The position numbers were made by a program, and so were the translations under genes. Shown piece after piece: positions 1-64,000 of a stretch of DNA of 64,000 nucleotides. The notes under the pieces are model-generated. The model was given only the letters and a program-made list of their open reading frames with translations. It had not been told where the DNA came from and ran no database searches. Numbering within the stretch: the first letter of the stretch is position 1; the number at the start of each line of letters is the position of its first letter. Source of the stretch: Geoglobus acetivorans (GTDB taxonomy: Archaea; Halobacteriota; Archaeoglobi; Archaeoglobales; Archaeoglobaceae); assembly GCF_000789255.1 (NCBI RefSeq), contig NZ_CP009552.1:1302001-1366000 (forward strand), written 5' to 3'.

Positions 1-1301
1 CCCTTGAAGGAGGAGGGAGCCAGAAAAAGAAAATACTGCTGCTCTCTGAGCTGTATTCACTCTGCAGTCCGATTGAAGCCAGATACCTGACCAGACTGAT
101 ACTCAGGGAAATGAGGCTGGGCATAGGAGAGGGGATAATAAGAGACGCAATAGGAAAGGCGTTTGGAATCGAGTCTGAAATTGTCGAGCGGGCATACATG
201 ATCACAAACGACTTTGGAAAGGTTGCAGTTGAGGCGAAAAATGGCGGGAAACAGGCGTTGCTGTCCCTTAAAATTACTCCTCACATTCCTGTAAAGATGA
301 TGCTCGCCCAGGTTGCAGAAAGCCTTGAGGAGGCGACGAGAGAGATAAGGGAGCTTGGAGTCGAGTGGAAGTTTGATGGCTCAAGGGTCCAGATTCATTA
401 CGCCGATGGTAGGGTTACAATCTACTCAAGGAGACTTGAAAACGTTACAAACGCCCTGCCGGACATCGTCAGTGAGATAAAGAGGTGCGTCAAGGAGAAC
501 GTCATTCTGGATGGTGAGGTTATTGCCGTCAGGGATGGAAGGCCAATGCCGTTCCAGCACGTGTTGAGGAGGTTCAGAAGAAAGCATGGCGTGTCCAGAA
601 TGGTGGAGGAGATTCCCCTGAAGGTTTACCTGTACGACATCCTGTACGACGATGGCGAGGTAATAGACCTTCCGCTGAAGGAGAGAAGGGCGAGACTCAT
701 TTCCGCTGTCGGTGAGAGTGATGCTGTAAAGGTGGCCGAACAGATTGTAACCTCGGACGTGAGGGTAATCCAGCAGGAGTTCGACAGGGCAATTCAGGCA
801 GGTCACGAGGGGTTGATGCTGAAAAATCTGGAATCTAAATACATCCCAGGTAAAAGAGGGAAGAACTGGCTCAAGCTCAAGGCGACCATGGAAACATTAG
901 ACCTTGTGGTCGTAGGAGGAGAGTGGGGCGAGGGCAAGAGAAGCAACCTGATAAGCTCATTTGAACTTGCATGCTTAGATGAATACGGGGGGCTGCTCAG
1001 AGTGGGTAAGGTGGCAACGGGGTTTACAGACGAGGATCTTGAAGAGCTGACTGAACTGTTCAAACCAGAGATCGAGTATCAGGAGGGAAAAAGAATAGTG
1101 TTCAATCCAAAATACGTCTTCGAGGTGGCGTATCAGGAGATACAGAAAAGCCCCAAATACGAAAGCGGCTACGCTCTGAGATTTCCGAGATTTGTCAGGC
1201 TCAGAGATGACAAGAGCGTTGAGGAGGCAGACACAGTAGAAAGGGTCGCGAGGCTTTACGAGGTGCAGTTCAGGAGCAAGGGTGGGTCGTGGTCATCATA
1301 A
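1..1301 (+). CDS. lig: ATP-dependent DNA ligase (5' end outside window)
   Basis: Seals nicks in duplex DNA through an enzyme-AMP intermediate in replication and repair. The frame is open from base 3, so the gene begins upstream of the window. The adenylation motif EWKFDGSR (KxDGxR) is visible, with the AMP-accepting lysine codon at 369-371. Downstream motifs DGEVIA, EGLMLK and WLKLK match the nucleotidyltransferase and OB-fold domains of archaeal/eukaryotic type I ligases. About 430 residues are present of an expected 550-600, so the N-terminal DNA-binding domain is mostly missing here. It converges on ftsY with about 75 bp between them. The call is firm; only the start is unknown. Confidence 0.95.
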   Translation, partial: LEGGGSQKKKILLLSELYSLCSPIEARYLTRLILREMRLGIGEGIIRDAIGKAFGIESEIVERAYMITNDFGKVAVEAKNGGKQALLSLKITPHIPVKMMLAQVAESLEEATREIRELGVEWKFDGSRVQIHYADGRVTIYSRRLENVTNALPDIVSEIKRCVKENVILDGEVIAVRDGRPMPFQHVLRRFRRKHGVSRMVEEIPLKVYLYDILYDDGEVIDLPLKERRARLISAVGESDAVKVAEQIVTSDVRVIQQEFDRAIQAGHEGLMLKNLESKYIPGKRGKNWLKLKATMETLDLVVVGGEWGEGKRSNLISSFELACLDEYGGLLRVGKVATGFTDEDLEELTELFKPEIEYQEGKRIVFNPKYVFEVAYQEIQKSPKYESGYALRFPRFVRLRDDKSVEEADTVERVARLYEVQFRSKGGSWSS

Positions 1302-1375
1302 AAACTATAGCGGGCCTGACACCATCCATTTTTGAACGGAAAAGAAATAACGCCAAAGGTTCAGCAAACAGAATG

Positions 1376-2392
1376 TTATCCGAAAATTCTCTCTATCAGC
1401 CAGTCAGCATCAAATTTCACAAGATCCTCATACTCCTGACCGGTGCCTATGAAGAGAATCGGCCTTGAAGTAACGTAGGCTATGGATATGGCTGTTCCGC
1501 CTTTTGGATCTGCATCCAGCTTCGTTAGAATGCTCCCATCTATGCCGACAGCCTCATTGAACATCTCCGCCCTTTCAATCGCATCATTGCCAGCGATGCT
1601 CTCATCGACAAACACGATCAAATCCGGCTTGGTAACCCTTTTTATCTTTTCGAGCTGATCTATAAGATTTTTCTTGGTGTGCATCCTGCCTGCTGTATCT
1701 GCAAGCACGACATCAATTCCCTTGCTCTCAGCATGCTTTATCGCATCGTAAATCACTGCTGCAGGGTCCGAGCCGGCTTTATGTTTTATAATCCTGACAC
1801 CCAGTCTGTTTGCATGTTCCTCAAGCTGTTCTATCGCCCCTGCCCTGAAAGTATCACCGGCAGCAAGAACAACAGAATAGCCGTTATCCATCAGCCTTCT
1901 GGCAACCTTGGCAATGGTCGTTGTCTTTCCGGTACCGTTAACACCAACAAACAGAACTACAGCAGGCTTCTTTTCCTTCAGCCTGTTTTTGACCCATTCA
2001 TCAAAATCGAATGCATTCTGGCTCAAAATTTCTCTGAGAACTTCTTTAAGCTCGTTGAGAACCACATCAGAAAGGCTTTCCCCAATCTTCTTTCTCCTGC
2101 CTCTCAACCTCTCTCTCAGCTCTTCAGAGATTCTGTCAACAACATCAAATGCGACATCACTCTCAAGCAGAATCATTTCAAGTTCAGGAAGAATTTTATC
2201 AAGCTTCGAATCGTCAATTATTACCTCTCTCCTGAGAAGGAGTGAAGAAATTTTCTCCTTTACTCCCACATCTTCTTTTTCCTGAGTCTCACTGCCTTCA
2301 GATGCAGGAGGTTCCTCTTTCAGCTCTTTTTCGGCTTCCTCGTCAATCGTTTTCCTGAAAGACTTGAGCTTATCCCTTATGGCCTTGAACAT
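1376..2392 (-). CDS. ftsY: Signal recognition particle receptor FtsY
   Basis: SRP-receptor GTPase that docks SRP-ribosome complexes at the membrane for co-translational insertion. Of 338 residues, the first 60 or so are an acidic, charged A region. An N helical bundle follows, then the G domain with GVNGTGKTTT (G1), DTAGRMHTKKNL (G3) and TKLDADPKGG (G4). The length is normal for archaeal FtsY. It is the last gene of the minus-strand operon beginning at yhbY (5174) and lies 2 nt after the prefoldin gene, so co-translation is likely. The archaeal order L18ae-prefoldin alpha-FtsY is conserved. Confidence 0.95.
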   Translation of the reverse strand: MFKAIRDKLKSFRKTIDEEAEKELKEEPPASEGSETQEKEDVGVKEKISSLLLRREVIIDDSKLDKILPELEMILLESDVAFDVVDRISEELRERLRGRRKKIGESLSDVVLNELKEVLREILSQNAFDFDEWVKNRLKEKKPAVVLFVGVNGTGKTTTIAKVARRLMDNGYSVVLAAGDTFRAGAIEQLEEHANRLGVRIIKHKAGSDPAAVIYDAIKHAESKGIDVVLADTAGRMHTKKNLIDQLEKIKRVTKPDLIVFVDESIAGNDAIERAEMFNEAVGIDGSILTKLDADPKGGTAISIAYVTSRPILFIGTGQEYEDLVKFDADWLIERIFG

Positions 2393-2394
2393 AA

Positions 2395-2817
2395 TTACTC
2401 CTGCTTTTCTGTCCGGGCAATCTCGGCAATTTCCTTCTGTATCTTCTCCATCTGCTTTGCAATCTGTTCAAGAAGCTCTTTGAGCCTCTTTTCAGTCTCC
2501 TCAACACTCTCCTTCTTCCTGTTCAGAGTTTCAATGGCCTCTTTTATCTCCTTCTCGACCACAATGCCTGCTCCAACGTCCACAAGCATCTTTCTGCTGT
2601 TTTTGACATCAACGTAAGCAAACACTCCGCCACCAAGGTTCAGCAGAGCTTCCACATCGCCCTCAGCTTTTTCAAAGAATTCGAGACTTTCAAGTGTTCT
2701 CTTCAGTTCCTCCTTCATCAGCTGAATCTCAACTATCCTCGCCTGTATCCCTTCCGCCTCCCGTCTCAACTCTTCAAGAAATATCAGCCTTTCCTGAATA
2801 GCATTCTCTGCCGTCAT
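2395..2817 (-). CDS. pfdA: Prefoldin subunit alpha
   Basis: Subunit of the hexameric jellyfish-shaped chaperone that hands unfolded proteins to the thermosome. The 140 residues show the expected layout: an N-terminal coiled-coil helix (about 1-50), a central beta-hairpin segment rich in Gly and Val (about 60-95, including NLGGGVFAYVDV), and a C-terminal coiled coil rich in Glu and Lys. It overlaps the 3' end of rpl18a by 4 nt and is followed 2 nt later by ftsY. The neighbours and length support the alpha rather than the beta subunit. Confidence 0.93.
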   Translation of the reverse strand: MTAENAIQERLIFLEELRREAEGIQARIVEIQLMKEELKRTLESLEFFEKAEGDVEALLNLGGGVFAYVDVKNSRKMLVDVGAGIVVEKEIKEAIETLNRKKESVEETEKRLKELLEQIAKQMEKIQKEIAEIARTEKQE

Positions 2818-2990
2818 TCACTCCTCCTTACATTCTCGATTTTAATAAGATTTCTCTTCACCTTGTGGTTGCTGCCAATGAGCGAGTACACCTTCTCAAC
2901 CGCAAACCTCTCATTATGTGCCTCAACAACCTTTTTGAAAGGCATCCAGACCATACCGTTCCTGAACTTCCCGCTAACCTCAAACCTCAT
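2814..2990 (-). CDS. rpl18a: Large ribosomal subunit protein L18Ae (LX)
   Basis: Small archaeal 50S protein. I chose the ATG at 2990, giving 58 residues that start MRFEVSGKFRNG, because a GGTGG ribosome-binding site lies just upstream and the family begins this way. A longer in-frame start at 3026 would run into the end of eif6. The core matches the family, with the basic FRNGMVWMPFKK segment and a terminal KVKRNLIKIENV. It lies between eif6 and prefoldin alpha, the standard archaeal arrangement. Confidence 0.92.
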   Translation of the reverse strand: MRFEVSGKFRNGMVWMPFKKVVEAHNERFAVEKVYSLIGSNHKVKRNLIKIENVRRSE

Positions 2991-3000
2991 TACCACCACC

Positions 3001-3657
3001 TCACAAAAATCCGAGAGCTTCCTCAATCACACCCAGCTCAAATCCGGTTGTGTCCCTCCCGGCAATATATCCCCTCGAGTTTGCAACAACCCCTGTCCCG
3101 ACCATCTCGCTTCCGAAGTTTACAGTTCCCTTCACCGGTTCCACGCCAAGCACATCCTCCACTTTCTTGAGCTCCCATTCGCTTGTGTTTGGATTTACCA
3201 GAGCGCCTTTATTCGTAACCACTGCAGACATGCCAACCGTTTTTATCCCGCCTATTGTGGCGCGATGGACATCAATGTCAAAAAATTCCGAAATCTTCGA
3301 TATAACCTCATCTCCAAGATCCGGATGGACCAGGGCACCACGATCGTTGATTGCAATGACATTGCCCATGCAGGTGATCTCGGTCTCAAGAACCAGAACC
3401 TCAAACGACCTCTCAAGCATCTCGAGTTCCTTTTTCATCACATGTCCGCAGACCACGATGCCTTCAGAGTTTAAAGCGACCATCGCTCCTGCAAGCTCTG
3501 AACCGCACACTGTTGTCCTCACAATGTCCACATCGAGTTCCTCTCTGATCAGAGACTCAAATTTCCCATCCCTGACGCCAACTACTGCAAAATCATCAGA
3601 GACTCTCGCATACAGGCCTATCAGCGGATTCCCGTGTACTGCTGTAAGCTCGGCCAT
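3001..3657 (-). CDS. eif6: Translation initiation factor 6 (aIF6)
   Basis: Anti-association factor that binds the 50S subunit near L14/L24e and keeps it from joining the 30S subunit. At 218 residues it has the usual length. It shows the repeated pentein units (GNPLIGLYARVSDDFAVVG near the start; recurring T(V/I)CGSELAG, TIGGIKTVGMS and FGSEMVGTG elements). It lies 1 nt downstream of rpl31e and 10 nt before rpl18a in the translation operon. Confidence 0.95.
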   Translation of the reverse strand: MAELTAVHGNPLIGLYARVSDDFAVVGVRDGKFESLIREELDVDIVRTTVCGSELAGAMVALNSEGIVVCGHVMKKELEMLERSFEVLVLETEITCMGNVIAINDRGALVHPDLGDEVISKISEFFDIDVHRATIGGIKTVGMSAVVTNKGALVNPNTSEWELKKVEDVLGVEPVKGTVNFGSEMVGTGVVANSRGYIAGRDTTGFELGVIEEALGFL

Positions 3658-3658
3658 A

Positions 3659-3928
3659 TTATTCTACCAGCTCGGCCTCGACGATGCCATCGTCAAACTT
3701 TACTGCTCTTACCCGGATTCTGGCTGGGACTTTCTTACCGCCTCTTTCCCAGATTTTTTCGTTTATGCTTGAATCTATCCTGATGTTCTCCAGCTCAGCC
3801 TTCATGTGCCTGCTGAGAAAGTTTCTGACGTATTTAACCGCCTTTTTTGCCCTGAGCCATCTCGGATACTTCTTCATCTTCTGCCTTAAACCAATCGTAT
3901 AGACTCTCTCAAGCTCGACCTTTGCCAT
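3659..3928 (-). CDS. rpl31e: Large ribosomal subunit protein L31e
   Basis: Protein at the exit-tunnel rim of the 50S subunit. The 89 residues carry family features: an N-terminal ERVYTIGLRQ, the basic WLRAKKAVKYVRNFLSRHM helix, and a C-terminal VPARIRVRAVKFDDG. It lies 9 nt downstream of rpl39e and 1 nt before eif6. L39e-L31e-eIF6 is a conserved archaeal string, so the context agrees with the sequence. Confidence 0.95.
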   Translation of the reverse strand: MAKVELERVYTIGLRQKMKKYPRWLRAKKAVKYVRNFLSRHMKAELENIRIDSSINEKIWERGGKKVPARIRVRAVKFDDGIVEAELVE

Positions 3929-3937
3929 AAGACCACC

Positions 3938-4090
3938 TCACACCTTAAGCTTCCTTGACCTCCAGTGCCTCCTCTTCGGGCTGTACACAACCTCTCTCTT
4001 TGTCTTAATCGTGACCCAGATTGGAGCCCTTCTGTTCTGCTTCAAAAATTTTCCGAGCCTCCTCTTAACACCAACCGTCTTCTTCCCCAT
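3938..4090 (-). CDS. rpl39e: Large ribosomal subunit protein L39e
   Basis: A 50-residue, very basic protein that lines the ribosomal exit tunnel. Translation from the ATG at 4088-4090 gives [20 protein letters not shown] and ends in [10 protein letters not shown] before TGA at 3938-3940. The RRxPxWVxxKT core is typical of L39e. The gene fills the space between pdcd5 and rpl31e. Confidence 0.95.
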
Positions 4091-4099
4091 TCAAATCAC

Positions 4100-4435
4100 C
4101 TACTTCCTAATGATCCTGGTTTCCCTCTTTTTCGGCATGGCCCTTCTCAAAATTTCCTTCAACATTTCATCAGTTATTTTACTTCTCAACCTGCCGGACT
4201 GTGCAAGAGCGATGAGCTGGGCCTCTACGGCCTCAGCAATATCGGGATGCGCAAGTTTCAATCTTGTAAGCCTTTCTCTCGCCTCAGGTTCAAGGACAGC
4301 CTTAAGTATTGCCTTTTTCTGCTCTTCAATCCTCCTTGCCATCTCCTGCTGCTGTGCAAGCTCCTCAAGCTCCTTCTGTCTCTGAGCCTGAAGTTCCATC
4401 AGCTTCCTTCTCCTTATCTCCTCTAAGTCGTCCAT
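4100..4435 (-). CDS. PDCD5/TFAR19-family DNA-binding protein
   Basis: Small nucleic-acid-binding protein of the PDCD5 family, associated with ribosomal genes in Archaea; its cellular role is unsettled. Of 111 residues, the first 50 are a highly charged helix rich in Glu, Gln and Arg ([20 protein letters not shown]). A compact three-helix core follows, with [20 protein letters not shown], the family hallmark, and a basic tail. It lies 9 nt upstream of rpl39e and 47 nt downstream of rps19e. Confidence 0.93.
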
Positions 4436-4482
4436 GGTACCTCACCGGATATCAATTCTGATCAGAGATGTAAAAAAGTTTT

Positions 4483-4932
4483 TCAGTATTTCGCAAGAGC
4501 CGGAATTTCCTTCTCAAGTTCTTTTTTGATCTCTGCTGCGATTCTGTCGAGGAACGACCTTCCCTGCGGGGTGACCACTCTACCCCCATCAGTCTTGCCC
4601 ACAAAACCAGCAGTTTCGAGCTGCTGAAGGGCCTTCCTGATTATTGAACCGCTACCCTTCCTGAATCTCTCCGGCCTAACTCCCCTGTTCTTTCTGCCAC
4701 CGTAAGCCGTCCTGAGTCTCTCGATTCCGACAGGTCCATCAACGTAAACCTTCCTGAAGATGGCTGCAACCCTGTAATACCACCAGTCGCCCTGTTCGGG
4801 ACTTCTTTCCTTGTGAACCCCGGTTTTGACGTAACCAGCCCACTCCGGGGGTCTGAATTCGTCCATCTCCTTCAGCTTTCCGGCAACCCTTTCAATCAGA
4901 ATATCTGCAGGAACATCATACACTGTCGCCAT
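4483..4932 (-). CDS. rps19e: Small ribosomal subunit protein S19e
   Basis: 30S protein needed for late small-subunit maturation. I chose ATG 4932 (149 residues, starting [16 protein letters not shown]) because the GGTG site in the yhbY tail lies about 8 nt before it and the family starts this way; an in-frame ATG three codons earlier is less likely. Core motifs are [34 protein letters not shown] and the C-terminal winged helix. It starts 2 nt after yhbY. Confidence 0.94.
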
Positions 4933-4934
4933 AT

Positions 4935-5174
4935 TCAACACCTCTTGAACATCATAACAAACCCTCTAACATCAACAAGCTCACCATCAATCATGCCCGC
5001 TATTTCCCTCGCAAGGGCTTTTCTATCCACACCGCCCATGGTCATATTTCTGAAATTCCGGAGCATTTTGACCTTAACTACTCCTCTCTTCTTAAGAATC
5101 ATGTTGATTTCATTTACCAGATTATCGTTAATCCCCTTTTTGCCTATATTGACTGTTACAATCTTATCAGTCAT
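4935..5174 (-). CDS. YhbY/CRS1-type (CRM domain) RNA-binding protein
   Basis: Small CRM-domain protein expected to bind rRNA or pre-ribosomes. About 79 residues from ATG 5174; the frame also has starts at 5189 and 5192, but a TATA-like T/A run at about 5200-5210 would start transcription near 5180, favouring 5174 as a nearly leaderless start. The family core is visible: [10 protein letters not shown], a long helix with [12 protein letters not shown], then KVKMLRNF and a final [10 protein letters not shown] strand. First gene of the minus-strand translation operon. Confidence 0.85.
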
Positions 5175-5287
5175 GCTTCCCTTACTCATCACGTGGTTTT
5201 AAAAATTTTGTGCAGCATTTTCGGGAAAGCACCAGATTTCCAGACTTGCACGAAAGAGATATATTCCAGTTCTGCTTAATTAAAAAC

Positions 5288-5806
5288 ATGCTGGGCTACC
5301 TGTATCCTCTGAGAACTTATCTTGTTGTGGCCGGAACGGTGGAGAAACCGAACCCGATGACAGCAGACTGGGTTGTACCCCTCAGCTTCAATCCCCCTCT
5401 TCTCGGAGTGGCAATAGGAAAAACCAGACACACGAGAAAGCTGATTGAGGAGCAGAAAGATTTCGTTATAGCAGTTCCAACAGTGGAGCTCCTCAGGGAC
5501 GTGTGGGTGGCTGGAACGGTAAGCGGTGCGAAGGAAAACAAAGCTGAAAAGATGAGTGCAACCTTTATCCCATCTGAAAAGGTAAGCGCCCCCTCCATAA
5601 AGGAGTGTCAGGCAAATCTTGAATGCAGGGTCGTCAGGGAAGTTGAGGTGGGGGACCACATATTCTTTGTGGGGGAGATCGTGAATGTGAGCCACGGGGA
5701 TGCGTTTGAAAACGGAAAACCAAACACGAAAGACTACAAATTCCTGATGCATGCCTTCACGGGGGCAAACTTCACCTGCCAGAGCGATGAAGTTTTTAAG
5801 CCCTGA
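5288..5806 (+). CDS. Flavin reductase-like / flavoredoxin family protein
   Basis: FMN-binding split-barrel protein, expected to reduce flavin or carry electrons as flavoredoxin does. I use ATG 5288 (MLGYLYPLRTYLVVAG, 172 residues); an earlier in-frame start at 5210 lies too close to the yhbY promoter, and an A/T-rich TATA-like stretch lies between them. Family signatures are KPNPMTADWVVPLSFNPPLLGVAIG near residue 20-45, a flavin-binding loop HTRKLIEEQKDFVIAVP, and FFVGEIV near the end. The redox partner cannot be told from sequence. Confidence 0.85.
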   Translation: MLGYLYPLRTYLVVAGTVEKPNPMTADWVVPLSFNPPLLGVAIGKTRHTRKLIEEQKDFVIAVPTVELLRDVWVAGTVSGAKENKAEKMSATFIPSEKVSAPSIKECQANLECRVVREVEVGDHIFFVGEIVNVSHGDAFENGKPNTKDYKFLMHAFTGANFTCQSDEVFKP

Positions 5807-5822
5807 CACCATTTATTTTCCC

Positions 5823-6029
5823 ATGAATCCTGTCAAGGTCTTTTCCGGTATCACCCTCATATCCCTCGGACTTACACTCTACCTGATTTCAAAGGCAGAG
5901 TCTGTGAGCTTTGGAGGAGTCGTGCTTATCGGTCCCATACCGGTTGTTTTCGGAAATTCCCCGGACATCATGGCTCTCGCAGTGATTGCCATCGCAGCAA
6001 TAATTGCAATCTCGGCCATGAGGTGGTGA
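5823..6029 (+). CDS. TIGR00304/DUF131-like small membrane protein (first copy)
   Basis: Function unknown. From ATG 5823 the 68 residues form two membrane helices (about 4-20 and 48-66) around the motif [16 protein letters not shown]. The next gene carries the same motif, so the pair are tandem paralogues. The motif sits between the helices and is probably exposed on one face of the membrane. The stop is 1 nt before the next start, so the genes are co-translated. An upstream in-frame start at 5751 overlaps the flavin reductase and is rejected. Confidence 0.8.
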   Translation: MNPVKVFSGITLISLGLTLYLISKAESVSFGGVVLIGPIPVVFGNSPDIMALAVIAIAAIIAISAMRW

Positions 6030-6030
6030 T

Positions 6031-6333
6031 ATGCTCGAGTATGTTGCAATTGCAATAATGGCTCTCGGACTGTTTCTTCTCATCAGGGGAATCACCGAGA
6101 CTGTGGAAGTCCCCCAAACCCCGGACGTGCATCCACGCCCTGCAGATTTCGACCCCGCTGAGGAGACAGGCGGTTTCGAATTTGAAAAAGAGGGGGAAGT
6201 TAAAGCCGGAGGTGTTGTGCTCATAGGCCCCATTCCAATCGTATTTGGGGACTCAAAATATGCAACCTATGCACTTATCCTGACCCTCGTCGTCATGCTT
6301 ATATCCATAATCCTGTGGGTGAACGCAGTATGA
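6031..6333 (+). CDS. TIGR00304/DUF131-like small membrane protein (second copy)
   Basis: A 100-residue paralogue of the preceding gene. It has an N-terminal helix (about 3-21), an acidic and proline-rich insert (about 24-58), the shared motif [16 protein letters not shown] (about 60-75) and a C-terminal helix (about 78-98). It overlaps the next gene by ATGA. The two proteins may form a heterodimer, but that is inference; no enzymatic motif is visible. Confidence 0.8.
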
Positions 6334-6911
6334 TGGTTGAAAAAATACATTATTTCGAAAAACCCGGTAAGGACAACACGGACGAGACCGTAAAACTCGC
6401 AATAGAGAGAGCTATGGCAAGAGGAATAAAACACGTGGTCTTTGCATCATCAACAGGCTATACCGCAAGGAAAATTCTGGAGTATTCCCGGGGGAAAGAC
6501 CTGAATCTCGTGTGCGTAACATACCACACGGGCTTTTACGAAGAGGGAAAGAACAGCATGGATCCCGAGACAGAGAGCTTTCTCAGAAACAGCGGTGTTA
6601 CGGTCGTGAGGCAGAGCCACATCCTGAGCGGGCTTGAAAGAAGTATAAGCAGAAAGCTTGGAGGAGCAAGCAGAACGGAGGCCATAGCCGAAGCTTTGAG
6701 GTCCCTTTTCGGCCATGGAATGAAGGTCTGCGTGGAAATCGCCATAATGGCTGCAGACAGCGGAGCAATACCAATAGAGGAGATTGTCGCAGTCGGGGGA
6801 AGAGGAAGGGGTGCGGATACTGCCGTAATTCTTCGACCGGCACACATGAACACGTTTTTCAACATGGAAATAAAGGAGATAATATGCATGCCGAGGAACA
6901 AGAGAAAGTGA
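6330..6911 (+). CDS. Pyruvate kinase alpha/beta-domain protein
   Basis: Stand-alone homologue of the C-terminal alpha/beta domain of pyruvate kinase; the catalytic barrel is absent, so it is not itself a pyruvate kinase. About 193 residues from ATG 6330. Visible are [20 protein letters not shown], the phosphate-loop-like [17 protein letters not shown] and a C-terminal [16 protein letters not shown]. It overlaps the preceding membrane-protein gene by ATGA and is followed 41 nt later by GGGP synthase. The substrate is unknown. Confidence 0.85.
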
Positions 6912-6952
6912 TGAGAAAACATTTTTATTTTCCAGACTCATTCTGCTGAAGG

Positions 6953-7639
6953 ATGCTGGAGAAACTCAGACATATAACAAAGCTCGATCCGGACAGGCCA
7001 AATCCCCCAGAGCTTGTAAAAGCAGTTGCGGATAGTGGTACAGACGCTGTGATGGTTTCGGGAACGCAGAACGTTACCTACGAGAAGGCTGCGAGCCTTT
7101 TCAAACAGGTTAAGGACTATGGCCTCACAACGATCCTCGAACCCTCTGATCCGTCCAATGTAATATATGATGCGGACTACCTGTTTGTTCCCACAGTCCT
7201 GAATTCTGCCGACGGAGAGTGGATTACAGGGAAGCATGCCAAGTGGGTCAGAATGAATCTGGAGAGGCTCGACCAGTTCATGGAAGTCTTTGACAGGAAG
7301 GTCATTCTCGAGGGCTACATCGTCCTCAACGAGAATTCCGCAGTGGGAAGAGTTACCAGAGCACTGTGCAACATAGACAAAGACCTTGCAGCCAGCTACG
7401 CAGTTGTTGGAGAGATGCTGAACCTGCCGGTAATCTACGTGGAATACAGCGGCAGATATGGAGATCCGGAATATGTCAGAGAGATCAGAAGTGTGATCAG
7501 AAAGGCGAGGCTCTTTTACGGTGGGGGCATTGACAGCAGAGACAAAGCGGCAGAGATGCTGAAGCACGCCCATACGATCATTGTTGGCAACGTTATCTAC
7601 GAGAAGGGGATAGAAGCATACCTCTCAACAATACCATGA
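6953..7639 (+). CDS. Geranylgeranylglyceryl phosphate synthase (group I)
   Basis: Makes the first ether bond of archaeal membrane lipids, joining sn-glycerol-1-phosphate to geranylgeranyl diphosphate. The 228 residues form a TIM barrel of the PcrB/GGGPS family. Signatures are [11 protein letters not shown] at the N-terminus, [36 protein letters not shown] and the phosphate-binding [12 protein letters not shown] near the end. It overlaps the next lipid gene by 4 nt, so the first two ether-forming enzymes are made from one message. Confidence 0.95.
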
Positions 7640-8478
7640 AAGCGGGCAAGGCCATCTGGGAGCTGACCAGGCTCGAACATGGATTTATTTACGGCCTTGG
7701 TGTTGTCGCCGGAGCATACATAGCCCTTGGAGAATTCGATTTCAGGCTGTCATTTTTCGGCTTTTTTACCGCTCTATTCCTCCAGGCATCGGCTTTCGCA
7801 CTGAACGACTACTTCGATTACGATGTAGATGTCGCCAACAAAAGGTTCGACAGACCTCTGGTCAGAGGAGAACTGAACAAAAGAGATGCTCTGATAATTG
7901 CCGCAGTTTTCGCAGTTCCGGGGTTTATCTTCGCATGCCTGATATCCATTCCTGCCTTTCTGCTGGCCCTTGGAATTACCGTCCTGGGATATGCTTACGA
8001 CGTGAAGCTCAAGGAGTTTGGCCTTGCAGGCAACGCATACATCGCCTTTTCCATGGCTGCACCGTTCATATTTGGCGGTGTCGTTGCGGGCAACCTGAAT
8101 TCTGAAATCCTGCTGCTATCGTCAATTGCATTCCTCTCCGGGCTTGCAAGAGAAATCATGAAGGGCATAGAAGACATTGAAGGAGACGCTCTCAGAGACG
8201 TCAAAACGCTGGCAAGGATGTACGGGGCAGAGAAAGCCAGCAGGGTTTCTGCATTTCTGTTCATTACTGCGATTCTGCTGAGCTTTGCCGTAATGCTGAT
8301 TCCCGAATATGCGGATATCAAGTACTTGATTCCTGTTGCGATTTGCGACGTTCTCCTTCTTGATTCTGCTAAAAAACTCATTTCAGGTGTTGGTACAAAG
8401 GACATAAGGAGTCTGAGAAAGAAGACAATGATTGCTCTCCTATTCGGGTTGATCGGTTTTCTGCTCGGGGCTGCGTGA
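7636..8478 (+). CDS. Digeranylgeranylglyceryl phosphate synthase (UbiA family)
   Basis: Membrane prenyltransferase that adds the second geranylgeranyl chain to give archaetidic acid precursor. The 280 residues have about eight predicted membrane helices. The two aspartate-rich motifs are present: [18 protein letters not shown] (about 57-74) and a second, [13 protein letters not shown] (about 176-188). The LVRGEL segment typical of UbiA proteins follows the first. The start overlaps the GGGPS stop (ATGA), which supports this specific function over other UbiA prenyltransferases. Confidence 0.92.
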
Positions 8479-8517
8479 AAGACAGGGTTTTTATTTCAGA
8501 CGTCAAAGTAATACCGG

Positions 8518-9066
8518 GTGATTGGGATGCTTGACGGGGATCTGAGAAAAGACCTTGCAGTCCTTTCTGCAAAGCTGATGGCGCTGACAGCGCAGACTGC
8601 ACCGAAATCCAAGGGAGAGGATGACGTGGAGATAGCAGTCATAGAGGGAGAGGAGAAAGACAGGATCGTGGAAAAAATGCTTGAAATGGCAGAATCGAGG
8701 GAGAAAAACTTTGTCAGAGATGCAGAAAGCGTCAAGAAGGCCGATGCAATCCTGCTGATCGGGGTTTATGGCAGCAAAACACTCGGGCTCGGATGCGGAG
8801 CGTGCGGATTCGAAAGCTGCAGGGCGTTTGAAGAGTTCGAAAGGAAAGAGGGCAAGGATTTCAGCGGGCCAAACTGTGCGTTCAAGCTCATAGATCTCGG
8901 AATTGCAATAGGCTCGGCAGCAAAACTTGCCTCGATACTCGGAGCAGACACGAGAGTCATGTACAGAATTGGCACGGCAGCCAGGAAGCTCGGACTTGCT
9001 AAATCCGATGTGGTGATGGGAATCCCGGTATCCGTTACGGCCAAAAACCCGTTCTTCGACAGATGA
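8518..9066 (+). CDS. DUF2148 ferredoxin-domain protein
   Basis: Predicted redox protein of unknown partner. About 182 residues from GTG 8518; an ATG three codons later (8527) is an alternative. The cysteine cluster LGCGACGFESC (about 91-101), with a later Cys in GPNCAF, fits the DUF2148 iron-sulfur or metal-binding segment. The C-terminal half is rich in small residues (DLGIAIGSAAKLASILGAD). It overlaps the downstream RNA methyltransferase by 4 nt. It has no membrane segments, so it is probably cytosolic. Confidence 0.8.
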   Translation: MIGMLDGDLRKDLAVLSAKLMALTAQTAPKSKGEDDVEIAVIEGEEKDRIVEKMLEMAESREKNFVRDAESVKKADAILLIGVYGSKTLGLGCGACGFESCRAFEEFERKEGKDFSGPNCAFKLIDLGIAIGSAAKLASILGADTRVMYRIGTAARKLGLAKSDVVMGIPVSVTAKNPFFDR

Positions 9067-10022
9067 TGATTTTTGATTTCCCATCTTCAGATTTTTCAAG
9101 AAAACTCTCCGAGAAATACGGATACGATGAATTCATCATAAGAAGGTGGGAGAGATTTTTCGGGAGAGAAGAGGCAGAGAAGCTTGTAAAGGCTATGGAA
9201 AGCATTCCAAAATACATAAGGGTAAACACGATAAAAGCAGACGAGTCCGGAGTAATCAGAAGGCTCGAAGACAGGGGTTTCAGGCTGAGAGAGACAGATG
9301 TGAGGTTCTGCTACGAAGTCGTAGAGGAGCCATACAGCATTGGAGCGACACCGGAATACCTGATGGGATACTACTACATCATGGACAAAAGCTCATGCAT
9401 CCCCCCGCTGGCCCTGAACCCCGATGCAGGGGAGTTCGTGATAGACTTTGCAGCATCACCTGGTGGTAAAACCACAATGATTGCCCAGCTCATGGATAAC
9501 AGAGATAAACTGCTTGCCATTGAAGGAAACAGGGAGAGAATACCTGCACTGATAGATAATCTGCACAGAATGGGCGTTCTGAACACTGCTGTACTGCACA
9601 TGAATTCAGCCGAATTTTACAGGCTCGGCATGAAAGCGGATAAGATCCTCCTTGACGCTCCATGCACCGGGGAGGGGATCATCCACAAAGACCCGTCGAG
9701 AAAAATCTCGAGAGGCATGGAGGACATAAAGTTCTGTTCGTCACTGCAAACCAGAATGCTCGAGTCTGCCATTAAGTCAATCGGGAAAGATGGAATTATC
9801 GTGTACTCCACCTGCTCCCTTACACCTGAGGAGAATGAACTCGTGATTAACGAAATACTCAATAAATACAGGATTCATCTGGAGGAAGTGGGATACGGTG
9901 TGCCGGCACTCACCAAAATCGGGAACATGAAGCTTGACAACGAGCTGAAAAAGGCCAGGAGAGTATATCCTCACATCCACAGATGCTCAGGATTCTTCGT
10001 GGCAAAGATTGTCAAGGATTGA
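9063..10022 (+). CDS. NOL1/NOP2/Sun-family RNA (cytosine-5) methyltransferase
   Basis: SAM-dependent m5C methyltransferase acting on tRNA or rRNA. At 319 residues it has an N-terminal substrate-binding region (IPKYIRVNTIKAD) and a Rossmann core with DFAASPGGKTTMIAQL (SAM site, about 137-152). The two catalytic cysteine motifs are DAPCTGEG (about 199-206) and STCSLTPEEN (about 249-258). The order is that of archaeal Trm4/RsmB-like enzymes. No PUA domain is apparent. The RNA target cannot be told here. Confidence 0.92.
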   Translation: MMIFDFPSSDFSRKLSEKYGYDEFIIRRWERFFGREEAEKLVKAMESIPKYIRVNTIKADESGVIRRLEDRGFRLRETDVRFCYEVVEEPYSIGATPEYLMGYYYIMDKSSCIPPLALNPDAGEFVIDFAASPGGKTTMIAQLMDNRDKLLAIEGNRERIPALIDNLHRMGVLNTAVLHMNSAEFYRLGMKADKILLDAPCTGEGIIHKDPSRKISRGMEDIKFCSSLQTRMLESAIKSIGKDGIIVYSTCSLTPEENELVINEILNKYRIHLEEVGYGVPALTKIGNMKLDNELKKARRVYPHIHRCSGFFVAKIVKD

Positions 10023-10081
10023 CACACATCACGCCGTTATAGGAAAAGATTAAATTAAGCCTGAACAAACTCTACAATCGA

Positions 10082-11596
10082 ATGAAACTCAGGTTTAAAG
10101 CTGCGTTCACAATTACCGGACTTCTAATTGCGTTCTACATAATAAACTTCGGAATAACCGGTCACCTGATTTTCAACGCCAAGCAGGCGTATTTTCAGGA
10201 CCTTCTGGATGATGGTGAGAGGTCACTGACGGAAGTGCTTTCAGAGGAAACAATGGAATTGAAATCATACATGGAGTTCTTTGAGCTGGCATATAACGGA
10301 AACAACACCGGCAAGATAAAACAGATAATGCTGGAGAATTACCACCTGGACGGATTCATCGCTGTTGAGGAAAATGGAACCAGTATTACCGTTATTACGA
10401 ACGGAAACATACCCGCACCCCTTAAATTCGTTCAGATGGTCAACAATTCCGGAATTGATGGAACGGCGTGCGGGTTCGAAAAGCTGGACACACTCTACAT
10501 AGTCTGTGCTGACGTGAATAGAGCGAAGGGGACGGCATACATCCTTCTGGACAGAATAGATGAAAACTATTTCAAGGAGCTGAAGGACATTTTCGAGATA
10601 GAGGTCATCGGCTTCGTAACCAAGCCGGATGAACTCCAGATGAAGTTCGCCAGGTACATCCCGGTCAAAAGTCTTAACGGAGAGACGGTCGGATACATAA
10701 CGATAGGTTATGAGGACCGGCTGGAACCCGTGGTACTTGATGCGCTGAGAAAAAGTATCTATGTTTTCATATTTCTGACGGCAATTCTCTCCACAGTTGG
10801 ATACTATCTCTTCGATAGAGATATTCTCGGAAGAATTCAGAGAATCAGAAATTACATGGTGAACATCAGAGAACACGGTTTCAGGGCAGAGAAAAAGCTC
10901 ACGGATGATGGCGATGATGAAATATCAGAGCTGCTGGATTCCATAAATCTTGCGATAGAGGAGATTGAGAAAAACAGAAACGAATTGCAGAAAGCCCTGG
11001 AGAATCTCAGAGTCGTTAACAGAGTTCTGAGACATGATCTGCTGAACGATTTGACCGCCATTAGAGGGTATGCGGAGCTTGGGAGAGACCATTGCCAGTT
11101 CTGTGATAAAATGACCTGCAGGATCGACAAGGCCTCAAGAACAATTAAAACACTGGGAGATGTGGAGAGAATAATAAAGGATTCCGAATTCGAGAAATTC
11201 AGGCTCAAAGAGGTTATTGAAGACGTTGCCCGGAACTACCATATAGATTTTGAAATCAAAGGCGATGCAGAGGTTATCGCAGATGCAGGTATCTACTCCG
11301 TGTTGGATAACCTCATCAGCAACTCAATAAAGCACGGAAAATCCGAAAAGATGAGTTTCGAAATAAAAGACGAAGGAGAATACATCCACGTGGTCGTGAA
11401 GGACTACGGAACCGGCATATCTGAAACAGATATTGACAAAATTTTTGAAGAGGGATTCAGCCTCTCGGGAAGCACGGGCATCGGACTGTACATCGTCAGA
11501 AAGCTCATGGAAAAGTATGGCGGAAGGGTTTATGCCGAAAGCTCTGACAGAGATGGTGCAGTATTCCACCTGTATTTCCAGAAACCTCAGGGATGA
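10082..11596 (+). CDS. Membrane sensor histidine kinase
   Basis: Sensor kinase with two membrane helices (about 8-27 and 224-242) bracketing an extracellular sensing region of about 195 residues rich in Asn and Asp. After helix 2 comes a HAMP-like linker (RIQRIRNYMVNI) and a coiled coil. The H-box LRHDLLNDLTAIRGYAELG follows, with the phospho-accepting His near residue 318. The ATPase domain has N (NLISNSIKHG), G1 (KDYGTGI) and G2 (GSTGIGLYIVRKLM) boxes. No response regulator is adjacent, so it is an orphan kinase here. A TATA-like GATTAAATTA lies about 35 nt before the ATG. Confidence 0.9.
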   Translation: MKLRFKAAFTITGLLIAFYIINFGITGHLIFNAKQAYFQDLLDDGERSLTEVLSEETMELKSYMEFFELAYNGNNTGKIKQIMLENYHLDGFIAVEENGTSITVITNGNIPAPLKFVQMVNNSGIDGTACGFEKLDTLYIVCADVNRAKGTAYILLDRIDENYFKELKDIFEIEVIGFVTKPDELQMKFARYIPVKSLNGETVGYITIGYEDRLEPVVLDALRKSIYVFIFLTAILSTVGYYLFDRDILGRIQRIRNYMVNIREHGFRAEKKLTDDGDDEISELLDSINLAIEEIEKNRNELQKALENLRVVNRVLRHDLLNDLTAIRGYAELGRDHCQFCDKMTCRIDKASRTIKTLGDVERIIKDSEFEKFRLKEVIEDVARNYHIDFEIKGDAEVIADAGIYSVLDNLISNSIKHGKSEKMSFEIKDEGEYIHVVVKDYGTGISETDIDKIFEEGFSLSGSTGIGLYIVRKLMEKYGGRVYAESSDRDGAVFHLYFQKPQG

Positions 11597-11808
11597 TATT
11601 CCAGCTCCAGAAATTTCTTCATGAGTATCAGGTCATTCAGCATCCTTCGGTACTTTTTATTGATTCTGTGCCTCATAACGCGCATGTACACCTTCCAGTC
11701 ATCTCCCTCACTCTTCCACCTGGCAACAAAGTCGGAAAGAGTTATTTCACCATCCATATAACTCAGCCAGTCATTGATGAATTCCCTTTCCCGTTTTGAA
11801 AGGCACAT
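11587..11808 (-). CDS. Small hypothetical protein, 73 residues
   Basis: Not recognised. It is a soluble, charged and probably helical protein, with an N-terminal KREREFINDWLSYMDGEITL, a conserved-looking WKVYMRVMRHRINKKYRRML stretch and C-terminal LMKKFLELEY. It converges with the histidine kinase, overlapping its 3' end by 10 nt, and lies 30 nt upstream of the MFS gene on the opposite side. Codon use resembles the neighbours and no better frame covers this space, so it is probably real. Confidence 0.6.
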   Translation of the reverse strand: MCLSKREREFINDWLSYMDGEITLSDFVARWKSEGDDWKVYMRVMRHRINKKYRRMLNDLILMKKFLELEYHP

Positions 11809-11838
11809 GAATCCAGTCTGTTACAGTTTTTAATAACA

Positions 11839-13188
11839 TTACTGTCTGATGTTTCCCCTGAAAAGCGACGTGAATATTCCCAACGTGCACAGACCTGCGA
11901 AAATCGTGAACGCAGTACCCATGGCCCTCACGAGGTCCAGAGGGTCTATCGAAGACACCATTGCAGTCCCGATTGTTGAGGAGAAAACCAGCATGACGAT
12001 GACCATGCTCATGGTCTGTCCAACGACCCGCATCGTTGAAAGGGTGGCTGAGGCGACGCCGTAAAACCTTCTTTCCACTGAACTCATAACCGCGTTTGTG
12101 TTGGGGGAGCTGAACAGAGCAAAGCCCGTCCCCATAATGGCAAGGTAGAGAACAAGGGTCGTTACAGCAGTATTCGCGGTTATTCCCGAAAACATGAAGA
12201 GGCCCAGAGCATTCAACAGCATTCCCAGAGAGGCGACATACCTGGGTTCGATCCTGTCAGAGAGCCAGCCCGCCAGCGGAGAGAGCAGAGCCATGACAAT
12301 GGGCTGGGCAACAAGAATCGCTCCCGTCCTTCCGGGATCGAGGTTTCTGACAAGCTGGAGGTAAACGCTCAGGAGATACGTCAGTGCAAATGTCGCCGAG
12401 TAGTTGAGCAGTGCAGAGAGATTTGACAGCGCAAAGGGTAGATTCGACGTGAAAAGTTTCAGGTCTACCACAGGATACACCTGTCTTCTTTCCCAGACAA
12501 AAAATGCAAGGAAGGAAAGCAGAGAAAGCAGCAGCATGTACTGGCCATGTCTTTCCGAGGCTCCGAGAGTGAAAAATAGAATTGTCATGCCGTACAGCAG
12601 ACTGCCGCCATAATCAAACCCCTCACCCTCAGCTTCAGCCCATTCTGTTTTTATTTTTCTTACAGAGACGGCCAGAGCGAACACCCCGGCAATGAAAGTC
12701 ACCAGAAACACGCTTTTCCAGCCAAAACTCGATGTCAGCATCCCCCCAACAAACGGACCCGCACTCAGGCCCGTGTAAACTGCAGCTGTATTGATTCCCA
12801 GAACCTTACCCCTCTCCTCCTGCGGAAATGCAGATGTCAGCATCGCAATACCTGTGGAGAAAATCATGGCTCCTCCAATCCCCTGAAGGAATCTGAATGC
12901 AATGAGCATTCCTGGAGTGGAGGAAAATGCCGCAAGCAACGATGCGAGAGAAAATACTGCAGTTCCGGTTATAAAGAGCGACTTCCTGCCACGAATATCT
13001 GCCAGCCTGCCAAACGGAATCAGAAAAATGGCTGATGAGATGAGAAAACTCGTCGCAATCCAGTTCATCTCGGTTGTGCTTGCCTTAAGCTCAAATGCTA
13101 TCAAGGGCAGAGCGACATTCACGGACGAGAGGGTGAAGGGGGTCATGAAAGAGGTGATGGTGACGGCCATTAAAACCGACCTTCTCAT
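11839..13188 (-). CDS. MFS drug/proton antiporter (EmrB/QacA-like)
   Basis: Major facilitator exporter of 449 residues with about 12-14 predicted membrane helices. Family motifs are the loop 2-3 motif GRLADIRGRKSLF (about 60-72) and the antiporter motif C-like AVYTGLSAGPFVGGML. The N-terminal helix reads ITSFMTPFTLSSVNVALPLIA, typical of DHA2 multidrug exporters. It is the last gene of the marR-MATE-MFS operon and overlaps the MATE gene by 4 nt, suggesting joint control by the MarR protein. The substrate is unknown. Confidence 0.9.
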   Translation of the reverse strand: MRRSVLMAVTITSFMTPFTLSSVNVALPLIAFELKASTTEMNWIATSFLISSAIFLIPFGRLADIRGRKSLFITGTAVFSLASLLAAFSSTPGMLIAFRFLQGIGGAMIFSTGIAMLTSAFPQEERGKVLGINTAAVYTGLSAGPFVGGMLTSSFGWKSVFLVTFIAGVFALAVSVRKIKTEWAEAEGEGFDYGGSLLYGMTILFFTLGASERHGQYMLLLSLLSFLAFFVWERRQVYPVVDLKLFTSNLPFALSNLSALLNYSATFALTYLLSVYLQLVRNLDPGRTGAILVAQPIVMALLSPLAGWLSDRIEPRYVASLGMLLNALGLFMFSGITANTAVTTLVLYLAIMGTGFALFSSPNTNAVMSSVERRFYGVASATLSTMRVVGQTMSMVIVMLVFSSTIGTAMVSSIDPLDLVRAMGTAFTIFAGLCTLGIFTSLFRGNIRQ

Positions 13189-14546
13189 GCAACATCTCTC
13201 CTAAGATTTTTGATAAAAGTCAGACCCCAGGTGACTGCTATGATCCCGCTCATTATGTTTCCGGTTGCTATGCCAGTAAAGATGCCCCTGAGACCAAATC
13301 CAAAGAAAATTCCGAGAACGTATGCAAGGGTTATCTGAAAGAGTATTGTCCGCATGAGCGTTATAACGAACGAATACTCTCCCCTTCCCACACCCTGAAA
13401 CATGGAAGATGTGGTGATTCCCAGGGGTGCAAATGGAAGAAAAACCGGAAGGATTCTGAGAGCGAGAACTATATCATCGTAAAGCCTAGCACTTGCCTGA
13501 CTGTACGTGAAGGCCATGGCAATGTATGGAGAGGCGAGATACGTTATGGTGAGAAAAACAACCTCAATTTTCACACCGAGCTTGATGGCATACCTGTAGG
13601 CTCTCTCAAGCTTGTCAATATTTCTCGCACCAAATGCTGCACCGATCACAGCAGTAGCAGCCCCGGCAAACCCGAAAAGGGGTATGAAGCCGAACTGAAC
13701 GAACCTCCACGCGCTGGTAAAAACGGCAACGCCATCCGCACTGTCCACCCTTATGATCAGCGAGTTTATCACAATCACTGCGACCGACATCGTGAGCATT
13801 GCAAAGGCGGACGGTATCCCCACCCTCAGAATGTCGAAAAATATCTTCCTGCTCAGTCTGAAATGTGAGGGTTTCACCTCCACAAACGTTCTGTTGCTGA
13901 AAAAGAGCCAGTAAATGATTACCGCAGTCGATATCAGCATCGAGAGCACGCTTGCAACCGCTGCTCCCGCAATCTCCATACCTGCCCAGTATATCAGAAT
14001 CGGGTCGAGAATTATGTTCATCAGCGAACCCGCAACGTTCGCATACATTGTTTTCTTTGCACTCCCTTCTCCATTCAGTATTCCGACTGCCACATTGTTG
14101 AAGACTATGAGCATCCCTCCGGCAACGATTATCCTGGAATACACCAAGGCCTCCTGCAAAACTTCACCGCTCGCACCGAGAAGTGAGAGGATGTCCTCAA
14201 GCCTGAAGAACGTTGATGTAATAATTATTCCAACAGCAATGGACATCAGCAGTGCATGCAGGGCCACATTGTCTGCACCACGCTTGTCCTTCGCACCTAT
14301 CCTTCTTGAAATGGCTGAGCTGGCTCCAATTCCAAGACCCATTGAAAGAGAGATGAACATCAGGAAAAGTGGCATAAAGAGTCCGATTGCAGACAGGGAC
14401 TCTGCACCAAGTCCCGCAACCCAGACTCCATCGGCAAAATTGTACAGGTTGAAGACGAGGTTGCTGATCATCATGGGGATGGAGAGTTTTATGATGGCCT
14501 TCTCAGGCTCACCGAGAAGTATCCTGACGCCCTCTGTTTTCATCAT
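13185..14546 (-). CDS. MATE family multidrug efflux transporter
   Basis: Sodium- or proton-driven exporter of the MATE family, 453 residues with about 12 helices in two related halves. N-terminal features include EKAIIKLSIPMMISNLVFNLYNFADGVWVAGLG and the conserved SxSRRIGAKDKRGAD loop after helix 3. The second half repeats FGFAGAATAVIGAAFGARN. It is overlapped by 4 nt on each side, by marR upstream and MFS downstream. The two exporters under one regulator suggest response to the same class of toxic compounds, which is inference. Confidence 0.93.
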   Translation of the reverse strand: MMKTEGVRILLGEPEKAIIKLSIPMMISNLVFNLYNFADGVWVAGLGAESLSAIGLFMPLFLMFISLSMGLGIGASSAISRRIGAKDKRGADNVALHALLMSIAVGIIITSTFFRLEDILSLLGASGEVLQEALVYSRIIVAGGMLIVFNNVAVGILNGEGSAKKTMYANVAGSLMNIILDPILIYWAGMEIAGAAVASVLSMLISTAVIIYWLFFSNRTFVEVKPSHFRLSRKIFFDILRVGIPSAFAMLTMSVAVIVINSLIIRVDSADGVAVFTSAWRFVQFGFIPLFGFAGAATAVIGAAFGARNIDKLERAYRYAIKLGVKIEVVFLTITYLASPYIAMAFTYSQASARLYDDIVLALRILPVFLPFAPLGITTSSMFQGVGRGEYSFVITLMRTILFQITLAYVLGIFFGFGLRGIFTGIATGNIMSGIIAVTWGLTFIKNLRRDVA

Positions 14547-14941
14547 CTCTCCTCCAGATTCTCAAGCATTTTTCTGAAAAAACTCTCCAGGGCGTTTATT
14601 TCCTCCTCTCTGAAACCCGCAAGCATCTTTCTGCCAAGAACGTCCGTGAGATTTTCAAACTCCTGCATGATGCTCTGGCCACTTTCAGTCAGTTCAACAG
14701 CGTACTTTCTGCCAGACCTCTTTCTTACGATAAAACCACCCTCTTCGAGTTTTTTAAGCGCCTTAGAGACTGTACCCTTGCTGAGTCCGGTTTCCTCAAC
14801 AATATCAATCTGGGACTCCACACCCCTGTAAACGGTCAGAAGAACCTTGAACTCGAGAAAGTTCAGCTTCCCCCCGAGTTCCCTCTGAACCTCTTTCCTG
14901 ACATGCCTGTTTATCAGAAAGATGTACTTGAGCAGATCCAC
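14543..14941 (-). CDS. MarR-family transcriptional regulator
   Basis: Winged-helix repressor of 132 residues. The helix-turn-helix region is ESQIDIVEETGLSKGTVSKALKKLEEGGFIVRKR (about 55-90), followed by a wing and a C-terminal dimerisation helix. It is first in the operon with MATE and MFS exporters, as in classic MarR-efflux loci. It probably binds its own promoter, where GTTTC/GAAAC half-sites lie at 14970-14983, about 30 nt before the ATG. Confidence 0.9.
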   Translation of the reverse strand: MDLLKYIFLINRHVRKEVQRELGGKLNFLEFKVLLTVYRGVESQIDIVEETGLSKGTVSKALKKLEEGGFIVRKRSGRKYAVELTESGQSIMQEFENLTDVLGRKMLAGFREEEINALESFFRKMLENLEER

Positions 14942-14960
14942 AGGGAAAGCAATAACTGCG

Positions 14961-14983
14961 ATTTTTAAAGTTTCCCATGAAAC
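14961..14983 (-). promoter_or_regulatory. Candidate promoter and operator of the marR-MATE-MFS operon
   Basis: On the minus strand a TATA-like CTTTAAAAAT lies about 20-30 nt upstream of the marR ATG. Just upstream of it is an inverted repeat with GTTTC and GAAAC arms separated by 4 nt (14970-14983). A repressor bound there would sit at the BRE/TATA elements. The site overlaps the 3' end of the MGMT gene. Seen directly; its regulatory role is inferred. Confidence 0.4.
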
Positions 14984-15405
14984 TTTGATTCGAGTTCGAG
15001 AAGGGCCTTTTTAATGCCCTCACCCTGAGAATAACCACCGATGCCCGCCTTTGAAACCACCCGGTGGCACGGAACGATTACCGGCACCAGATTCATTCTG
15101 AGAGCCACACCCACAGCCCTCGGAGACGTTCCCACCTTTTCTGCGATTGAAGAATAGCTTTCAACCATTCCGAAAGGTATTGATCTGACAACTCTCAAAA
15201 CCCTCTCGGAAAACGGTGTTGGGTAGCGAACGTTTACATCGTCGAAATCTACCGCCCTGCCCTTAAAGTAACGTTCAAGTCTCTTTTTCAGATTATATGC
15301 GAATTCGGATTCAACCGACTCCTCCACACTCTCCCCAGTAAACCATGCCTCCAAAACCATCCCGTCTTTCAGACGGGCAACAAAATTCCAGCTCCACTCA
15401 ACCAC
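14965..15405 (-). CDS. Methylated-DNA--protein-cysteine methyltransferase
   Basis: Suicide repair protein that takes the alkyl group off O6-alkylguanine onto its own cysteine. The active-site motif IPCHRVV is present, followed by GIGGYSQGEGIKKALLELE. Upstream is the arginine-finger helix region GTSPRAVGVALRMN. I give a GTG start at 15405 (146 residues). The frame also allows TTG 15432, overlapping the NMN adenylyltransferase gene by 20 nt. It is downstream of nadM and upstream of marR on the same strand. Confidence 0.9.
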   Translation of the reverse strand: MVEWSWNFVARLKDGMVLEAWFTGESVEESVESEFAYNLKKRLERYFKGRAVDFDDVNVRYPTPFSERVLRVVRSIPFGMVESYSSIAEKVGTSPRAVGVALRMNLVPVIVPCHRVVSKAGIGGYSQGEGIKKALLELESKFHGKL

Positions 15406-15412
15406 AATGGTT

Positions 15413-17448
<2,036 letters not shown>

Positions 17449-17518
17449 TCGTTCACCTCCAATAATATTCAAACATCTTTATCGAAAAGGATATATCAAC
17501 ATTTCGTATCCGAGTCTT
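17449..17518. promoter_or_regulatory. Divergent promoter region between tes and carS
   Basis: This 70-bp gap separates two divergent lipid genes. For carS, a TATA-like GATATATC lies at 17490-17497, about 21 nt before the ATG, suggesting a nearly leaderless message. For tes, A/T-rich elements lie near 17461-17483 and a strong GGAGGTG ribosome-binding site precedes its ATG, suggesting a short leader. Shared control of the two genes is inferred from the small gap. Confidence 0.5.
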
Positions 17519-18058
17519 ATGCTTGAAATCCTGCTTACAGCTATCTGGATTCTCCTTCCCGCATATACTCCCAATAATTTCGCAGTCATAACCGGTGGTG
17601 GAAAACCAATCGATCTGGGGAAAAACTTTGTGGATGGTAGAAGGATCCTCGGAAATGGAAAAACATTCAGGGGATTCCTCGGTGGTCTTGCAGGAGGCTT
17701 GCTGACAGGAGTTATACAGTACAGAATCGAACTCCTCTTCGGATTTTCCGTGTTCTCGGCAATCCCGTTTTTATCAGCCCTTCAGTTATTTTTTCTCCTG
17801 TCATTCGGCTCTCTTTTAGGAGATATTGCTGGCAGTTTCATAAAAAGAAGGATAGGTATCGAAAGAGGAGATAAAGCTCCCCTGCTCGACCAGCTCGATT
17901 TTCTTGTGGTGGCATACCTGATGGCCACTCTTCATGAAAGCTTCTGGGAAATATTCACTCCTGAAACAATCGTTGCTGGAATAATAATTACGCCTCTCCT
18001 TCACCGCCTCATAAACTACATGGCATACCTGCTGAGACTCAAAAACGTCCCCTGGTGA
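17519..18058 (+). CDS. carS: CDP-archaeol synthase
   Basis: Integral membrane cytidylyltransferase that activates archaetidic acid with CTP before polar head groups are added. The 179 residues have about five helices. Family signatures are PAYTPNNFAVITGGGKPIDLG, the GNGKTFRGFLGG segment and the catalytic GDIAGSFIKRRIGIERGDKAPLLDQLDF block (about 101-128). It is divergent from tes and complements the GGGPS and DGGGPS genes 9-10 kb upstream. Confidence 0.95.
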   Translation: MLEILLTAIWILLPAYTPNNFAVITGGGKPIDLGKNFVDGRRILGNGKTFRGFLGGLAGGLLTGVIQYRIELLFGFSVFSAIPFLSALQLFFLLSFGSLLGDIAGSFIKRRIGIERGDKAPLLDQLDFLVVAYLMATLHESFWEIFTPETIVAGIIITPLLHRLINYMAYLLRLKNVPW

Positions 18059-18128
18059 GACTCAGCTGAAAAACACCGCCAGCTTCAAAAGCACAAAAGA
18101 TATATTGAAAAGGGGTTACCGGAGTAGT

Positions 18129-18995
18129 ATGAATCCCTACAGGGTTCTCGCCGTCGGAATCGTGGCCAATATCGGAATAGCAGCAATAAAAATAATCACA
18201 GGTATTCTCTATTCCAGCCTCGCGCTAATCTCTGATGGGATTCACTCAATCTCAGATATCCTCGGAACATCAATAGGCTACATAGGGGTAAGGATATCCT
18301 CCAAACCGCCCGACAAAACTCACCCTTTCGGGCACTCAAGATTCGAACCTCTTTTTGCATTCATCATAGGCGTAATACTGATCCTAACAGCCTATGAAAT
18401 TGGTAGAGAGGCTCTGAAAAGGATTTCGTCTGCAGAATTTATTCAGGTCAATGAGATCATGCTCGGAGTGGTGATATTCTCGATAGTGTCCAAGGAGGCG
18501 CTGACCCAGTACACGCTCAGGGCGGGGAAGAGACTCAACAACCAGATTCTGATAGCAGATGCATATCACCACAGAAGTGACGTTCTCAGCAGCATCGCCG
18601 TTTTGGCAGGCCTTCTCTTCCAGAAATTCGGGTTCATCTATGGAGATTCGCTCGCAGGAATTGCAGTGGCGGCGATGATAGCAAAAGCGGCATTTGAGAT
18701 CATGGAGAAAAACATACACTACCTCACCGGAATGTGCCCGGCTGAGGAGACTCTGGAAAAAATAAAGGATGCTGCAGAGAGCGTGGATGGTGTGGAAGGC
18801 ATACACGACCTCAGAGCGCATTACGTCGGGAAGGACCTTCAGGTGGACATACACATTGAGGTCTCAGAAGACAAAACGCTCAAAGAGGCACATGACATCG
18901 GGACAGAGGTGAAGAAGAGGCTGAGAGAAATTGAAGAGGTAGGCGAGGCTTTCGTCCACATCGACATTTCTGGCGAGAATGATGGCAAAATTTAA
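18129..18995 (+). CDS. Cation diffusion facilitator (CDF) metal exporter
   Basis: Proton-coupled exporter of divalent metals such as Zn, Fe or Mn. 288 residues from ATG 18129; an in-frame start eight codons earlier has no clear ribosome-binding site. About six helices are predicted. Metal-site motifs are SLALISDGIHSISDILG in helix 2 (the SDxxHSxxD pattern) and ADAYHHRSDVLSS in helix 5 (HxxxD). DKTHPFGHSRFE lies between them. A C-terminal cytosolic ferredoxin-like domain (about 205-288) carries regulatory His and Asp residues. The metal is not predictable with confidence. Confidence 0.93.
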   Translation: MNPYRVLAVGIVANIGIAAIKIITGILYSSLALISDGIHSISDILGTSIGYIGVRISSKPPDKTHPFGHSRFEPLFAFIIGVILILTAYEIGREALKRISSAEFIQVNEIMLGVVIFSIVSKEALTQYTLRAGKRLNNQILIADAYHHRSDVLSSIAVLAGLLFQKFGFIYGDSLAGIAVAAMIAKAAFEIMEKNIHYLTGMCPAEETLEKIKDAAESVDGVEGIHDLRAHYVGKDLQVDIHIEVSEDKTLKEAHDIGTEVKKRLREIEEVGEAFVHIDISGENDGKI

Positions 18996-19020
18996 CATGT
19001 TTCTCCGATACTTGTAAGTC

Positions 19021-19383
19021 ATGAAACGAATTAATTCGGAAGATGTGCCAAAGGCCGGGCCGTACAGCCATGCTGTTGAGGCAGGAAAGCTAATATTTCT
19101 TTCCGGCCAGATACCGCCGGATGACGTTAAAAACGCCGAATTCGAAGAAAAGGTCGAAAAAACTCTGAAAAATGTCGGAAAAATTCTTGCATCTGCCGGA
19201 GCAGACTTCAGCCAGGTCGTAAAGGTAACCGTTTATCTTAGAGATGTCAGCAAGTTCGGGAGATTCAATGAGATTTACAGACAATACTTCCCCCACGAGC
19301 CGGCCAGATCAGTCGTTGAAGTATCCGCACTGCCAAAAGATGCGGAGCTGATGATCGAAGTCATTGCTCTCAAAGAGGATTAG
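19021..19383 (+). CDS. RidA/YjgF-family enamine/imine deaminase
   Basis: Clears reactive 2-aminoacrylate and related enamines formed by PLP enzymes. The 120 residues match RidA through [23 protein letters not shown] at the N-terminus and [19 protein letters not shown] plus [23 protein letters not shown] at the C-terminus. The catalytic Arg is in PARS. It converges with hisF, overlapping by 4 nt. It probably acts as a trimer in the cytosol, as known for the family. Confidence 0.93.
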
Positions 19384-20195
19384 AGTCTCACCGCTACACC
19401 ATTCTCGCTCAGATATTTTTTCAGCTCAGCAATCCCGATTTCTCTGAAATGAAAAACGCTTGCAGCAAGGGCCGCATCCGCCATACCGTCCTCAAAGGCT
19501 TCAAGAAAATGCCCGGGCTTACCTGCACCGCCTGAAGCTATCACAGGTATGCTGACCTCCTCGCTGATCTTTCTCGTTATAGGGATGTCATAACCATCCT
19601 TCGTCCCATCACGATTCATAGACGTGAGCAGAATCTCTCCCGCCCCCAGCTCCTCAACCTTCTTCGCCCATTCCACTGCATCAATCCCTGTCGGTTTCCT
19701 TCCGCCATAGATAACCACCTCATACCATGCTTCACTGCCATCCTCAAGCTCCACCACGTACTTTCCCCTGCTCAGGTCGAAATTTCTCCTGCAGTCTATG
19801 GCAACAACTATGCACTGCGACCCGAAGATTCTCGCAGATTCCCGCACGAGTTCTGGATTCTTTACTGCTGAAGTGTTTATTGAAACCTTGTCCGCTCCGG
19901 AACTCAGCATCAGATTGATATCCTCGACGCTTTTAATCCCTCCACCGACCGTGAAGGGTATGAAGACCTCCTCAGCGGTTCTCTCCACAACATCAACCAT
20001 CGTTTTCCTGCCGTGAGCTGAGGCAGTAATGTCAAGAAAAACAAGCTCGTCAGCTCCTTCCTCATCATATCTCTTTGCCATCTCAACGGGGTCTCCTGCA
20101 TCCCTGAGATTTACAAACTCCACTCCCTTAACAACCCTTGCCCCCTTTTCATCAAGGGTTACATCCAGACAGGGAATAATCCTCTTGGTCAACAT
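19380..20195 (-). CDS. hisF: Imidazole glycerol phosphate synthase, cyclase subunit HisF
   Basis: Uses ammonia from HisH to make imidazole glycerol phosphate and AICAR in histidine synthesis. The 271 residues form the HisF barrel: [12 protein letters not shown] at the start with the catalytic Asp, the phosphate-binding FTVGGGIKS, a second catalytic Asp in [10 protein letters not shown], and [17 protein letters not shown] near the end. Acylphosphatase lies 1 nt away, but hisH is not in the window. Another his gene, hisI, lies alone at 37281. Confidence 0.96.
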
Positions 20196-20196
20196 G

Positions 20197-20469
20197 CTAA
20201 TACCTTACCTCAAACTTATCAAACTCGCCTGTGTAGTCTTCTTCCTCAATCTCAAGCCCGGTAACCTTGGCCAGCCTAGGGCCCTCTTTCAGTGCTGAGA
20301 TGAATTTATCGAGAGTCTTTTCATCACCCTCTGCAACAACCAAAACACGGCCATCAGGAAGGTTTGCAACATACCCTCTAATTCCGAGTTCGTTGGCCCT
20401 CTGCCTGGTAAAGTATCTGAAACCCACACCCTGAACCACACCGCTAACGTGAATCTTCAACCTTTTCAT
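20197..20469 (-). CDS. acyP: Acylphosphatase
   Basis: Small ferredoxin-like enzyme that hydrolyses acyl phosphates. 90 residues from ATG 20469, starting [20 protein letters not shown], which holds the catalytic Arg in GVGFRYF. The catalytic Asn is in [14 protein letters not shown]. The in-frame ATG three codons earlier is possible. It lies just upstream of hisF on the same strand with 1 nt between them, so they are probably co-transcribed, though no pathway link is known. Confidence 0.93.
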
Positions 20470-20608
20470 ACCACTCAAAAGCTGTTTTGCTAAAAAGATA
20501 AATGTTTTGCAAATCCACCGGCCTGAACAGACATCAGCAGTGAAGCGGTTTTGCAGTCAGATGCAAAAGACCCACACCATTATCTCAAACCTGCACAGAC
20601 ATTAAACC

Positions 20609-20989
20609 ATGCTTGGATACAAAAAGACAGTTAACCTCAGTTTTGAAGAGGCCGTGAGAAAGGCAAGGGAGAAGCTTGCTGAAAACGGTTTCGGGATATT
20701 GTGTGAGATAGACGTGAGAAAAACGATAAAGGAAAAAACAGGTGAGGATTTCGACAATTACATCATTCTCGGAGCATGCAACCCCCATTACGCCAGCCAA
20801 GCCCTCAGGGCTGACAGAGACTTCGGATTGCTGATGCCCTGCAATGTCGTTGTTTACGAGGAAAATGGCAGGGTCGTTGTTTCGGCCGTGGCTCCCCTGA
20901 AACTTGCAGAGCAGTTTGGAAACGAGGAAGTGATGGAGGTTGCCAGCACAGTAGAAGAGAAACTCAAAAAAGTAATTGATTCGATTTAA
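20609..20989 (+). CDS. DUF302 family protein
   Basis: Protein of unknown biochemical role, 126 residues. It matches DUF302 through LSFEEAVRKAREKLAENGFGILCEIDVRKTIKEK near the start and YIILGACNPHYASQALRADRDFGLLMPCNVVVYE in the middle, whose two Cys residues are typical. No signal peptide or membrane helix is visible. It converges on the DUF190 gene with a 4-nt overlap. The 139 bp before it holds only A/T-rich promoter-like sequence. Confidence 0.85.
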   Translation: MLGYKKTVNLSFEEAVRKAREKLAENGFGILCEIDVRKTIKEKTGEDFDNYIILGACNPHYASQALRADRDFGLLMPCNVVVYEENGRVVVSAVAPLKLAEQFGNEEVMEVASTVEEKLKKVIDSI

Positions 20990-21318
20990 CCCTCTTCTCT
21001 CCCTGTGTAACTTATTATTTTTACCCTTTCTTCGGTTATCAGACCCTCCCTGACTATTTCTGCCAGCATTGGTTTTATTCTCTCGATTTTATCAACATCA
21101 TCGACAATCTCGATGACAACGGGAAGGTCGGCCGAAAGCCTCAGTATGGATGAGTTGTGAATCACACTCGATTTTCCATAACCGAGCATACCCCTCAAAA
21201 CGGTTGTCCCGGCTATACCTTCTTTCCTGCAGAATTCGACAATATACCTGTACAGGGGCTTGCCCTCATACCTGTCGCTCTCACCTATGTAAATCCTGAG
21301 AAGAATACCCTCTCTCAC
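20986..21318 (-). CDS. DUF190 protein, partner of CrcB
   Basis: Small cytosolic ferredoxin-like protein of the DUF190 family, often encoded with fluoride channels. GTG 21318 gives 110 residues starting VREGILLRIYIGESDRY, the family start; a GGAGGATGG ribosome-binding site sits just upstream in the crcB tail. A longer frame to 21378 would lie wholly inside crcB. The ribosome can restart at the crcB stop (ATGTGA). A regulatory role in fluoride export is inferred from context. Confidence 0.85.
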   Translation of the reverse strand: MREGILLRIYIGESDRYEGKPLYRYIVEFCRKEGIAGTTVLRGMLGYGKSSVIHNSSILRLSADLPVVIEIVDDVDKIERIKPMLAEIVREGLITEERVKIISYTGREEG

Positions 21319-21740
21319 ATTACCATCCTCCAGAGTGCAAGAGCAAATGCTCTTCCTGCATATACAGCAGCAATGCATCCCGCAACATTCAGCAGGACAT
21401 TTGCGAGGAAATATATGAGATTTCCCTCAGAAAGCAGGCGGAAAGATTCATAGCTGAATGTGGACATCGTTGTGAATGATCCGAGAAAACCTATTGCAAT
21501 GAAAGCTCTGACTTCCTGAGAGAAGAGGCCAAAATATTCCGAAGAGAACATGAAGAATCCGAGAAAGAAGCTACCAATAACGTTAACTCCAAGAGTGCCG
21601 GCGGGAAAATACCTGCCATTCTGAATCAGGCCTGAAAGCACGTATCTGGCAAGCGCTCCAAACATACCACCGAGAGCCACGTAAGCTGGAAGCACATCCA
21701 GGCGTGATATGGTCAAACTTATAAAGGTTTCCCGCTTCAC
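21315..21740 (-). CDS. crcB: Fluoride channel/exporter CrcB (Fluc)
   Basis: Dual-topology membrane channel that lets cells shed fluoride. The 141 residues have four helices and the hallmark GGMFGALARYVLSG, GTLGVNVIGSFFLGFFM (Asn channel residue) and FLGSFTTMSTFSYE (Phe box and TTxSTF) segments. It overlaps the S4 methyltransferase gene upstream and DUF190 downstream by 4 nt each. No fluoride riboswitch is expected inside such a coupled operon and none was seen. Confidence 0.93.
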   Translation of the reverse strand: MKRETFISLTISRLDVLPAYVALGGMFGALARYVLSGLIQNGRYFPAGTLGVNVIGSFFLGFFMFSSEYFGLFSQEVRAFIAIGFLGSFTTMSTFSYESFRLLSEGNLIYFLANVLLNVAGCIAAVYAGRAFALALWRMVM

Positions 21741-22354
21741 ACCACCTCAAGCAGGTAGTACCATTCTCTCTTCTCCTCTGCCCTCATCACTCTCAGAACT
21801 CTGAAACCATCAAATTTCGCTTCCTTTCCTTTGGAAACAAAGAGAATCCTACCTCCTTTTCTCAGTTTGGGAAGAAACCTACTGAGAGCCTTCAGGGAAG
21901 AGTCCGGCTCAAGAGTCAAATCACACAGAATCAGGTCAATTTCCGGCAGGAGTGAAATATCGAAAGAGAAGGCATCTGCAATGAAAACTCTGATGTTTTT
22001 CCTTTCCCTACCAACATTCCTCAGAGCTTCCTCAAATTCCCTGCTGAACTCGATTCCAATTACCGTCCCTGCCCTCTCGCTTGCATACATCAGAAAACCT
22101 CCAGCACTGCTTCCCAGATCGAGAACCACTTTTACTCCCTCAAATAAATTCCACTGCCTGTCAATCTCCCTCAGCTTGAAATACCCTGCTGGCTTTCCCT
22201 CCTCAAGCACCTCAATTCTTTCGTCGCCCCTCACATCATAGGAGGGCTTCACAACCCTACCATCCACGAGTACAAGACCCTTTTTCACGGCCAGCTTGGC
22301 CCTGCTCCTGCTTTCAAAGTATCCGTTCCGGAAAAGCCAGACGTCAATCCTCAT
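21737..22354 (-). CDS. S4-domain FtsJ-like RNA methyltransferase (TlyA-like)
   Basis: Likely SAM-dependent rRNA 2'-O-methyltransferase. ATG 22354 overlaps the herA stop and gives 205 residues: an N-terminal S4 RNA-binding domain (about 1-60, including RIDVWLFRNGYFESRSRAK and GLVLVDGRVVKPSYDV) and a Rossmann fold with VVLDLGSSAGGFLMYASERA (about 78-97). Later segments IDLILCDLTLEPDSSLKAL and LRKGGRILFVSKG fit FtsJ/TlyA enzymes. The target RNA is unknown. Its place in the mre11-herA operon is shared by position only. Confidence 0.85.
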   Translation of the reverse strand: MRIDVWLFRNGYFESRSRAKLAVKKGLVLVDGRVVKPSYDVRGDERIEVLEEGKPAGYFKLREIDRQWNLFEGVKVVLDLGSSAGGFLMYASERAGTVIGIEFSREFEEALRNVGRERKNIRVFIADAFSFDISLLPEIDLILCDLTLEPDSSLKALSRFLPKLRKGGRILFVSKGKEAKFDGFRVLRVMRAEEKREWYYLLEVV

Positions 22355-23909
22355 CCCAGAACAGCCTTGCCCTTCCATCCACAAAAATCCCCTTGCTCTC
22401 TCCTTTCTCGCTCCACCTGATCCATTCCTCCGGTGCGTTCTTGCTCGCCCCTCCGTGGCTCGTGTGTCTTTTTCTGGCCCTCATCAGAACAGGAGTGTTC
22501 ACGGCAACTCCGGCAACAATTGCCTGACCCTTAGTAAGTCCAGGCAGCTCCTCAATCATCTCCCTGCCTATGCTCTCAACACTCTTTCTTATGTTCTCCT
22601 GATCAGCCGGATTAACAATTCTCATGATTATCTGGGTCATGCACTGGCTCAGAATGTCGCTGTCTATTTTCGATGGCCTCTGACTTATCAGACACACTCC
22701 AACACCGAATTTTCTGCCCTCACTCAGTATCGTTCTCAGAACATCATAACTCCTTGAATCCTTCGAGGCGAAGCGATGTGCCTCTTCAACGATAACGAAA
22801 ACAGGATAATCGAGTTTCTCTCCGTCCAGCCCCTTTTCTGCGTTTATTCTTGCCTTGAGTATCCTCTTCATGAGGGCGGAAACAAGAATTTCCTGTTCAA
22901 GATCGTTCATTTCGGTGAGCTGAAGTATGCTGGCCTGCCCCGGTTTCAGCAGGTCTTTCAGACTCATGTGCCTGTAATCATCAATAATTTCCATTTCAAG
23001 CAGATATCGCCTTATTCTCCATATCAAACCGCTTGCTGTTGACTCTGCAAGTTCCTCGTTATTCTTCATCTCCTCAATCCTGGCAATAATGTCTCCGCTC
23101 GTGAAATTTTCCCTCTCAGACAGATCCCTGTAAATCCTGTTCAGGGTCGCCTCCATTTTTTCTGTGAGATTCGGAAGGAGGTTTACGATTTCATCGTAAT
23201 CAAGCTCACTGACTCTGAGCTTTATGTCCTCCCTGCCGTATATCCTGACACTTGGTCTGTAACCACCCTCCGAGAACTCGTCCAGCCCTTCGACCTCTTT
23301 GAGGGTGTGATACTCCCCATGAGGGTCGAAGACGAGGACGCTTGCCCTGTTGTAGGGCTTTAAAAGCTCCTCTACAATAACACCAGCAAGATAGCTCTTT
23401 CCACTTCCCGTTCCGGCAAGAATTGCGAGGTGTTCGCTTACAGTGAGTGAGGTGTCGAGAACTATGGGTATGTCCTCATCCCTGTTCAGCAAGAATCCCG
23501 CATGGATACTTCCAAGCTCCCCCTTTCTCTTCCTGAGCAGTGCTTCCTCGATAACGTCTTTTTCGGCAAGAAAGACTGCCTGTCCTGGTTTCGGAGGAAT
23601 TCTCGGGTTGACAAAACCAAGCTCTCTGCTGTAATATCCGAGAATCACTGCCCTCATCTCGAAAAGGTCATATTCCCTGCTGGAAAGACCCAGAACCTTA
23701 AGAATCCTCCCCGGTTCGACGTCAGGGTTGGACAGATAGATGTCGGGATAGTGTCTCAGTGGCAGACGCTTCATCACTCTGCAGAGTACCTTCTTCCCCT
23801 CATGAACATAATAAACAAATTCTCCAACCTTCAGGGCTTTGCTGTCTGGGGTTATGAACCTGAACTCGTAGGGATTCTCAGCAGGACCTTTAACAATGCC
23901 CACCTTCAT
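22344..23909 (-). CDS. herA: HerA hexameric DNA translocase/helicase
   Basis: Bipolar DNA translocase that works with NurA to resect double-strand breaks. The 521 residues begin with a HAS-barrel (about 1-90, MKVGIVKGPAENPYEFRF). The RecA-like core has Walker A LAGTGSGKSYLAG near residue 167, Walker B VFVIVEEAHRFA and an arginine-finger region near GICLISQRP-like GVGVCLISQRPSKID. The C-terminal RARKRHTSHGGASKNA tail is basic. It overlaps the 160-residue unknown gene upstream by 4 nt. Confidence 0.95.
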   Translation of the reverse strand: MKVGIVKGPAENPYEFRFITPDSKALKVGEFVYYVHEGKKVLCRVMKRLPLRHYPDIYLSNPDVEPGRILKVLGLSSREYDLFEMRAVILGYYSRELGFVNPRIPPKPGQAVFLAEKDVIEEALLRKRKGELGSIHAGFLLNRDEDIPIVLDTSLTVSEHLAILAGTGSGKSYLAGVIVEELLKPYNRASVLVFDPHGEYHTLKEVEGLDEFSEGGYRPSVRIYGREDIKLRVSELDYDEIVNLLPNLTEKMEATLNRIYRDLSERENFTSGDIIARIEEMKNNEELAESTASGLIWRIRRYLLEMEIIDDYRHMSLKDLLKPGQASILQLTEMNDLEQEILVSALMKRILKARINAEKGLDGEKLDYPVFVIVEEAHRFASKDSRSYDVLRTILSEGRKFGVGVCLISQRPSKIDSDILSQCMTQIIMRIVNPADQENIRKSVESIGREMIEELPGLTKGQAIVAGVAVNTPVLMRARKRHTSHGGASKNAPEEWIRWSEKGESKGIFVDGRARLFWDED

Positions 23910-24388
23910 AAATCCACCTCTCTCATAACGCTGTACTCTATTTCGGCCAAAATCATTTCAAGAATGTCTCGCTCTTCCGGAAATAATCTGAAAAGTTTCA
24001 AAATCACAATCTTTGCCAGTTCAACGTCTTTTTTCATGAGATATGGCAGATATGGCATCCTGAATTCTCCCGAAATTGTATGGGCTTTTCGGATGTCTTC
24101 ATCATTCAGGACCTCAATCTCCTCACCCACTTTCGGTACCCCCGTCAAACCACCGTTCACATCCATCAGTACCGTAAATCTCGTGTATGTCCTGGGCTGC
24201 TCGAGGTCTGGCAGAAAATTTCTCAGCCTTTCAATATCCTCGTCGCTCAGGTACTTTCCGAGCTCATCCTCTTCCTGCCTCACTTCGGAGCTTATGGAGA
24301 GAAGATTCCCGGTTTTTGCAAAAACACCTATATCGATTTCGCCTTCAGCCTCAAACTCTCTTCGCGAAATAACTTTGCACACCCTCAT
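23906..24388 (-). CDS. Uncharacterised protein encoded between nurA and herA
   Basis: Not recognised. The 160 residues include an N-terminal strand-rich segment starting MRVCKVISRREFEAEGEIDI, an acidic middle (EVRQEEDELGKYLSDEDIERLRNFLPD) and a C-terminal helix-rich portion (LAKIVILKLFRLFPEERDILEMILAEIEYSVMR). No catalytic motif, signal or membrane helix is visible. It overlaps nurA and herA by 4 nt on each side, so it is translated with them, and it may be an accessory of the HerA-NurA machine. It could be lineage-specific; a database search was not possible. Confidence 0.75.
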   Translation of the reverse strand: MRVCKVISRREFEAEGEIDIGVFAKTGNLLSISSEVRQEEDELGKYLSDEDIERLRNFLPDLEQPRTYTRFTVLMDVNGGLTGVPKVGEEIEVLNDEDIRKAHTISGEFRMPYLPYLMKKDVELAKIVILKLFRLFPEERDILEMILAEIEYSVMREVDL

Positions 24389-25239
24389 TCAATCACCTTG
24401 CTTATGTATTTGAATGAGATTCCAGAACTTTTTACAGCCCGCATAAACGCCCTCTTCTCACCCTCACTTATCTTTGCATACTTGTGCGCCCTTTCAAGAA
24501 TGTAAGGATAGCCTTTTGTCGAACCGAGCCTGCATTCTGCCATGATGACCTTTGCAATCTCGTCCTGCATGCCCTCACACCATTCGGGAATCTCGACCCT
24601 CACAGGAAGAGATGGATTCACTTTAATATACATGGCAATCAGTGGAGAGGAAGTTCTGATTGCAGGAAGATACTCGCTGATATCGAGAAAATCGCTGAGA
24701 ACGTAGCTATCATAGATTCCAAGACCGAGGTCTCTCATATAGCTTCGGTCTGCATAACCTATGACAGGAGTCTGATATTTTTCGGAGAGCATTACAAGCT
24801 CTTCAATTTCTTTTCTGTACTGCATGGAGAGCCTTTCGCTCAGCTCAGACAGATAGAGAGCAGAAAGACTCCCATCGTAAAACGCAAAATCAACCTTTTC
24901 AAGATTCTGCTTTATAATCTCGACCTCAAGCCTGAACCTCTCAAGCTCGAGGTACTGGTCAAACACAATCTTGTTCAGATATTTAACTTCAAACTCGCCT
25001 TTACCGTGATGGACTGTAATTCCGGCTGACTGTACCCCCCCGATCGGGATTCCAAACTCCTTGAGAGGAGATATCTGGCTTCCATCCGCTCCCAGTATCC
25101 TTAGCCCATCAAGCACCTCAAATTCGTCAAGACTGCCAATTATCCTCTTTTCCGCTTTGAACCTTATCTTTTCGGCTCTCAAACTCTTTGCAACCTTCAC
25201 GAATTCGGGCAGATTCTCAAAGAGCTTACCCTCTTTCAT
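24385..25239 (-). CDS. nurA: NurA 5'-3' nuclease
   Basis: RNase H-like nuclease that forms the resection complex with HerA. The 284 residues show motif I with the metal-binding Asp (GLRILGADGSQISPLKEFG, about 45-63), the mid-protein FAFYDGSLSALYLS (Asp) and PVIGYADRSYMRDLG (Asp) motifs, and a C-terminal KGYPYILERAHKYAKIS. These match the NurA domain. It overlaps rad50 upstream and the unknown gene downstream by 4 nt. Confidence 0.94.
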   Translation of the reverse strand: MKEGKLFENLPEFVKVAKSLRAEKIRFKAEKRIIGSLDEFEVLDGLRILGADGSQISPLKEFGIPIGGVQSAGITVHHGKGEFEVKYLNKIVFDQYLELERFRLEVEIIKQNLEKVDFAFYDGSLSALYLSELSERLSMQYRKEIEELVMLSEKYQTPVIGYADRSYMRDLGLGIYDSYVLSDFLDISEYLPAIRTSSPLIAMYIKVNPSLPVRVEIPEWCEGMQDEIAKVIMAECRLGSTKGYPYILERAHKYAKISEGEKRAFMRAVKSSGISFKYISKVIE

Positions 25240-27893
25240 ACCACGCTTACCCCATTCTCCTTTCTCACCCTTATGGCGTTCTCGACCATCTCTTCAAAGG
25301 TGTCATCGTGGCTTATCACAAAAATCTGCTTGAAATCGGATATCTTTGAAATCTGCTGAGCCAGATTTCTTCTCCTATCTGCATCCATGTTCTGTGTTGG
25401 CTCATCGAGAAATATGAACGAGGTGGATGACAGAACCTTTAAAAGTGCCAGTCTGACCGCTATGGCGGCCACCATCTGCTCTCCTCCACTCATCTGCCTG
25501 AAATCTATATCTCTGCCCATATACTTTGCCCTGATTCCGTAATCTTCCTTCCATTCTATCTGCCACGAGTAATCATCCATTATCTCGCAGAAAATCCTCG
25601 TCGCATCTGCAGATATCACCTCGGAATACACCCTTGCAAGCTCAGGAACAGCTTTCCTGAAAATTTCTCTCAGATCCCTGACGAATTCAAGTTTTTTCTC
25701 TGTCTTCTCTTTTTCAGATGACAGTTTTTCAAAGTCCCTTTCAAGTTCTTCCAGTACCTCGAGTTCCCGTTCGATTCTTGAAATCATGCTCTCAATTGCT
25801 CTGATTTCTCCTGCCTTTTCATGGATACTGCTCCTCAATTTCTCAATTCTGGAGTTCAGCATATCGTACTTCTCCCTGTCAAATTTCCGGTATAGATTGG
25901 CCAGGTTATCCGTAATATGACCGTAATCCTTCTCAAGTTTTTCAATGGTCGTCTCAAGCTCCGATTTCTTTTCAAGAAGAGGCTTCTTTTCTTTTACAAT
26001 CCCGCTCAGATACAGATAACGGTCGTATTTTTCCCTCAGACCCTCAACTTTACTGTTCAGCTCCCGCCTCATTCCCCTCAGCATATCGAGCCTTTTCCGC
26101 ATCTCGTCATAATGCCCCAGACTTACTCGTAGCTCCAAAACACGCCTGTGAATGTCTGCAAGTTCCCTGACCTTTAATTCAACCTCCTCCCTGAGTCTTT
26201 CAAGTACGGCAAGTTCCTTCTGGCTGCCCTCAACATTCTCAAGCTCTTTTACCACTTCATCCTTCCCAGAAATTATCCCTTCAAGCGAGCGAATGTTCCT
26301 CCGCTCTTCCTCAAGCTTTTCTCTGAGAGATCCAATCTCCTCAGAGAGCTCATCTTCCTTCTCAAGCTTCTGAGTTATAAGAGAGAGCCTCTTTTCAATC
26401 TCAATTTTCTTTGAAACGAGTTCTTCTGCCTTTGCAAGTTTTTTACGAATGTCCTCCATCTTCTTGGTAAGCTCCTCAAGTTCCCTCTCCTGCTTCACTC
26501 TCTCCCCCCTGACTCTTTCACAGCTTTCATTCAGAATTGGACACACACCCGACCCGATTTTCTCAATGGTCTTTTCGAGTGTGTTCTTTCTCTGCTCTAA
26601 GTTCCCCAGCACCTCTCTCAGCCTATCTCTTTTCTCCTCTATCCCTTCCAGCCTGTTCAGAGCTTTAAGCAGCTGTTCTCTTGCACTTCTGGTTTTTTTG
26701 ATATCTTCAAGCTCAGATTCAAGTTTTTTCAGCCTTTCCCGGTAATCGTCAACAATTCTGATCTTGCTTTTCAGCTCGCTTTCAGCCCTCTCAATCTCAT
26801 TAAGCTTGTTCTTCAGCGTTTCCTCAATCGAAGCTTTTTTCCTTACCTCTTTGTAATTCTCAAGCCTTTTTTTCTTGTTCTCTATTTCTGCCCTTAGCTG
26901 CCCGTATCGCTCTTCAGTCCTCAGAAGCACATCTCTTGTCTTCTCAAGCTCTCCTATCCTGTTCTCCAGCTTTTCAATCTCACTTTCAAGCCCTGATAGC
27001 TCATCGTTCAACTTCAAATAAGACTCGTAGTGTTCTTTCAGGGTGGCAATTTCAGCTTCATACACATCTATCGCCTTCAATCTGGACTCTACCTTACTAA
27101 GCTCAGATCTGTTAAAATCCAGAGCATTCTGAACAATCTTTTTCTCATTTTCAAGTCTTTCAATTTCCTTTTCGAGCTTTTCCATCTCTCTGAACTCTTC
27201 CACAACCGAACTTAGCTCTTTTTCGAGTTTTTCTTTTTCAGTCCTCAGAGCTTCAACCTGTCCTTTCCTCTTTAAAAGCTCATCTTTCTGCCTTTCCAGA
27301 TTTTTAATCTTCTCCTCGATTCTCAGAATCTCCTTTTCAACCGCGGTAAGCCTGTCCTTCAGAAAATTTTCGTAATCTCTGCTTTTTTCAAACGCTCTCT
27401 TGTATTTCTCAATTCCAAGAAGGGGCGAAAATACATTCTCCCTCGCTGATGGGGGAAGCAGAAAATGTGAGGTTATGTTGCCCTGATTGACCCCTATAGC
27501 GTTCTCAAAAACCACCTCTGGCTCAACGTCAAGTCCAAGATGATTTCTGACCCAGCCCTTTACATCCTTTACCCCCTCAGCAATTCTGCCGAGTTCAAGA
27601 TCCTCAACATAATATTCTGCCGTCCTGTCCCTGTCAATTCTCCTGACAATCCTGTAAACTCTTCCGTCAGCCGGGCTTTCGAACTTTATTCGTATTTCAC
27701 CCTTCAGTTCTCCCCTCCTTATGAAATCGGAGATGTTGTACGGGAGCGAATTGAACAGCGCAAAGCCTATGGATTCAAGTATCGTTGACTTTCCTGCTCC
27801 ATTTTCTCCAATTATTGCATTCAGACCTTTCGTGAAGGTTATTTTCTGAGATTTATAGCTCTTGATATTTTCAATGTAAACCTCCCGAATCAT
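25236..27893 (-). CDS. rad50: DNA double-strand-break repair ATPase Rad50
   Basis: SMC-like ATPase that with Mre11 detects and processes DNA ends. ATG 27893 overlaps the mre11 stop (ATGA) and gives 885 residues. The N-terminal lobe has Walker A IIGENGAGKSTILESIG and a Q-loop near NQGNITSH. About 600 residues of heptad coiled coil follow. The C-terminal lobe has signature RQMSGGEQMVAA, Walker B SFIFLDEPTQNMD and a His switch VISHDD. At the coiled-coil apex the usual CxxC zinc hook is replaced by CPILNESC, Cys 451 and Cys 458. Confidence 0.96.
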   Translation of the reverse strand: MIREVYIENIKSYKSQKITFTKGLNAIIGENGAGKSTILESIGFALFNSLPYNISDFIRRGELKGEIRIKFESPADGRVYRIVRRIDRDRTAEYYVEDLELGRIAEGVKDVKGWVRNHLGLDVEPEVVFENAIGVNQGNITSHFLLPPSARENVFSPLLGIEKYKRAFEKSRDYENFLKDRLTAVEKEILRIEEKIKNLERQKDELLKRKGQVEALRTEKEKLEKELSSVVEEFREMEKLEKEIERLENEKKIVQNALDFNRSELSKVESRLKAIDVYEAEIATLKEHYESYLKLNDELSGLESEIEKLENRIGELEKTRDVLLRTEERYGQLRAEIENKKKRLENYKEVRKKASIEETLKNKLNEIERAESELKSKIRIVDDYRERLKKLESELEDIKKTRSAREQLLKALNRLEGIEEKRDRLREVLGNLEQRKNTLEKTIEKIGSGVCPILNESCERVRGERVKQERELEELTKKMEDIRKKLAKAEELVSKKIEIEKRLSLITQKLEKEDELSEEIGSLREKLEEERRNIRSLEGIISGKDEVVKELENVEGSQKELAVLERLREEVELKVRELADIHRRVLELRVSLGHYDEMRKRLDMLRGMRRELNSKVEGLREKYDRYLYLSGIVKEKKPLLEKKSELETTIEKLEKDYGHITDNLANLYRKFDREKYDMLNSRIEKLRSSIHEKAGEIRAIESMISRIERELEVLEELERDFEKLSSEKEKTEKKLEFVRDLREIFRKAVPELARVYSEVISADATRIFCEIMDDYSWQIEWKEDYGIRAKYMGRDIDFRQMSGGEQMVAAIAVRLALLKVLSSTSFIFLDEPTQNMDADRRRNLAQQISKISDFKQIFVISHDDTFEEMVENAIRVRKENGVSVV

Positions 27894-29122
27894 CTCCCCT
27901 CCCACCACCGCCACTCCTCTTCATCCTCAGCATCTCCAGAGTTCTCCTCTTCCCTCAGCTCTCTCTCAGCATCCTTTATTTTTGCACCAACGATGGACTC
28001 AACAAAGTCATCAACATCATCCAGCTTACCTGCAAGGAAAAGTTCCTTCAGTCTCAGCACCTCTTCAGCGATGTCCTCGTACCCGAATCCCGTGAGAATG
28101 CCTGCAATAACGTTCTTCTCAAGCCCTTTAACATCTTTCAGCGAAACATCAAGTGCCTGAAAGATTCCCCTTGAATAATCAACCTCTATCCTCAGAACGA
28201 GCGGGTCAAGAGTTTCTCGTGCAATTTTTTCAACCTTGTCCCTGTCAATGTTTGTCGAAGTTTTCAGTTTTATGTGCACAACCTCTCCCGAACTGCCTTT
28301 CATCTTAAGAAGCTCATCCCTCAACTGGGAATAGCTCCTGAACTCCACCTCAAAAGTTCTGAACACTCTCGGTTTGTAGAACATGCATTCATGCCTGTAC
28401 GACAGCTCACCGTCATACTCAACAACAAATATGCCTTTTTCAAATGAGAACTCAGAAATGTCACAGCTCTCCAGACTTCCGGGATTGAAGATGAAGTCAT
28501 CCTCAACATATTTCTTGTGTATGTGTCCAAGAGCCACATAATTTATGGTATCCCGGTAACCATACAGCTTCTCAGAACTGATACAGCCGTAAATGTTCAT
28601 GTAACCCTCAATCCCGAAATGAGACATGAAGATCGTAAAATCCCCCTTTTCCACGAGAGGCAGATAGTCCTCAAGAATTTTCTCGGTCAGCATACCGTAA
28701 TACTTCAGGCCATAAATCCTCGCATCACCCACATCGATGTGGCTCCCGCTCCTCCCATCCCATTCATCAAGGACAGGTTTCCCGTCCTGAAATGAGGGTT
28801 TCAGGTTTATCAGGTGTCCCTGAATGGTCAGATAATCCATCCAGGTAAACCTCTCCCTGAAATACGTTGAATCGTGATTGCCCTCCACAACTATGACCGG
28901 CACATCTGTTTTTTCCAGAACGGTCGTGGCCTGTGCGAGAGTTATCGGATCCATCTCGCTCTTCTTGTGAAACAGGTCTCCGGCAATGAGAATGAAGTCA
29001 ACCTTTTCCGAAATTGAAAATTCAACTGCTTTTTTGAAGGCCTGGGCAAAATCCAGCGCCCTGTTCTCACTACCATACTGCCGGTAGCCAAGGTGAACAT
29101 CAGCAAGATGGGCGAACTTCAC
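27890..29122 (-). CDS. mre11: DNA double-strand-break repair nuclease Mre11
   Basis: Manganese-dependent nuclease partner of Rad50. The start codon is GTG at 29122, preceded by a TATA-like TAAATATCC at 29143-29151. Of 410 residues, the phosphodiesterase motifs run in order: LADVHLGY (about 6-13), AGDLFHKK, VEGNHDST, MSHFGIEG and LGHIHKKY. The capping domain follows, and the C-terminal tail is very acidic then tryptophan-rich (GDAEDEEEWRWWEGR). First gene of the eight-gene overlapping repair operon running down to DUF190. Confidence 0.96.
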   Translation of the reverse strand: MKFAHLADVHLGYRQYGSENRALDFAQAFKKAVEFSISEKVDFILIAGDLFHKKSEMDPITLAQATTVLEKTDVPVIVVEGNHDSTYFRERFTWMDYLTIQGHLINLKPSFQDGKPVLDEWDGRSGSHIDVGDARIYGLKYYGMLTEKILEDYLPLVEKGDFTIFMSHFGIEGYMNIYGCISSEKLYGYRDTINYVALGHIHKKYVEDDFIFNPGSLESCDISEFSFEKGIFVVEYDGELSYRHECMFYKPRVFRTFEVEFRSYSQLRDELLKMKGSSGEVVHIKLKTSTNIDRDKVEKIARETLDPLVLRIEVDYSRGIFQALDVSLKDVKGLEKNVIAGILTGFGYEDIAEEVLRLKELFLAGKLDDVDDFVESIVGAKIKDAERELREEENSGDAEDEEEWRWWEGR

Positions 29123-29142
29123 AGAAAAAAGATTTGCAAGGG

Positions 29143-29151
29143 GATATTTAC
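29143..29151 (-). promoter_or_regulatory. TATA-like box of the mre11-rad50-nurA-herA operon
   Basis: On the minus strand the sequence TAAATATCC lies 20 nt before the mre11 GTG. The spacing fits a leaderless or nearly leaderless archaeal transcript. The 69 bp between mre11 and rps2 also hold an A/T-rich stretch after the rps2 stop that could end the upstream operon. Confidence 0.5.
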
Positions 29152-29191
29152 AGTTTCCCTTGTTGCGAATGTAATAATAAAACTTTATAGA

Positions 29192-29818
29192 TTAAATTTC
29201 TGCTTCAAAATCTTCAACACTGTACGTGAATTCCTTGAAACCTCTGTTCCTGAGCACCTCCCTTGCAAGAATCCAGTAAACAAGTGCCAGAGCTTTTCTG
29301 CCCTTGTTGTTTGTCGGAATTACAAAATCAACGTTTGCAAGGCTGTTGTTTGTATCGCAGAGCGCAACCACTGGGATACCGATGTCTGTGGCTTCCTCAA
29401 CAGCCTGTTTGTCAATGGCCGGGTCGGTAACGATGATGACGTCAGGCTCCCTGTATTCCTTGATTGCAGGATTCGTGAGCGTGCCGGGTACGAATCTCTC
29501 AATAACGTAGTCCGCTCCGGTAACCTTTGAGAACATAATCACCGGTTTCTGCCCGTACTGCCTCGCTGAGATCGCAAGAATCTTTGCTGGAGTGTACTTC
29601 GCCAGGAATTTTCCGGCAAGCTTCAGCCTCTCGTCAAGGATCCTGATGTCAAGAACGTAAAGCCCATCGGGTCTGACCTTGTATATGAACTTCTTCATAT
29701 CCCCGGTCTTTATCTGAGTCCCTATATGCACACCGGCCGCAAGGTACTCATCGGGAGGTACCAGGTATTCATATCCCTCCTCCGTTTCTCTCATCATGCT
29801 CTCTCTTTCCTTCACCAT
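29192..29818 (-). CDS. rps2: Small ribosomal subunit protein S2
   Basis: 30S subunit protein, 208 residues from ATG 29818; the GTG three codons earlier is less likely because a GGTGG ribosome-binding site in the enolase tail is properly spaced for the ATG. Motifs include [33 protein letters not shown]-like [24 protein letters not shown], and [22 protein letters not shown]. It is the last gene of the rpl18e-rps2 operon, 3 nt after the enolase stop codon starts. Confidence 0.95.
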
Positions 29819-29820
29819 TT

Positions 29821-31023
29821 TTACCACCTTATCTCAGCCATTATCGCGTCAATCATTTCCTCAATCCTGATGAGTTCATTGAGCTTTGAAATTCTCTCCC
29901 CCCCAACAACACCCGTCTTTATTAATGTTGCGTTGAATGCAACACCAATATGTGCCAGAGCTGGGTCTTCGCTTTCTCCACTTCTGTGAGACACAACAAC
30001 ATCCCAGTTCCTTGATTTTGCCAGTCGGATGGCATCAACAGTCTCAGAAAGCGTTCCAATCTGGTTCGGTTTGATCAGTACAGTATTAACCGATCCGTAT
30101 TCAATCGCCCTCTCAATCCTCCCGACATTTGTAACCAGCAGGTCATCTCCGCACACCATGGTTTTGACCTGCTTTGTCAGCTCAGCAAATCCCTCAAAGT
30201 CGTTCTCGTGGAGGGGGTCCTCAACATAGAGCAGACCGTATTTATCAACAAGCTCAGCTATGTAGGATATCTGCTCTTCCGGGGAGAGTTTCTTGTCCTT
30301 GTACACATAATGGCTCCCATCCCATAGCTCGGTTGCTGCAACGTCAACACCAATTCTAACCTCAACCCCGTACTCATCTTCAACCCTGTCTATTGCAGCC
30401 TGCAGGATTTCGAAGGCCTGTTCGTCAGTAATCTGGGCAGCCCATGCACCCTCATCACCCTTCGCTGCAAAGATGTTCTTCTCCCTGAATATCTTTTTCA
30501 GTTCAGCGTGAACGCGAGTGTTGATGAACTGGGATTCAAAAAAGCTTTCTGCACCAACAGGAATGATCAGAAACTCCTGAATGCTCGTAGACCCTGCAGC
30601 ATGTGCTCCACCACCGATAACATTTCCAAGCGGATACGGCACAACCTCTGCTGCCACCCCCCCAAGATACTGGAAAAGGGGAATACCAAGAGCATTTGCA
30701 GCAGCTTTTGCAGAAGCGATGCTTGCGGTTATCGCGAAATTGCCACCAATGTTGGAGAAATTATCCGTGCCGTCTTCATCCCTGAGGGTCCTGTCGATTT
30801 CTCTCTGATCAAAAATACTGATGCCGATAAGTGCTCTCGATACCTTTTCCTCTATTTCCTCGATTCTGAAAGGGTCAACGGCAACGGCCTCCTCACTACC
30901 TGTTGACGCTCCACTCGGAGCTATTGCCGAGCCAGAACTTGCCTCGGTGAACACCTCACACTCAACAGTCGGATTTCCCCGGCTGTCAAACACGATTCTG
31001 TACTGAACATCCTCAATTATCAT
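29821..31023 (-). CDS. eno: Enolase
   Basis: Interconverts 2-phosphoglycerate and phosphoenolpyruvate in glycolysis/gluconeogenesis. The 400 residues show the N-terminal [11 protein letters not shown] and [14 protein letters not shown], metal ligands and catalytic residues in [14 protein letters not shown] and [10 protein letters not shown], the catalytic Lys in [10 protein letters not shown], and [20 protein letters not shown] near the end. The length is slightly below the roughly 425 of bacterial forms. It lies in the ribosomal/RNA polymerase operon, as in many Archaea. Confidence 0.97.
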
Positions 31024-31036
31024 TTACTGCATCACC

Positions 31037-31258
31037 TCAAAAAAGATCATATCTCTGAAGCCAGACAAAGGCGTTTCTCCGTCTCTTCACGGTTATGGGT
31101 ATCGCCCCTCTTTCAAACTCATCCCTGGCGATATCAATTGGATGTCTCGACGGAGTATCGATTAAAACAGGAGCACCCATGGCTATCTGCAATGCCCTTG
31201 CACCAATTATCCTTGCCCTCTCAAACCTTGTATATTCGAAGGGAAACTCTTTTTTCAA
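31037..31258 (-). CDS. rpoK: DNA-directed RNA polymerase subunit K (Rpo6)
   Basis: Small RNA polymerase subunit, omega/RPB6 homologue, that holds the largest subunit. The 73 residues contain the family core [26 protein letters not shown] and [21 protein letters not shown]. The start appears to be TTG 31258, preceded by a GGGGTGATG ribosome-binding site; no in-frame ATG precedes the core. It follows the tRNA-Pro gene by 24 nt and is 13 nt upstream of eno. Confidence 0.95.
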
Positions 31259-31282
31259 ACATCATCACCCCTTTAGGGAAAG

Positions 31283-31357
31283 TGGGGCCGCCGAGATTTG
31301 AACTCGGGTCACGGCGCCCCGAACGCCGCAGGATATACCAGGCTACCCCACGGCCCC
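31283..31357 (-). tRNA. tRNA-Pro (anticodon CGG)
   Basis: 75 nt on the minus strand. The acceptor stem pairs GGGGCCG with CGGCCCC before the discriminator A. The T arm carries GAGTTCAAATCTC. The anticodon stem CGGCG/CGCCG encloses the loop TTCGGGG, so the anticodon is CGG. CCA is not encoded. Its 5' end overlaps the last 15 nt of rpoN, and it lies inside the ribosomal operon between rpoN and rpoK. Confidence 0.95.
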
Positions 31358-31543
31358 ATGATATCTCGCAAATTCCTTAATAACTGACTTGTAGGTCAGA
31401 AACATTCTCCTGCAGCAGTATTTCTCAATTCCAAGCTCGTCAAGAGCTTCCTTCGGGGATTTTCCTGAATCAACCAGCGATTTATAATCCTCATATTTGT
31501 GAGCTATCACAGCCCCACAGGTGAAGCATCTGACAGGAAACAT
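31343..31543 (-). CDS. rpoN: DNA-directed RNA polymerase subunit N (Rpo10)
   Basis: RPB10 homologue, a 66-residue zinc-bundle subunit of RNA polymerase. The ligands are Cys 6 and Cys 9 in PVRCFTCGAVI and the adjacent pair Cys 43-Cys 44 in KYCCRRM, giving the CX2C...CC pattern. The last codons (HGAVG and TAG) lie inside the tRNA-Pro gene, so the protein end and the tRNA acceptor/D-stem share 15 nt. The protein length is normal, so the overlap does not truncate it. Confidence 0.95.
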   Translation of the reverse strand: MFPVRCFTCGAVIAHKYEDYKSLVDSGKSPKEALDELGIEKYCCRRMFLTYKSVIKEFARYHGAVG

Positions 31544-31550
31544 GAAAAAA

Positions 31551-31949
31551 TCACCTGTATGAGGTCTGCCTCCTCTTTCTTGCTCCTCTACCGCCCTGTT
31601 TCTTCGGTTCCTTCCTCCTCACATCGTTAACAAGCAGAGTTCTGTCATACTCAATGAAGGCCCTCTTAAGCTCAGGATCGCCGCTGAATTCGAAAAGGGC
31701 TCTGGCTATAGCGGTTCTTGCCGCTTCCGCCTGACCCATCATTCCACCGCCCTCAACCTTGACATCAATATCAACCTGATTCACAAGGTCTTTCGCAATG
31801 ATTACCGGCTCCAGAATCTTGAGTCTCACCATCTCTGGCTGTACAATTTCCACGGGAACTTTATTAACCCTGATTCTGCCCCTGCCCGGTCTCGCAGTGG
31901 CTCTTGCGACAGCAGTCTTTCTTTTACCGCTTGTTACAACAATCTTCAT
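31551..31949 (-). CDS. rps9: Small ribosomal subunit protein S9
   Basis: 30S protein whose C-terminal tail reaches the P-site tRNA. The 132 residues begin with [28 protein letters not shown], have the [21 protein letters not shown] core and end in the basic [21 protein letters not shown] tail with the conserved terminal Arg. It overlaps rpl13 by 4 nt and is 7 nt upstream of rpoN. Confidence 0.96.
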
Positions 31950-32419
31950 GCTCTCACCTCGAAACCGAGATACCTGCTAACATCACCCAGATACACATAT
32001 TTCTCTGTCTTGGATACCTTTTCGTACAGAGCTGCATCCACCTTCTCGAACTCCCTGTCCTTGAGCTGATCCGGAACACCCATGAAAACCCTGAGCCTCC
32101 TGTAGGCATCCCTGCCCCTTCTGCTCTTCCATGGGAGCATGCCCCTCACAGTTCTTTTGAATATCCTCTCCGGATGCCTCGGGAAGTATGGGCCCTTCTC
32201 CTTGCTTCCCCTGTCATATTTTTCCTTATACCTTTCGAGGACATTCTCGGGGCTACCTGTAATTATGGCCTTCTCGGCATTCACGACAACGATCTTCTCC
32301 CCCTCAAGAAGCTTTTTGGCAATGTAACTTGAAAGCCTCCCGAGAATGTGACCATCAGCATCGATGATCCTGTAATCCTCACCCAGAGTTTTCAGGACTC
32401 TCTCAACATTCACACTCAT
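31946..32419 (-). CDS. rpl13: Large ribosomal subunit protein L13
   Basis: Early-binding 50S protein. The 157 residues contain [20 protein letters not shown] and [28 protein letters not shown], then [36 protein letters not shown], all family hallmarks. It overlaps rps9 by 4 nt and follows rpl18e by 12 nt, the conserved archaeal order. Confidence 0.96.
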
Positions 32420-32431
32420 AAATCCAACACC

Positions 32432-32809
32432 TCAGACTATAATTCTCAAGTTCTTTCCTTCCGGATTCTCCCTAAGCGCATCCTGAATCGAAAGGCACTT
32501 CCCACCGGCAGCTTCTATTTTTGCCCTTGCACTGTCACTGAATCTGAATGCTGCGACTGTTACAGGCTTGCTTATCTCTCCCCCTCCAAGGACCTTTCCA
32601 GGTACGACTGCCATCTCCCCGTCATTAACATATCTTTCAAGTTTTCCAACGTTAACCTCAGCGTAATTTCTGAGGGGTTTTGCAAGCCTCTCTGCGAGTT
32701 CCTTCCACACCTTAGCCTCCTTTTCAGCGGATGCACTCAGCAAATCATCTATCAGCCTGACAAGGTTCGGATTGCTTTTTCTCCTCTGCAATCTTCTAAT
32801 CCTGCTCAT
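32432..32809 (-). CDS. rpl18e: Large ribosomal subunit protein L18e
   Basis: 50S protein related to bacterial L15. The 125 residues have the basic start [46 protein letters not shown] in the middle and the glycine-rich [35 protein letters not shown] near the end. First gene of the operon leading to rps2. A TATA-like CTTTTAAATAA lies about 40-50 nt upstream on the minus strand (about 32850). Confidence 0.96.
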
Positions 32810-33050
32810 TTTTCATCACCGCAATGCTGCTTAGCATGATAGCATGGTTATTTAAAAGTATCTCCACAGATGGGGTTTCGTAATATAAAAATTGCTGTTG
32901 AAGAACGATGTCATCAGGACACTTAAAACATTCAAATGCCTACCTACAGAGAAGTTTCCCGGGAATAACCTCTGATATAAATCCATTTCAGGCACCACAG
33001 CCAATACCAGCACCACAAGATTAAATACCTTCCCCACCACCACAGTAACG
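32810..33050. promoter_or_regulatory. Divergent intergenic region between rpl18e and a PfkB kinase
   Basis: The 241-bp gap holds two promoter-like elements. On the minus strand a CTTTTAAATAA box near 32850 serves rpl18e. On the plus strand a GATTAAATACC box near 33018-33028 lies about 22-32 nt before the kinase ATG. No tRNA, repeat or further open frame of interest is visible between them. Confidence 0.5.
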
Positions 33051-33959
33051 ATGATATCTGGAATTGGACCGGCTCTCGTAGACAGGGTGTGCATCATAGA
33101 TGAGTATCCCGCAAGGGGCGACCAGGCCATTGTCAAGATGGTCGAAAAGCATGCCGGAGGAGCCGCAGGTAACGTCATATACGGCCTCGCAACCTTTGGG
33201 ATCAGAACAAGATTCTATTCGACAGTTGGAAAGGATGAAGATGGCCTCTTTTACAAGCAGGAGATGGAAAAGGCAGGCGTGGAATGCATCTTTCACACGG
33301 TGGATAGTGAAACGGGGAGGGTGGACGTTTATGTTGACAGAGGAGGAGAGAGAACCTTCTTCGTTTTCCCGGGTGCTGCCGGGGAGTTCCGCCCATTCCT
33401 AACCGAGACTCACTACGCCTGGGGGGAATACTTTTACCTTGACCCATTTCCGTTCGAGGGCAGCCTCGCAGCACACATTGAAATCGCTGAAAAAGCAAAA
33501 AAACATGGCAAGAAGGTAATTCTCAATCCCGGTCACCCCTATTCCCGGCTGGGCCTGGAGAAAATCAGAGGCCTTCTCAAACACACAGACATGGTGTTCA
33601 TATCAAGCCACGAGTACGAGTTGCTTGAAGGTATAGAGGACTGCGTGAGTGCGACAGTCATTACTCTCGGAAAGGAAGGCAGCATGGCGCTGATAGATGG
33701 GGAAGAATACCGCGCAAGGGCATTCGAAGTCAGAGTTGCCGACAGCACAGGTGCGGGCGACGCATTCGCAGCCGGATTCATCTACGCCATGCTGAAAGGC
33801 TATGGCATCAAAATTTGCCTCAAAGCAGGAAACTTCACAGCGGCATTTAATGTCCAGAAAATAGGGGCCAGGAATTTTCCCGAAAAAATTGAACTGGATG
33901 CGTTTCTCGAAAATCAGTCAAACATGTCGAGGGACGATGAAAGCAGCCTGTCCTCATAA
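33051..33959 (+). CDS. PfkB/ribokinase-family carbohydrate or nucleoside kinase
   Basis: ATP-dependent sugar or nucleoside kinase. The 302 residues carry the N-terminal PfkB signature region (KHAGGAAGNVIYGLATFG, about 33-50) and the C-terminal catalytic signature DSTGAGDAFAAGFIYAML (about 228-245), with the base Asp in GAGD. ITLGKEGSMALIDG is the nucleotide-binding segment. The 3' end overlaps the converging cdc6 gene by 46 bp. The substrate cannot be told from motifs alone. Confidence 0.9.
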   Translation: MISGIGPALVDRVCIIDEYPARGDQAIVKMVEKHAGGAAGNVIYGLATFGIRTRFYSTVGKDEDGLFYKQEMEKAGVECIFHTVDSETGRVDVYVDRGGERTFFVFPGAAGEFRPFLTETHYAWGEYFYLDPFPFEGSLAAHIEIAEKAKKHGKKVILNPGHPYSRLGLEKIRGLLKHTDMVFISSHEYELLEGIEDCVSATVITLGKEGSMALIDGEEYRARAFEVRVADSTGAGDAFAAGFIYAMLKGYGIKICLKAGNFTAAFNVQKIGARNFPEKIELDAFLENQSNMSRDDESSLSS

Positions 33960-35149
33960 TCTCTGAGAACCTCGAATCGATAGTCGTCAAGAATTGCCTC
34001 CTTGACAGCATCCATTGGTACATCGAGCCTCATCTCTCTTGTTCGCCCGTATCTGCCCTTGGAAATTATGATCGAGTTGATTATTCCAAGCATGTCAAGC
34101 TCCGAAAGCAGGTCGCTCACCCTTCTCTGGGTGAGGACATCCATTCCAACCTTCTTGCATAGCGTTTTGTAAACTGCATAAACCTCTCCGGTTATGAACT
34201 TCCTCTTGCCATTTTTGTGCAGAAGAATCATGGAATAAAGCACAATCTTGCTCTGATTTGGAAGGGTTCTCACAACTTCAACTATGTTATCTCTTTCCAT
34301 CTTCTTTACGGCCTCTCTTACATGTTCCTTTGTTACCTTTTCTTCCTCCCTCGATTCGGCAATCTCAGCACTGATTCTGAGCAGATCGAGGGCCTTCCTT
34401 GCATCTCCATGCTCATGAGCTGCAAGAGCGGCACAGTAGGGAATCACACCCTCGTCAAGAACTCCATCGTGGAAAGCAAGCTCCGCCCTCTGGGCCAGAA
34501 TGTCCTCAAGCTGCGTTGCGTTGTAGGGCGGAAATACAATTTCCTCCTCACTGAGAGAGCTTAAAACCCTGGGATCGAGAAAGTTCTTGAACTTCAGATC
34601 GTTTGTTATCCCTATAAGGCTCACTCTCGCATTTTTCAGTTCAGAGTTGATTCTCGAAAGGTTGTAGAGGACGTCATCCCCTTTCTTAACGAGCTTGTCG
34701 ATTTCATCCAGGACGATTATTACAGTCTGATCCCTGCCATCTATTGCCTCCCGGACCTCCTCATAAACCTGATCCGTTGGCCACCCCGTCATCGGCACGT
34801 TCCTGCCGAGGGCCTTCGCGAGTGTTGCGAGAACCCTGTACTGTGTATCTATAATCTCGCAGTTCAGGTAATGCACATAGCAGTGGACGTTCATCTTTCT
34901 GCTTGCCTCTTCAAGCTGCTTACCCACAAATTTCACAGTTGCAGTCTTTCCGGTACCGGTTTTCCCATAAATGAGGATGTTTGAGGGAGTCTCACCACTT
35001 AAAGCTGGAAGAAGGATTGATGCTATGTTCTCAATCTGCTCTTTTCGGTGAGGCAGGTACTCAGGGGTGTAAGAGTGCCTCAACACGTCTCTGTTTTTGA
35101 AAATCCTGTTCTTTCTGAGCATTTTCTCAAAAATATTACTGTCAATCAT
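33914..35149 (-). CDS. cdc6: Orc1/Cdc6 replication initiator
   Basis: AAA+ initiator that binds origin DNA and loads MCM. About 411 residues from ATG 35149 (an alternative start lies two codons earlier). Walker A is ILIYGKTGTGKTATVKF (about 58-74), Walker B VIIVLDEIDKLVKKG, sensor I region VSLIGITNDLKF and sensor II in GDARKALDLLRISAEIAE. A C-terminal winged helix covers about 300-400 (YAVYKTLCKKVGMDVLTQRRVSDLLSELDMLG). The 111 bp upstream may contain an origin. Confidence 0.95.
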   Translation of the reverse strand: MIDSNIFEKMLRKNRIFKNRDVLRHSYTPEYLPHRKEQIENIASILLPALSGETPSNILIYGKTGTGKTATVKFVGKQLEEASRKMNVHCYVHYLNCEIIDTQYRVLATLAKALGRNVPMTGWPTDQVYEEVREAIDGRDQTVIIVLDEIDKLVKKGDDVLYNLSRINSELKNARVSLIGITNDLKFKNFLDPRVLSSLSEEEIVFPPYNATQLEDILAQRAELAFHDGVLDEGVIPYCAALAAHEHGDARKALDLLRISAEIAESREEEKVTKEHVREAVKKMERDNIVEVVRTLPNQSKIVLYSMILLHKNGKRKFITGEVYAVYKTLCKKVGMDVLTQRRVSDLLSELDMLGIINSIIISKGRYGRTREMRLDVPMDAVKEAILDDYRFEVLRDYEDRLLSSSLDMFD

Positions 35150-35260
35150 AAGCACACCTCTTGCTCAAAAGTGTAGGTAGTTGGGGGGCAGACAATATGA
35201 ATTTTTTGATTGTCCCGCAGTAAATTTTTAAAAAATTTTAATTTTTTAGATTTATGAGTG
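35150..35260. other. A/T-rich region upstream of cdc6, candidate replication origin
   Basis: The gap between cdc6 and the sir2 stop contains a G6 run (GTTGGGGGG, about 35178-35189), an inverted repeat GACAAT/ATTGTC at 35191-35196 and 35209-35214, and a run of about 25 bp made only of A and T (about 35222-35250). Archaeal origins often lie next to cdc6 and contain A/T-rich unwinding elements and G-rich initiator sites. No clear full origin-recognition-box consensus was seen, so this is a weak suggestion. Confidence 0.25.
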
Positions 35261-36022
35261 CTATCGATTTATTCTCCTGTGCCTTTTAACCTCTTCAACG
35301 ATTTCCGGAAGAATTTCTCCAGCCTTTCCGTGAATCACAATGTCGAAAACCACATCAGCCTGAGTTTCCTCAGCATTTATCATTATCAAAGTTGCCCCAG
35401 CCTCCCTCGCATAGAGGGGGAGATACGCAGCAGGATAAACCACCAGCGATGACCCAACAACCATAAACACGTCAGCCTGCCTGCTCTCCACAATTGCCTG
35501 ATTGAGGGTTTCCGATGGAAGTGGTTCACCAAAAAGAACCACCCTCGGTTTCAGATAGTGGCTGCCGCATTCACATTTTACCTCTCCATCGCCGACAAGC
35601 ATCTTCTCAATTTCGTCCCAGTGATATGTGGCCCCGCAGTCCAAACAGTCAACATGTTCCATAGAACCGTGGAGTTCAAGGACTCTCCTGCTCCCGGCCC
35701 TCTGGTGAAGCATATCCACATTCTGAGTTATAACTGCCCTCACAATCCCCATTTCCTCAAGTTCAGCGATGGCAAAATGAGCGGGATTCGGTTCAGCTTT
35801 CCTCTTAATCATCAGCTCCTTTGAAAATTCCCAGAATGCCCTGGGATTTCTCCTAAAACCCTGGATTGATGCCACCTCTTCCGGATCGTATTTCGTCCAG
35901 AGTCCATCATGACCCCTGAAGGTCGGGACTCCGCTTTCAGCGGAAACGCCTGCCCCTGTAAACACAACCACATGGCTGGCATTTGCGATTGCTTCGGCTG
36001 CCTTTCTGATTCGGTCCTCCAT
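35261..36022 (-). CDS. Sir2-family NAD-dependent protein deacetylase (sirtuin)
   Basis: Removes acyl groups from lysines, using NAD. The 253 residues carry VVFTGAGVSAESGVPTFRG (NAD site, about 19-37), the substrate/NAD motif TQNVDMLHQRAG and catalytic His in VLELHGSM. A zinc site with CLDC and CEC cysteines follows, then VVLFGEPLP and the MVVGSSLVVYPAA motif. The first zinc cysteine pair reads VDCLDC. It resembles the Archaeoglobus Sir2 enzymes. It lies downstream of cgi121 with 35 bp between them. Confidence 0.95.
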   Translation of the reverse strand: MEDRIRKAAEAIANASHVVVFTGAGVSAESGVPTFRGHDGLWTKYDPEEVASIQGFRRNPRAFWEFSKELMIKRKAEPNPAHFAIAELEEMGIVRAVITQNVDMLHQRAGSRRVLELHGSMEHVDCLDCGATYHWDEIEKMLVGDGEVKCECGSHYLKPRVVLFGEPLPSETLNQAIVESRQADVFMVVGSSLVVYPAAYLPLYAREAGATLIMINAEETQADVVFDIVIHGKAGEILPEIVEEVKRHRRINR

Positions 36023-36057
36023 ACAGGAATTTTACAGGATTGATAATTTAACATTTC

Positions 36058-36525
36058 CTACTTGGATGCTGCGAAAAGTGCCATCCGCTCTCTCACAAGC
36101 ATTCCGAGCTTTTTAACTCCCACCACATCAAGCTCTTCATCCGTGATTTCATAAAATTCCTTCAACCTGCTGACCTTTTCTTCATCCATCTGAAGCACTT
36201 GACCCTCTCTGAAACCATATTTCCTGAGCAATTCAGCACAATCATTCAGATCGACAACAATCACCCTGTTCTCCCCTTCACCCACGCCAATCGTAACTGC
36301 CCTGTTTATCTGTCTCGTTGCAGAAATGTGAAGCAGGATTTCCATGGACAGCGACCTCGATATCCTCCTGCCTTCCCGCCAGGACTTCAGGGCTTTATTT
36401 ACGGCAAACTCAAGAGATTTTATATCCGCAACATAGTCCGCATTCACAAGCACACAGCCGTCAGGGAGCTTTTTCAGGAATTCCTTCACATCCTCAACGT
36501 AAATCTCTCCCTGATACAGCCTCAT
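36058..36525 (-). CDS. cgi121: KEOPS complex subunit Cgi121
   Basis: Subunit that binds the 3' end of tRNA for the KEOPS complex, which makes t6A37. The 155 residues include ILVNADYVADIKSLEFAVNKALKSWREGRRISRSLSMEILLHISATRQINRAVTIGVGEGEN, of which RSLSMEILLHISATRQI is the family hallmark. It overlaps the upstream KaiC-like gene by 4 nt. The other KEOPS genes are not in the window. Confidence 0.9.
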   Translation of the reverse strand: MRLYQGEIYVEDVKEFLKKLPDGCVLVNADYVADIKSLEFAVNKALKSWREGRRISRSLSMEILLHISATRQINRAVTIGVGEGENRVIVVDLNDCAELLRKYGFREGQVLQMDEEKVSRLKEFYEITDEELDVVGVKKLGMLVRERMALFAASK

Positions 36526-37217
36526 AATACCCTCGTCACCGATTCCATCCTGATGCCCCTGTCGCTTATATCATATCTGAATATCGTTTTCGGAACAAGC
36601 GTCCTCTTCAGCTTTACAATCTTCAGCCTCCTCTGTATCTCAGTTTCAGCCTCCCTTATGCTGAGTTCAATGACGCCGTCAACAACCTGTTTCACGGCAG
36701 TCTCGAATTCCATATTGAACATGCCCTTGGTGAAAATAATCATGTGCACAGCTTCATTCCTCTTGGCGCTTATTTTCATTGACTCAATAAGACTCAGGAC
36801 AGACTTTCTATCGTAACTCTCGGCAAAATACGAGAGAGAATTCAGAACGACCCTGTTGTAATTCCTGGAGGTTTCCGTGATAACCTTATTGTAGGGGTCG
36901 CCAGAGAGGGTGAGGCTTTCCCTCACTCCAAGCGCTCCCACCCTTGCACTCAGGAAATCCATAAACTTGACCTTCTCGAGTTCATCATCACTGACTCCAA
37001 GATACAGCTTCATACTATCCCTTATATCATCGGCAGTATCGTTGGTTGCTATGTAGAGAGACTGCTCACCTTTTTTGATGCCGTCGTGTACAAAGTGATA
37101 GGAATAGATCTCGGCACCTGCACCAGGGTCCTCAATAAAGAGGATCACACTTCCAGCTGGAAATCCGCCGCCAAGCTGAGAATCAAGGTTAAGTATTCCC
37201 GTGGAAACTCGCTTCAT
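36522..37217 (-). CDS. KaiC/RadA-superfamily protein with degenerate P-loop
   Basis: RecA-fold protein of about 231 residues from ATG 37217; a GTG one codon earlier is possible. The start, MKRVSTGILNLDSQLGGGFPAGSVILFIEDPGAGAE, follows the KaiC pattern TGIxxLDxxLGGGFPxGS. However, the Walker A lysine and following Thr/Ser are replaced: the loop reads EDPGAGAEIYS. ATP hydrolysis is therefore doubtful, though a regulatory nucleotide-binding role is possible. It overlaps cgi121 by 4 nt and heads the cgi121-sir2 transcript. Confidence 0.8.
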   Translation of the reverse strand: MKRVSTGILNLDSQLGGGFPAGSVILFIEDPGAGAEIYSYHFVHDGIKKGEQSLYIATNDTADDIRDSMKLYLGVSDDELEKVKFMDFLSARVGALGVRESLTLSGDPYNKVITETSRNYNRVVLNSLSYFAESYDRKSVLSLIESMKISAKRNEAVHMIIFTKGMFNMEFETAVKQVVDGVIELSIREAETEIQRRLKIVKLKRTLVPKTIFRYDISDRGIRMESVTRVL

Positions 37218-37280
37218 CACACCACCCTCAAATTTTGATGTTAAAATAAATTTATAAACATTTCCTGCAAAAAATTCCTG

Positions 37281-37613
37281 ATGGAGCTTAAATATAACAG
37301 TGACGGATTGATCCCGGTAATTGCTCAGGATGCAGACAGTAAGGAAGTGCTCATGCTGGCGTATGCCAATGAAGAGGCAATTAAAAAAACTTTAGAAACC
37401 AAAAAAGCTCATTACTACAGCAGAAGTAGAAAAAAACTCTGGATGAAGGGCGAAGAATCCGGAAACATTCAGGAAGTTGTTGAGATTAAAGTTGACTGTG
37501 ATGGAGATGCAATCCTGTATCTGGTAAAGCAGAAGGGAGTTGCATGCCATACCGGCAATTATTCATGCTTTTACAGAAAACTGGAGGGATTTGTAGATGA
37601 AATACGTGGTTGA
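37281..37613 (+). CDS. hisI: Phosphoribosyl-AMP cyclohydrolase HisI
   Basis: Opens the ring of phosphoribosyl-AMP in histidine synthesis. The 110 residues include [22 protein letters not shown] and [19 protein letters not shown], the metal-binding [12 protein letters not shown] (Asp and Cys ligands) and [14 protein letters not shown]. HisE is not fused, so this is the monofunctional archaeal form. It overlaps the PIN-ATPase gene by 17 nt, so the two are co-translated. Confidence 0.95.
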
Positions 37614-39381
37614 TACGAGTGTTGTGATAGACGGAAGAATATCGAGGATGCTTGAAAATAACGAGCTTAAAGGCACGATAATTATTCCCGAAGCTGTCAT
37701 CGCCGAGCTGGAGGCACAGGCAAACTTCGGGAAAATGACAGGCTTTCAGGGCCTCGAGGAGATAAGAAAAATCAGAGAGCTTGCTGAGAACCTCGGCCAT
37801 CGTGTTCTCTTCCTTGGCGATAGACCGGGTATTGAGCATGTAAGGCTTGCCAGAGGAGGAGAGATAGACAATCTGATAAGAAAGGTTGCTGAAGAAGAAA
37901 ACGCCACGCTGATAACAGGAGACAGGATTCAGTATCTCGTTGCAGTCTCAAAAGGCATCCAGGCAATCTATCTCGGCAAGGAGAGAATAAGGCCCGAAGA
38001 AGCCAGAATTATGAGGTTCTTTACGGAAGACACTGCAAGCGTTCATCTGAGAGAAGGCGTTCCGGCATACGCAAAGAGAGGCAGAATAGGTCAGCTTGAG
38101 CTGGTGAAGATTACGGACGAGCCCCTAACTCTCGAAGAGCTAAAAGCAATCGCCCACGAGATAATCGAGGCTGCGTCTCAGGATGAGGATAGCAGCATCG
38201 AGATTGAGCGAAAGGGCGTTACAGTCATCCAGCTCAGAGACCTCAGAATAGCGATTGCCGAAAGACCTTTTTCGGACAGGATGGAAATCACTGCCGTCAG
38301 GCCAATAGCAAAGGCATCCATTGACGATTACGGCATAAGTGAGGAGCTCAAGAAGAGAATAATCGAGAGACAGAGAGGAATTCTGATTTCAGGTCCCCCA
38401 GGTGCAGGAAAATCAACCTTCGCTGCAAGTGTTGCCAACTACCTGATGGAGAACGGGTACATGGTAAAGACCATGGAAAGCCCGAGAGACCTGATGGTAA
38501 GGGATGAAATCACCCAGTATGCTCCGCTCGAGGGAGACATGAGTCTCACGGCTGATGTTCTGCTCCTTGTGAGGCCGGACTACACAATATACGATGAAGT
38601 TAGAAAAACGTCCGACTTCCAGGTTTTCGCCGACATGCGTCTGGCAGGCGTGGGTATGATCGGCGTCACACATGCCACACGGCCAATAGATGCGATACAG
38701 AGAATGATAGGAAGGGTTGAGCTTGGTGTCATTCCTCAGGTGGTAGATACTGTGATTTTCATCGATGCTGGAAAGGTTGAGAAGGTTTACGAACTCAGGT
38801 TCACGGTTAAGGTGCCGTTCGGAATGACTGAGGCAGACCTTGCAAGACCGGTTATAGAGGTCATAGATTTTGAGTCAAAAAGAGTTGAATTCGAGATGTA
38901 CACCTACGGAGAACAGGTAGTCGTGATGCCGGTCGAGGAAAGTCAGCAGGAAAACAAACTCTTGGTTTATGCAATCGAGAGCAGGATTGCAGAGCTGGTC
39001 TCGGCTTTCGAAATTGTTCCGGTGAGCGACAGAAAGGCGGTTGTCAGGGTGCCTGAGGACGAGGTTCCACACCTCATAGGCAGAAAGGGAAAGAGAATCA
39101 GAATGATTGAGGAAGAACTCGGAATCAGCATCGACGTCGAGCCACTCAAAGCAGAAAGGAAAAATGTGATGGAAACCGTGGTTGACGAAAAGGGGAAGCA
39201 CTACGTCATTCTTGCAGAGGGGCTTGAAGGAAAGCAGGTGGACGTTTACGCAGGGGACAAATACCTCTTCACGGCAGAGGTTGGGAGGCGTGGAGTCATA
39301 AGGGTCAGAAAGGATAGAGAGGCAGGAAAGGAGATTAAGCTCGCCCTTGCAAAAGGAGAAACAATAAGGTTGAGATACTGA
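37597..39381 (+). CDS. PIN-domain ATPase with KH domain
   Basis: Archaeal PilT-like protein of 594 residues. The N-terminal PIN nuclease fold (about 1-140) begins [14 protein letters not shown] with the catalytic Asp and contains [13 protein letters not shown] secretion-ATPase-like domain follows with Walker [19 protein letters not shown] (about 261-278) and [22 protein letters not shown]-type domain (about 480-540) carries [20 protein letters not shown]. The stop overlaps the presenilin gene. It may be an RNA-processing ATPase; function is inferred from domains only. Confidence 0.9.
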
Positions 39382-40148
39382 TGAAGGACAGACTCGGCAT
39401 TTCGGTTTTCTTTTTGCTCACAGCGCTCCTGGCATTGTACATTGCACCGTACTACTCCTCCGCAGGAATGCAGGCTTTCGAGGACACATCCGACGTTGCA
39501 AATTCAGTTTACTACATCCTCATGATACTCGGCTTTACCGCCATAGTCATCCTGCTAATAAAGCTCAGAAAAGACCTGTTAAAACCGCTGTTTTATCTGC
39601 TCATCCTGATAACATATTTCTACGCATTCATGCCGTTCATCGGAGTTCTCTCAGCAATACCCTCGATCATTCTCCTGTATCTGCTGGCAAAAACCAGGCA
39701 CTGGATGGTCGTGAATATCTCCGCACTTCTCATAGCCTCGGCAGTCACGGCGATATTCGGCATAAGCCTCGAACCGTTCCCTGTGATCGTCCTCCTCACA
39801 TTGCTCGCAGCATACGATTACATCGCAGTCCACAAAACCAAGCACATGCTAACCCTCGCCGACAGCGTTTCTGAGATGAAGATTCCGGTTGTTTTCATCA
39901 TCCCCGGAAAAAACAGAGATGCGATAATGGGTGTTGGCGATGCAGTCATGCCAAACATTCTTGCCGTCTCAGCGATAACATTCAATTCCTCCCCTATCCA
40001 GGCACTGCTCACAGTGATATTCGGCTATGCAGGACTTTTGATACTGCTGAAAATGGTTGAGACAAGAAAAGAGGCTCAGCCAGGACTTCCCATACTGAAC
40101 GCATCAGCCATTCTCGGATTTCTTCTTGGATTTCTCTTCTGCCATTGA
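39381..40148 (+). CDS. Presenilin-like intramembrane aspartyl protease (family A22)
   Basis: Membrane protease of 255 residues with about nine helices. Both catalytic motifs are present: LAAYDYIAV (YD, Asp 146) and GVGDAVMPN (GxGD, Asp 187). The PAL-type motif is QPGLPILN near 230. It resembles the archaeal presenilin homologues. It starts at the stop of the PIN-ATPase gene and its 3' end overlaps the converging GTPase gene by 45 bp. The substrates are unknown. Confidence 0.9.
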   Translation: MKDRLGISVFFLLTALLALYIAPYYSSAGMQAFEDTSDVANSVYYILMILGFTAIVILLIKLRKDLLKPLFYLLILITYFYAFMPFIGVLSAIPSIILLYLLAKTRHWMVVNISALLIASAVTAIFGISLEPFPVIVLLTLLAAYDYIAVHKTKHMLTLADSVSEMKIPVVFIIPGKNRDAIMGVGDAVMPNILAVSAITFNSSPIQALLTVIFGYAGLLILLKMVETRKEAQPGLPILNASAILGFLLGFLFCH

Positions 40149-41057
40149 GATTACCAAACCAAGGAGTTCATCAACTCCCTCTCCCGACACGGTCGATATG
40201 GCAAGCCGATCCCTTTTCTCATGCAGATCCGCCTTGCTGTAAATTTCAATAACTGGGACATCAAACTGATCCCTTATCTCATAGAGCAGGTTCATCTGCT
40301 TATCAATCTCATACCCGCATGATTCTGTAGGATCGATGACGAAAATTACCACATCGGCCAGGTATCTGAGGGCAAGGATCGCCCTTCTCTCAATCCTGTT
40401 CCTCCTATCCATCGGCCTGTCAAGCAAACCCGGCGTGTCTATTACCTGAATTCTGAGGCCATCCGCATCAATAAAACCAACGTTGATTTTCTTTGTGGTG
40501 AATGGATAGCTTGCTATTTCCGGCTTAACCGTTGATATGGCAGAAATTATGCTGGATTTACCGACGTTCGGATAGCCTGCAAAAACTGCGGTGAAGTCAC
40601 CGCTCAGTGTGGGGATTTCCCTCATTCTGTTCTTGGCATCGTTCAAAAATCTGAGAGCATCATCAACCTGTTCGATTATTGAAGCTATTCTCCCGTAAAC
40701 CTCCTTAAGAACCCTGTCGGGATCGTTGCCACCCTTTATTCTTCTTATCCCTTTAGATATTACCTTCTGAGTCATTGTGTTTGCCCAGCTCAGGGCGGCA
40801 AGACTCTTTTTCAGTCTCCGTATTCCAACCACCACATCAACCATTTCCCTGTAAAAGTCATCCAGATTGTCATAAGACGGGTGAGAGCTGATTATTCTTT
40901 CAAAATAATTATCGAGAACGTTTGAAATCGTTGAAAGCTTGTTCAATGCCTTTTCCCTGCTATTTCTGCCACTAACCTTTGACGCTCTCCTGAACGCTTT
41001 ATCTATCAGCTCATCGGCAGTGAGCACAGTTGGTAGCCTTCTCGGGTTGAAACTCAT
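40104..41057 (-). CDS. NOG1-like GTPase
   Basis: Obg-superfamily GTPase of 317 residues, a candidate ribosome assembly factor. An N-terminal helical region (about 1-160) precedes the G domain with AGYPNVGKSSIISAIS (G1), PEIASYPFTTKKINVGF (G2), DTPGLLDRPMDRRNRIE (G3) and YSKADLH (G4). The helical N-terminus and G2 signature are typical of archaeal Nog1. The 3' end overlaps the presenilin gene. Confidence 0.9.
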   Translation of the reverse strand: MSFNPRRLPTVLTADELIDKAFRRASKVSGRNSREKALNKLSTISNVLDNYFERIISSHPSYDNLDDFYREMVDVVVGIRRLKKSLAALSWANTMTQKVISKGIRRIKGGNDPDRVLKEVYGRIASIIEQVDDALRFLNDAKNRMREIPTLSGDFTAVFAGYPNVGKSSIISAISTVKPEIASYPFTTKKINVGFIDADGLRIQVIDTPGLLDRPMDRRNRIERRAILALRYLADVVIFVIDPTESCGYEIDKQMNLLYEIRDQFDVPVIEIYSKADLHEKRDRLAISTVSGEGVDELLGLVISMAEEKSKKKSENG

Positions 41058-41117
41058 TCCAGAGATTATTGCGGTGAGAGGTTTTAAAATCTATCCCTCC
41101 CTCATAAAAATGCTGGA

Positions 41118-41160
41118 AAAATATATAAACTATCCAGTAGTCCGATTAGCAAGGAGGGAT
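41118..41160 (+). promoter_or_regulatory. Promoter and ribosome-binding site of the HTH-CBS gene
   Basis: An A/T-rich box AAATATATAAAC (about 41119-41130) lies about 35 nt before the ATG. A strong AAGGAGGGAT ribosome-binding site (41151-41160) is 5 nt from the ATG at 41166. The TATA box would start transcription near 41150, so the leader is only about 15 nt and consists mainly of the ribosome-binding site. Confidence 0.6.
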
Positions 41161-41165
41161 AGATA

Positions 41166-42068
41166 ATGGACCTTGAGCTTACGCAGATACAGAAGGACAT
41201 ACTGTACGCCCTTGTGACCATCTACAAGAACAAGGGAGGCGGTAGCGTAAAGGGTGAAGAGATAGCAGAGCTGATAAACAGAAATCCGGGAACCGTCAGG
41301 AACCAGATGCAGGCTCTCAGGTCACTGGGTCTTGTCGAGGGAGTTCCAGGGCCAAAAGGAGGGTATAGGCCCACATCCAAGGCATACGAGCTGCTATCGA
41401 TAACAAAATACGACGAGGCCGTTAAAGTCCCCGTCTTAATTAACGGGGAGATACAGGAAGATCTCTCCGCTGAGGAAATCATATTTCCAACACTGAGCCA
41501 TCCCAAGGTCTGCCAGGCAAGAATAAGAATACTCGGAAACATCAGGAAGATCTCTCCAAACGACAGAATTGTTGTGGGTCCAACGCCAGTAAACGAACTG
41601 CTTGTTTACGGAAAGGTTGTTGGAAGAGATGACACTGAAAACATGGTCGTGATAGATATCGAGAAAATCGTCGCCCTGCCAAAGGACAAGGTGGGCGAGC
41701 ACATGTCAACGCCAATCATAACAGTCAATGCTGAAGAGGTTGTCAGAAACGCTGCAAAGATGCTCGCAGAAAGAGGAATTTACTGCATGCCGGTGGTGAA
41801 GGAAGGAGAGTTCGTGGGCATTTTCACCCTCGACCACGTTGCGAAGGCAGTTGCAGAGAACAAAGTCGATGGAGAAGTCAGAGAGGTCATGAGACCAAAG
41901 ATTGTTTCGGTCGAGAAGGACATCTCCGTTGGTGAGGCTCTGAGAATCATGAACGACGAGGATGTAAGAATACTCGTCGTAAAGGATGCTGGAAAGGCCG
42001 TTGGAGTCATAACCGACCAGAAGATTCTGAGACTGATTGCACCCGAACACATGGGTTCACATCAGTAG
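41166..42068 (+). CDS. HTH-CBS domain regulator
   Basis: Likely ligand-responsive transcription factor of 300 residues. The N-terminal winged helix (about 1-75) has ELINRNPGTVRNQMQALRSLGLVEGV. A middle domain with conserved FPTLSHPKVCQARIRILG follows. A C-terminal CBS pair (about 175-292) includes MSTPIITVNAEEVVRNAAKML and IYCMPVVKEGEFVGIFTLDHVA. CBS pairs bind adenine nucleotides or SAM in known homologues. The ligand and targets are not visible. Confidence 0.88.
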   Translation: MDLELTQIQKDILYALVTIYKNKGGGSVKGEEIAELINRNPGTVRNQMQALRSLGLVEGVPGPKGGYRPTSKAYELLSITKYDEAVKVPVLINGEIQEDLSAEEIIFPTLSHPKVCQARIRILGNIRKISPNDRIVVGPTPVNELLVYGKVVGRDDTENMVVIDIEKIVALPKDKVGEHMSTPIITVNAEEVVRNAAKMLAERGIYCMPVVKEGEFVGIFTLDHVAKAVAENKVDGEVREVMRPKIVSVEKDISVGEALRIMNDEDVRILVVKDAGKAVGVITDQKILRLIAPEHMGSHQ

Positions 42069-42089
42069 TGCAATTCTGTTTTATCTTTT

Positions 42090-43088
42090 TCAATTTGCTG
42101 CCGAGTTTCCGCTCTGTTTTGTGTAGTGGTTGTAAACGGCCGTGAGGAATGCTGCAAGCATGGGTGAAATGAAAAAGCCGGTTACACCCGCCGCGAGACC
42201 TCCGCCAAGAAACGAGAGCATTAAAACGAGAGGGTGTATTTTTGAAGTGTATCCAACAAAGTAGGGCCTCAATATGAGCTCAGGAATGATGTAAAGAAAT
42301 ACACTGCCTATGGCGAGGAACCATGCTGCTTTAACCCAGTCCATGAACACAAGATAAAGTGTGAGTGGCAGAATTACCATCCACTCTGCAAATACGGGAA
42401 TCAAAGCGGCAAGAAACATCAGACCGCTGAGAAGGGGCACGTAAGGAATTCCAAATGCCATGAAGTACGGTATGCTCACAATCCCCATCAGCAGAGCGAA
42501 GAGGAAGTTCCCGAACCAGAGGTTCATCAACACGCTGTCAAATTCTTCGAAGAAATCACCAACCTCCTTTTCCGGAAAAACCCGGTCTATAATTTTCCTC
42601 GTAACAGTCTTTCCGTCGATTATGACATAAAAACACACAATGGTGGAGATCAGAAAGTTCATGACGAAGAAAATGAATTTGGTGGTTACGCTGAACGCCA
42701 GATCACCTATCTTAGTGTTGAATACTGCAACAAACTGGTTGAGTGCGGGGCGCACGGTCCTGGATATATCGGGATCGAGGCTGTTCAGATAGGAGTTCAG
42801 GATAGCCACATACGTCTCCAGGTTCTTCATGACCACTATAAGCTCAGTCACACCCTGAAAGACTCCGTAAGCAAAAAAGAGCAGAAGGGGCAGAGAAATT
42901 ATCATCGTGGAAAGAAACGCTGAAACTCCTTCCCCCACCCTCCTGCTCAGTCTGGTGTGAAGGGGCCTGACCGCGTAGGCAAGTGCCACACCCATCAGTA
43001 TCCCATCGAGAATTGGCGAAAGGAGATATATAAATGCAAACACCAGTATGATGAGTGAAAAAATCAGTATGAGCCTATTTCTTTCCAT
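42090..43088 (-). CDS. AI-2E family (PerM/UPF0118) transporter
   Basis: Membrane protein of 332 residues with about seven or eight helices, a large extracellular loop (about 80-145), and the family C-terminal block (LFLAALIPVFAEWMVILPLTLYL and RPYFVGYTSKIHPLVLMLSFLGG). In the family, KIHPLLVLLSLLGG is a hallmark. The substrate is unknown; the autoinducer-2 label is historical. It overlaps the TrmJ-like gene by 14 nt. Confidence 0.88.
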   Translation of the reverse strand: MERNRLILIFSLIILVFAFIYLLSPILDGILMGVALAYAVRPLHTRLSRRVGEGVSAFLSTMIISLPLLLFFAYGVFQGVTELIVVMKNLETYVAILNSYLNSLDPDISRTVRPALNQFVAVFNTKIGDLAFSVTTKFIFFVMNFLISTIVCFYVIIDGKTVTRKIIDRVFPEKEVGDFFEEFDSVLMNLWFGNFLFALLMGIVSIPYFMAFGIPYVPLLSGLMFLAALIPVFAEWMVILPLTLYLVFMDWVKAAWFLAIGSVFLYIIPELILRPYFVGYTSKIHPLVLMLSFLGGGLAAGVTGFFISPMLAAFLTAVYNHYTKQSGNSAAN

Positions 43089-43776
43089 GCCGGAATTTAA
43101 GGTGTTTTATGTATAATACTGTTTTCCTTATGATACCCGAAATGTGGTTCAACTCGTACTTGCTCATTCCCGCCCTGCCAAATGCCCTCTTCAGAACAAC
43201 AGTGGACTTATCAATCCTGTGCTTTGGATACCAAACCTCATTCATCAGTTCCCTGAAGTAGCCAACGAGGATATCCACGTCCTTCTGGGTGGCTGGCTCA
43301 AACTCCTGACCGGCCTCGATTCCGGACAGCTCATACAGGATGACGGCAGCAGCATGGCTGACATTCATGACCGGGTATTCCTCACTTGTGGGTATGCTGA
43401 CCACAGCATTGCAGAGCCGAATCTCCTCATCCAGAAGCCCGAAGTCTTCCCTGCCGAAGAGAATTGCCGAGTTTCCGGTTATGATTTTCTTCAGCTCTCC
43501 CGGTGTTACCGCTTTCCTAATATAGCTCCCGATGTTCCTGCTCCTTATACCTGTTGTCGCCACCACAAGACTCTTCCCTGCGAGGTACTCTTCAAGGCTG
43601 TCAATAACGGTGGCGTTGTCCAGTATGTCCCTGGCGTGGGAGGCGGTGATGTAACTCTCTCTCGTTACGTGGCAGTTGTAGAGGACCAGATTTCTGAATC
43701 CAAAATTTTTCATAGCTCTGGCTATGAAGCCAATGTTTTCAGGAATTTTAAGCTCGACAAGAACAACATCAATCAT
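43075..43776 (-). CDS. trmJ: TrmJ-like tRNA 2'-O-methyltransferase (SPOUT)
   Basis: SAM-dependent ribose methyltransferase expected to act on tRNA position 32. The 233 residues show the trefoil-knot motifs: VELKIPENIGFIARAMKNFGF (motif 1), AILFGREDFGLLDEEI (motif 2) and IPTSEEYPVMNVSHAAAVILYEL (motif 3). A C-terminal helical extension (about 165-233) fits TrmJ. It overlaps the metallo-beta-lactamase gene by 4 nt. Confidence 0.9.
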   Translation of the reverse strand: MIDVVLVELKIPENIGFIARAMKNFGFRNLVLYNCHVTRESYITASHARDILDNATVIDSLEEYLAGKSLVVATTGIRSRNIGSYIRKAVTPGELKKIITGNSAILFGREDFGLLDEEIRLCNAVVSIPTSEEYPVMNVSHAAAVILYELSGIEAGQEFEPATQKDVDILVGYFRELMNEVWYPKHRIDKSTVVLKRAFGRAGMSKYELNHISGIIRKTVLYIKHLKFRHGKK

Positions 43777-44402
43777 AGAAACATTCTTGCAAGCTTAAAC
43801 GCAAGCTTCAGATGCTCACCCGCACCATCCACTGGCTCATCGTGTCCGGGATACATAACCTCAACGTCAAGCTCTGAGAGCCTTTTAAGAGAGTTTACCA
43901 GGTCGTAGGCACTCCCTCCGGGAAAATCCACCCTTCCAAAACCCCCATTAGGAAATGCAGTGTCTCCTGTGAAGATTATTCTCTCCAGCTCGTCATACAG
44001 ACAGATACTCCCGGGTGTGTGTCCGGGGGTGTGCAGGACTTCCAGCTTCAATTTTCCGAGGTTTATCAGCTCCCCATCCTTCAAAAGCCTGTCAGCTTCA
44101 AAGGGTGGAAAATCCACTCCGAAAAACGAGGCGCTGAAATTGTTCGTCTTCACAAATTCGTATTCCTTTTCATGAATCAAAACCTCTGCCCCGCTTACTT
44201 TCTTTAAATCAGCGGTAGCAGAGGCGTGATCAAAATGAGTGTGGGTGAGAATGATGTAATCCAGACTTTTAATATCAATTTTGCTGGAGACAGCATCTAT
44301 TATAAAAGCGGAGTCCCCTCCGGGATCGACTAAAGCAATCTTTTCATCCTCAATAAGATAGGCATTGGCCCCAAGAGGGGGAGTTAAAATTCTCTCAATC
44401 AT
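43773..44402 (-). CDS. MBL-fold hydrolase (glyoxalase II-like)
   Basis: Metallo-beta-lactamase-fold enzyme of 209 residues. The zinc motifs are LTHTHFDHASA (HxHxDH), HTPGHTPGSICLY, GDTAFPNGGFGRVDF and the final MYPGHDEP. The fold and length resemble hydroxyacylglutathione hydrolases, but Archaea lack glutathione, so the natural thioester is unknown. It overlaps the EF-1 beta gene by 4 nt. Confidence 0.88.
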   Translation of the reverse strand: MIERILTPPLGANAYLIEDEKIALVDPGGDSAFIIDAVSSKIDIKSLDYIILTHTHFDHASATADLKKVSGAEVLIHEKEYEFVKTNNFSASFFGVDFPPFEADRLLKDGELINLGKLKLEVLHTPGHTPGSICLYDELERIIFTGDTAFPNGGFGRVDFPGGSAYDLVNSLKRLSELDVEVMYPGHDEPVDGAGEHLKLAFKLARMFL

Positions 44403-44665
44403 ACAAGCTCCTGCACTTCAATCTCAACACTCTCAACGTCGTCAATGCCCTGAATGCTCTCAATCAGCCTGTCTCCAATCCCCTCGGTGTCAGGCATCAC
44501 AACAACAACTATCAGAGCCTTGAGACCGAATGCGATTGGCTGTATTCCAAAGTCGGTTATCTCAACTTCATCCGGCTTCGCCTGCGAGACCTTCTCCTTG
44601 AGCTGCTCCAGATCCACTTCAACACCCTTGGGCATTACCCTGAGTTTCATGAACACCCTACCCAT
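44399..44665 (-). CDS. Elongation factor 1-beta
   Basis: Nucleotide exchange factor for EF-1 alpha. The 88 residues form the single archaeal guanine-exchange domain: VFMKLRVMPKGVEVDLEQLKEKV, FGIQPIAFGLKALIVVVVMPD and a C-terminal SIQGIDDVESVEIEVQEL. It follows the zinc-ribbon gene by 11 nt, a conserved archaeal pairing. Confidence 0.94.
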   Translation of the reverse strand: MGRVFMKLRVMPKGVEVDLEQLKEKVSQAKPDEVEITDFGIQPIAFGLKALIVVVVMPDTEGIGDRLIESIQGIDDVESVEIEVQELV

Positions 44666-44676
44666 GCGTTACCACC

Positions 44677-44838
44677 TCATGGTCCCTCAAAACCGCAGTT
44701 TTCACACACATACGAGTTCGCAAGCCTCCTGCATTTTTTACATCTGTAAACCATTTCACCGCATGATGGACATGGAAACGCGACATAGTTCGTTCCTACA
44801 AGATTTGCATTGCAGGTTACACACTTGTATATTTCCAT
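44677..44838 (-). CDS. Small zinc-ribbon protein (HVO_2753-like)
   Basis: A 53-residue protein not covered by longer frames. It starts at ATG 44838 (MEIYKCVTCNANLVGTNYVA) and stops at TGA 44677. It carries four CxxC knuckles: CVTC, CPSC, CKKC and CENC, enough for two zinc sites. The family is a likely nucleic-acid-binding protein encoded next to EF-1 beta in Archaea, as here. Its exact role is unknown. Confidence 0.88.
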   Translation of the reverse strand: MEIYKCVTCNANLVGTNYVAFPCPSCGEMVYRCKKCRRLANSYVCENCGFEGP

Positions 44839-44842
44839 TTCA

Positions 44843-45436
44843 TCACCTCCCGATTATTCTGGTGCCTTTAGCTTCCCCTTTCATTATATAATCTTTTACC
44901 CTTCCCTCCACGAGGCCGTTGCATATAAACATGTCTCTCCCGTATTCCCTCAGAAGCTTTGGAGCGTAGCTATCAACACAGGTCTCACGACTCAGCTCGC
45001 TGGCCGCTATGCGTTCCACAAGCGTTCCGTCCACGTAAATTCCATCCACATCAGTAATCTTCAGGATGTCCTCGGCCCCGGTTTTTTCCGCCACCCACAC
45101 GGCTATGCTGTCAGATGTTACGTCCCAGCTGTGTGGCAGAACATCATGTTTCCTCAGCAGGACATAGGGCAGAAGGATCCTGACGCCCCTGACATCGAAA
45201 TCAAAGTTTTCAGGCTCGATAATTTCGGCATACCGTGAAAGATAGTACCCGTAAACGTTCATCCCGGCAATTGCCATCCAGTGGGCACTTTCATCATCGG
45301 TCTCAAGCTTTCTCACCATGTCCGCAAAAATCCACCCTCCAGGAACGATGAGGATGTCCTCCCCGGAGTTTTTCAGCTCCCAGATAATCCTTCCTGCATT
45401 CTCCGAAACACTGCCTCCAAGTTTAACCACTATCAT
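44843..45436 (-). CDS. mfnE: Methanofuran biosynthesis kinase MfnE (amino acid kinase fold)
   Basis: Probable (5-formylfuran-3-yl)methyl phosphate kinase, which makes a diphosphate intermediate of methanofuran. The 197 residues start MIVVKLGGSVSENAG, with VPGGWIFADMVRKL, SWDVTSDSIAVWVAEK and DVDGIYVDG, all amino-acid-kinase features. Pairing with the adjacent mfnF gene, overlapping by 14 nt, strongly supports this assignment. Methanofuran is used by Archaeoglobales in lactate oxidation. Confidence 0.85.
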   Translation of the reverse strand: MIVVKLGGSVSENAGRIIWELKNSGEDILIVPGGWIFADMVRKLETDDESAHWMAIAGMNVYGYYLSRYAEIIEPENFDFDVRGVRILLPYVLLRKHDVLPHSWDVTSDSIAVWVAEKTGAEDILKITDVDGIYVDGTLVERIAASELSRETCVDSYAPKLLREYGRDMFICNGLVEGRVKDYIMKGEAKGTRIIGR

Positions 45437-46340
45437 TCAGCTCCACCAGCCTGGCCATCGCAAAGGCAGGGAAAATGTCAGACACTTCACCGTACTTCTC
45501 CCGAAGCGACACGTACTCCATTTCTGCCAGTTCTGCTGCCTCCTTAAGCAATACTTCACCGATTCCGCAGCCTACGACTGTTTCGATCCTGTAGAGGTTT
45601 CTCTTCTGCTCAAACACCTCTGCAACCCTTGAAACCATTTCATCTTTAATTTCTCCCGCAAGCTCCATAACGTAATCTTCCCCAACCTCATGCAGATCCG
45701 CACATACCTGTCTTGCAAGCCTCTGCATGCATTCTGCGGAGCTTTTGCCCCGCCCATCCGGTGTTTCGCACGAGTAAGCAGTCCCGTCAATAAGCCCGAG
45801 AACAAGCATCGCATCGGCGGTTATCGAGAAAAACTCCGATGAACAGTTTCTCTTTATCAGAAAAGATGAGGGCGTCCTCAGCATCCCAAAATAAAGAAGC
45901 TCTTCTCTGTTGAGCCTCTCAAAGTCTGTTTTACCGGCAAGAATTCTTCCATCCCTTACAGGAATCAGATCGGTTGTTGTGGACCCCATATCGGCAAAAA
46001 TGAAATCGTCAAACTCTCCTGAGAGGTACCTCACACTTGCCACCCAGTTGTTGGCAGCAAAATTTTCAGGATTGTCGATTTTTCTTTTAAGGTTTCCATC
46101 GAGGTCAATAAACACGACATCCTCAAAGGCATTCTTAACAGCATTTGTGATGTAAACAACACCTTCAGCCTTGCTTGAAAACGAGTCTGCAAGCTCACCT
46201 GTCAAGACCACTCCCACTCTACCCCTAAGATTCAACCCTTTCAAAAAATCTCCGAGTTCCTGCCACTTCTGCCACATCGGGAAGTAGTAGATCCTGCTAC
46301 TGCCGTCATAAACCTTAATGTTGGCTCCTCCTATATCCAT
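45423..46340 (-). CDS. mfnF: Methanofuran biosynthesis protein MfnF
   Basis: Hydantoinase/oxoprolinase-related enzyme expected to couple the furan diphosphate to gamma-glutamyltyramine. I use ATG 46340 (about 305 residues, MDIGGANIKVYD); a TTG seven codons earlier is possible and would overlap the preceding gene. The ASKHA-like phosphate loops are visible as DIGGANIK and ADMGSTTTDLIPVRDG. A C-terminal VVGCGIGEVLLKEAAEL fits the family. The order MfnF-MfnE matches other C1-pathway Archaea. Confidence 0.87.
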   Translation of the reverse strand: MDIGGANIKVYDGSSRIYYFPMWQKWQELGDFLKGLNLRGRVGVVLTGELADSFSSKAEGVVYITNAVKNAFEDVVFIDLDGNLKRKIDNPENFAANNWVASVRYLSGEFDDFIFADMGSTTTDLIPVRDGRILAGKTDFERLNREELLYFGMLRTPSSFLIKRNCSSEFFSITADAMLVLGLIDGTAYSCETPDGRGKSSAECMQRLARQVCADLHEVGEDYVMELAGEIKDEMVSRVAEVFEQKRNLYRIETVVGCGIGEVLLKEAAELAEMEYVSLREKYGEVSDIFPAFAMARLVELNDSG

Positions 46341-46344
46341 TCCA

Positions 46345-47097
46345 TTATATGAAGTCCTCAAGGCTCACACCTCTGAACTCAAATGTTTCAAAATCCCTTG
46401 CAAGAGGGTAGCTGTTGGTTACGGGATAAAAATGTCCCACATGCACAAACAGGGTTTTTCTGGCGTTGAGCTTTTTCGCCATGGCCTTAGCTTCCCCTGC
46501 ATTCATGTGCTTCCTGAGTCTGTATCCTTCGGGGGCGATGGCATCGATGAGAAGAAGGTCTGGATTTCTCATCCTTTCCAGGCTTTCCTTGGGTATGTTT
46601 GAGTTGGTATCTCCGGTGATTACGATCTTGCTGCCTCCATATCTTATCACAATACCGTGAGCCCTTCTCAAAGGCGGATGGGTTACATCCACAAGCTCAA
46701 TCTCCATGCCAAACAGATTAAAGCTCCTGTAAGGCTCAACCTGCTTTTCCCGGTATTTCATGAAAAACATGAACCTCCCAACATCTTCAAGAACCTCTCC
46801 ACTGCTGTAAACGTTTACACCGCTCTGAACCCTGTAAAAATCTCCAAATCCGGCAAAGTGATCGTAATGGGCATGGGTCCATATAACCGCATCCACGGAA
46901 TCCACACTGGCCTTCAAAAGCTGCCTCCTCATGTCCGGAGAGGTATCTATCAGAACATTTTTTCCTTCATTCTGAATTAAAACAGAAAACCTCAACCTCT
47001 CCCAGCCATTCTTTCTCGCATTCTCGCACGTTTTGCAGTGACAGCCCACGACAGGTGTTCCCGGCGAGTCTCCAGTTCCAAGTATCGTCAGCTTCAT
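46345..47097 (-). CDS. PhnP-like MBL-fold hydrolase
   Basis: Metallo-beta-lactamase enzyme of 250 residues resembling phosphoribosyl 1,2-cyclic phosphate phosphodiesterase. The start is MKLTILGTGDSPGTPVVGCHCKTC, followed by IWTHAHYDHFAGFGD (HxHxDH), VITGDTNSNIP and FVHVGHFYPVTN. The early CHCKTC cluster is a PhnP-like feature. It lies 1 nt after the AAA ATPase gene. The substrate is not known; no phn genes are nearby. Confidence 0.85.
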   Translation of the reverse strand: MKLTILGTGDSPGTPVVGCHCKTCENARKNGWERLRFSVLIQNEGKNVLIDTSPDMRRQLLKASVDSVDAVIWTHAHYDHFAGFGDFYRVQSGVNVYSSGEVLEDVGRFMFFMKYREKQVEPYRSFNLFGMEIELVDVTHPPLRRAHGIVIRYGGSKIVITGDTNSNIPKESLERMRNPDLLLIDAIAPEGYRLRKHMNAGEAKAMAKKLNARKTLFVHVGHFYPVTNSYPLARDFETFEFRGVSLEDFI

Positions 47098-47098
47098 A

Positions 47099-48334
47099 TC
47101 AGTAGGAGTTCTTGAGCTTCAGTCTCTCCTTCACATCATCAACCGCCTTCAGCAGGTCATCCATTGTTAGGCTCTTCCTCCCTTCCAGGAGTGCCGAAAG
47201 CACTGCTTCTCTAACAATGAGTTTGACCTCAGAGCCTGTAAAGCCATCGGTCTCCCTGACCAGCCTTTCAATATCGTAATCTCCAGAAATTTTACTGAGA
47301 GAGATTTCAAAGATCCTTTTTCTGACATTTTCAGATGGTTCCGGAAACTCGACGATCTTATCAAATCTCCTCCACACCGCAGCGTCCAGCAAACTTGGAT
47401 GATTTGTTGCAGCTATGAGCAGGACTCCATCCTCTACCAGATTTATTTCGTCAATGGATTTCAGCAGAGTGTTTACTGCTCTTTTAACAGCCGCATGCTC
47501 ATCGCTTGTCCTCGTCTTCGCCACATAATCAAACTCGTCAATGAAGAGTATGCAGGGAGAGAGTCGCTTTGCAATCTCAAAAACCTTTTCAATGTTCTTT
47601 GATGTCTCTCCGAGGAACTGACTTGTGATCATCGAAAGCTTGACCTCCACAAGGGGAAGAAAGAGCTTTTTGCTCAGCGCCCTTGCAGTTGTTGTCTTTC
47701 CGGTACCTGGCGGCCCGATGAAAAGAAGTTTTCCAATCTCTTTCAGCCCGACCTTTCTCAGCCACTCCCGCTCTTCCATGGCAATTTCTATTTTCCGGAT
47801 TTCCTTTATCTGATAGTCTTCAAGGACCACGTCACTCACATCATCATCTATTTCTTCCGGAGAGAGAATCCTGACAAGACTGAGCATTTCTGCAGTCGCT
47901 TCATCTCTGCTAAGCTCTTCAATAACTCCTTTTAGCCATTCTGCATCGCTGTGCTTTGGCTGTATGTGCTTTCTCGCATCCGCATAAGAAATGTTGAGCG
48001 AATCATAATTTTCGAAATAATACGCAAGGACCGGATTTCTCTTTATGAATTCAATTCCGTTCTTGGCCATCCATCTTGCAGCAATTTCGAAAGACGTCAG
48101 CTTGATCTGCTTGTTGAAAGCGTTCACATCCACAAAGGGAAGCTTTTTCAGCTCCTTTTCATTGTAACCCGCATAATTCCTTACAGTGGATTCTTTTATA
48201 ACAAGGGGCCTCTTTATACTCCCATTCGAGTAAAGAATCTTTCTTATTTCCTTGGGGATATCGTCCTCACTAAGAGCATCATACTTATTGAATATTTCTG
48301 CTGTGAGCAGAAGTTCGACTGCCTTAACTAACAT
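47099..48334 (-). CDS. AAA ATPase with archaeal N-terminal domain
   Basis: 411 residues from ATG 48334, chosen for a GGAGGTGG ribosome-binding site; two earlier in-frame starts overlap the upstream regulator gene. The N-terminal 190 residues are of unrecognised fold. The AAA module follows: Walker A LLFIGPPGTGKTTTARAL (about 204-221), Walker B CILFIDEFDYVAKTR, sensor LLIAATNHPSLLDAAVWRRFD (with the arginine fingers) and a C-terminal helical lid. It could be an unfoldase or remodeller, but no partner is evident. Confidence 0.88.
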   Translation of the reverse strand: MLVKAVELLLTAEIFNKYDALSEDDIPKEIRKILYSNGSIKRPLVIKESTVRNYAGYNEKELKKLPFVDVNAFNKQIKLTSFEIAARWMAKNGIEFIKRNPVLAYYFENYDSLNISYADARKHIQPKHSDAEWLKGVIEELSRDEATAEMLSLVRILSPEEIDDDVSDVVLEDYQIKEIRKIEIAMEEREWLRKVGLKEIGKLLFIGPPGTGKTTTARALSKKLFLPLVEVKLSMITSQFLGETSKNIEKVFEIAKRLSPCILFIDEFDYVAKTRTSDEHAAVKRAVNTLLKSIDEINLVEDGVLLIAATNHPSLLDAAVWRRFDKIVEFPEPSENVRKRIFEISLSKISGDYDIERLVRETDGFTGSEVKLIVREAVLSALLEGRKSLTMDDLLKAVDDVKERLKLKNSY

Positions 48335-48377
48335 CACTGCCACCTCCGCAATCCCGGACATTAATCCGGATGGATTT

Positions 48378-49157
48378 TTAATCCTTTTGTTTCGACCCAT
48401 CTACAATGTCGAAAGATATGCCCTCTTCGATAAGGGTCCTGACGAGGTCTTCCATCACTGACTCGGTAACCACAGCGATAACACCACTCCCGTGATGCGA
48501 TGCCTCGATGCAGACATTCTTCGCCCCAAAAAATATCGGTTCAACTCCCGCCTTTCTGCAGGTTACAAGTGCCTCCAGACCCATGGCAACGACGACATGT
48601 CTTCTCTTTCCCATTATCAGTTTTTCAAGCTGTTCGACATCAGCAGCTTTGCTACCGCCCCTCTCCACCATCGGAACCTTGAATATCACCACCTCTCCTT
48701 TCTGAGGGGGCGTGAACGCACCTGTTGGCTTCACCAGGACCTCTTCTCCCTCCTCCGCATCTCCCGTTGCAACACCGTTACCTGTTTCACTCTTTCTTAC
48801 ATACACAAACCCATCTTCAAACCAGTACTCGACAGTATCTCCTTCCTCTATATCCTCCCTTGCAAGAGCAAGCACAGAAGAGGAGTAAATCTTGCTTATC
48901 AGGTCTTCTGTAAACATGTGAAGATCAAACAGATTCCTGTTGAGCCACTCCTTCCCCTTTTCAGTTACGACATAATACCCCTTGTGAACTACATTGATCA
49001 GCTCTTCAGATACAAGTTCCTTGAAGTGCTCGGAAACAGCCTGGGGGGTGATGCTCAGTTTCCTCGCAATGTCCCTCTGATTGCACTCCGGATTTCTCAT
49101 TAGTTCCGCAAGTATGAGAAGTTTAACCGTTTCTCTTCTGCTAAGCAGAACCTTCAT
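48378..49157 (-). CDS. HTH transcriptional regulator with C-terminal unknown domain
   Basis: 259 residues from ATG 49157. The winged helix (about 10-75) reads NQRDIARKLSITPQAVSEHFKELVSEELINVVHKGYYVVTEKG. A mid-region contains an acidic, glycine-rich linker (GDAEEGEEVLVK) and a C-terminal alpha/beta domain (ERGGSKAADVEQLEKLIMGKRRHVVVAMGLEALVTCRKAGVEPIFFG). This architecture occurs in archaeal DUF7839-type regulators. The ligand is unknown. The 178 bp upstream to the UPF0058 gene contains A/T-rich divergent promoter sequence. Confidence 0.82.
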   Translation of the reverse strand: MKVLLSRRETVKLLILAELMRNPECNQRDIARKLSITPQAVSEHFKELVSEELINVVHKGYYVVTEKGKEWLNRNLFDLHMFTEDLISKIYSSSVLALAREDIEEGDTVEYWFEDGFVYVRKSETGNGVATGDAEEGEEVLVKPTGAFTPPQKGEVVIFKVPMVERGGSKAADVEQLEKLIMGKRRHVVVAMGLEALVTCRKAGVEPIFFGAKNVCIEASHHGSGVIAVVTESVMEDLVRTLIEEGISFDIVDGSKQKD

Positions 49158-49335
49158 CTCCAATATGGTGATGTAAAGAGCTATTAAAAACTTCCCAAAA
49201 GCTTACTGTCGTATGCCAATTGAGTTCAACACATAGCTTATTTTTCTCGTCATTTGTATAAATACGAACCCAGACTTATTAATGATAAATAAAGCTTTTA
49301 TAGCCTATGATGATGATAAAATATGGTGGTGCTGA

Positions 49336-49611
49336 ATGCACAAGGAAGAGCTTGTATTTCTGCATCTGACGCTGTTTCATGTTAAGAGATTTTTGGAAGA
49401 GGCCGGTTTGAGCAACGGTTATTTCAAAGAGTACGAAGACATGGGGGTTCAGCCCGTACACATCCACAAAAGCAAAAACGACCACAAAAAAGCGATATTT
49501 CTCCTGTGTAAGGGGCTTAATGAGATGCTGGGAGAGAGAAGTCATTCAGATCTGCTCGCCAACCCGAGACTGAGAGAAGTCATCAGCCTTGTCGAGGTCC
49601 AGGTTCATTAG
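49336..49611 (+). CDS. UPF0058 family protein
   Basis: 91-residue archaeal protein of unknown function. Family features are the start MHKEELVFLHLTLFHVKRFLE and a conserved His-rich middle, VQPVHIHKSKNDHKKAIFLLCKGL. The clustered His residues suggest a metal site, which is inference. Its 3' end overlaps the converging rimI gene by 66 bp. Confidence 0.88.
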   Translation: MHKEELVFLHLTLFHVKRFLEEAGLSNGYFKEYEDMGVQPVHIHKSKNDHKKAIFLLCKGLNEMLGERSHSDLLANPRLREVISLVEVQVH

Positions 49612-50037
49612 ATAAGCTGCCTCTCCATCGCTGTAATACGACTCAAGATAACCAGCGACCTCAAAACCAAATTTTTTATACAGGTTCTGGGCAGGAGTGT
49701 TCGACTCCCTGACCTCAAGCAGGATTTTCCTCATGCCTCTCTTTTTTGCCCTTTGAATTGCTTCTCTGAGAAGTATTTTTCCTATGCCTCTCCTCCTGAA
49801 CTCCTTCTTTACTGCTATAGACATGATTTTGGCTTCCTCATTCCTGTAAGAGAGAACAACATACCCCACCACCATGCTGCCCATGTCCGCAACAATAATC
49901 TCGCTGCCATACGCAAGGTACACGAACAGATCATAGGTGGGGTTTCTGGTGTTGAATGACTCAGCATCAATTCGTATTATGTCCGACGAATCCCTCGCCT
50001 CAAACGGGCGAATCAGTACTGAATACACAGAAGCCAT
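49546..50037 (-). CDS. rimI: RimI-like N-alpha-acetyltransferase (Ard1/NatA type)
   Basis: GNAT enzyme that acetylates protein N-termini. ATG 50037 gives 163 residues starting MASVYSVLIRPFEARD; an in-frame extension to 50271 is antisense to UPF0146 and unlike the family. Acetyl-CoA site: IMSIAVKKEFRRRGIGKILLREAI (RxxGxG/A), and EVRESNTPAQNLYKKFGFEVAG is the archaeal Ard1 signature. It is divergent from UPF0146 with a 28-bp gap. Confidence 0.92.
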   Translation of the reverse strand: MASVYSVLIRPFEARDSSDIIRIDAESFNTRNPTYDLFVYLAYGSEIIVADMGSMVVGYVVLSYRNEEAKIMSIAVKKEFRRRGIGKILLREAIQRAKKRGMRKILLEVRESNTPAQNLYKKFGFEVAGYLESYYSDGEAAYLMNLDLDKADDFSQSRVGEQI

Positions 50038-50065
50038 TATATGTATTTGATATATAAGCTGAACT

Positions 50066-50470
50066 GTGATAGATCTCGCCGAGTACATTGCGATGATGGG
50101 GGTGAAAAAAGTCGCAGAGGTTGGTATCGGAAACCACTTCGCAATTTCAAGAAGGCTGGAGGAGAGCGGGATACAGGTGGTAAAAACAGACCTGAAAAAA
50201 ACCGCAGATGATGTGATTGCCGATGATGTGTGCAACCCGGATTTATCGAAGTATGAGGGTGTGGAGCTCATTTACTCCATCAGACCACCGTATGAAATCC
50301 AGGCGTGTATTCTCAGGCTTGGAAGTGCCCTGAAGTGCGATGTGATAATTCTGCCCCTCAAAAACGAAATTGTTGAAGGGGGAAGACTTGTAAATTACAG
50401 ATCTGCGAGATTCTACATCTTCACTCCACGAGACTCTCAAGAGATGCCGGGGCATTGGCAAACTCCCTGA
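50066..50470 (+). CDS. UPF0146 family protein
   Basis: 134 residues from a GTG start. The Rossmann-like pattern VAEVGIGNHFAISRRLEESG (about 15-34) followed by DDVIADDVCNPDLSKYEGVELIYSIRPPYEIQ matches UPF0146, a family with similarity to methyltransferases but no proven activity. Its 3' end overlaps the converging dphB gene by 50 bp. It is divergently paired with rimI. Confidence 0.85.
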   Translation: MIDLAEYIAMMGVKKVAEVGIGNHFAISRRLEESGIQVVKTDLKKTADDVIADDVCNPDLSKYEGVELIYSIRPPYEIQACILRLGSALKCDVIILPLKNEIVEGGRLVNYRSARFYIFTPRDSQEMPGHWQTP

Positions 50471-51191
50471 GGAATTCATATTCAGTTATGTGAATTGTCC
50501 TGGCAAGAACAACTATGGAGTGAAGCGGTTTTCCAAAGTCGTGATCCCTGAGCCTGTAGAATTTGTCGCATACGGCGAGACTGTCATCAGACCCGACCCT
50601 CGCAACTCCAACCGCGAAATGGTCGAGGGTGCCATCGTCTATCCTCTCAAGAAGCTCTACCGCATACTCAATCGTCATGGGCTCGGGGTTCAGATCGAGC
50701 AGAAGTAACGTGTGCGCATTTATTGAGAGGTTCTGCTTTATCACGTCAAGAGGTGTTCTCGAGACCGTATTTCTGTAAGGGTAGCTCACCGTCGCGATTT
50801 TTCCGAATCTGTAAATGTGCAATCCTGTAACCCCGGCAATCGCTGAAACTATGCTGGCGTTGTGAATTATCCTCACCTCCACGCCCTTTTTCTTGGCCTC
50901 GAAAACCACGCTCGAATGCGTCGTTGCAATCATCGGGTCTCCCGGAACGAGCACGACCACAACCCTTTCTCTTGCCTCGTCAATGAGCTTAGCGCTCTCC
51001 TCTTCGAGGTGCCTCCTTTCCAGAAGCTCAATTTCCCTGCCAAAAGTCCTCTCAAGTGTCTCCAGAGATGTCGACAGCCTTGAAGTGTAGAACTCCACGT
51101 AAACCCTGTCAGCATTCCTGACTGCTTCAAGCCCTTTCAGCGTGATGTCCCTTTCATCACACAGGCCGAGACCAACAAACGTGAGAGGCAT
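50421..51191 (-). CDS. dphB: Diphthine synthase
   Basis: SAM-dependent methyltransferase that methylates the diphthamide precursor on EF-2. The 256 residues begin MPLTFVGLGLCDERDITLKG and include NADRVYVEFYTSRL, the GDPMIATTHSSVVFEA SAM-binding loop (about 84-99), HNASIVSAIAGVTGLHIYRFGK, and YPYRNTVSRTPLDVIKQNL. It is typical of archaeal DphB/Dph5. It converges with UPF0146. Confidence 0.95.
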   Translation of the reverse strand: MPLTFVGLGLCDERDITLKGLEAVRNADRVYVEFYTSRLSTSLETLERTFGREIELLERRHLEEESAKLIDEARERVVVVLVPGDPMIATTHSSVVFEAKKKGVEVRIIHNASIVSAIAGVTGLHIYRFGKIATVSYPYRNTVSRTPLDVIKQNLSINAHTLLLLDLNPEPMTIEYAVELLERIDDGTLDHFAVGVARVGSDDSLAVCDKFYRLRDHDFGKPLHSIVVLARTIHITEYEFLREFANAPASLESLVE

Positions 51192-51699
51192 CTGAGCTTA
51201 AAGACAGTGGTAGCTATTTTAAGTTACCGGGTGCATGTGATGCTTTTAGCCTCACCTCTTTCAACCCCTCCAACGTTTGAGAATGTTTAACTGTGCACTT
51301 AACTAACTTGCTAAAAACCTTCCTCGATAGTTACAAACAGGTATCTAAACTTACCATATTACATACCCAAGATTCGAATAATCTTCTTGGATTAACCTGT
51401 GGTCGATAAAACTCCCTGTTGCTCGAGGCTCTGAAAAATCTCAATTTGGAGTTTGAGCATCAAACCTTTCGGGAAGTGGATTAGGGTTGAATCTGTGTTT
51501 TCTTCTTTCAAACAGAGAATTGGGATTTTTCTCTGTTTGATTACAGCTAAATCCTGTAGTGAACTGGAACTTGTTCTGCAGAGTGTTTGTTCTGTATTGC
51601 AGTAAACCGAGGTGGAGTTTGTGTTAAGCGGACAGGCCTATTCAAGGGCAGAGAATCCTTAAATAGATTGCGCGCAAATAATCTGTGAAGGTGCCATAC
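51192..51699. other. 508-bp intergenic region before the CRISPR island
   Basis: No credible gene was found on either strand; open frames are short and antisense. The region holds a long perfect hairpin (51508-51540, listed separately). Near its end a TATA-like CCTTAAATAG lies at about 51658-51667, 33 nt before the antitoxin ATG. It marks the change from conserved core genes on the left to the defence island on the right. Confidence 0.6.
51508..51540. other. Perfect 12-bp inverted repeat with 9-nt loop
   Basis: The arms TCAAACAGAGAA (51508-51519) and TTCTCTGTTTGA (51529-51540) are exact reverse complements. The loop reads TTGGGATTT. RNA from either strand would form a stable stem-loop. It is not at a known gene end and is not followed by a long T run, so it is not a typical archaeal terminator. 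It may be a small-RNA element or a remnant mobile-element end. Confidence 0.6.
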
Positions 51700-51888
51700 A
51701 TGAGCGAGATAACTGTCAAGCTCAAAATCCCAGATGAGGTCCTGAAGCAGGTGGATTTGAACAGGGTAGTCGAGAGGCTTGAAAGAGAAATTATGCTTGA
51801 GTACAACCTGAAAAAGCTTCATGGAAAGTTCAGGGGCAGAAATCTTGAGAAGCTGCTCGAAGAGGTAGACGAGGAATGGGGGATTTGA
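51700..51888 (+). CDS. VapB-like antitoxin
   Basis: 62-residue partner of the truncated vapC downstream. From ATG 51700: MSEITVKLKIPDEVLKQVDL, a basic middle (RLEREIMLEYNLKKLHGKFRG) and an acidic end (LEKLLEEVDEEWGI), the usual charge layout for a VapB-type antitoxin whose tail wraps the toxin. A GTG five codons earlier is possible. It overlaps the vapC remnant by 13 nt. With its toxin broken it may now be functionless. Confidence 0.7.
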   Translation: MSEITVKLKIPDEVLKQVDLNRVVERLEREIMLEYNLKKLHGKFRGRNLEKLLEEVDEEWGI

Positions 51889-52027
51889 AGGCTTTTGTTG
51901 ACAGCAACGTCATTATCAACCATCTTGAAGGAAAGCTGGATTTGTCCGAGCTGAGGAGTAAATACAGACTGCATTCAAATGCTATCGTTTTCAGCGAGGT
52001 TTCCATGGTTTACCTGAAAGCGATTGC
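51876..52027 (+). pseudogene. VapC PIN-domain toxin, truncated by the CRISPR array
   Basis: Starts as a normal PIN toxin, MGDLKAFVDSNVIINHLEGK, with the first catalytic Asp at 9 and the second acidic residue Glu 41 in VFSEVSMVYLKAI. After about 50 codons the sequence runs directly into the first CRISPR repeat at 52028; the frame continues for 30 codons through repeat and spacer DNA. A full VapC has about 130 residues, so the third and fourth acidic motifs are missing. The 3' part of the gene is not found on the other side of the array. Confidence 0.85.
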
Positions 52028-53001
52028 CTTTCAATCCCTTCAAGGTCTGATTTCAACGATATACTTATGCTACTGGTTGGGTCAAGAGTGTAATGCTTTC
52101 AATCCCTTAAAGGTCTGATTTCAACTTCGAAGGAGTCTCCAAACCCAAATCTAATGATGTGTTCTTTCAATCCCTTAAAGGTCTGATTTCAACATGTTTA
52201 CCGCATAAGCCCCGAATATGCTTTTCTGGCTTTCAATCCCTTAAAGGTCTGATTTCAACGCTGGGGATTGGCTTAAACAGCAAATACAAACCTACATCTT
52301 TCAATCCCTTAAAGGTCTGATTTCAACAAAAAATCTATCAGCTAAAAACGACGCTTATAGAATTCTTTCAATCCCTTAAAGGTCTGATTTCAACTCAGCA
52401 AGTGGAGGAGCATGAATTAAGGTGCCGAGATCATCCTTTCAATCCCTTAAAGGTCTGATTTCAACCCATCCGGTTCTATAGCATACTTGCAGTCATCTTT
52501 ACTTTCAATCCCTTAAAGGTCTGATTTCAACCTTTCCTCGTTAGTTATATAGTTGTAAACTGAGATACTTTCAATCCCTTAAAGGTCTGATTTCAACCCT
52601 TAGAGGGGTTCAAGAAGTCCATGTTGATCTCATCTTTCAATCCCTTAAAGGTCTGATTTCAACACTCGGATTCCCGTATGCGATGTTCAGCTCGCTCGAA
52701 TCTTTCAATCCCTTAAAGGTCTGATTTCAACGCAGCAGCAAGCTGCAACAGTTACCCAGAACACTGCACCTTTCAATCCCTTAAAGGTCTGATTTCAACT
52801 ATGAGATAGACAAAAAGTATTGGGACATGCTCAAAGCTTTCAATCCCTTAAAGGTCTGATTTCAACACCAATCTTAATTGGAGGTAACTCTAACATAGTT
52901 ATTGCTTTCAATCCCTTAAAGGTCTGATTTCAACAAGGCAATAATAACAGCATGCATGAACTATAAAGAGGCTTTCAATCCCTTAAAGGTCTGATTTCAA
53001 C
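52028..53001 (-). CRISPR. CRISPR array, 15 repeats and 14 spacers
   Basis: The 30-bp repeat begins CTTTCAATCC and ends TGATTTCAAC on the plus strand. Repeats start at 52028, 52096, 52164, 52230, 52298, 52365, 52436, 52502, 52568, 52634, 52702, 52770, 52837, 52905 and 52972. All are identical except the first, which has C for A at its position 14, the sign of the old, leader-distal end. Spacers are 36-41 bp. Read on the minus strand, the repeat ends ATTGAAAG, the 5' handle typical of type I crRNAs, so transcription runs right to left from the leader at 53002 onward. The repeat resembles those of Archaeoglobus. It lies 476 bp from cas4. Confidence 0.98.
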
Positions 53002-53300
53002 CTCCGTTAATATTCCCTCAGATTCATTTAAAAAGCTTTCTTCCCGCTTCTTTCGTTTAAATACTGCAGCGAAACTCCGGTGATGCGGGTTATTTATAAC
53101 GTTGTGCGACTTTTATCCTGGGGTTTGTTTTTGGATTCTGGATTTTTTATGAGCTTTTTACTGAATTTTAGGAAATCTGTCAGGGAGGAGTGGGAGAATA
53201 AAAATAAACTGGCTTTATTTCTTAAAAGAAGGAAGTGAAAATTAAAAGTTTTTGCTATAAAAATAGCTGATAATATGATGTGCGACGTCTCCAGACGTCC
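53002..53300 (-). promoter_or_regulatory. CRISPR leader and pre-crRNA promoter
   Basis: A/T-rich non-coding DNA at the leader end. On the minus strand a TATA-like CTTTTTAAATG at about 53026-53036 lies about 25-30 nt before the first repeat, placing the start of transcription at the array edge. A second palindrome, GTTATTTATAAC, lies near 53089-53100. Only a 29-codon plus-strand frame (from 53149) is seen, probably not a gene. New spacers should enter next to this region. Confidence 0.7.
53284..53299. promoter_or_regulatory. 7-bp inverted repeat in the cas leader region, candidate operator
   Basis: GACGTCT (53284-53290) and AGACGTC (53293-53299) are exact inverted copies separated by CC. Such short-spaced palindromes are typical of dimeric regulator sites. 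It lies 178 bp before cas4 and about 285 bp from the array, so it could serve either the leader or the cas operon. No cas regulator gene is present nearby. Confidence 0.45.
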
Positions 53301-53447
53301 CCGTTCCTGAACTGAAGAAATTTAAACGGGTTAAACTGAAAAAGGGGAAGAAGCCACGGGGAAGAGGTGCATACCGAACTGAAAAAATAAATTATACACC
53401 ATCAACAAATCAGCAGATTACACTTAATACTTCCACTTTGAAAAGTC

Positions 53448-53457
53448 TTTTATTTTT
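53448..53457 (+). promoter_or_regulatory. T-rich TATA-like element of the cas4-cas1-cas2 operon
   Basis: TTTTATTTTT ends exactly 19 nt before the cas4 ATG at 53477. The same ten bases precede the cas6 ATG at the same distance (63524-63533, minus strand). The spacing suggests transcripts that begin at or just before the start codon. Confidence 0.65.
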
Positions 53458-53476
53458 CAAAAACCATTCTGATTAA

Positions 53477-53974
53477 ATGATTGATGAAATGTACATCAGA
53501 GGCGTGCAGGTGAACTACTACTTCGTCTGCAAAACAAAGCTCTGGCTCTTCAGCCACAACGTGAGCATGGAAAGGGAGAGCGATGCGGTGAGACTGGGAA
53601 AGCTCATACACAGGAGTGTTTTCGACAGAGACGAGAAGGAGGTCAGGATTGGTCCGATAGCGATTGATGCCGTAAGGAGGGGTGACGTGATTGAGATACG
53701 GGAGGTGAAGAAGAGCAGGGCATTCGAGAAGGCCAGCTACTACCAGCTCCTCTACTACCTCTACTACCTGTCGAGGTTTGGAATAAAAGCTGTTGGAAGG
53801 CTGAGCTTTCCAAAGCAAAGGAGGAGTGAGGAGGTCATCCTGAATGAAGATGCGGTGAAGGAGATTGAAAACGTGCTTAAGGAAATTCCCGGCATTGTCG
53901 AGGGCGAAATGCCCGAACCGGATTACAAACCTCACTGCAGGAAATGCGCCTATTTTGAGTTCTGCTTCACGTGA
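53477..53974 (+). CDS. cas4: CRISPR adaptation nuclease Cas4
   Basis: RecB-type nuclease that trims and selects prespacers by PAM. The 165 residues have an early Cys in YFVCKTKLW, the catalytic core with DAVRRGDVIEIREVKKS (E-x-K) and the QLLYYLYYL motif (QxxxY type), and a C-terminal cluster HCRKCAYFEFC for an Fe-S centre. The first gene of the adaptation operon; cas1 follows 9 nt later. Confidence 0.95.
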   Translation: MIDEMYIRGVQVNYYFVCKTKLWLFSHNVSMERESDAVRLGKLIHRSVFDRDEKEVRIGPIAIDAVRRGDVIEIREVKKSRAFEKASYYQLLYYLYYLSRFGIKAVGRLSFPKQRRSEEVILNEDAVKEIENVLKEIPGIVEGEMPEPDYKPHCRKCAYFEFCFT

Positions 53975-53983
53975 GGGGTGGAG

Positions 53984-54952
53984 ATGAAAAGGAGGAACTT
54001 CTACATCGTTTCGGATGGCAGGCTCAAGCGGAAAGAAAACACGCTCTACTTCGAGAGTGGCGAGGACAGGAGGCCAATACCGGTAAATGCAATATACGCC
54101 ATCTACGCCCTGGGATCCCTGACCGTCACGTCAAAAGCGCTCTCGTATCTGGCAAGGGAGGGAATATGCGTCCACTTCTTCAACAGGTACGGCCTCTACG
54201 AGGGGTCGTTCTACCCACGGGAAGGCCTCGTTTCAGGAGAGGTCGTGATAAGGCAGGCGGAGCACTACCTCGACCACGACAAAAGGCTCTACTTAGCCAA
54301 GGCTTTCGTTGAGGGGAGCATCATGAACATGGCGAGGGTGCTGAGGAAGAGCGGAGAAGATGATAGCGAGGTTATCTCAGCACTGCAGGCCCTTGCCGAC
54401 GCTGGGAGAATCGACGAGGTTATGGGTGCAGAGGCCGTAGCAAGGAACGCCTACTACTCGAAGTTCGACTCCATCCTGCAGGAAATGAAATTCGAGAGAA
54501 GGAGCAGGCAGCCTCCGGAGAACGAGGTGAACGCGATGATCAGCTTTGGAAACTCGCTGCTCTATTCTGCCGTTATTTCCGAGATCTACCACACACAGCT
54601 TCACCCGGCGATAAGCTTCCTGCACGAACCCATGGAAAGGAGGTTCAGTCTCGCTTTAGATATAGCGGAGCTGTTCAAACCCGTGATAGTGGACAGGCTG
54701 ATATTCAACCTCGTCAACAGAAAAGTTGTGACGGAAGGAGACTTCGACGACCGCTTCAACGGAGTCCTGCTGAACGAGAACGGCAGAAGGAAGTTCGTCA
54801 AAGCGTTCAACGAGAGGCTCGAAAAGACAGTGAAGCACAGGAAGCTGAAGAGGAGCGTTTCCTACCAGAGACTGATAAGGCTGGAGTGCTACAAGCTCGT
54901 GAAGCACGTGCTTAATGCTGAGAAATACAGGCCGTTCGTGATGTGGTGGTGA
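53984..54952 (+). CDS. cas1: CRISPR integrase Cas1
   Basis: Integrase that with Cas2 inserts new spacers at the leader. ATG 53984 gives 322 residues; a GTG two codons earlier is possible, but a TGAGGGG ribosome-binding site suits the ATG. The metal ligands are the Glu in [12 protein letters not shown] (about 150), the His in [24 protein letters not shown] (about 214) and the Glu in the same block (about 229). N-terminal beta-sandwich and C-terminal helical domains are of normal length. It is 1 nt upstream of cas2. Confidence 0.97.
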
Positions 54953-54953
54953 A

Positions 54954-55217
54954 ATGTACGTGATCATAGCCTACGACGTGAACGTGGAGCGGGTGAACAG
55001 GGTGAAGAAGTTTCTGAGACAGCATTTGAACTGGGTTCAGAACTCGCTCTTCGAGGGAGAGGTTACCCCGGCAGACCTCGAGGAGATAAGGATGGGGCTG
55101 AGGAGAATAATAGATGAAGAGGAGGACATGGTGGTGATATACAGGCTGAGGAGTGCTGATGCCATGAAGAGGGAGGTCATCGGGGTGGAGAAGAGCAGCG
55201 TTGATGAGGTAATCTGA
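54954..55217 (+). CDS. cas2: CRISPR adaptation protein Cas2
   Basis: Structural partner of Cas1, a ferredoxin-fold dimer. The 87 residues contain MYVIIAYDVNVERVNRVKKFL with the conserved Asp at 8, HLNWVQNSLFEGEVTPADLEEI and the C-terminal VVIYRLRSADAMKREVIG. Typical length. It starts 1 nt after the cas1 stop codon and ends the adaptation operon; a 72-bp gap separates it from hepT. Confidence 0.97.
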   Translation: MYVIIAYDVNVERVNRVKKFLRQHLNWVQNSLFEGEVTPADLEEIRMGLRRIIDEEEDMVVIYRLRSADAMKREVIGVEKSSVDEVI

Positions 55218-55289
55218 GTTAATGTTTTTGCCACGAATCACTTCAAACGCAGTAAAGCATAAAACTATCTTAGACAAAATAAAATCCGT

Positions 55290-55688
55290 ATGAGAAAAGA
55301 GAGATACAGGGAAAAAATCGAATACATCATCGAGGCAATCAATGAGATTCCGCCAAACCCGGAACGACCAATAGAGGTCAGCGGGACGTTTTACAATCTT
55401 CTGACAGCAATAGAATCTGCCATGGACATCTCCGCAATGCTCGTAAAAGATTTTGGAAAAAGAGTGGAGGACGATTACGGAAACATAGAGATTCTTCAGG
55501 AAATTGGTGTGCTTGATGGAGAGCTTGCTGAGAACCTGAAAATGTGCAACGGTTTGAGAAACTGGCTCGTACACAGATACAACAGGGTGGACAAAGAACT
55601 CGTCCTCAGCTCAGTCGAAGAGGTCAAGGAAATTCTGACGAAGTTTATAAAGAGGGTGGAGGATGTCCTGGAAAAAGCCGAGCTTTGA
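55290..55688 (+). CDS. hepT: HepT-like HEPN ribonuclease toxin (DUF86)
   Basis: HEPN RNase toxin of a type VII toxin-antitoxin pair. The 132 residues have the RX4-6H motif in LRNWLVHRYN: Arg 90, His 95, with Tyr 97 in the HxY position that partner MntA can AMPylate in studied systems. The rest is helical, with the DUF86-like start RKERYREKIEYIIEAINEI. It overlaps mntA by 26 nt. The catalytic motif is intact, so the toxin is likely active. Confidence 0.92.
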   Translation: MRKERYREKIEYIIEAINEIPPNPERPIEVSGTFYNLLTAIESAMDISAMLVKDFGKRVEDDYGNIEILQEIGVLDGELAENLKMCNGLRNWLVHRYNRVDKELVLSSVEEVKEILTKFIKRVEDVLEKAEL

Positions 55689-56097
55689 AGAGATCAGGAA
55701 AGACCTGAAAGCCATTTCAGAATACAAGGCAGTTATCTTCGGATCCTACGTTACGGGGGAGTTCAGGAAAGGTTCAGACATTGATATTGCAGTGATTACC
55801 GAAATCAGAGACCGGAAAGAGAACATTTCCATTCAAAAGAGGCTTTTCAGCATTGCCAGGCCAATTTATGATTTAAGAGTTTTTGAGCTACTCCCGATCA
55901 AGGTAAAAGCGTCGGTTATGAGCGATTACATCGTTCTGTTTGGAGACGAGCTTGAGATTTCTGAATACTTCTACCACTGGAGAAAGATGTGGAATGATGT
56001 AAAGCACAGAATCAGCTACCACGAGAGCTACGAAGACAAGCTAAAAGCGATTGAGAAGGGTAATAAGTTAACGGAGATTTTGAAGGAGAAGCAATAA
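55663..56097 (+). CDS. mntA: MntA-like nucleotidyltransferase antitoxin
   Basis: Minimal nucleotidyltransferase of 144 residues that neutralises HepT by AMPylation. The GSX10DXD motif is intact: FGSYVTGEFRKGSDIDI, with Gly 27, Ser 28, Asp 39 and Asp 41. The C-terminal third is helical and charged. It overlaps hepT by 26 nt, the toxin-first order common for this pair. Confidence 0.92.
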   Translation: MSWKKPSFEEIRKDLKAISEYKAVIFGSYVTGEFRKGSDIDIAVITEIRDRKENISIQKRLFSIARPIYDLRVFELLPIKVKASVMSDYIVLFGDELEISEYFYHWRKMWNDVKHRISYHESYEDKLKAIEKGNKLTEILKEKQ

Positions 56098-56244
56098 CGA
56101 TCCAGCAGCTTCCGGAAATATACTTCAGCCCCCCAGTCTCTCCAGAGCGATTCTCAAGGGATTGTTTTGGATTTGAGGATCTTCTTCCCCGCTTTCTCAG
56201 TACCAACAACAAAATAGATATACTTGTAATACAGTAATACAGAC
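56098..56244 (+). promoter_or_regulatory. Spacer and promoter region before vapBC, with tandem GTAATACA repeats
   Basis: The gap carries a TATA-like AGATATAC near 56214-56223, and GTAATACA twice in tandem at 56226-56241, ending 3 nt before the vapB ATG. Such tandem repeats between promoter and start are the expected place for VapB dimers to bind in autoregulation. No gene was found in the rest of the gap. Confidence 0.5.
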
Positions 56245-56472
56245 ATGGCAGTAATAAGTGTAAGAATAGATGACAGATTGAAGAAACAGATGGATAAGCA
56301 CAGGCACATTAACTGGAGCGAGGTGATAAGGGCCGAACTAACCAGAGTTATCGAGAGGCTTGAGAGCAGGAATGTTGCCGAAGCTCTTTTGATAAACGAG
56401 AAGGTCAGGAAAGAATCTGTCAAAGATACCACATCAATAATCAGAGAGTGGAGGGAAAGCAGGTATGGATAA
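56245..56472 (+). CDS. vapB: VapB-family ribbon-helix-helix antitoxin
   Basis: 75 residues: an N-terminal ribbon-helix-helix (MAVISVRIDDRLKKQMDKHRHINWSEVIRAELTRVIERLES cut into strand and two helices) and a toxin-binding tail with KVRKESVKDTTSIIREWRES. The INWSEVIR turn is typical of VapB/CopG-like antitoxins. It overlaps vapC by 8 nt. It may bind the tandem repeats just upstream. Confidence 0.88.
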   Translation: MAVISVRIDDRLKKQMDKHRHINWSEVIRAELTRVIERLESRNVAEALLINEKVRKESVKDTTSIIREWRESRYG

Positions 56473-56878
56473 GGTGGTGGCTGACGCGAGCGTAATCGTC
56501 AAGTGGTTCGTTGACGAGATTTATTCAGATAATGCAAGAAAACTGAGAGACGAATTCATTAACGGGAGTGTCGAGATTCTTTCTCCGGAGCTGATGCCCT
56601 ACGAAGTCCTGAATGCCCTGAAGTATACCGGCCTTTTCAGCAATGAAGAGATTGTTCTCATAGCCAGAGCCCTGGCTCTTTACGGTTTCAGGCTGTTTCC
56701 GCTAACGAAAAATCTAGCCGAAAAAACTGCAGAAATTGCGATGGAGAAAAACATAACAGTATACGATGCTGCGTACGTTGCTCTTGCCGAGGAGCAAAAA
56801 GCAAGGCTTTTCACTGCAGATGAGAAGCTGATAAAGAAAGTAAATCTGGATTTCGTGAGACACATAGGCGAGTTATGA
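56465..56878 (+). CDS. vapC: VapC PIN-domain ribonuclease toxin
   Basis: 137-residue PIN toxin with all four acidic positions: Asp 7 (VVADASVIVKWF), Glu 47 (MPYEVLNAL), Asp 101 (TVYDAAYVALA) and Asp 119 (LFTADEKL). It is intact, unlike the truncated vapC next to the array. Target is probably tRNA or rRNA, as for the family. It ends 368 bp before the HEPN-like fragment, on the edge of the debris zone. Confidence 0.93.
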   Translation: MDKVVADASVIVKWFVDEIYSDNARKLRDEFINGSVEILSPELMPYEVLNALKYTGLFSNEEIVLIARALALYGFRLFPLTKNLAEKTAEIAMEKNITVYDAAYVALAEEQKARLFTADEKLIKKVNLDFVRHIGEL

Positions 56879-57246
56879 CCGAGTTTTCGTATCTAAAATC
56901 AAAAACCAGAGGTTGATTCATGTTCAGAGACCCCTCAATTGTATTATTCCGTATCGGCCCACATAATTTACTCCCAAATCAATCTCAACAAACCGCTCTT
57001 GGGCTGGAATTTCAATTCAGCCATATTATATTCCCCTAACTCCAATATGAATTCTGAAATATCGCCCCCCAGAATAACCAAATCTCCGAATTTAACTTTC
57101 AGCTTTTTTATTTCTTTTGGGATTTCACCTGCCTTTTTTGCTTAATCTGATTGCAAACATACCATAAGGCGAGGATGTCCTGCCTGCAGGTTTTTATCGA
57201 GATCGTGCAAGAGAATGGAATAGAAAAAGCTCCCAGAAATTTTCGT
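56879..57246. other. Degenerate region between vapC and the effector operon
   Basis: No intact gene. On the minus strand a frame open from 57141 to the stop at 56968 encodes AKKAGEIPKEIKKLKVKFGD at its start and ends KSGLLRLIWE, but has no start codon and was not recognised; it looks like the 3' end of a lost gene. Next to it lies the cas3 HD relic (57201-57243). The plus strand holds only a short frame. The zone looks like a scar of past rearrangement. Confidence 0.6.
57201..57243 (-). pseudogene. Relic of a cas3 HD-motif segment
   Basis: 43 bp that match 45 bp of intact cas3 (59482-59526) at about 39 positions, with a 2-nt deletion. Restoring the frame gives FWELF then YSILLHDL followed by DK, parallel to the HD motif FWELLFYSILLHDLGK of the intact gene. 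The deletion and lack of flanking homology show it is not functional. It must come from a second copy of cas3 or a related Cas3 from an earlier system. Confidence 0.75.
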
Positions 57247-57459
57247 CTATTTCACGCCGTATGCTTTTCTCACTACGTCTACCACGAATTTTGCGTAATT
57301 TATAGCCCGTAATGCCTCTTCAGCGGTGTACTCTTCAAGCGGTATGAAGTCCTCAGCACCGTAAAAGCTCAGTTCTCGCTCTTTTCTCAGTTCTTTGGAT
57401 ATTCTTGTCATATCTTCCAGATCCACCTCAAACAATATCAATTTCATTATCAACCTCAT
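57247..57459 (-). CDS. HEPN-like C-terminal fragment downstream of cas3
   Basis: Open frame of about 66-70 residues, starting MRLIMKLILFEVDLEDMTRI or four codons later. The segment SKELRKERELSFYGAEDF and the tail YTAEEALRAINYAKFVVDVVRKAYGVK resemble the C-terminal half of archaeal HEPN-domain proteins. The N-terminal helices and RX4-6H motif are missing. It overlaps the 3' end of cas3 by 32 nt, so it might still be translated. It may be a truncated HEPN gene cut when the effector genes arrived; that origin is inference. Confidence 0.5.
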   Translation of the reverse strand: MRLIMKLILFEVDLEDMTRISKELRKERELSFYGAEDFIPLEEYTAEEALRAINYAKFVVDVVRKAYGVK

Positions 57460-59644
57460 CTACAAGCCCAGTCTCAGGAGTGTACCTCAGATTAGCAATG
57501 AGTATTCTGTGGTTTCGGTCATAACTAAACACTTCTCCAAATTTATTTTGCAAAGTGAAGAATTTCCAGTGAGGAATAGGAACCAGATAGCGATAAACTT
57601 CAATTCCTTTCCCATTCTCAATTAGTTTAATAACTTTATCTGCAAACCTGATTGGAACAATCTCTAACCCCTGAAACATTTTGTAAAACTGTTCTTCATT
57701 TCCACTCTTTTTCAGTGGTTGCAGTTCCTCAAAAAGTTCCAGAGCAGTCCGTTTATACTTTTCTATCTCCCTTACAAGCTCATTTCTAACTTTAGAGTAT
57801 CCTTTGCTTACCAAGTCAGGGATAAGCGACTCCTTAAACTCCTGCCCATCCAGATCCCTTAGAAGCTTGACGCTTTCTTTTACAACTTCGTATTGTTTGT
57901 AAACTCTAGCATCGTTTTCAGAGCCTTCAGTCAAAATATAGACGTCAGATATCTCCCCTTCTTTCCATCCTTGCCTGTTTACTCTTCCAAACCGTTGAAT
58001 AAGTGCATCAATGGGTGCAGGTTCTGTCAAAATTGTCTGGAAACTTATGTCCAGCGATACTTCCACAACTTGTGTTGCAACGACGAAATCATAACTGTTT
58101 AGATTCCCTCTCAATTTTCTTTCAAGTTCTTCCCTGTCCCCATAAGTAAACCTGCTGTGAAGAAGCATTACACGATAACCAAGGCTTTTAAGTTGCTTAT
58201 ATACATCAATTGCTCTATCTACAGTGTTGCATGCAATTAATGCAGGTGTAAGACCTCTCTTTTTGAATTTCTCTGCAAAATCTTGAATATTCTCTTTTAT
58301 ATTTCCTCTAACAATCTTAACACGATGTCTCGTGAACCTATCTACCTCTTCGCCGGAAATCTCCGGCTTTTCTGGATTTAGCAGTTCAATAAAAAACTCC
58401 TCAATGAAGTCTGGCATGGTTGCCGTCATAACCAGAACTTTCGTATTATATTCTTTGAGAACCTCGAGCATTGCAAGGATTATTCCCAGAATGTTCGGTT
58501 CGTAGGCGTGAATCTCATCAAATATTAGTAAAGCATTTTTTAGCTCGCATAACGCCATTTCGAAGAACCCAACACCAAAAAATGCTTTCATTATTTGGAA
58601 TGGTGTTGTTACCTTTAAAGGCGTGAATATTTTTTGATAAAGGCTTGAAAGACGCTTATATTCAAAATTTGAAGCGTAAAGGTAATAGGATGACGAACTG
58701 TGCAAAACACCAACTAATTCCGGGCTCTTAAAATATTCCAGCATCCTTTCATGCATTGCATTAACGCTTGCTTTATACGGTAACACATAAAATACTCTGT
58801 TAGAAATTCCGTTTTTGGTTGAATAGCCATTAATGTCTGCCCACAAAAGAGCAGTCTCAGTCTTTCCGTAACCAGTAGGTGCTCGGATTAAGAGATTTCC
58901 TTTAATTTTATTTGCCTGTTTCTGCAAAGGCCTCCACTCTTTTCTTGGGATTTTGAACGCAATAACCTCGGCTATAGGTGGAAGAAATTTTACCGAATTC
59001 TCACCTGCAGATGAAAGATGGTCGCACGCATTCAGTAGACCTTTGAGAAAAATTAGCGCTCCTCTGTATTTTTCCCAATTTCGGTCATACCAATTTAGCA
59101 ACCCATCAAAATCATATTCTTTAATCAGCTCTTTCCAGCCATTAGAAAGTTTAAATTTCCCGATATTCTTTCCAAAAACATACATCTCCCAGTATGGTAT
59201 TTTTGGCATGAAAACTTCTTCAACATAGTCAGAATTTTCAAGAAGTTCATCAATTCTCTCAAGATAAGCCATCCACGTAAATTCTTCGATTTCAGTCGGT
59301 ATTGGGAGGTTTGGATCGCTTAAGTATTTGTGGTGGGTCAAAATTGCAAGAGCAATTAAATTTTTTTCTTCCTCTGCACAATCCAAAAACTGAGTAAATG
59401 ATGTTGAGAGAATTTCATGCCTGTATCCCCAGATCTCTCCTTTTGCTCCAGCCCTCTGGAAACCCATCGAACACTTTCCAAGATCATGCAAAAGGATGGA
59501 ATAAAAAAGAAGCTCCCAGAAATTTTTGTGTGTCTCGGAAATCCATGGAAATGCATTTTTTATACTCTTCATCACATTAAGAGCATTGTTGATGTGGCAC
59601 TCAAGGAAATCATTGGGCTTAAACTTCGCCATGCAGACCTTCAT
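57428..59644 (-). CDS. cas3: CRISPR helicase-nuclease Cas3 (HD-helicase fusion)
   Basis: Degrades target DNA after Cascade binding. The 738 residues carry an N-terminal HD nuclease: YSILLHDLGKC (His 53, Asp 54), GYRHEILS (His 76), ILTHHKYLS (His 104-105) and Asp 208 near LLNACDHLS. The helicase domain has Walker A IRAPTGYGKTETALLW (Lys 261), box II LLIFDEIHAYEP (DEIH, 376-379), MTATMP and a C-terminal helicase half ending with QRFGRVNRQG. ATG 59632, four codons inside, is an alternative start. It overlaps cas5 by 26 nt, and an HD relic lies downstream. Confidence 0.96.
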   Translation of the reverse strand: MKVCMAKFKPNDFLECHINNALNVMKSIKNAFPWISETHKNFWELLFYSILLHDLGKCSMGFQRAGAKGEIWGYRHEILSTSFTQFLDCAEEEKNLIALAILTHHKYLSDPNLPIPTEIEEFTWMAYLERIDELLENSDYVEEVFMPKIPYWEMYVFGKNIGKFKLSNGWKELIKEYDFDGLLNWYDRNWEKYRGALIFLKGLLNACDHLSSAGENSVKFLPPIAEVIAFKIPRKEWRPLQKQANKIKGNLLIRAPTGYGKTETALLWADINGYSTKNGISNRVFYVLPYKASVNAMHERMLEYFKSPELVGVLHSSSSYYLYASNFEYKRLSSLYQKIFTPLKVTTPFQIMKAFFGVGFFEMALCELKNALLIFDEIHAYEPNILGIILAMLEVLKEYNTKVLVMTATMPDFIEEFFIELLNPEKPEISGEEVDRFTRHRVKIVRGNIKENIQDFAEKFKKRGLTPALIACNTVDRAIDVYKQLKSLGYRVMLLHSRFTYGDREELERKLRGNLNSYDFVVATQVVEVSLDISFQTILTEPAPIDALIQRFGRVNRQGWKEGEISDVYILTEGSENDARVYKQYEVVKESVKLLRDLDGQEFKESLIPDLVSKGYSKVRNELVREIEKYKRTALELFEELQPLKKSGNEEQFYKMFQGLEIVPIRFADKVIKLIENGKGIEVYRYLVPIPHWKFFTLQNKFGEVFSYDRNHRILIANLRYTPETGLVDEVDNEIDIV

Positions 59645-60266
59645 AGAACCATACTCCGATGTCTATTTCAAGGTCATAAAGTAGTTTACCACTATACGTT
59701 TGTCGCCTTCTTTGTGCAGCATTTCTGGGAAAAGGCAAAATTGTAAATGGTTTTACTGTTTTTGCTCTTCTCGGAATTGTTGGGTAATCAAATTCCACTG
59801 GAAGTGCGTGAACCAAGCCTGGTAAACCCGAAACCACTGGAACAATTGTTCCTCCAACAGGAATGTTTACCCTTTCTTCAAGTTCAACATTTTCTATTTT
59901 CTCTACTGTGGCTATATCACTAGAACGCCCGAGCAATAATTGGAATCTCGGCTTTTTGAAGTATTTTTTCCACTCGTCAGGTAGATAAAGATATAGTGTG
60001 TTATCGAACAACACTTCTCGCCTCATCACATCTGTTTCAGTTTTTCCTAAAGCATAAATTCTTTCTAGATCAATTCCTTTACCTTCACTCATGAAAACAT
60101 ATCCAACGAATGGAATTTCTTTGAAAGACACTATTTCGCCTCTTGCCGCTGATAATATGCCCTGAATTGTTGAAAGCGGAGGAACAGGTAATGTAGGTTG
60201 ATAACCTGATTGGAACGTGGGATACCTAAAGCTTGCAGTCCAGCTTTTTATTTTTACTCGCATCAT
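59619..60266 (-). CDS. cas5: CRISPR Cascade protein Cas5 (type I-B, Cas5t-like)
   Basis: Holds the 5' handle of crRNA in Cascade. The 215 residues begin MMRVKIKSWTASFRYPTFQS and contain the family segment PPLSTIQGILSAARGE (about 32-47). A C-terminal region with PRNAAQRRRQTYSGKLLYDLE follows. Two start Met codons adjoin. It is 3 nt downstream of cas7 and overlaps cas3 by 26 nt. Cst1, Cst2 and Cas5t together point to the Tneap-like form of subtype I-B. Confidence 0.92.
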   Translation of the reverse strand: MMRVKIKSWTASFRYPTFQSGYQPTLPVPPLSTIQGILSAARGEIVSFKEIPFVGYVFMSEGKGIDLERIYALGKTETDVMRREVLFDNTLYLYLPDEWKKYFKKPRFQLLLGRSSDIATVEKIENVELEERVNIPVGGTIVPVVSGLPGLVHALPVEFDYPTIPRRAKTVKPFTILPFPRNAAQRRRQTYSGKLLYDLEIDIGVWFYEGLHGEV

Positions 60267-60269
60267 AGT

Positions 60270-62778
<2,509 letters not shown>

Positions 62779-62782
<4 letters not shown>

Positions 62783-63504
62783 ACCACCTTCACCATCCCG
62801 AGCCCCATCGAATTTTTCGCGCCAAAACCGGCCTTGTATCCAACCTCCAGCAGCTCTTTACTCCCCCTGGCCTCGAAAACCATCTCGACGCATCTGTGGT
62901 AGGTGTTCTTTATTCTGATCCTCTTGGCCTTGACGCTCAGGGGCTTTATCTCCAGATCAACGTTCTCCGGTGTTTTCCGGTAATGAGCCATGTACTTCTT
63001 CACCAGATTCTGCCTGATTATTTCGTAAAACTCGACATCTTTGGGATAGAGGTCGATCACCCTCCCGTTTCCGTTTTCTCCTGCGTATCTGGAAACGTTT
63101 ATCGGGCTAAGTGTTACGAAGCGCTCCCTGCTTCCAATTTTCTTCTCCCGCATAACTCTGACCTCAGAGACGAGAAACCTGGCACCCGATATCTCGATCT
63201 CAGGTTTTGAAAGCAGGCCCTCGACTAGCCTCTCGGCGATTTCATTCCTCATCGTGGAGAAGAAGAAATGAGCACTGTCACCGTAAACGACCATCTTTTC
63301 GCCCTCGATCCTGAATCTTCTCCCCGGAATCATGAGCTTGCTGAAGGTGAACAGCTTGGGAATTCCTGGCCGGTGGAGTTCAAGGGATAGCGATGGGTCC
63401 GCTCTCTCAATCGCCCTGTAAATTGCAGAGGCGAGGTGGTAATGGTGGTTCAAATCTATGACAGACCTTCGCTCCAAGGGAGCAAGGTTCACCTTCAAAC
63501 GCAT
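62779..63504 (-). CDS. cas6: CRISPR endoribonuclease Cas6
   Basis: Cuts the pre-crRNA in each repeat. The 241 residues have two ferredoxin-like folds; the candidate general-acid His lies in IDLNHHYHLASAIYRAIE (about 17-34), and the C-terminal glycine-rich loop is GYKAGFGAKNSMGLGMVKV. First gene of the effector operon. Its base composition by eye is clearly more G+C-rich than the rest of the operon and resembles cas4-cas1-cas2. Confidence 0.95.
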
Positions 63505-63725
63505 TGATGAGTCATTATTTCACAAAAATAAAACTTTTTTGCCTGCTTGAAAAGTAAAAAACACTTTGATGAAAAATTTTTACCAGAATGTTTCACAATT
63601 TGGAACGAAAACTTTTCAGAGCACACAGCCATTAAATACCCTGCCGGCATTCAGCTGAGAGGTTCAGAATCCGGCACGGTGTTTGAAATGAGCAGGGCAA
63701 TATCACACAAAGCGGGTGATGAGAG
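63505..63725. promoter_or_regulatory. Divergent region between the cas6 operon and queC
   Basis: On the minus strand TTTTATTTTT (63524-63533) lies 19 nt before the cas6 ATG. On the plus strand a TATA-like CATTAAATACC near 63630-63640 would start the queC message around 63660. A 13-codon frame (63688-63729) between them ends in a TGA that overlaps the queC ATG. A GGGTGATGAG ribosome-binding site lies inside it. No other gene seen. Confidence 0.55.
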
Positions 63726-64000
63726 ATGAGCGCCACAAACAGGGCAGTCCTCATACTCAGCGGAGGAGTGGACAGCTCGACGCTCCTCTACTGGCTCCTC
63801 GATAGGGGCTATGAGGTTCACGCTCTCACATTCAACTACGGGCAGAAGCATTCAAGAGAGATAGAGCACGCGAGGCTGATAGCAGAGAAAGCTACGGAGA
63901 GAGGCAGGGTAACGCACAGGGTCGTGGACATCTCAGCAATTCACGAGCTCATCTCTTCTGGAGCTTTGACCGGAGATGGCGAGGTTCCAAAGGCATTCTA
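63726..64000 (+). CDS. queC: 7-cyano-7-deazaguanine synthase QueC (3' end outside window)
   Basis: Makes preQ0, the precursor of archaeosine, from carboxydeazaguanine. The first 91 residues are present: MSATNRAVLILSGGVDSSTLLYWLL, with the PP-loop SGGVDSS, and LTFNYGQKHSREIEHAR and VDISAIHELISSGALTGDGEVP. These fit QueC closely. The remainder, with the zinc cysteines, lies beyond the window edge. Confidence 0.95.
   Translation, partial: MSATNRAVLILSGGVDSSTLLYWLLDRGYEVHALTFNYGQKHSREIEHARLIAEKATERGRVTHRVVDISAIHELISSGALTGDGEVPKAF

Follow-up and report, generated by a model that had tools for sequence, protein, structure and literature searches.

Can one RNA serve both as the message for a protein and as the precursor of a tRNA when the stop codon of the protein gene lies inside the tRNA? 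The question is raised by a locus in the window, i.e., the whole 64,000-nucleotide stretch of DNA analyzed here, which is part of a complete 1.86-Mb archaeal genome with Geoglobus and other members of the heat-loving family Archaeoglobaceae as its near relatives. A preliminary description of this DNA had claimed that rpoN, which encodes RNA polymerase subunit N, reads 15 nt into a tRNA-Pro gene on the same strand and that its last four codons and stop lie within the acceptor and D arm of that tRNA.

Anatomy of the rpoN/tRNA-Pro(CGG) overlap

The features of the junction are as follows.

31343..31543, minus strand: rpoN (RNA polymerase subunit N / Rpo10), 66 aa, TAG stop at 31345-31343 (ORF; PF01194)
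31283..31357, minus strand: tRNA-Pro(CGG), no encoded CCA (ARAGORN; RF00005, 50 bits)
31343..31357, minus strand: overlap of 15 nt, the last four rpoN codons (GAVG) and the stop being tRNA nt 1-15 (sequence)
31343..31345, minus strand: rpoN UAG stop, identical with tRNA nt 13-15 (N13-A14-R15) (sequence)

Both claims were borne out. The rpoN product matches PF01194 with 97 bits against a cut-off of 26.9, which identifies it as RpoN / Rpo10. ARAGORN places the tRNA at 31282-31357 with anticodon CGG, and the Rfam match to RF00005 spans 31283-31357 and all model positions 1-71, i.e., the full length of the model; this match came from a laxer scan of a short stretch (cut-off, 29 bits), and a default Rfam scan of 29000-34000 at the gathering threshold returned no matches. 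In the genome-wide tRNA list, this is the only tRNA with the CGG anticodon. The rpoN gene ends with TAT CAT followed by the shared bases GGG GCC GTG GGG TAG (Gly-Ala-Val-Gly-stop), the tRNA starting at the first G of GGG GCC, so that the overlap covers the acceptor 5' strand, U8-G9, and the start of the D arm. The preliminary description had further placed the RNase P cut just before the rpoN stop. The cut does precede the stop, and its expected position can be refined to the boundary between codons 62 and 63, 12 nt 5' of the stop codon.

Among the 46 tRNAs of the genome, tRNA-Pro(CGG) is the only one to share at least 10 nt with a protein gene whose ORF is recognized by a family model. Two other ORFs, L083 (199 aa) and L063 (67 aa), were considered as further overlaps between coding sequences and tRNAs and were taken as chance ORFs because they had no Pfam match and no convincing PHROG match.

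Distribution in Archaeoglobaceae and outgroups

We gathered rpoN loci from relatives and measured the positions of the stop and of the tRNA start by script. The gene was found in 49 of the 53 sampled Archaeoglobaceae genomes; it was not matched in four (G030, G271, G281, and G290), whose assemblies are 73-79% complete. In all 49, the rpoN stop lies inside tRNA-Pro, at nt 13-15 in 47 genomes (15-nt overlap) and at nt 8-10 in the remaining two (10-nt overlap), both of which belong to genus g11 and have a longer and different tail. The C-terminal tails read GAVG in 46 genomes, GAVR in one, and EEGP in two. A mis-annotation or sequencing error, with rpoN truly stopping before the tRNA, would be hard to reconcile with the agreement of every family assembly that contains rpoN, none of which has an in-frame rpoN stop upstream of the tRNA, and we give it practically no credence. 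The reading of rpoN into tRNA-Pro is real, exceeds what chance would give, and extends well beyond the window, and the 49 family overlaps represent one inheritance rather than 49 independent events.

Outside the family, the 5' end of tRNA-Pro lies within 200 nt of the rpoN stop in 49 of 52 measured loci, which were partly chosen for having the tRNA. The two genes abut exactly in 17 of these 49, are separated by 1 to 124 nt in 31, and overlap by 1 nt in one; no tRNA-Pro was seen near rpoN in the other three loci (L044, L050, and L054). A less biased count comes from a strict rpoN-to-tRNA-Pro pattern, which 146 of the 243 genomes of the phylum outside the family match. Judged from these loci, the close pairing of rpoN with tRNA-Pro(CGG) is of old date and found in many lineages; the overlap proper characterizes one family.

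Several individual loci have peculiarities of their own. The single 1-nt overlap (L202 in G204, family f31) is independent, the G of the rpoN TAG being tRNA nt 1, and its sister L201 abuts exactly. In three outgroup loci (L046, L048, and L135), the tRNA-Pro(CGG) that follows rpoN carries an intron of 24-32 nt, and rpoN ends either directly at the tRNA or 2 nt short of it. Within the family, the incomplete genome G007 has on one contig (C123; L150:730-870) a decayed second rpoN 3' end with a tRNA-Pro start, and its intact rpoN/tRNA-Pro copy lies on another contig; the D loop of its intact-looking tRNA-Pro(CGG) (L034; 71 nt by ARAGORN) is unusually short, which is either real or an assembly error. 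Elsewhere, in a provirus-like run of tail genes (L158, G000:C1:725021-728094; Phage_tail_S at 38.1 bits and DUF3383 just below its cut-off), a 173-aa ORF ends in a TAG that overlaps a tRNA-Gln(UUG)-like gene by 2 nt; this tRNA gene has no recognizable promoter (-2.3 bits).

Origin of the overlap and ready-made stops in tRNAs

In many outgroups, the junction reads CAA or CAG, then TGA, then directly GGGG. The ancestor of Archaeoglobaceae probably underwent a small deletion that removed the stop of rpoN itself, after which the in-frame UAG in the D arm of the adjacent tRNA-Pro(CGG) would have served instead. Where the two genes abut (CAA TGA followed by GGGG), losing 3 nt yields the family arrangement, G-(A/V)-V-G followed by UAG. 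Because the two nearest sister groups have rpoN-tRNA gaps of 6 nt and 2-3 nt rather than 0, the exact founding deletion and the ancestral junction are uncertain.

The tRNA can provide a stop because nt 13-15 read U-A-R whenever U13 is present, and, since U8, A14, and R15 are near-universal in tRNAs, many tRNAs hold ready-made stops in two of the three phases. In the genome of the window, 25 of the 46 tRNAs have a stop at nt 13-15 in the phase of rpoN and 23 have one at nt 8-10 in the next phase; in the third phase, any stop within about 30 nt occurs in only three. The two versions of the overlap in Archaeoglobaceae use exactly the two stop-rich phases.

Operon context and the search for a tRNA promoter

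The preliminary description had held that the tRNA and rpoN compete for one transcript unless they come from separate ones, and the neighborhood of the junction bears directly on this point.

32884..32897, minus strand: candidate operon promoter, BRE/TATA-like CAGCAATTTTTATA, 9.6 bits (PWM scan)
32432..32809, minus strand: rpl18e, first gene of the run (PF00828/PF17135)
31946..32419, minus strand: rpl13 (PF00572, 78 bits)
31551..31949, minus strand: rps9 (PF00380, 133 bits)
31545..31550, minus strand: T6 tract between the rps9 stop and the rpoN start (sequence)
31264..31271, minus strand: GGGGTGAT, ribosome-binding-like site for rpoK just past the tRNA 3' end (sequence)
31037..31258, minus strand: rpoK (Rpo6), TTG start, next operon gene (PF01192, 36.8 bits)
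29821..31023, minus strand: eno (enolase), downstream operon gene (PF00113/PF03952)

The gene order on the minus strand is thus rpl18e, rpl13, rps9, rpoN, tRNA-Pro(CGG), rpoK, and eno, and the next ORF after eno (29827-29192) is a putative rps2, judged by eye. The genes of this S9 operon are tightly spaced, and the promoter match 5' of rpl18e (32897-32884) is both the best in the 1.6 kb before the tRNA and the only strong one in the operon. Most family loci have a site like GGGGTGAT or AGGTGAT on the 3' side of the tRNA, from a few to about 15 bases away; as the rpoK site follows so closely on the tRNA 3' end, an rpoK message released by tRNase Z would have a short leader.

To score candidate tRNA promoters, a 14-base motif (consensus CCAAAATTTTTATA) was learned from the 45 other tRNAs of the genome, in which it usually starts about 40 nt upstream. 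This usual archaeal arrangement, with a BRE/TATA-like signal at that distance, was not found at tRNA-Pro(CGG), which scores 2.7 bits against a leave-one-out median of 9.4 for the other 45; 24.9% of random 60-mers from the window score as high or higher. Because 5 of the 45 other tRNAs score lower still, a low score is no proof that a promoter is absent. In the family as a whole, the in-register scores have a median of 0.6 bits, compared with 10.0 for the other tRNAs of this genome with the full matrix. As a control, the same matrix was applied to 15 tRNAs in each of two other family genomes and gave at least 6 bits for 10 and 12 of them, respectively; the 30 tRNAs examined were among the best-scoring of 92 found. 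A TTATTAA at -26 to -20, TATA-like by eye, was set aside; its distance from the tRNA is shorter than that of the motif in other tRNAs, and it is not conserved.

The alternative is that a promoter inside rpoN makes the tRNA and that the rpoN mRNA either runs through the tRNA or ends by itself, with no competition between the two products. In-register BRE/TATA-like matches of at least 6 bits occur in 5 of the 49 family genomes (L234, 10.8; L237, 8.4; L235, 8.2; L029, 7.0; L238, 6.4 bits), four of them in the A+T-rich genus g10, and lineage-specific tRNA promoters with separate transcripts are possible in those five. Moreover, internal start sites close to the 3' ends of genes are frequent in Thermococcus kodakarensis, for which a tRNA promoter is also depicted next to rpoN (PMC4247193); this too counts against a shared transcript in the present case. 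However, no own promoter for tRNA-Pro(CGG) is recognizable in the genome of the window and no such element is conserved in the family, and an uncut rpoN mRNA reading through the junction would still hold a foldable tRNA, which RNase P should cut. Separate transcripts thus seem improbable to us. A separate tRNA promoter inside rpoN would have contradicted the preliminary description; that the motif scan found no candidate for one in this genome supports one shared transcript and hence an either/or fate for each RNA molecule. The interpretation in the preliminary description is thus partly supported: a shared transcript is probable for the genome of the window and is qualified by the promoter-like matches in the five relatives. 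Judging by gene spacing and promoter scores, tRNA-Pro(CGG) is most likely made only from a polycistronic rpl18e-rpl13-rps9-rpoN-tRNA-rpoK-eno transcript.

Probable order of translation and tRNA processing

We consider it probable that the overlap was inherited within the S9 operon after a founding deletion, that rpoN and the tRNA share a transcript, that translation comes before the RNase P cut, and that rpoN is nonstop after it. Co-transcription, the order of events, cutting, the nonstop product, and the competition are what we infer from the genomic arrangement. Each operon RNA may serve either as a full rpoN message or as a source of the tRNA. While nt 1-15 of the tRNA are still unfolded, ribosomes translating rpoN would pass into them and terminate at nt 13-15; a ribosome at that stop would cover the tRNA start, which should delay folding and cutting. 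Once ribosomes leave, the tRNA would fold and be cut by RNase P at nt 1 and by tRNase Z at its 3' end. The cut rpoN message would end on a complete sense codon without a stop and would then be spent, and ribosomes still on it would need rescue, presumably by archaeal Pelota. Genes for both the RNase P RNA (192.6 bits) and Pelota (413.5 bits) are present in the genome.

If RNase P cuts the shared RNA, it follows from the sequence that the cut rpoN mRNA would be nonstop, as proposed for selB-selC, and so translation must come first. A cut message would still encode the whole conserved protein, as outgroup RpoN ends at about the same place; lacking a stop, it could no longer yield full RpoN with normal release, which would be made only before the cut. 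In many family loci, the last codon before the tRNA encodes His (CAT in 25 and CAC in 3), a skew that exceeds the expectation from rpoN His codons and perhaps reflects a preference for U directly before the RNase P cut.

Comparison with known systems

The closest precedent is the selB-selC overlap known from Alphaproteobacteria, Gammaproteobacteria, and Nitrospirae, for which tRNA processing was proposed to give a nonstop mRNA, making tRNA and protein alternatives (Mukai 2021, PMC8124441). The two systems are alike in that a protein gene runs into the following tRNA gene on the same strand and shares bases with it, and the selB stop of Dyella/Luteibacter lies inside the tRNA at a conserved position, as that of rpoN does. 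They differ in that SelB is the own partner of its tRNA, whereas RpoN is an unrelated RNA polymerase subunit encoded in an archaeal ribosomal operon. Further, the selC tRNA is usually wholly nested in the ORF, whereas rpoN reads only tRNA nt 1-15 (or 1-10) and, in the 15-nt version, builds its stop from the D arm. Some selB-selC lineages have lost the overlap, whereas no loss was seen among the 49 Archaeoglobaceae genomes with rpoN. The rpoN case is thus a different, partial, archaeal version. The same paper cites a mitochondrial case, the cox1/tRNA-Lys overlap of Armadillidium.

The S9 operon itself has been studied in other archaea. Methanococcus maripaludis has the same rps9-rpoN-rpoK arrangement, in which transcription of rpoN and rpoK is lower than that of the ribosomal protein genes; its limiter is a terminator before rpoN, the loss of which slows growth (PMC10450193), and the passages on this terminator name no tRNA at the locus. 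By likeness to this case, the T6 tract before rpoN in the window is possibly a weak internal terminator. A T run of at least 5 precedes rpoN in only 12 of the 49 loci, which gives no clear sign of a terminator conserved across the family; where the rpoN match starts at residue 2, the stretch counted is not surely intergenic.

In mitochondria, tRNA excision sets mRNA ends in a polycistronic transcript, and partial stops can be completed by polyadenylation. In contrast, in the 47 genomes with the 15-nt overlap, the rpoN cut falls between two codons and leaves an intact sense codon at the end (the codon is CAT in 25 of the 49 genomes with rpoN), so that no stop is completed and the arrangement is not mitochondrial punctuation. 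In Haloarcula, a tRNA-Leu of the S9 operon was reportedly found by Kromer and Arndt in 1991 to be co-transcribed with the L13, S9, and enolase genes; that tRNA is said not to be the one found here and to sit at the opposite end of the operon, and we know of no overlap between tRNA and protein gene there.

Does the overlap limit RpoN?

The competition may be without effect if translation of rpoN is complete by the time the tRNA folds. The overlap would then be a frozen accident on a shared transcript, with rpoN translation always ending before the tRNA is folded or cut, nothing limited, and the overlap persisting only because the tRNA bases are fixed and the tetrapeptide tail is harmless. This is the preferred explanation minus the competition, so the two are not exclusive, and we rate its chances at a little under even. 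The tail is nearly invariant across the family because its bases are tRNA, and RpoN without the tail ends where outgroup RpoN ends. Synonymous variation near the rpoN 3' end is 0.86 of expectation, compared with 0.95 and 0.90 elsewhere in rpoN, a reduction so slight that it gives no sign of an extra conserved element; a hidden element at the rpoN 3' end was accordingly rejected, the signal being weak. However, an upstream stop has been regained in none of the 49 family genomes, while one substitution would create a stop in the codon adjoining the tRNA in 14 of 47 and in one of the last three codons in 36 of 47. Because the genomes are related and the residues may matter to the protein, the missing regain is only suggestive.

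A regulatory reading would make the tRNA a dosage limiter acting through RNA processing, with RNase P retiring each rpoN message once it has been translated one or a few times and keeping RpoN low. A dosage role is plausible in that the M. maripaludis terminator keeps rpoN and rpoK low; for the overlap in Archaeoglobaceae we hold it doubtful, and the frozen accident more likely. If true, the limiter would tie RpoN, an assembly-platform subunit, to tRNA output and hold it low compared with the ribosomal proteins made from the same RNA, and the tRNA overlap would do in Archaeoglobaceae what the internal terminator does in Methanococcus.

A search of the open-access literature, mostly of titles and the beginnings of abstracts, found no earlier report of the rpoN/tRNA-Pro overlap. 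The locus would provide a chromosomal, family-wide archaeal case in which a tRNA contains the stop codon of a gene for an RNA polymerase subunit. If RNase P excises the tRNA, that copy of the rpoN message should lose its stop, which is borrowed from the tRNA gene. Archaeoglobaceae therefore offer a natural test of the order in which translation and RNase P cutting proceed on one RNA and of how archaea handle nonstop messages.
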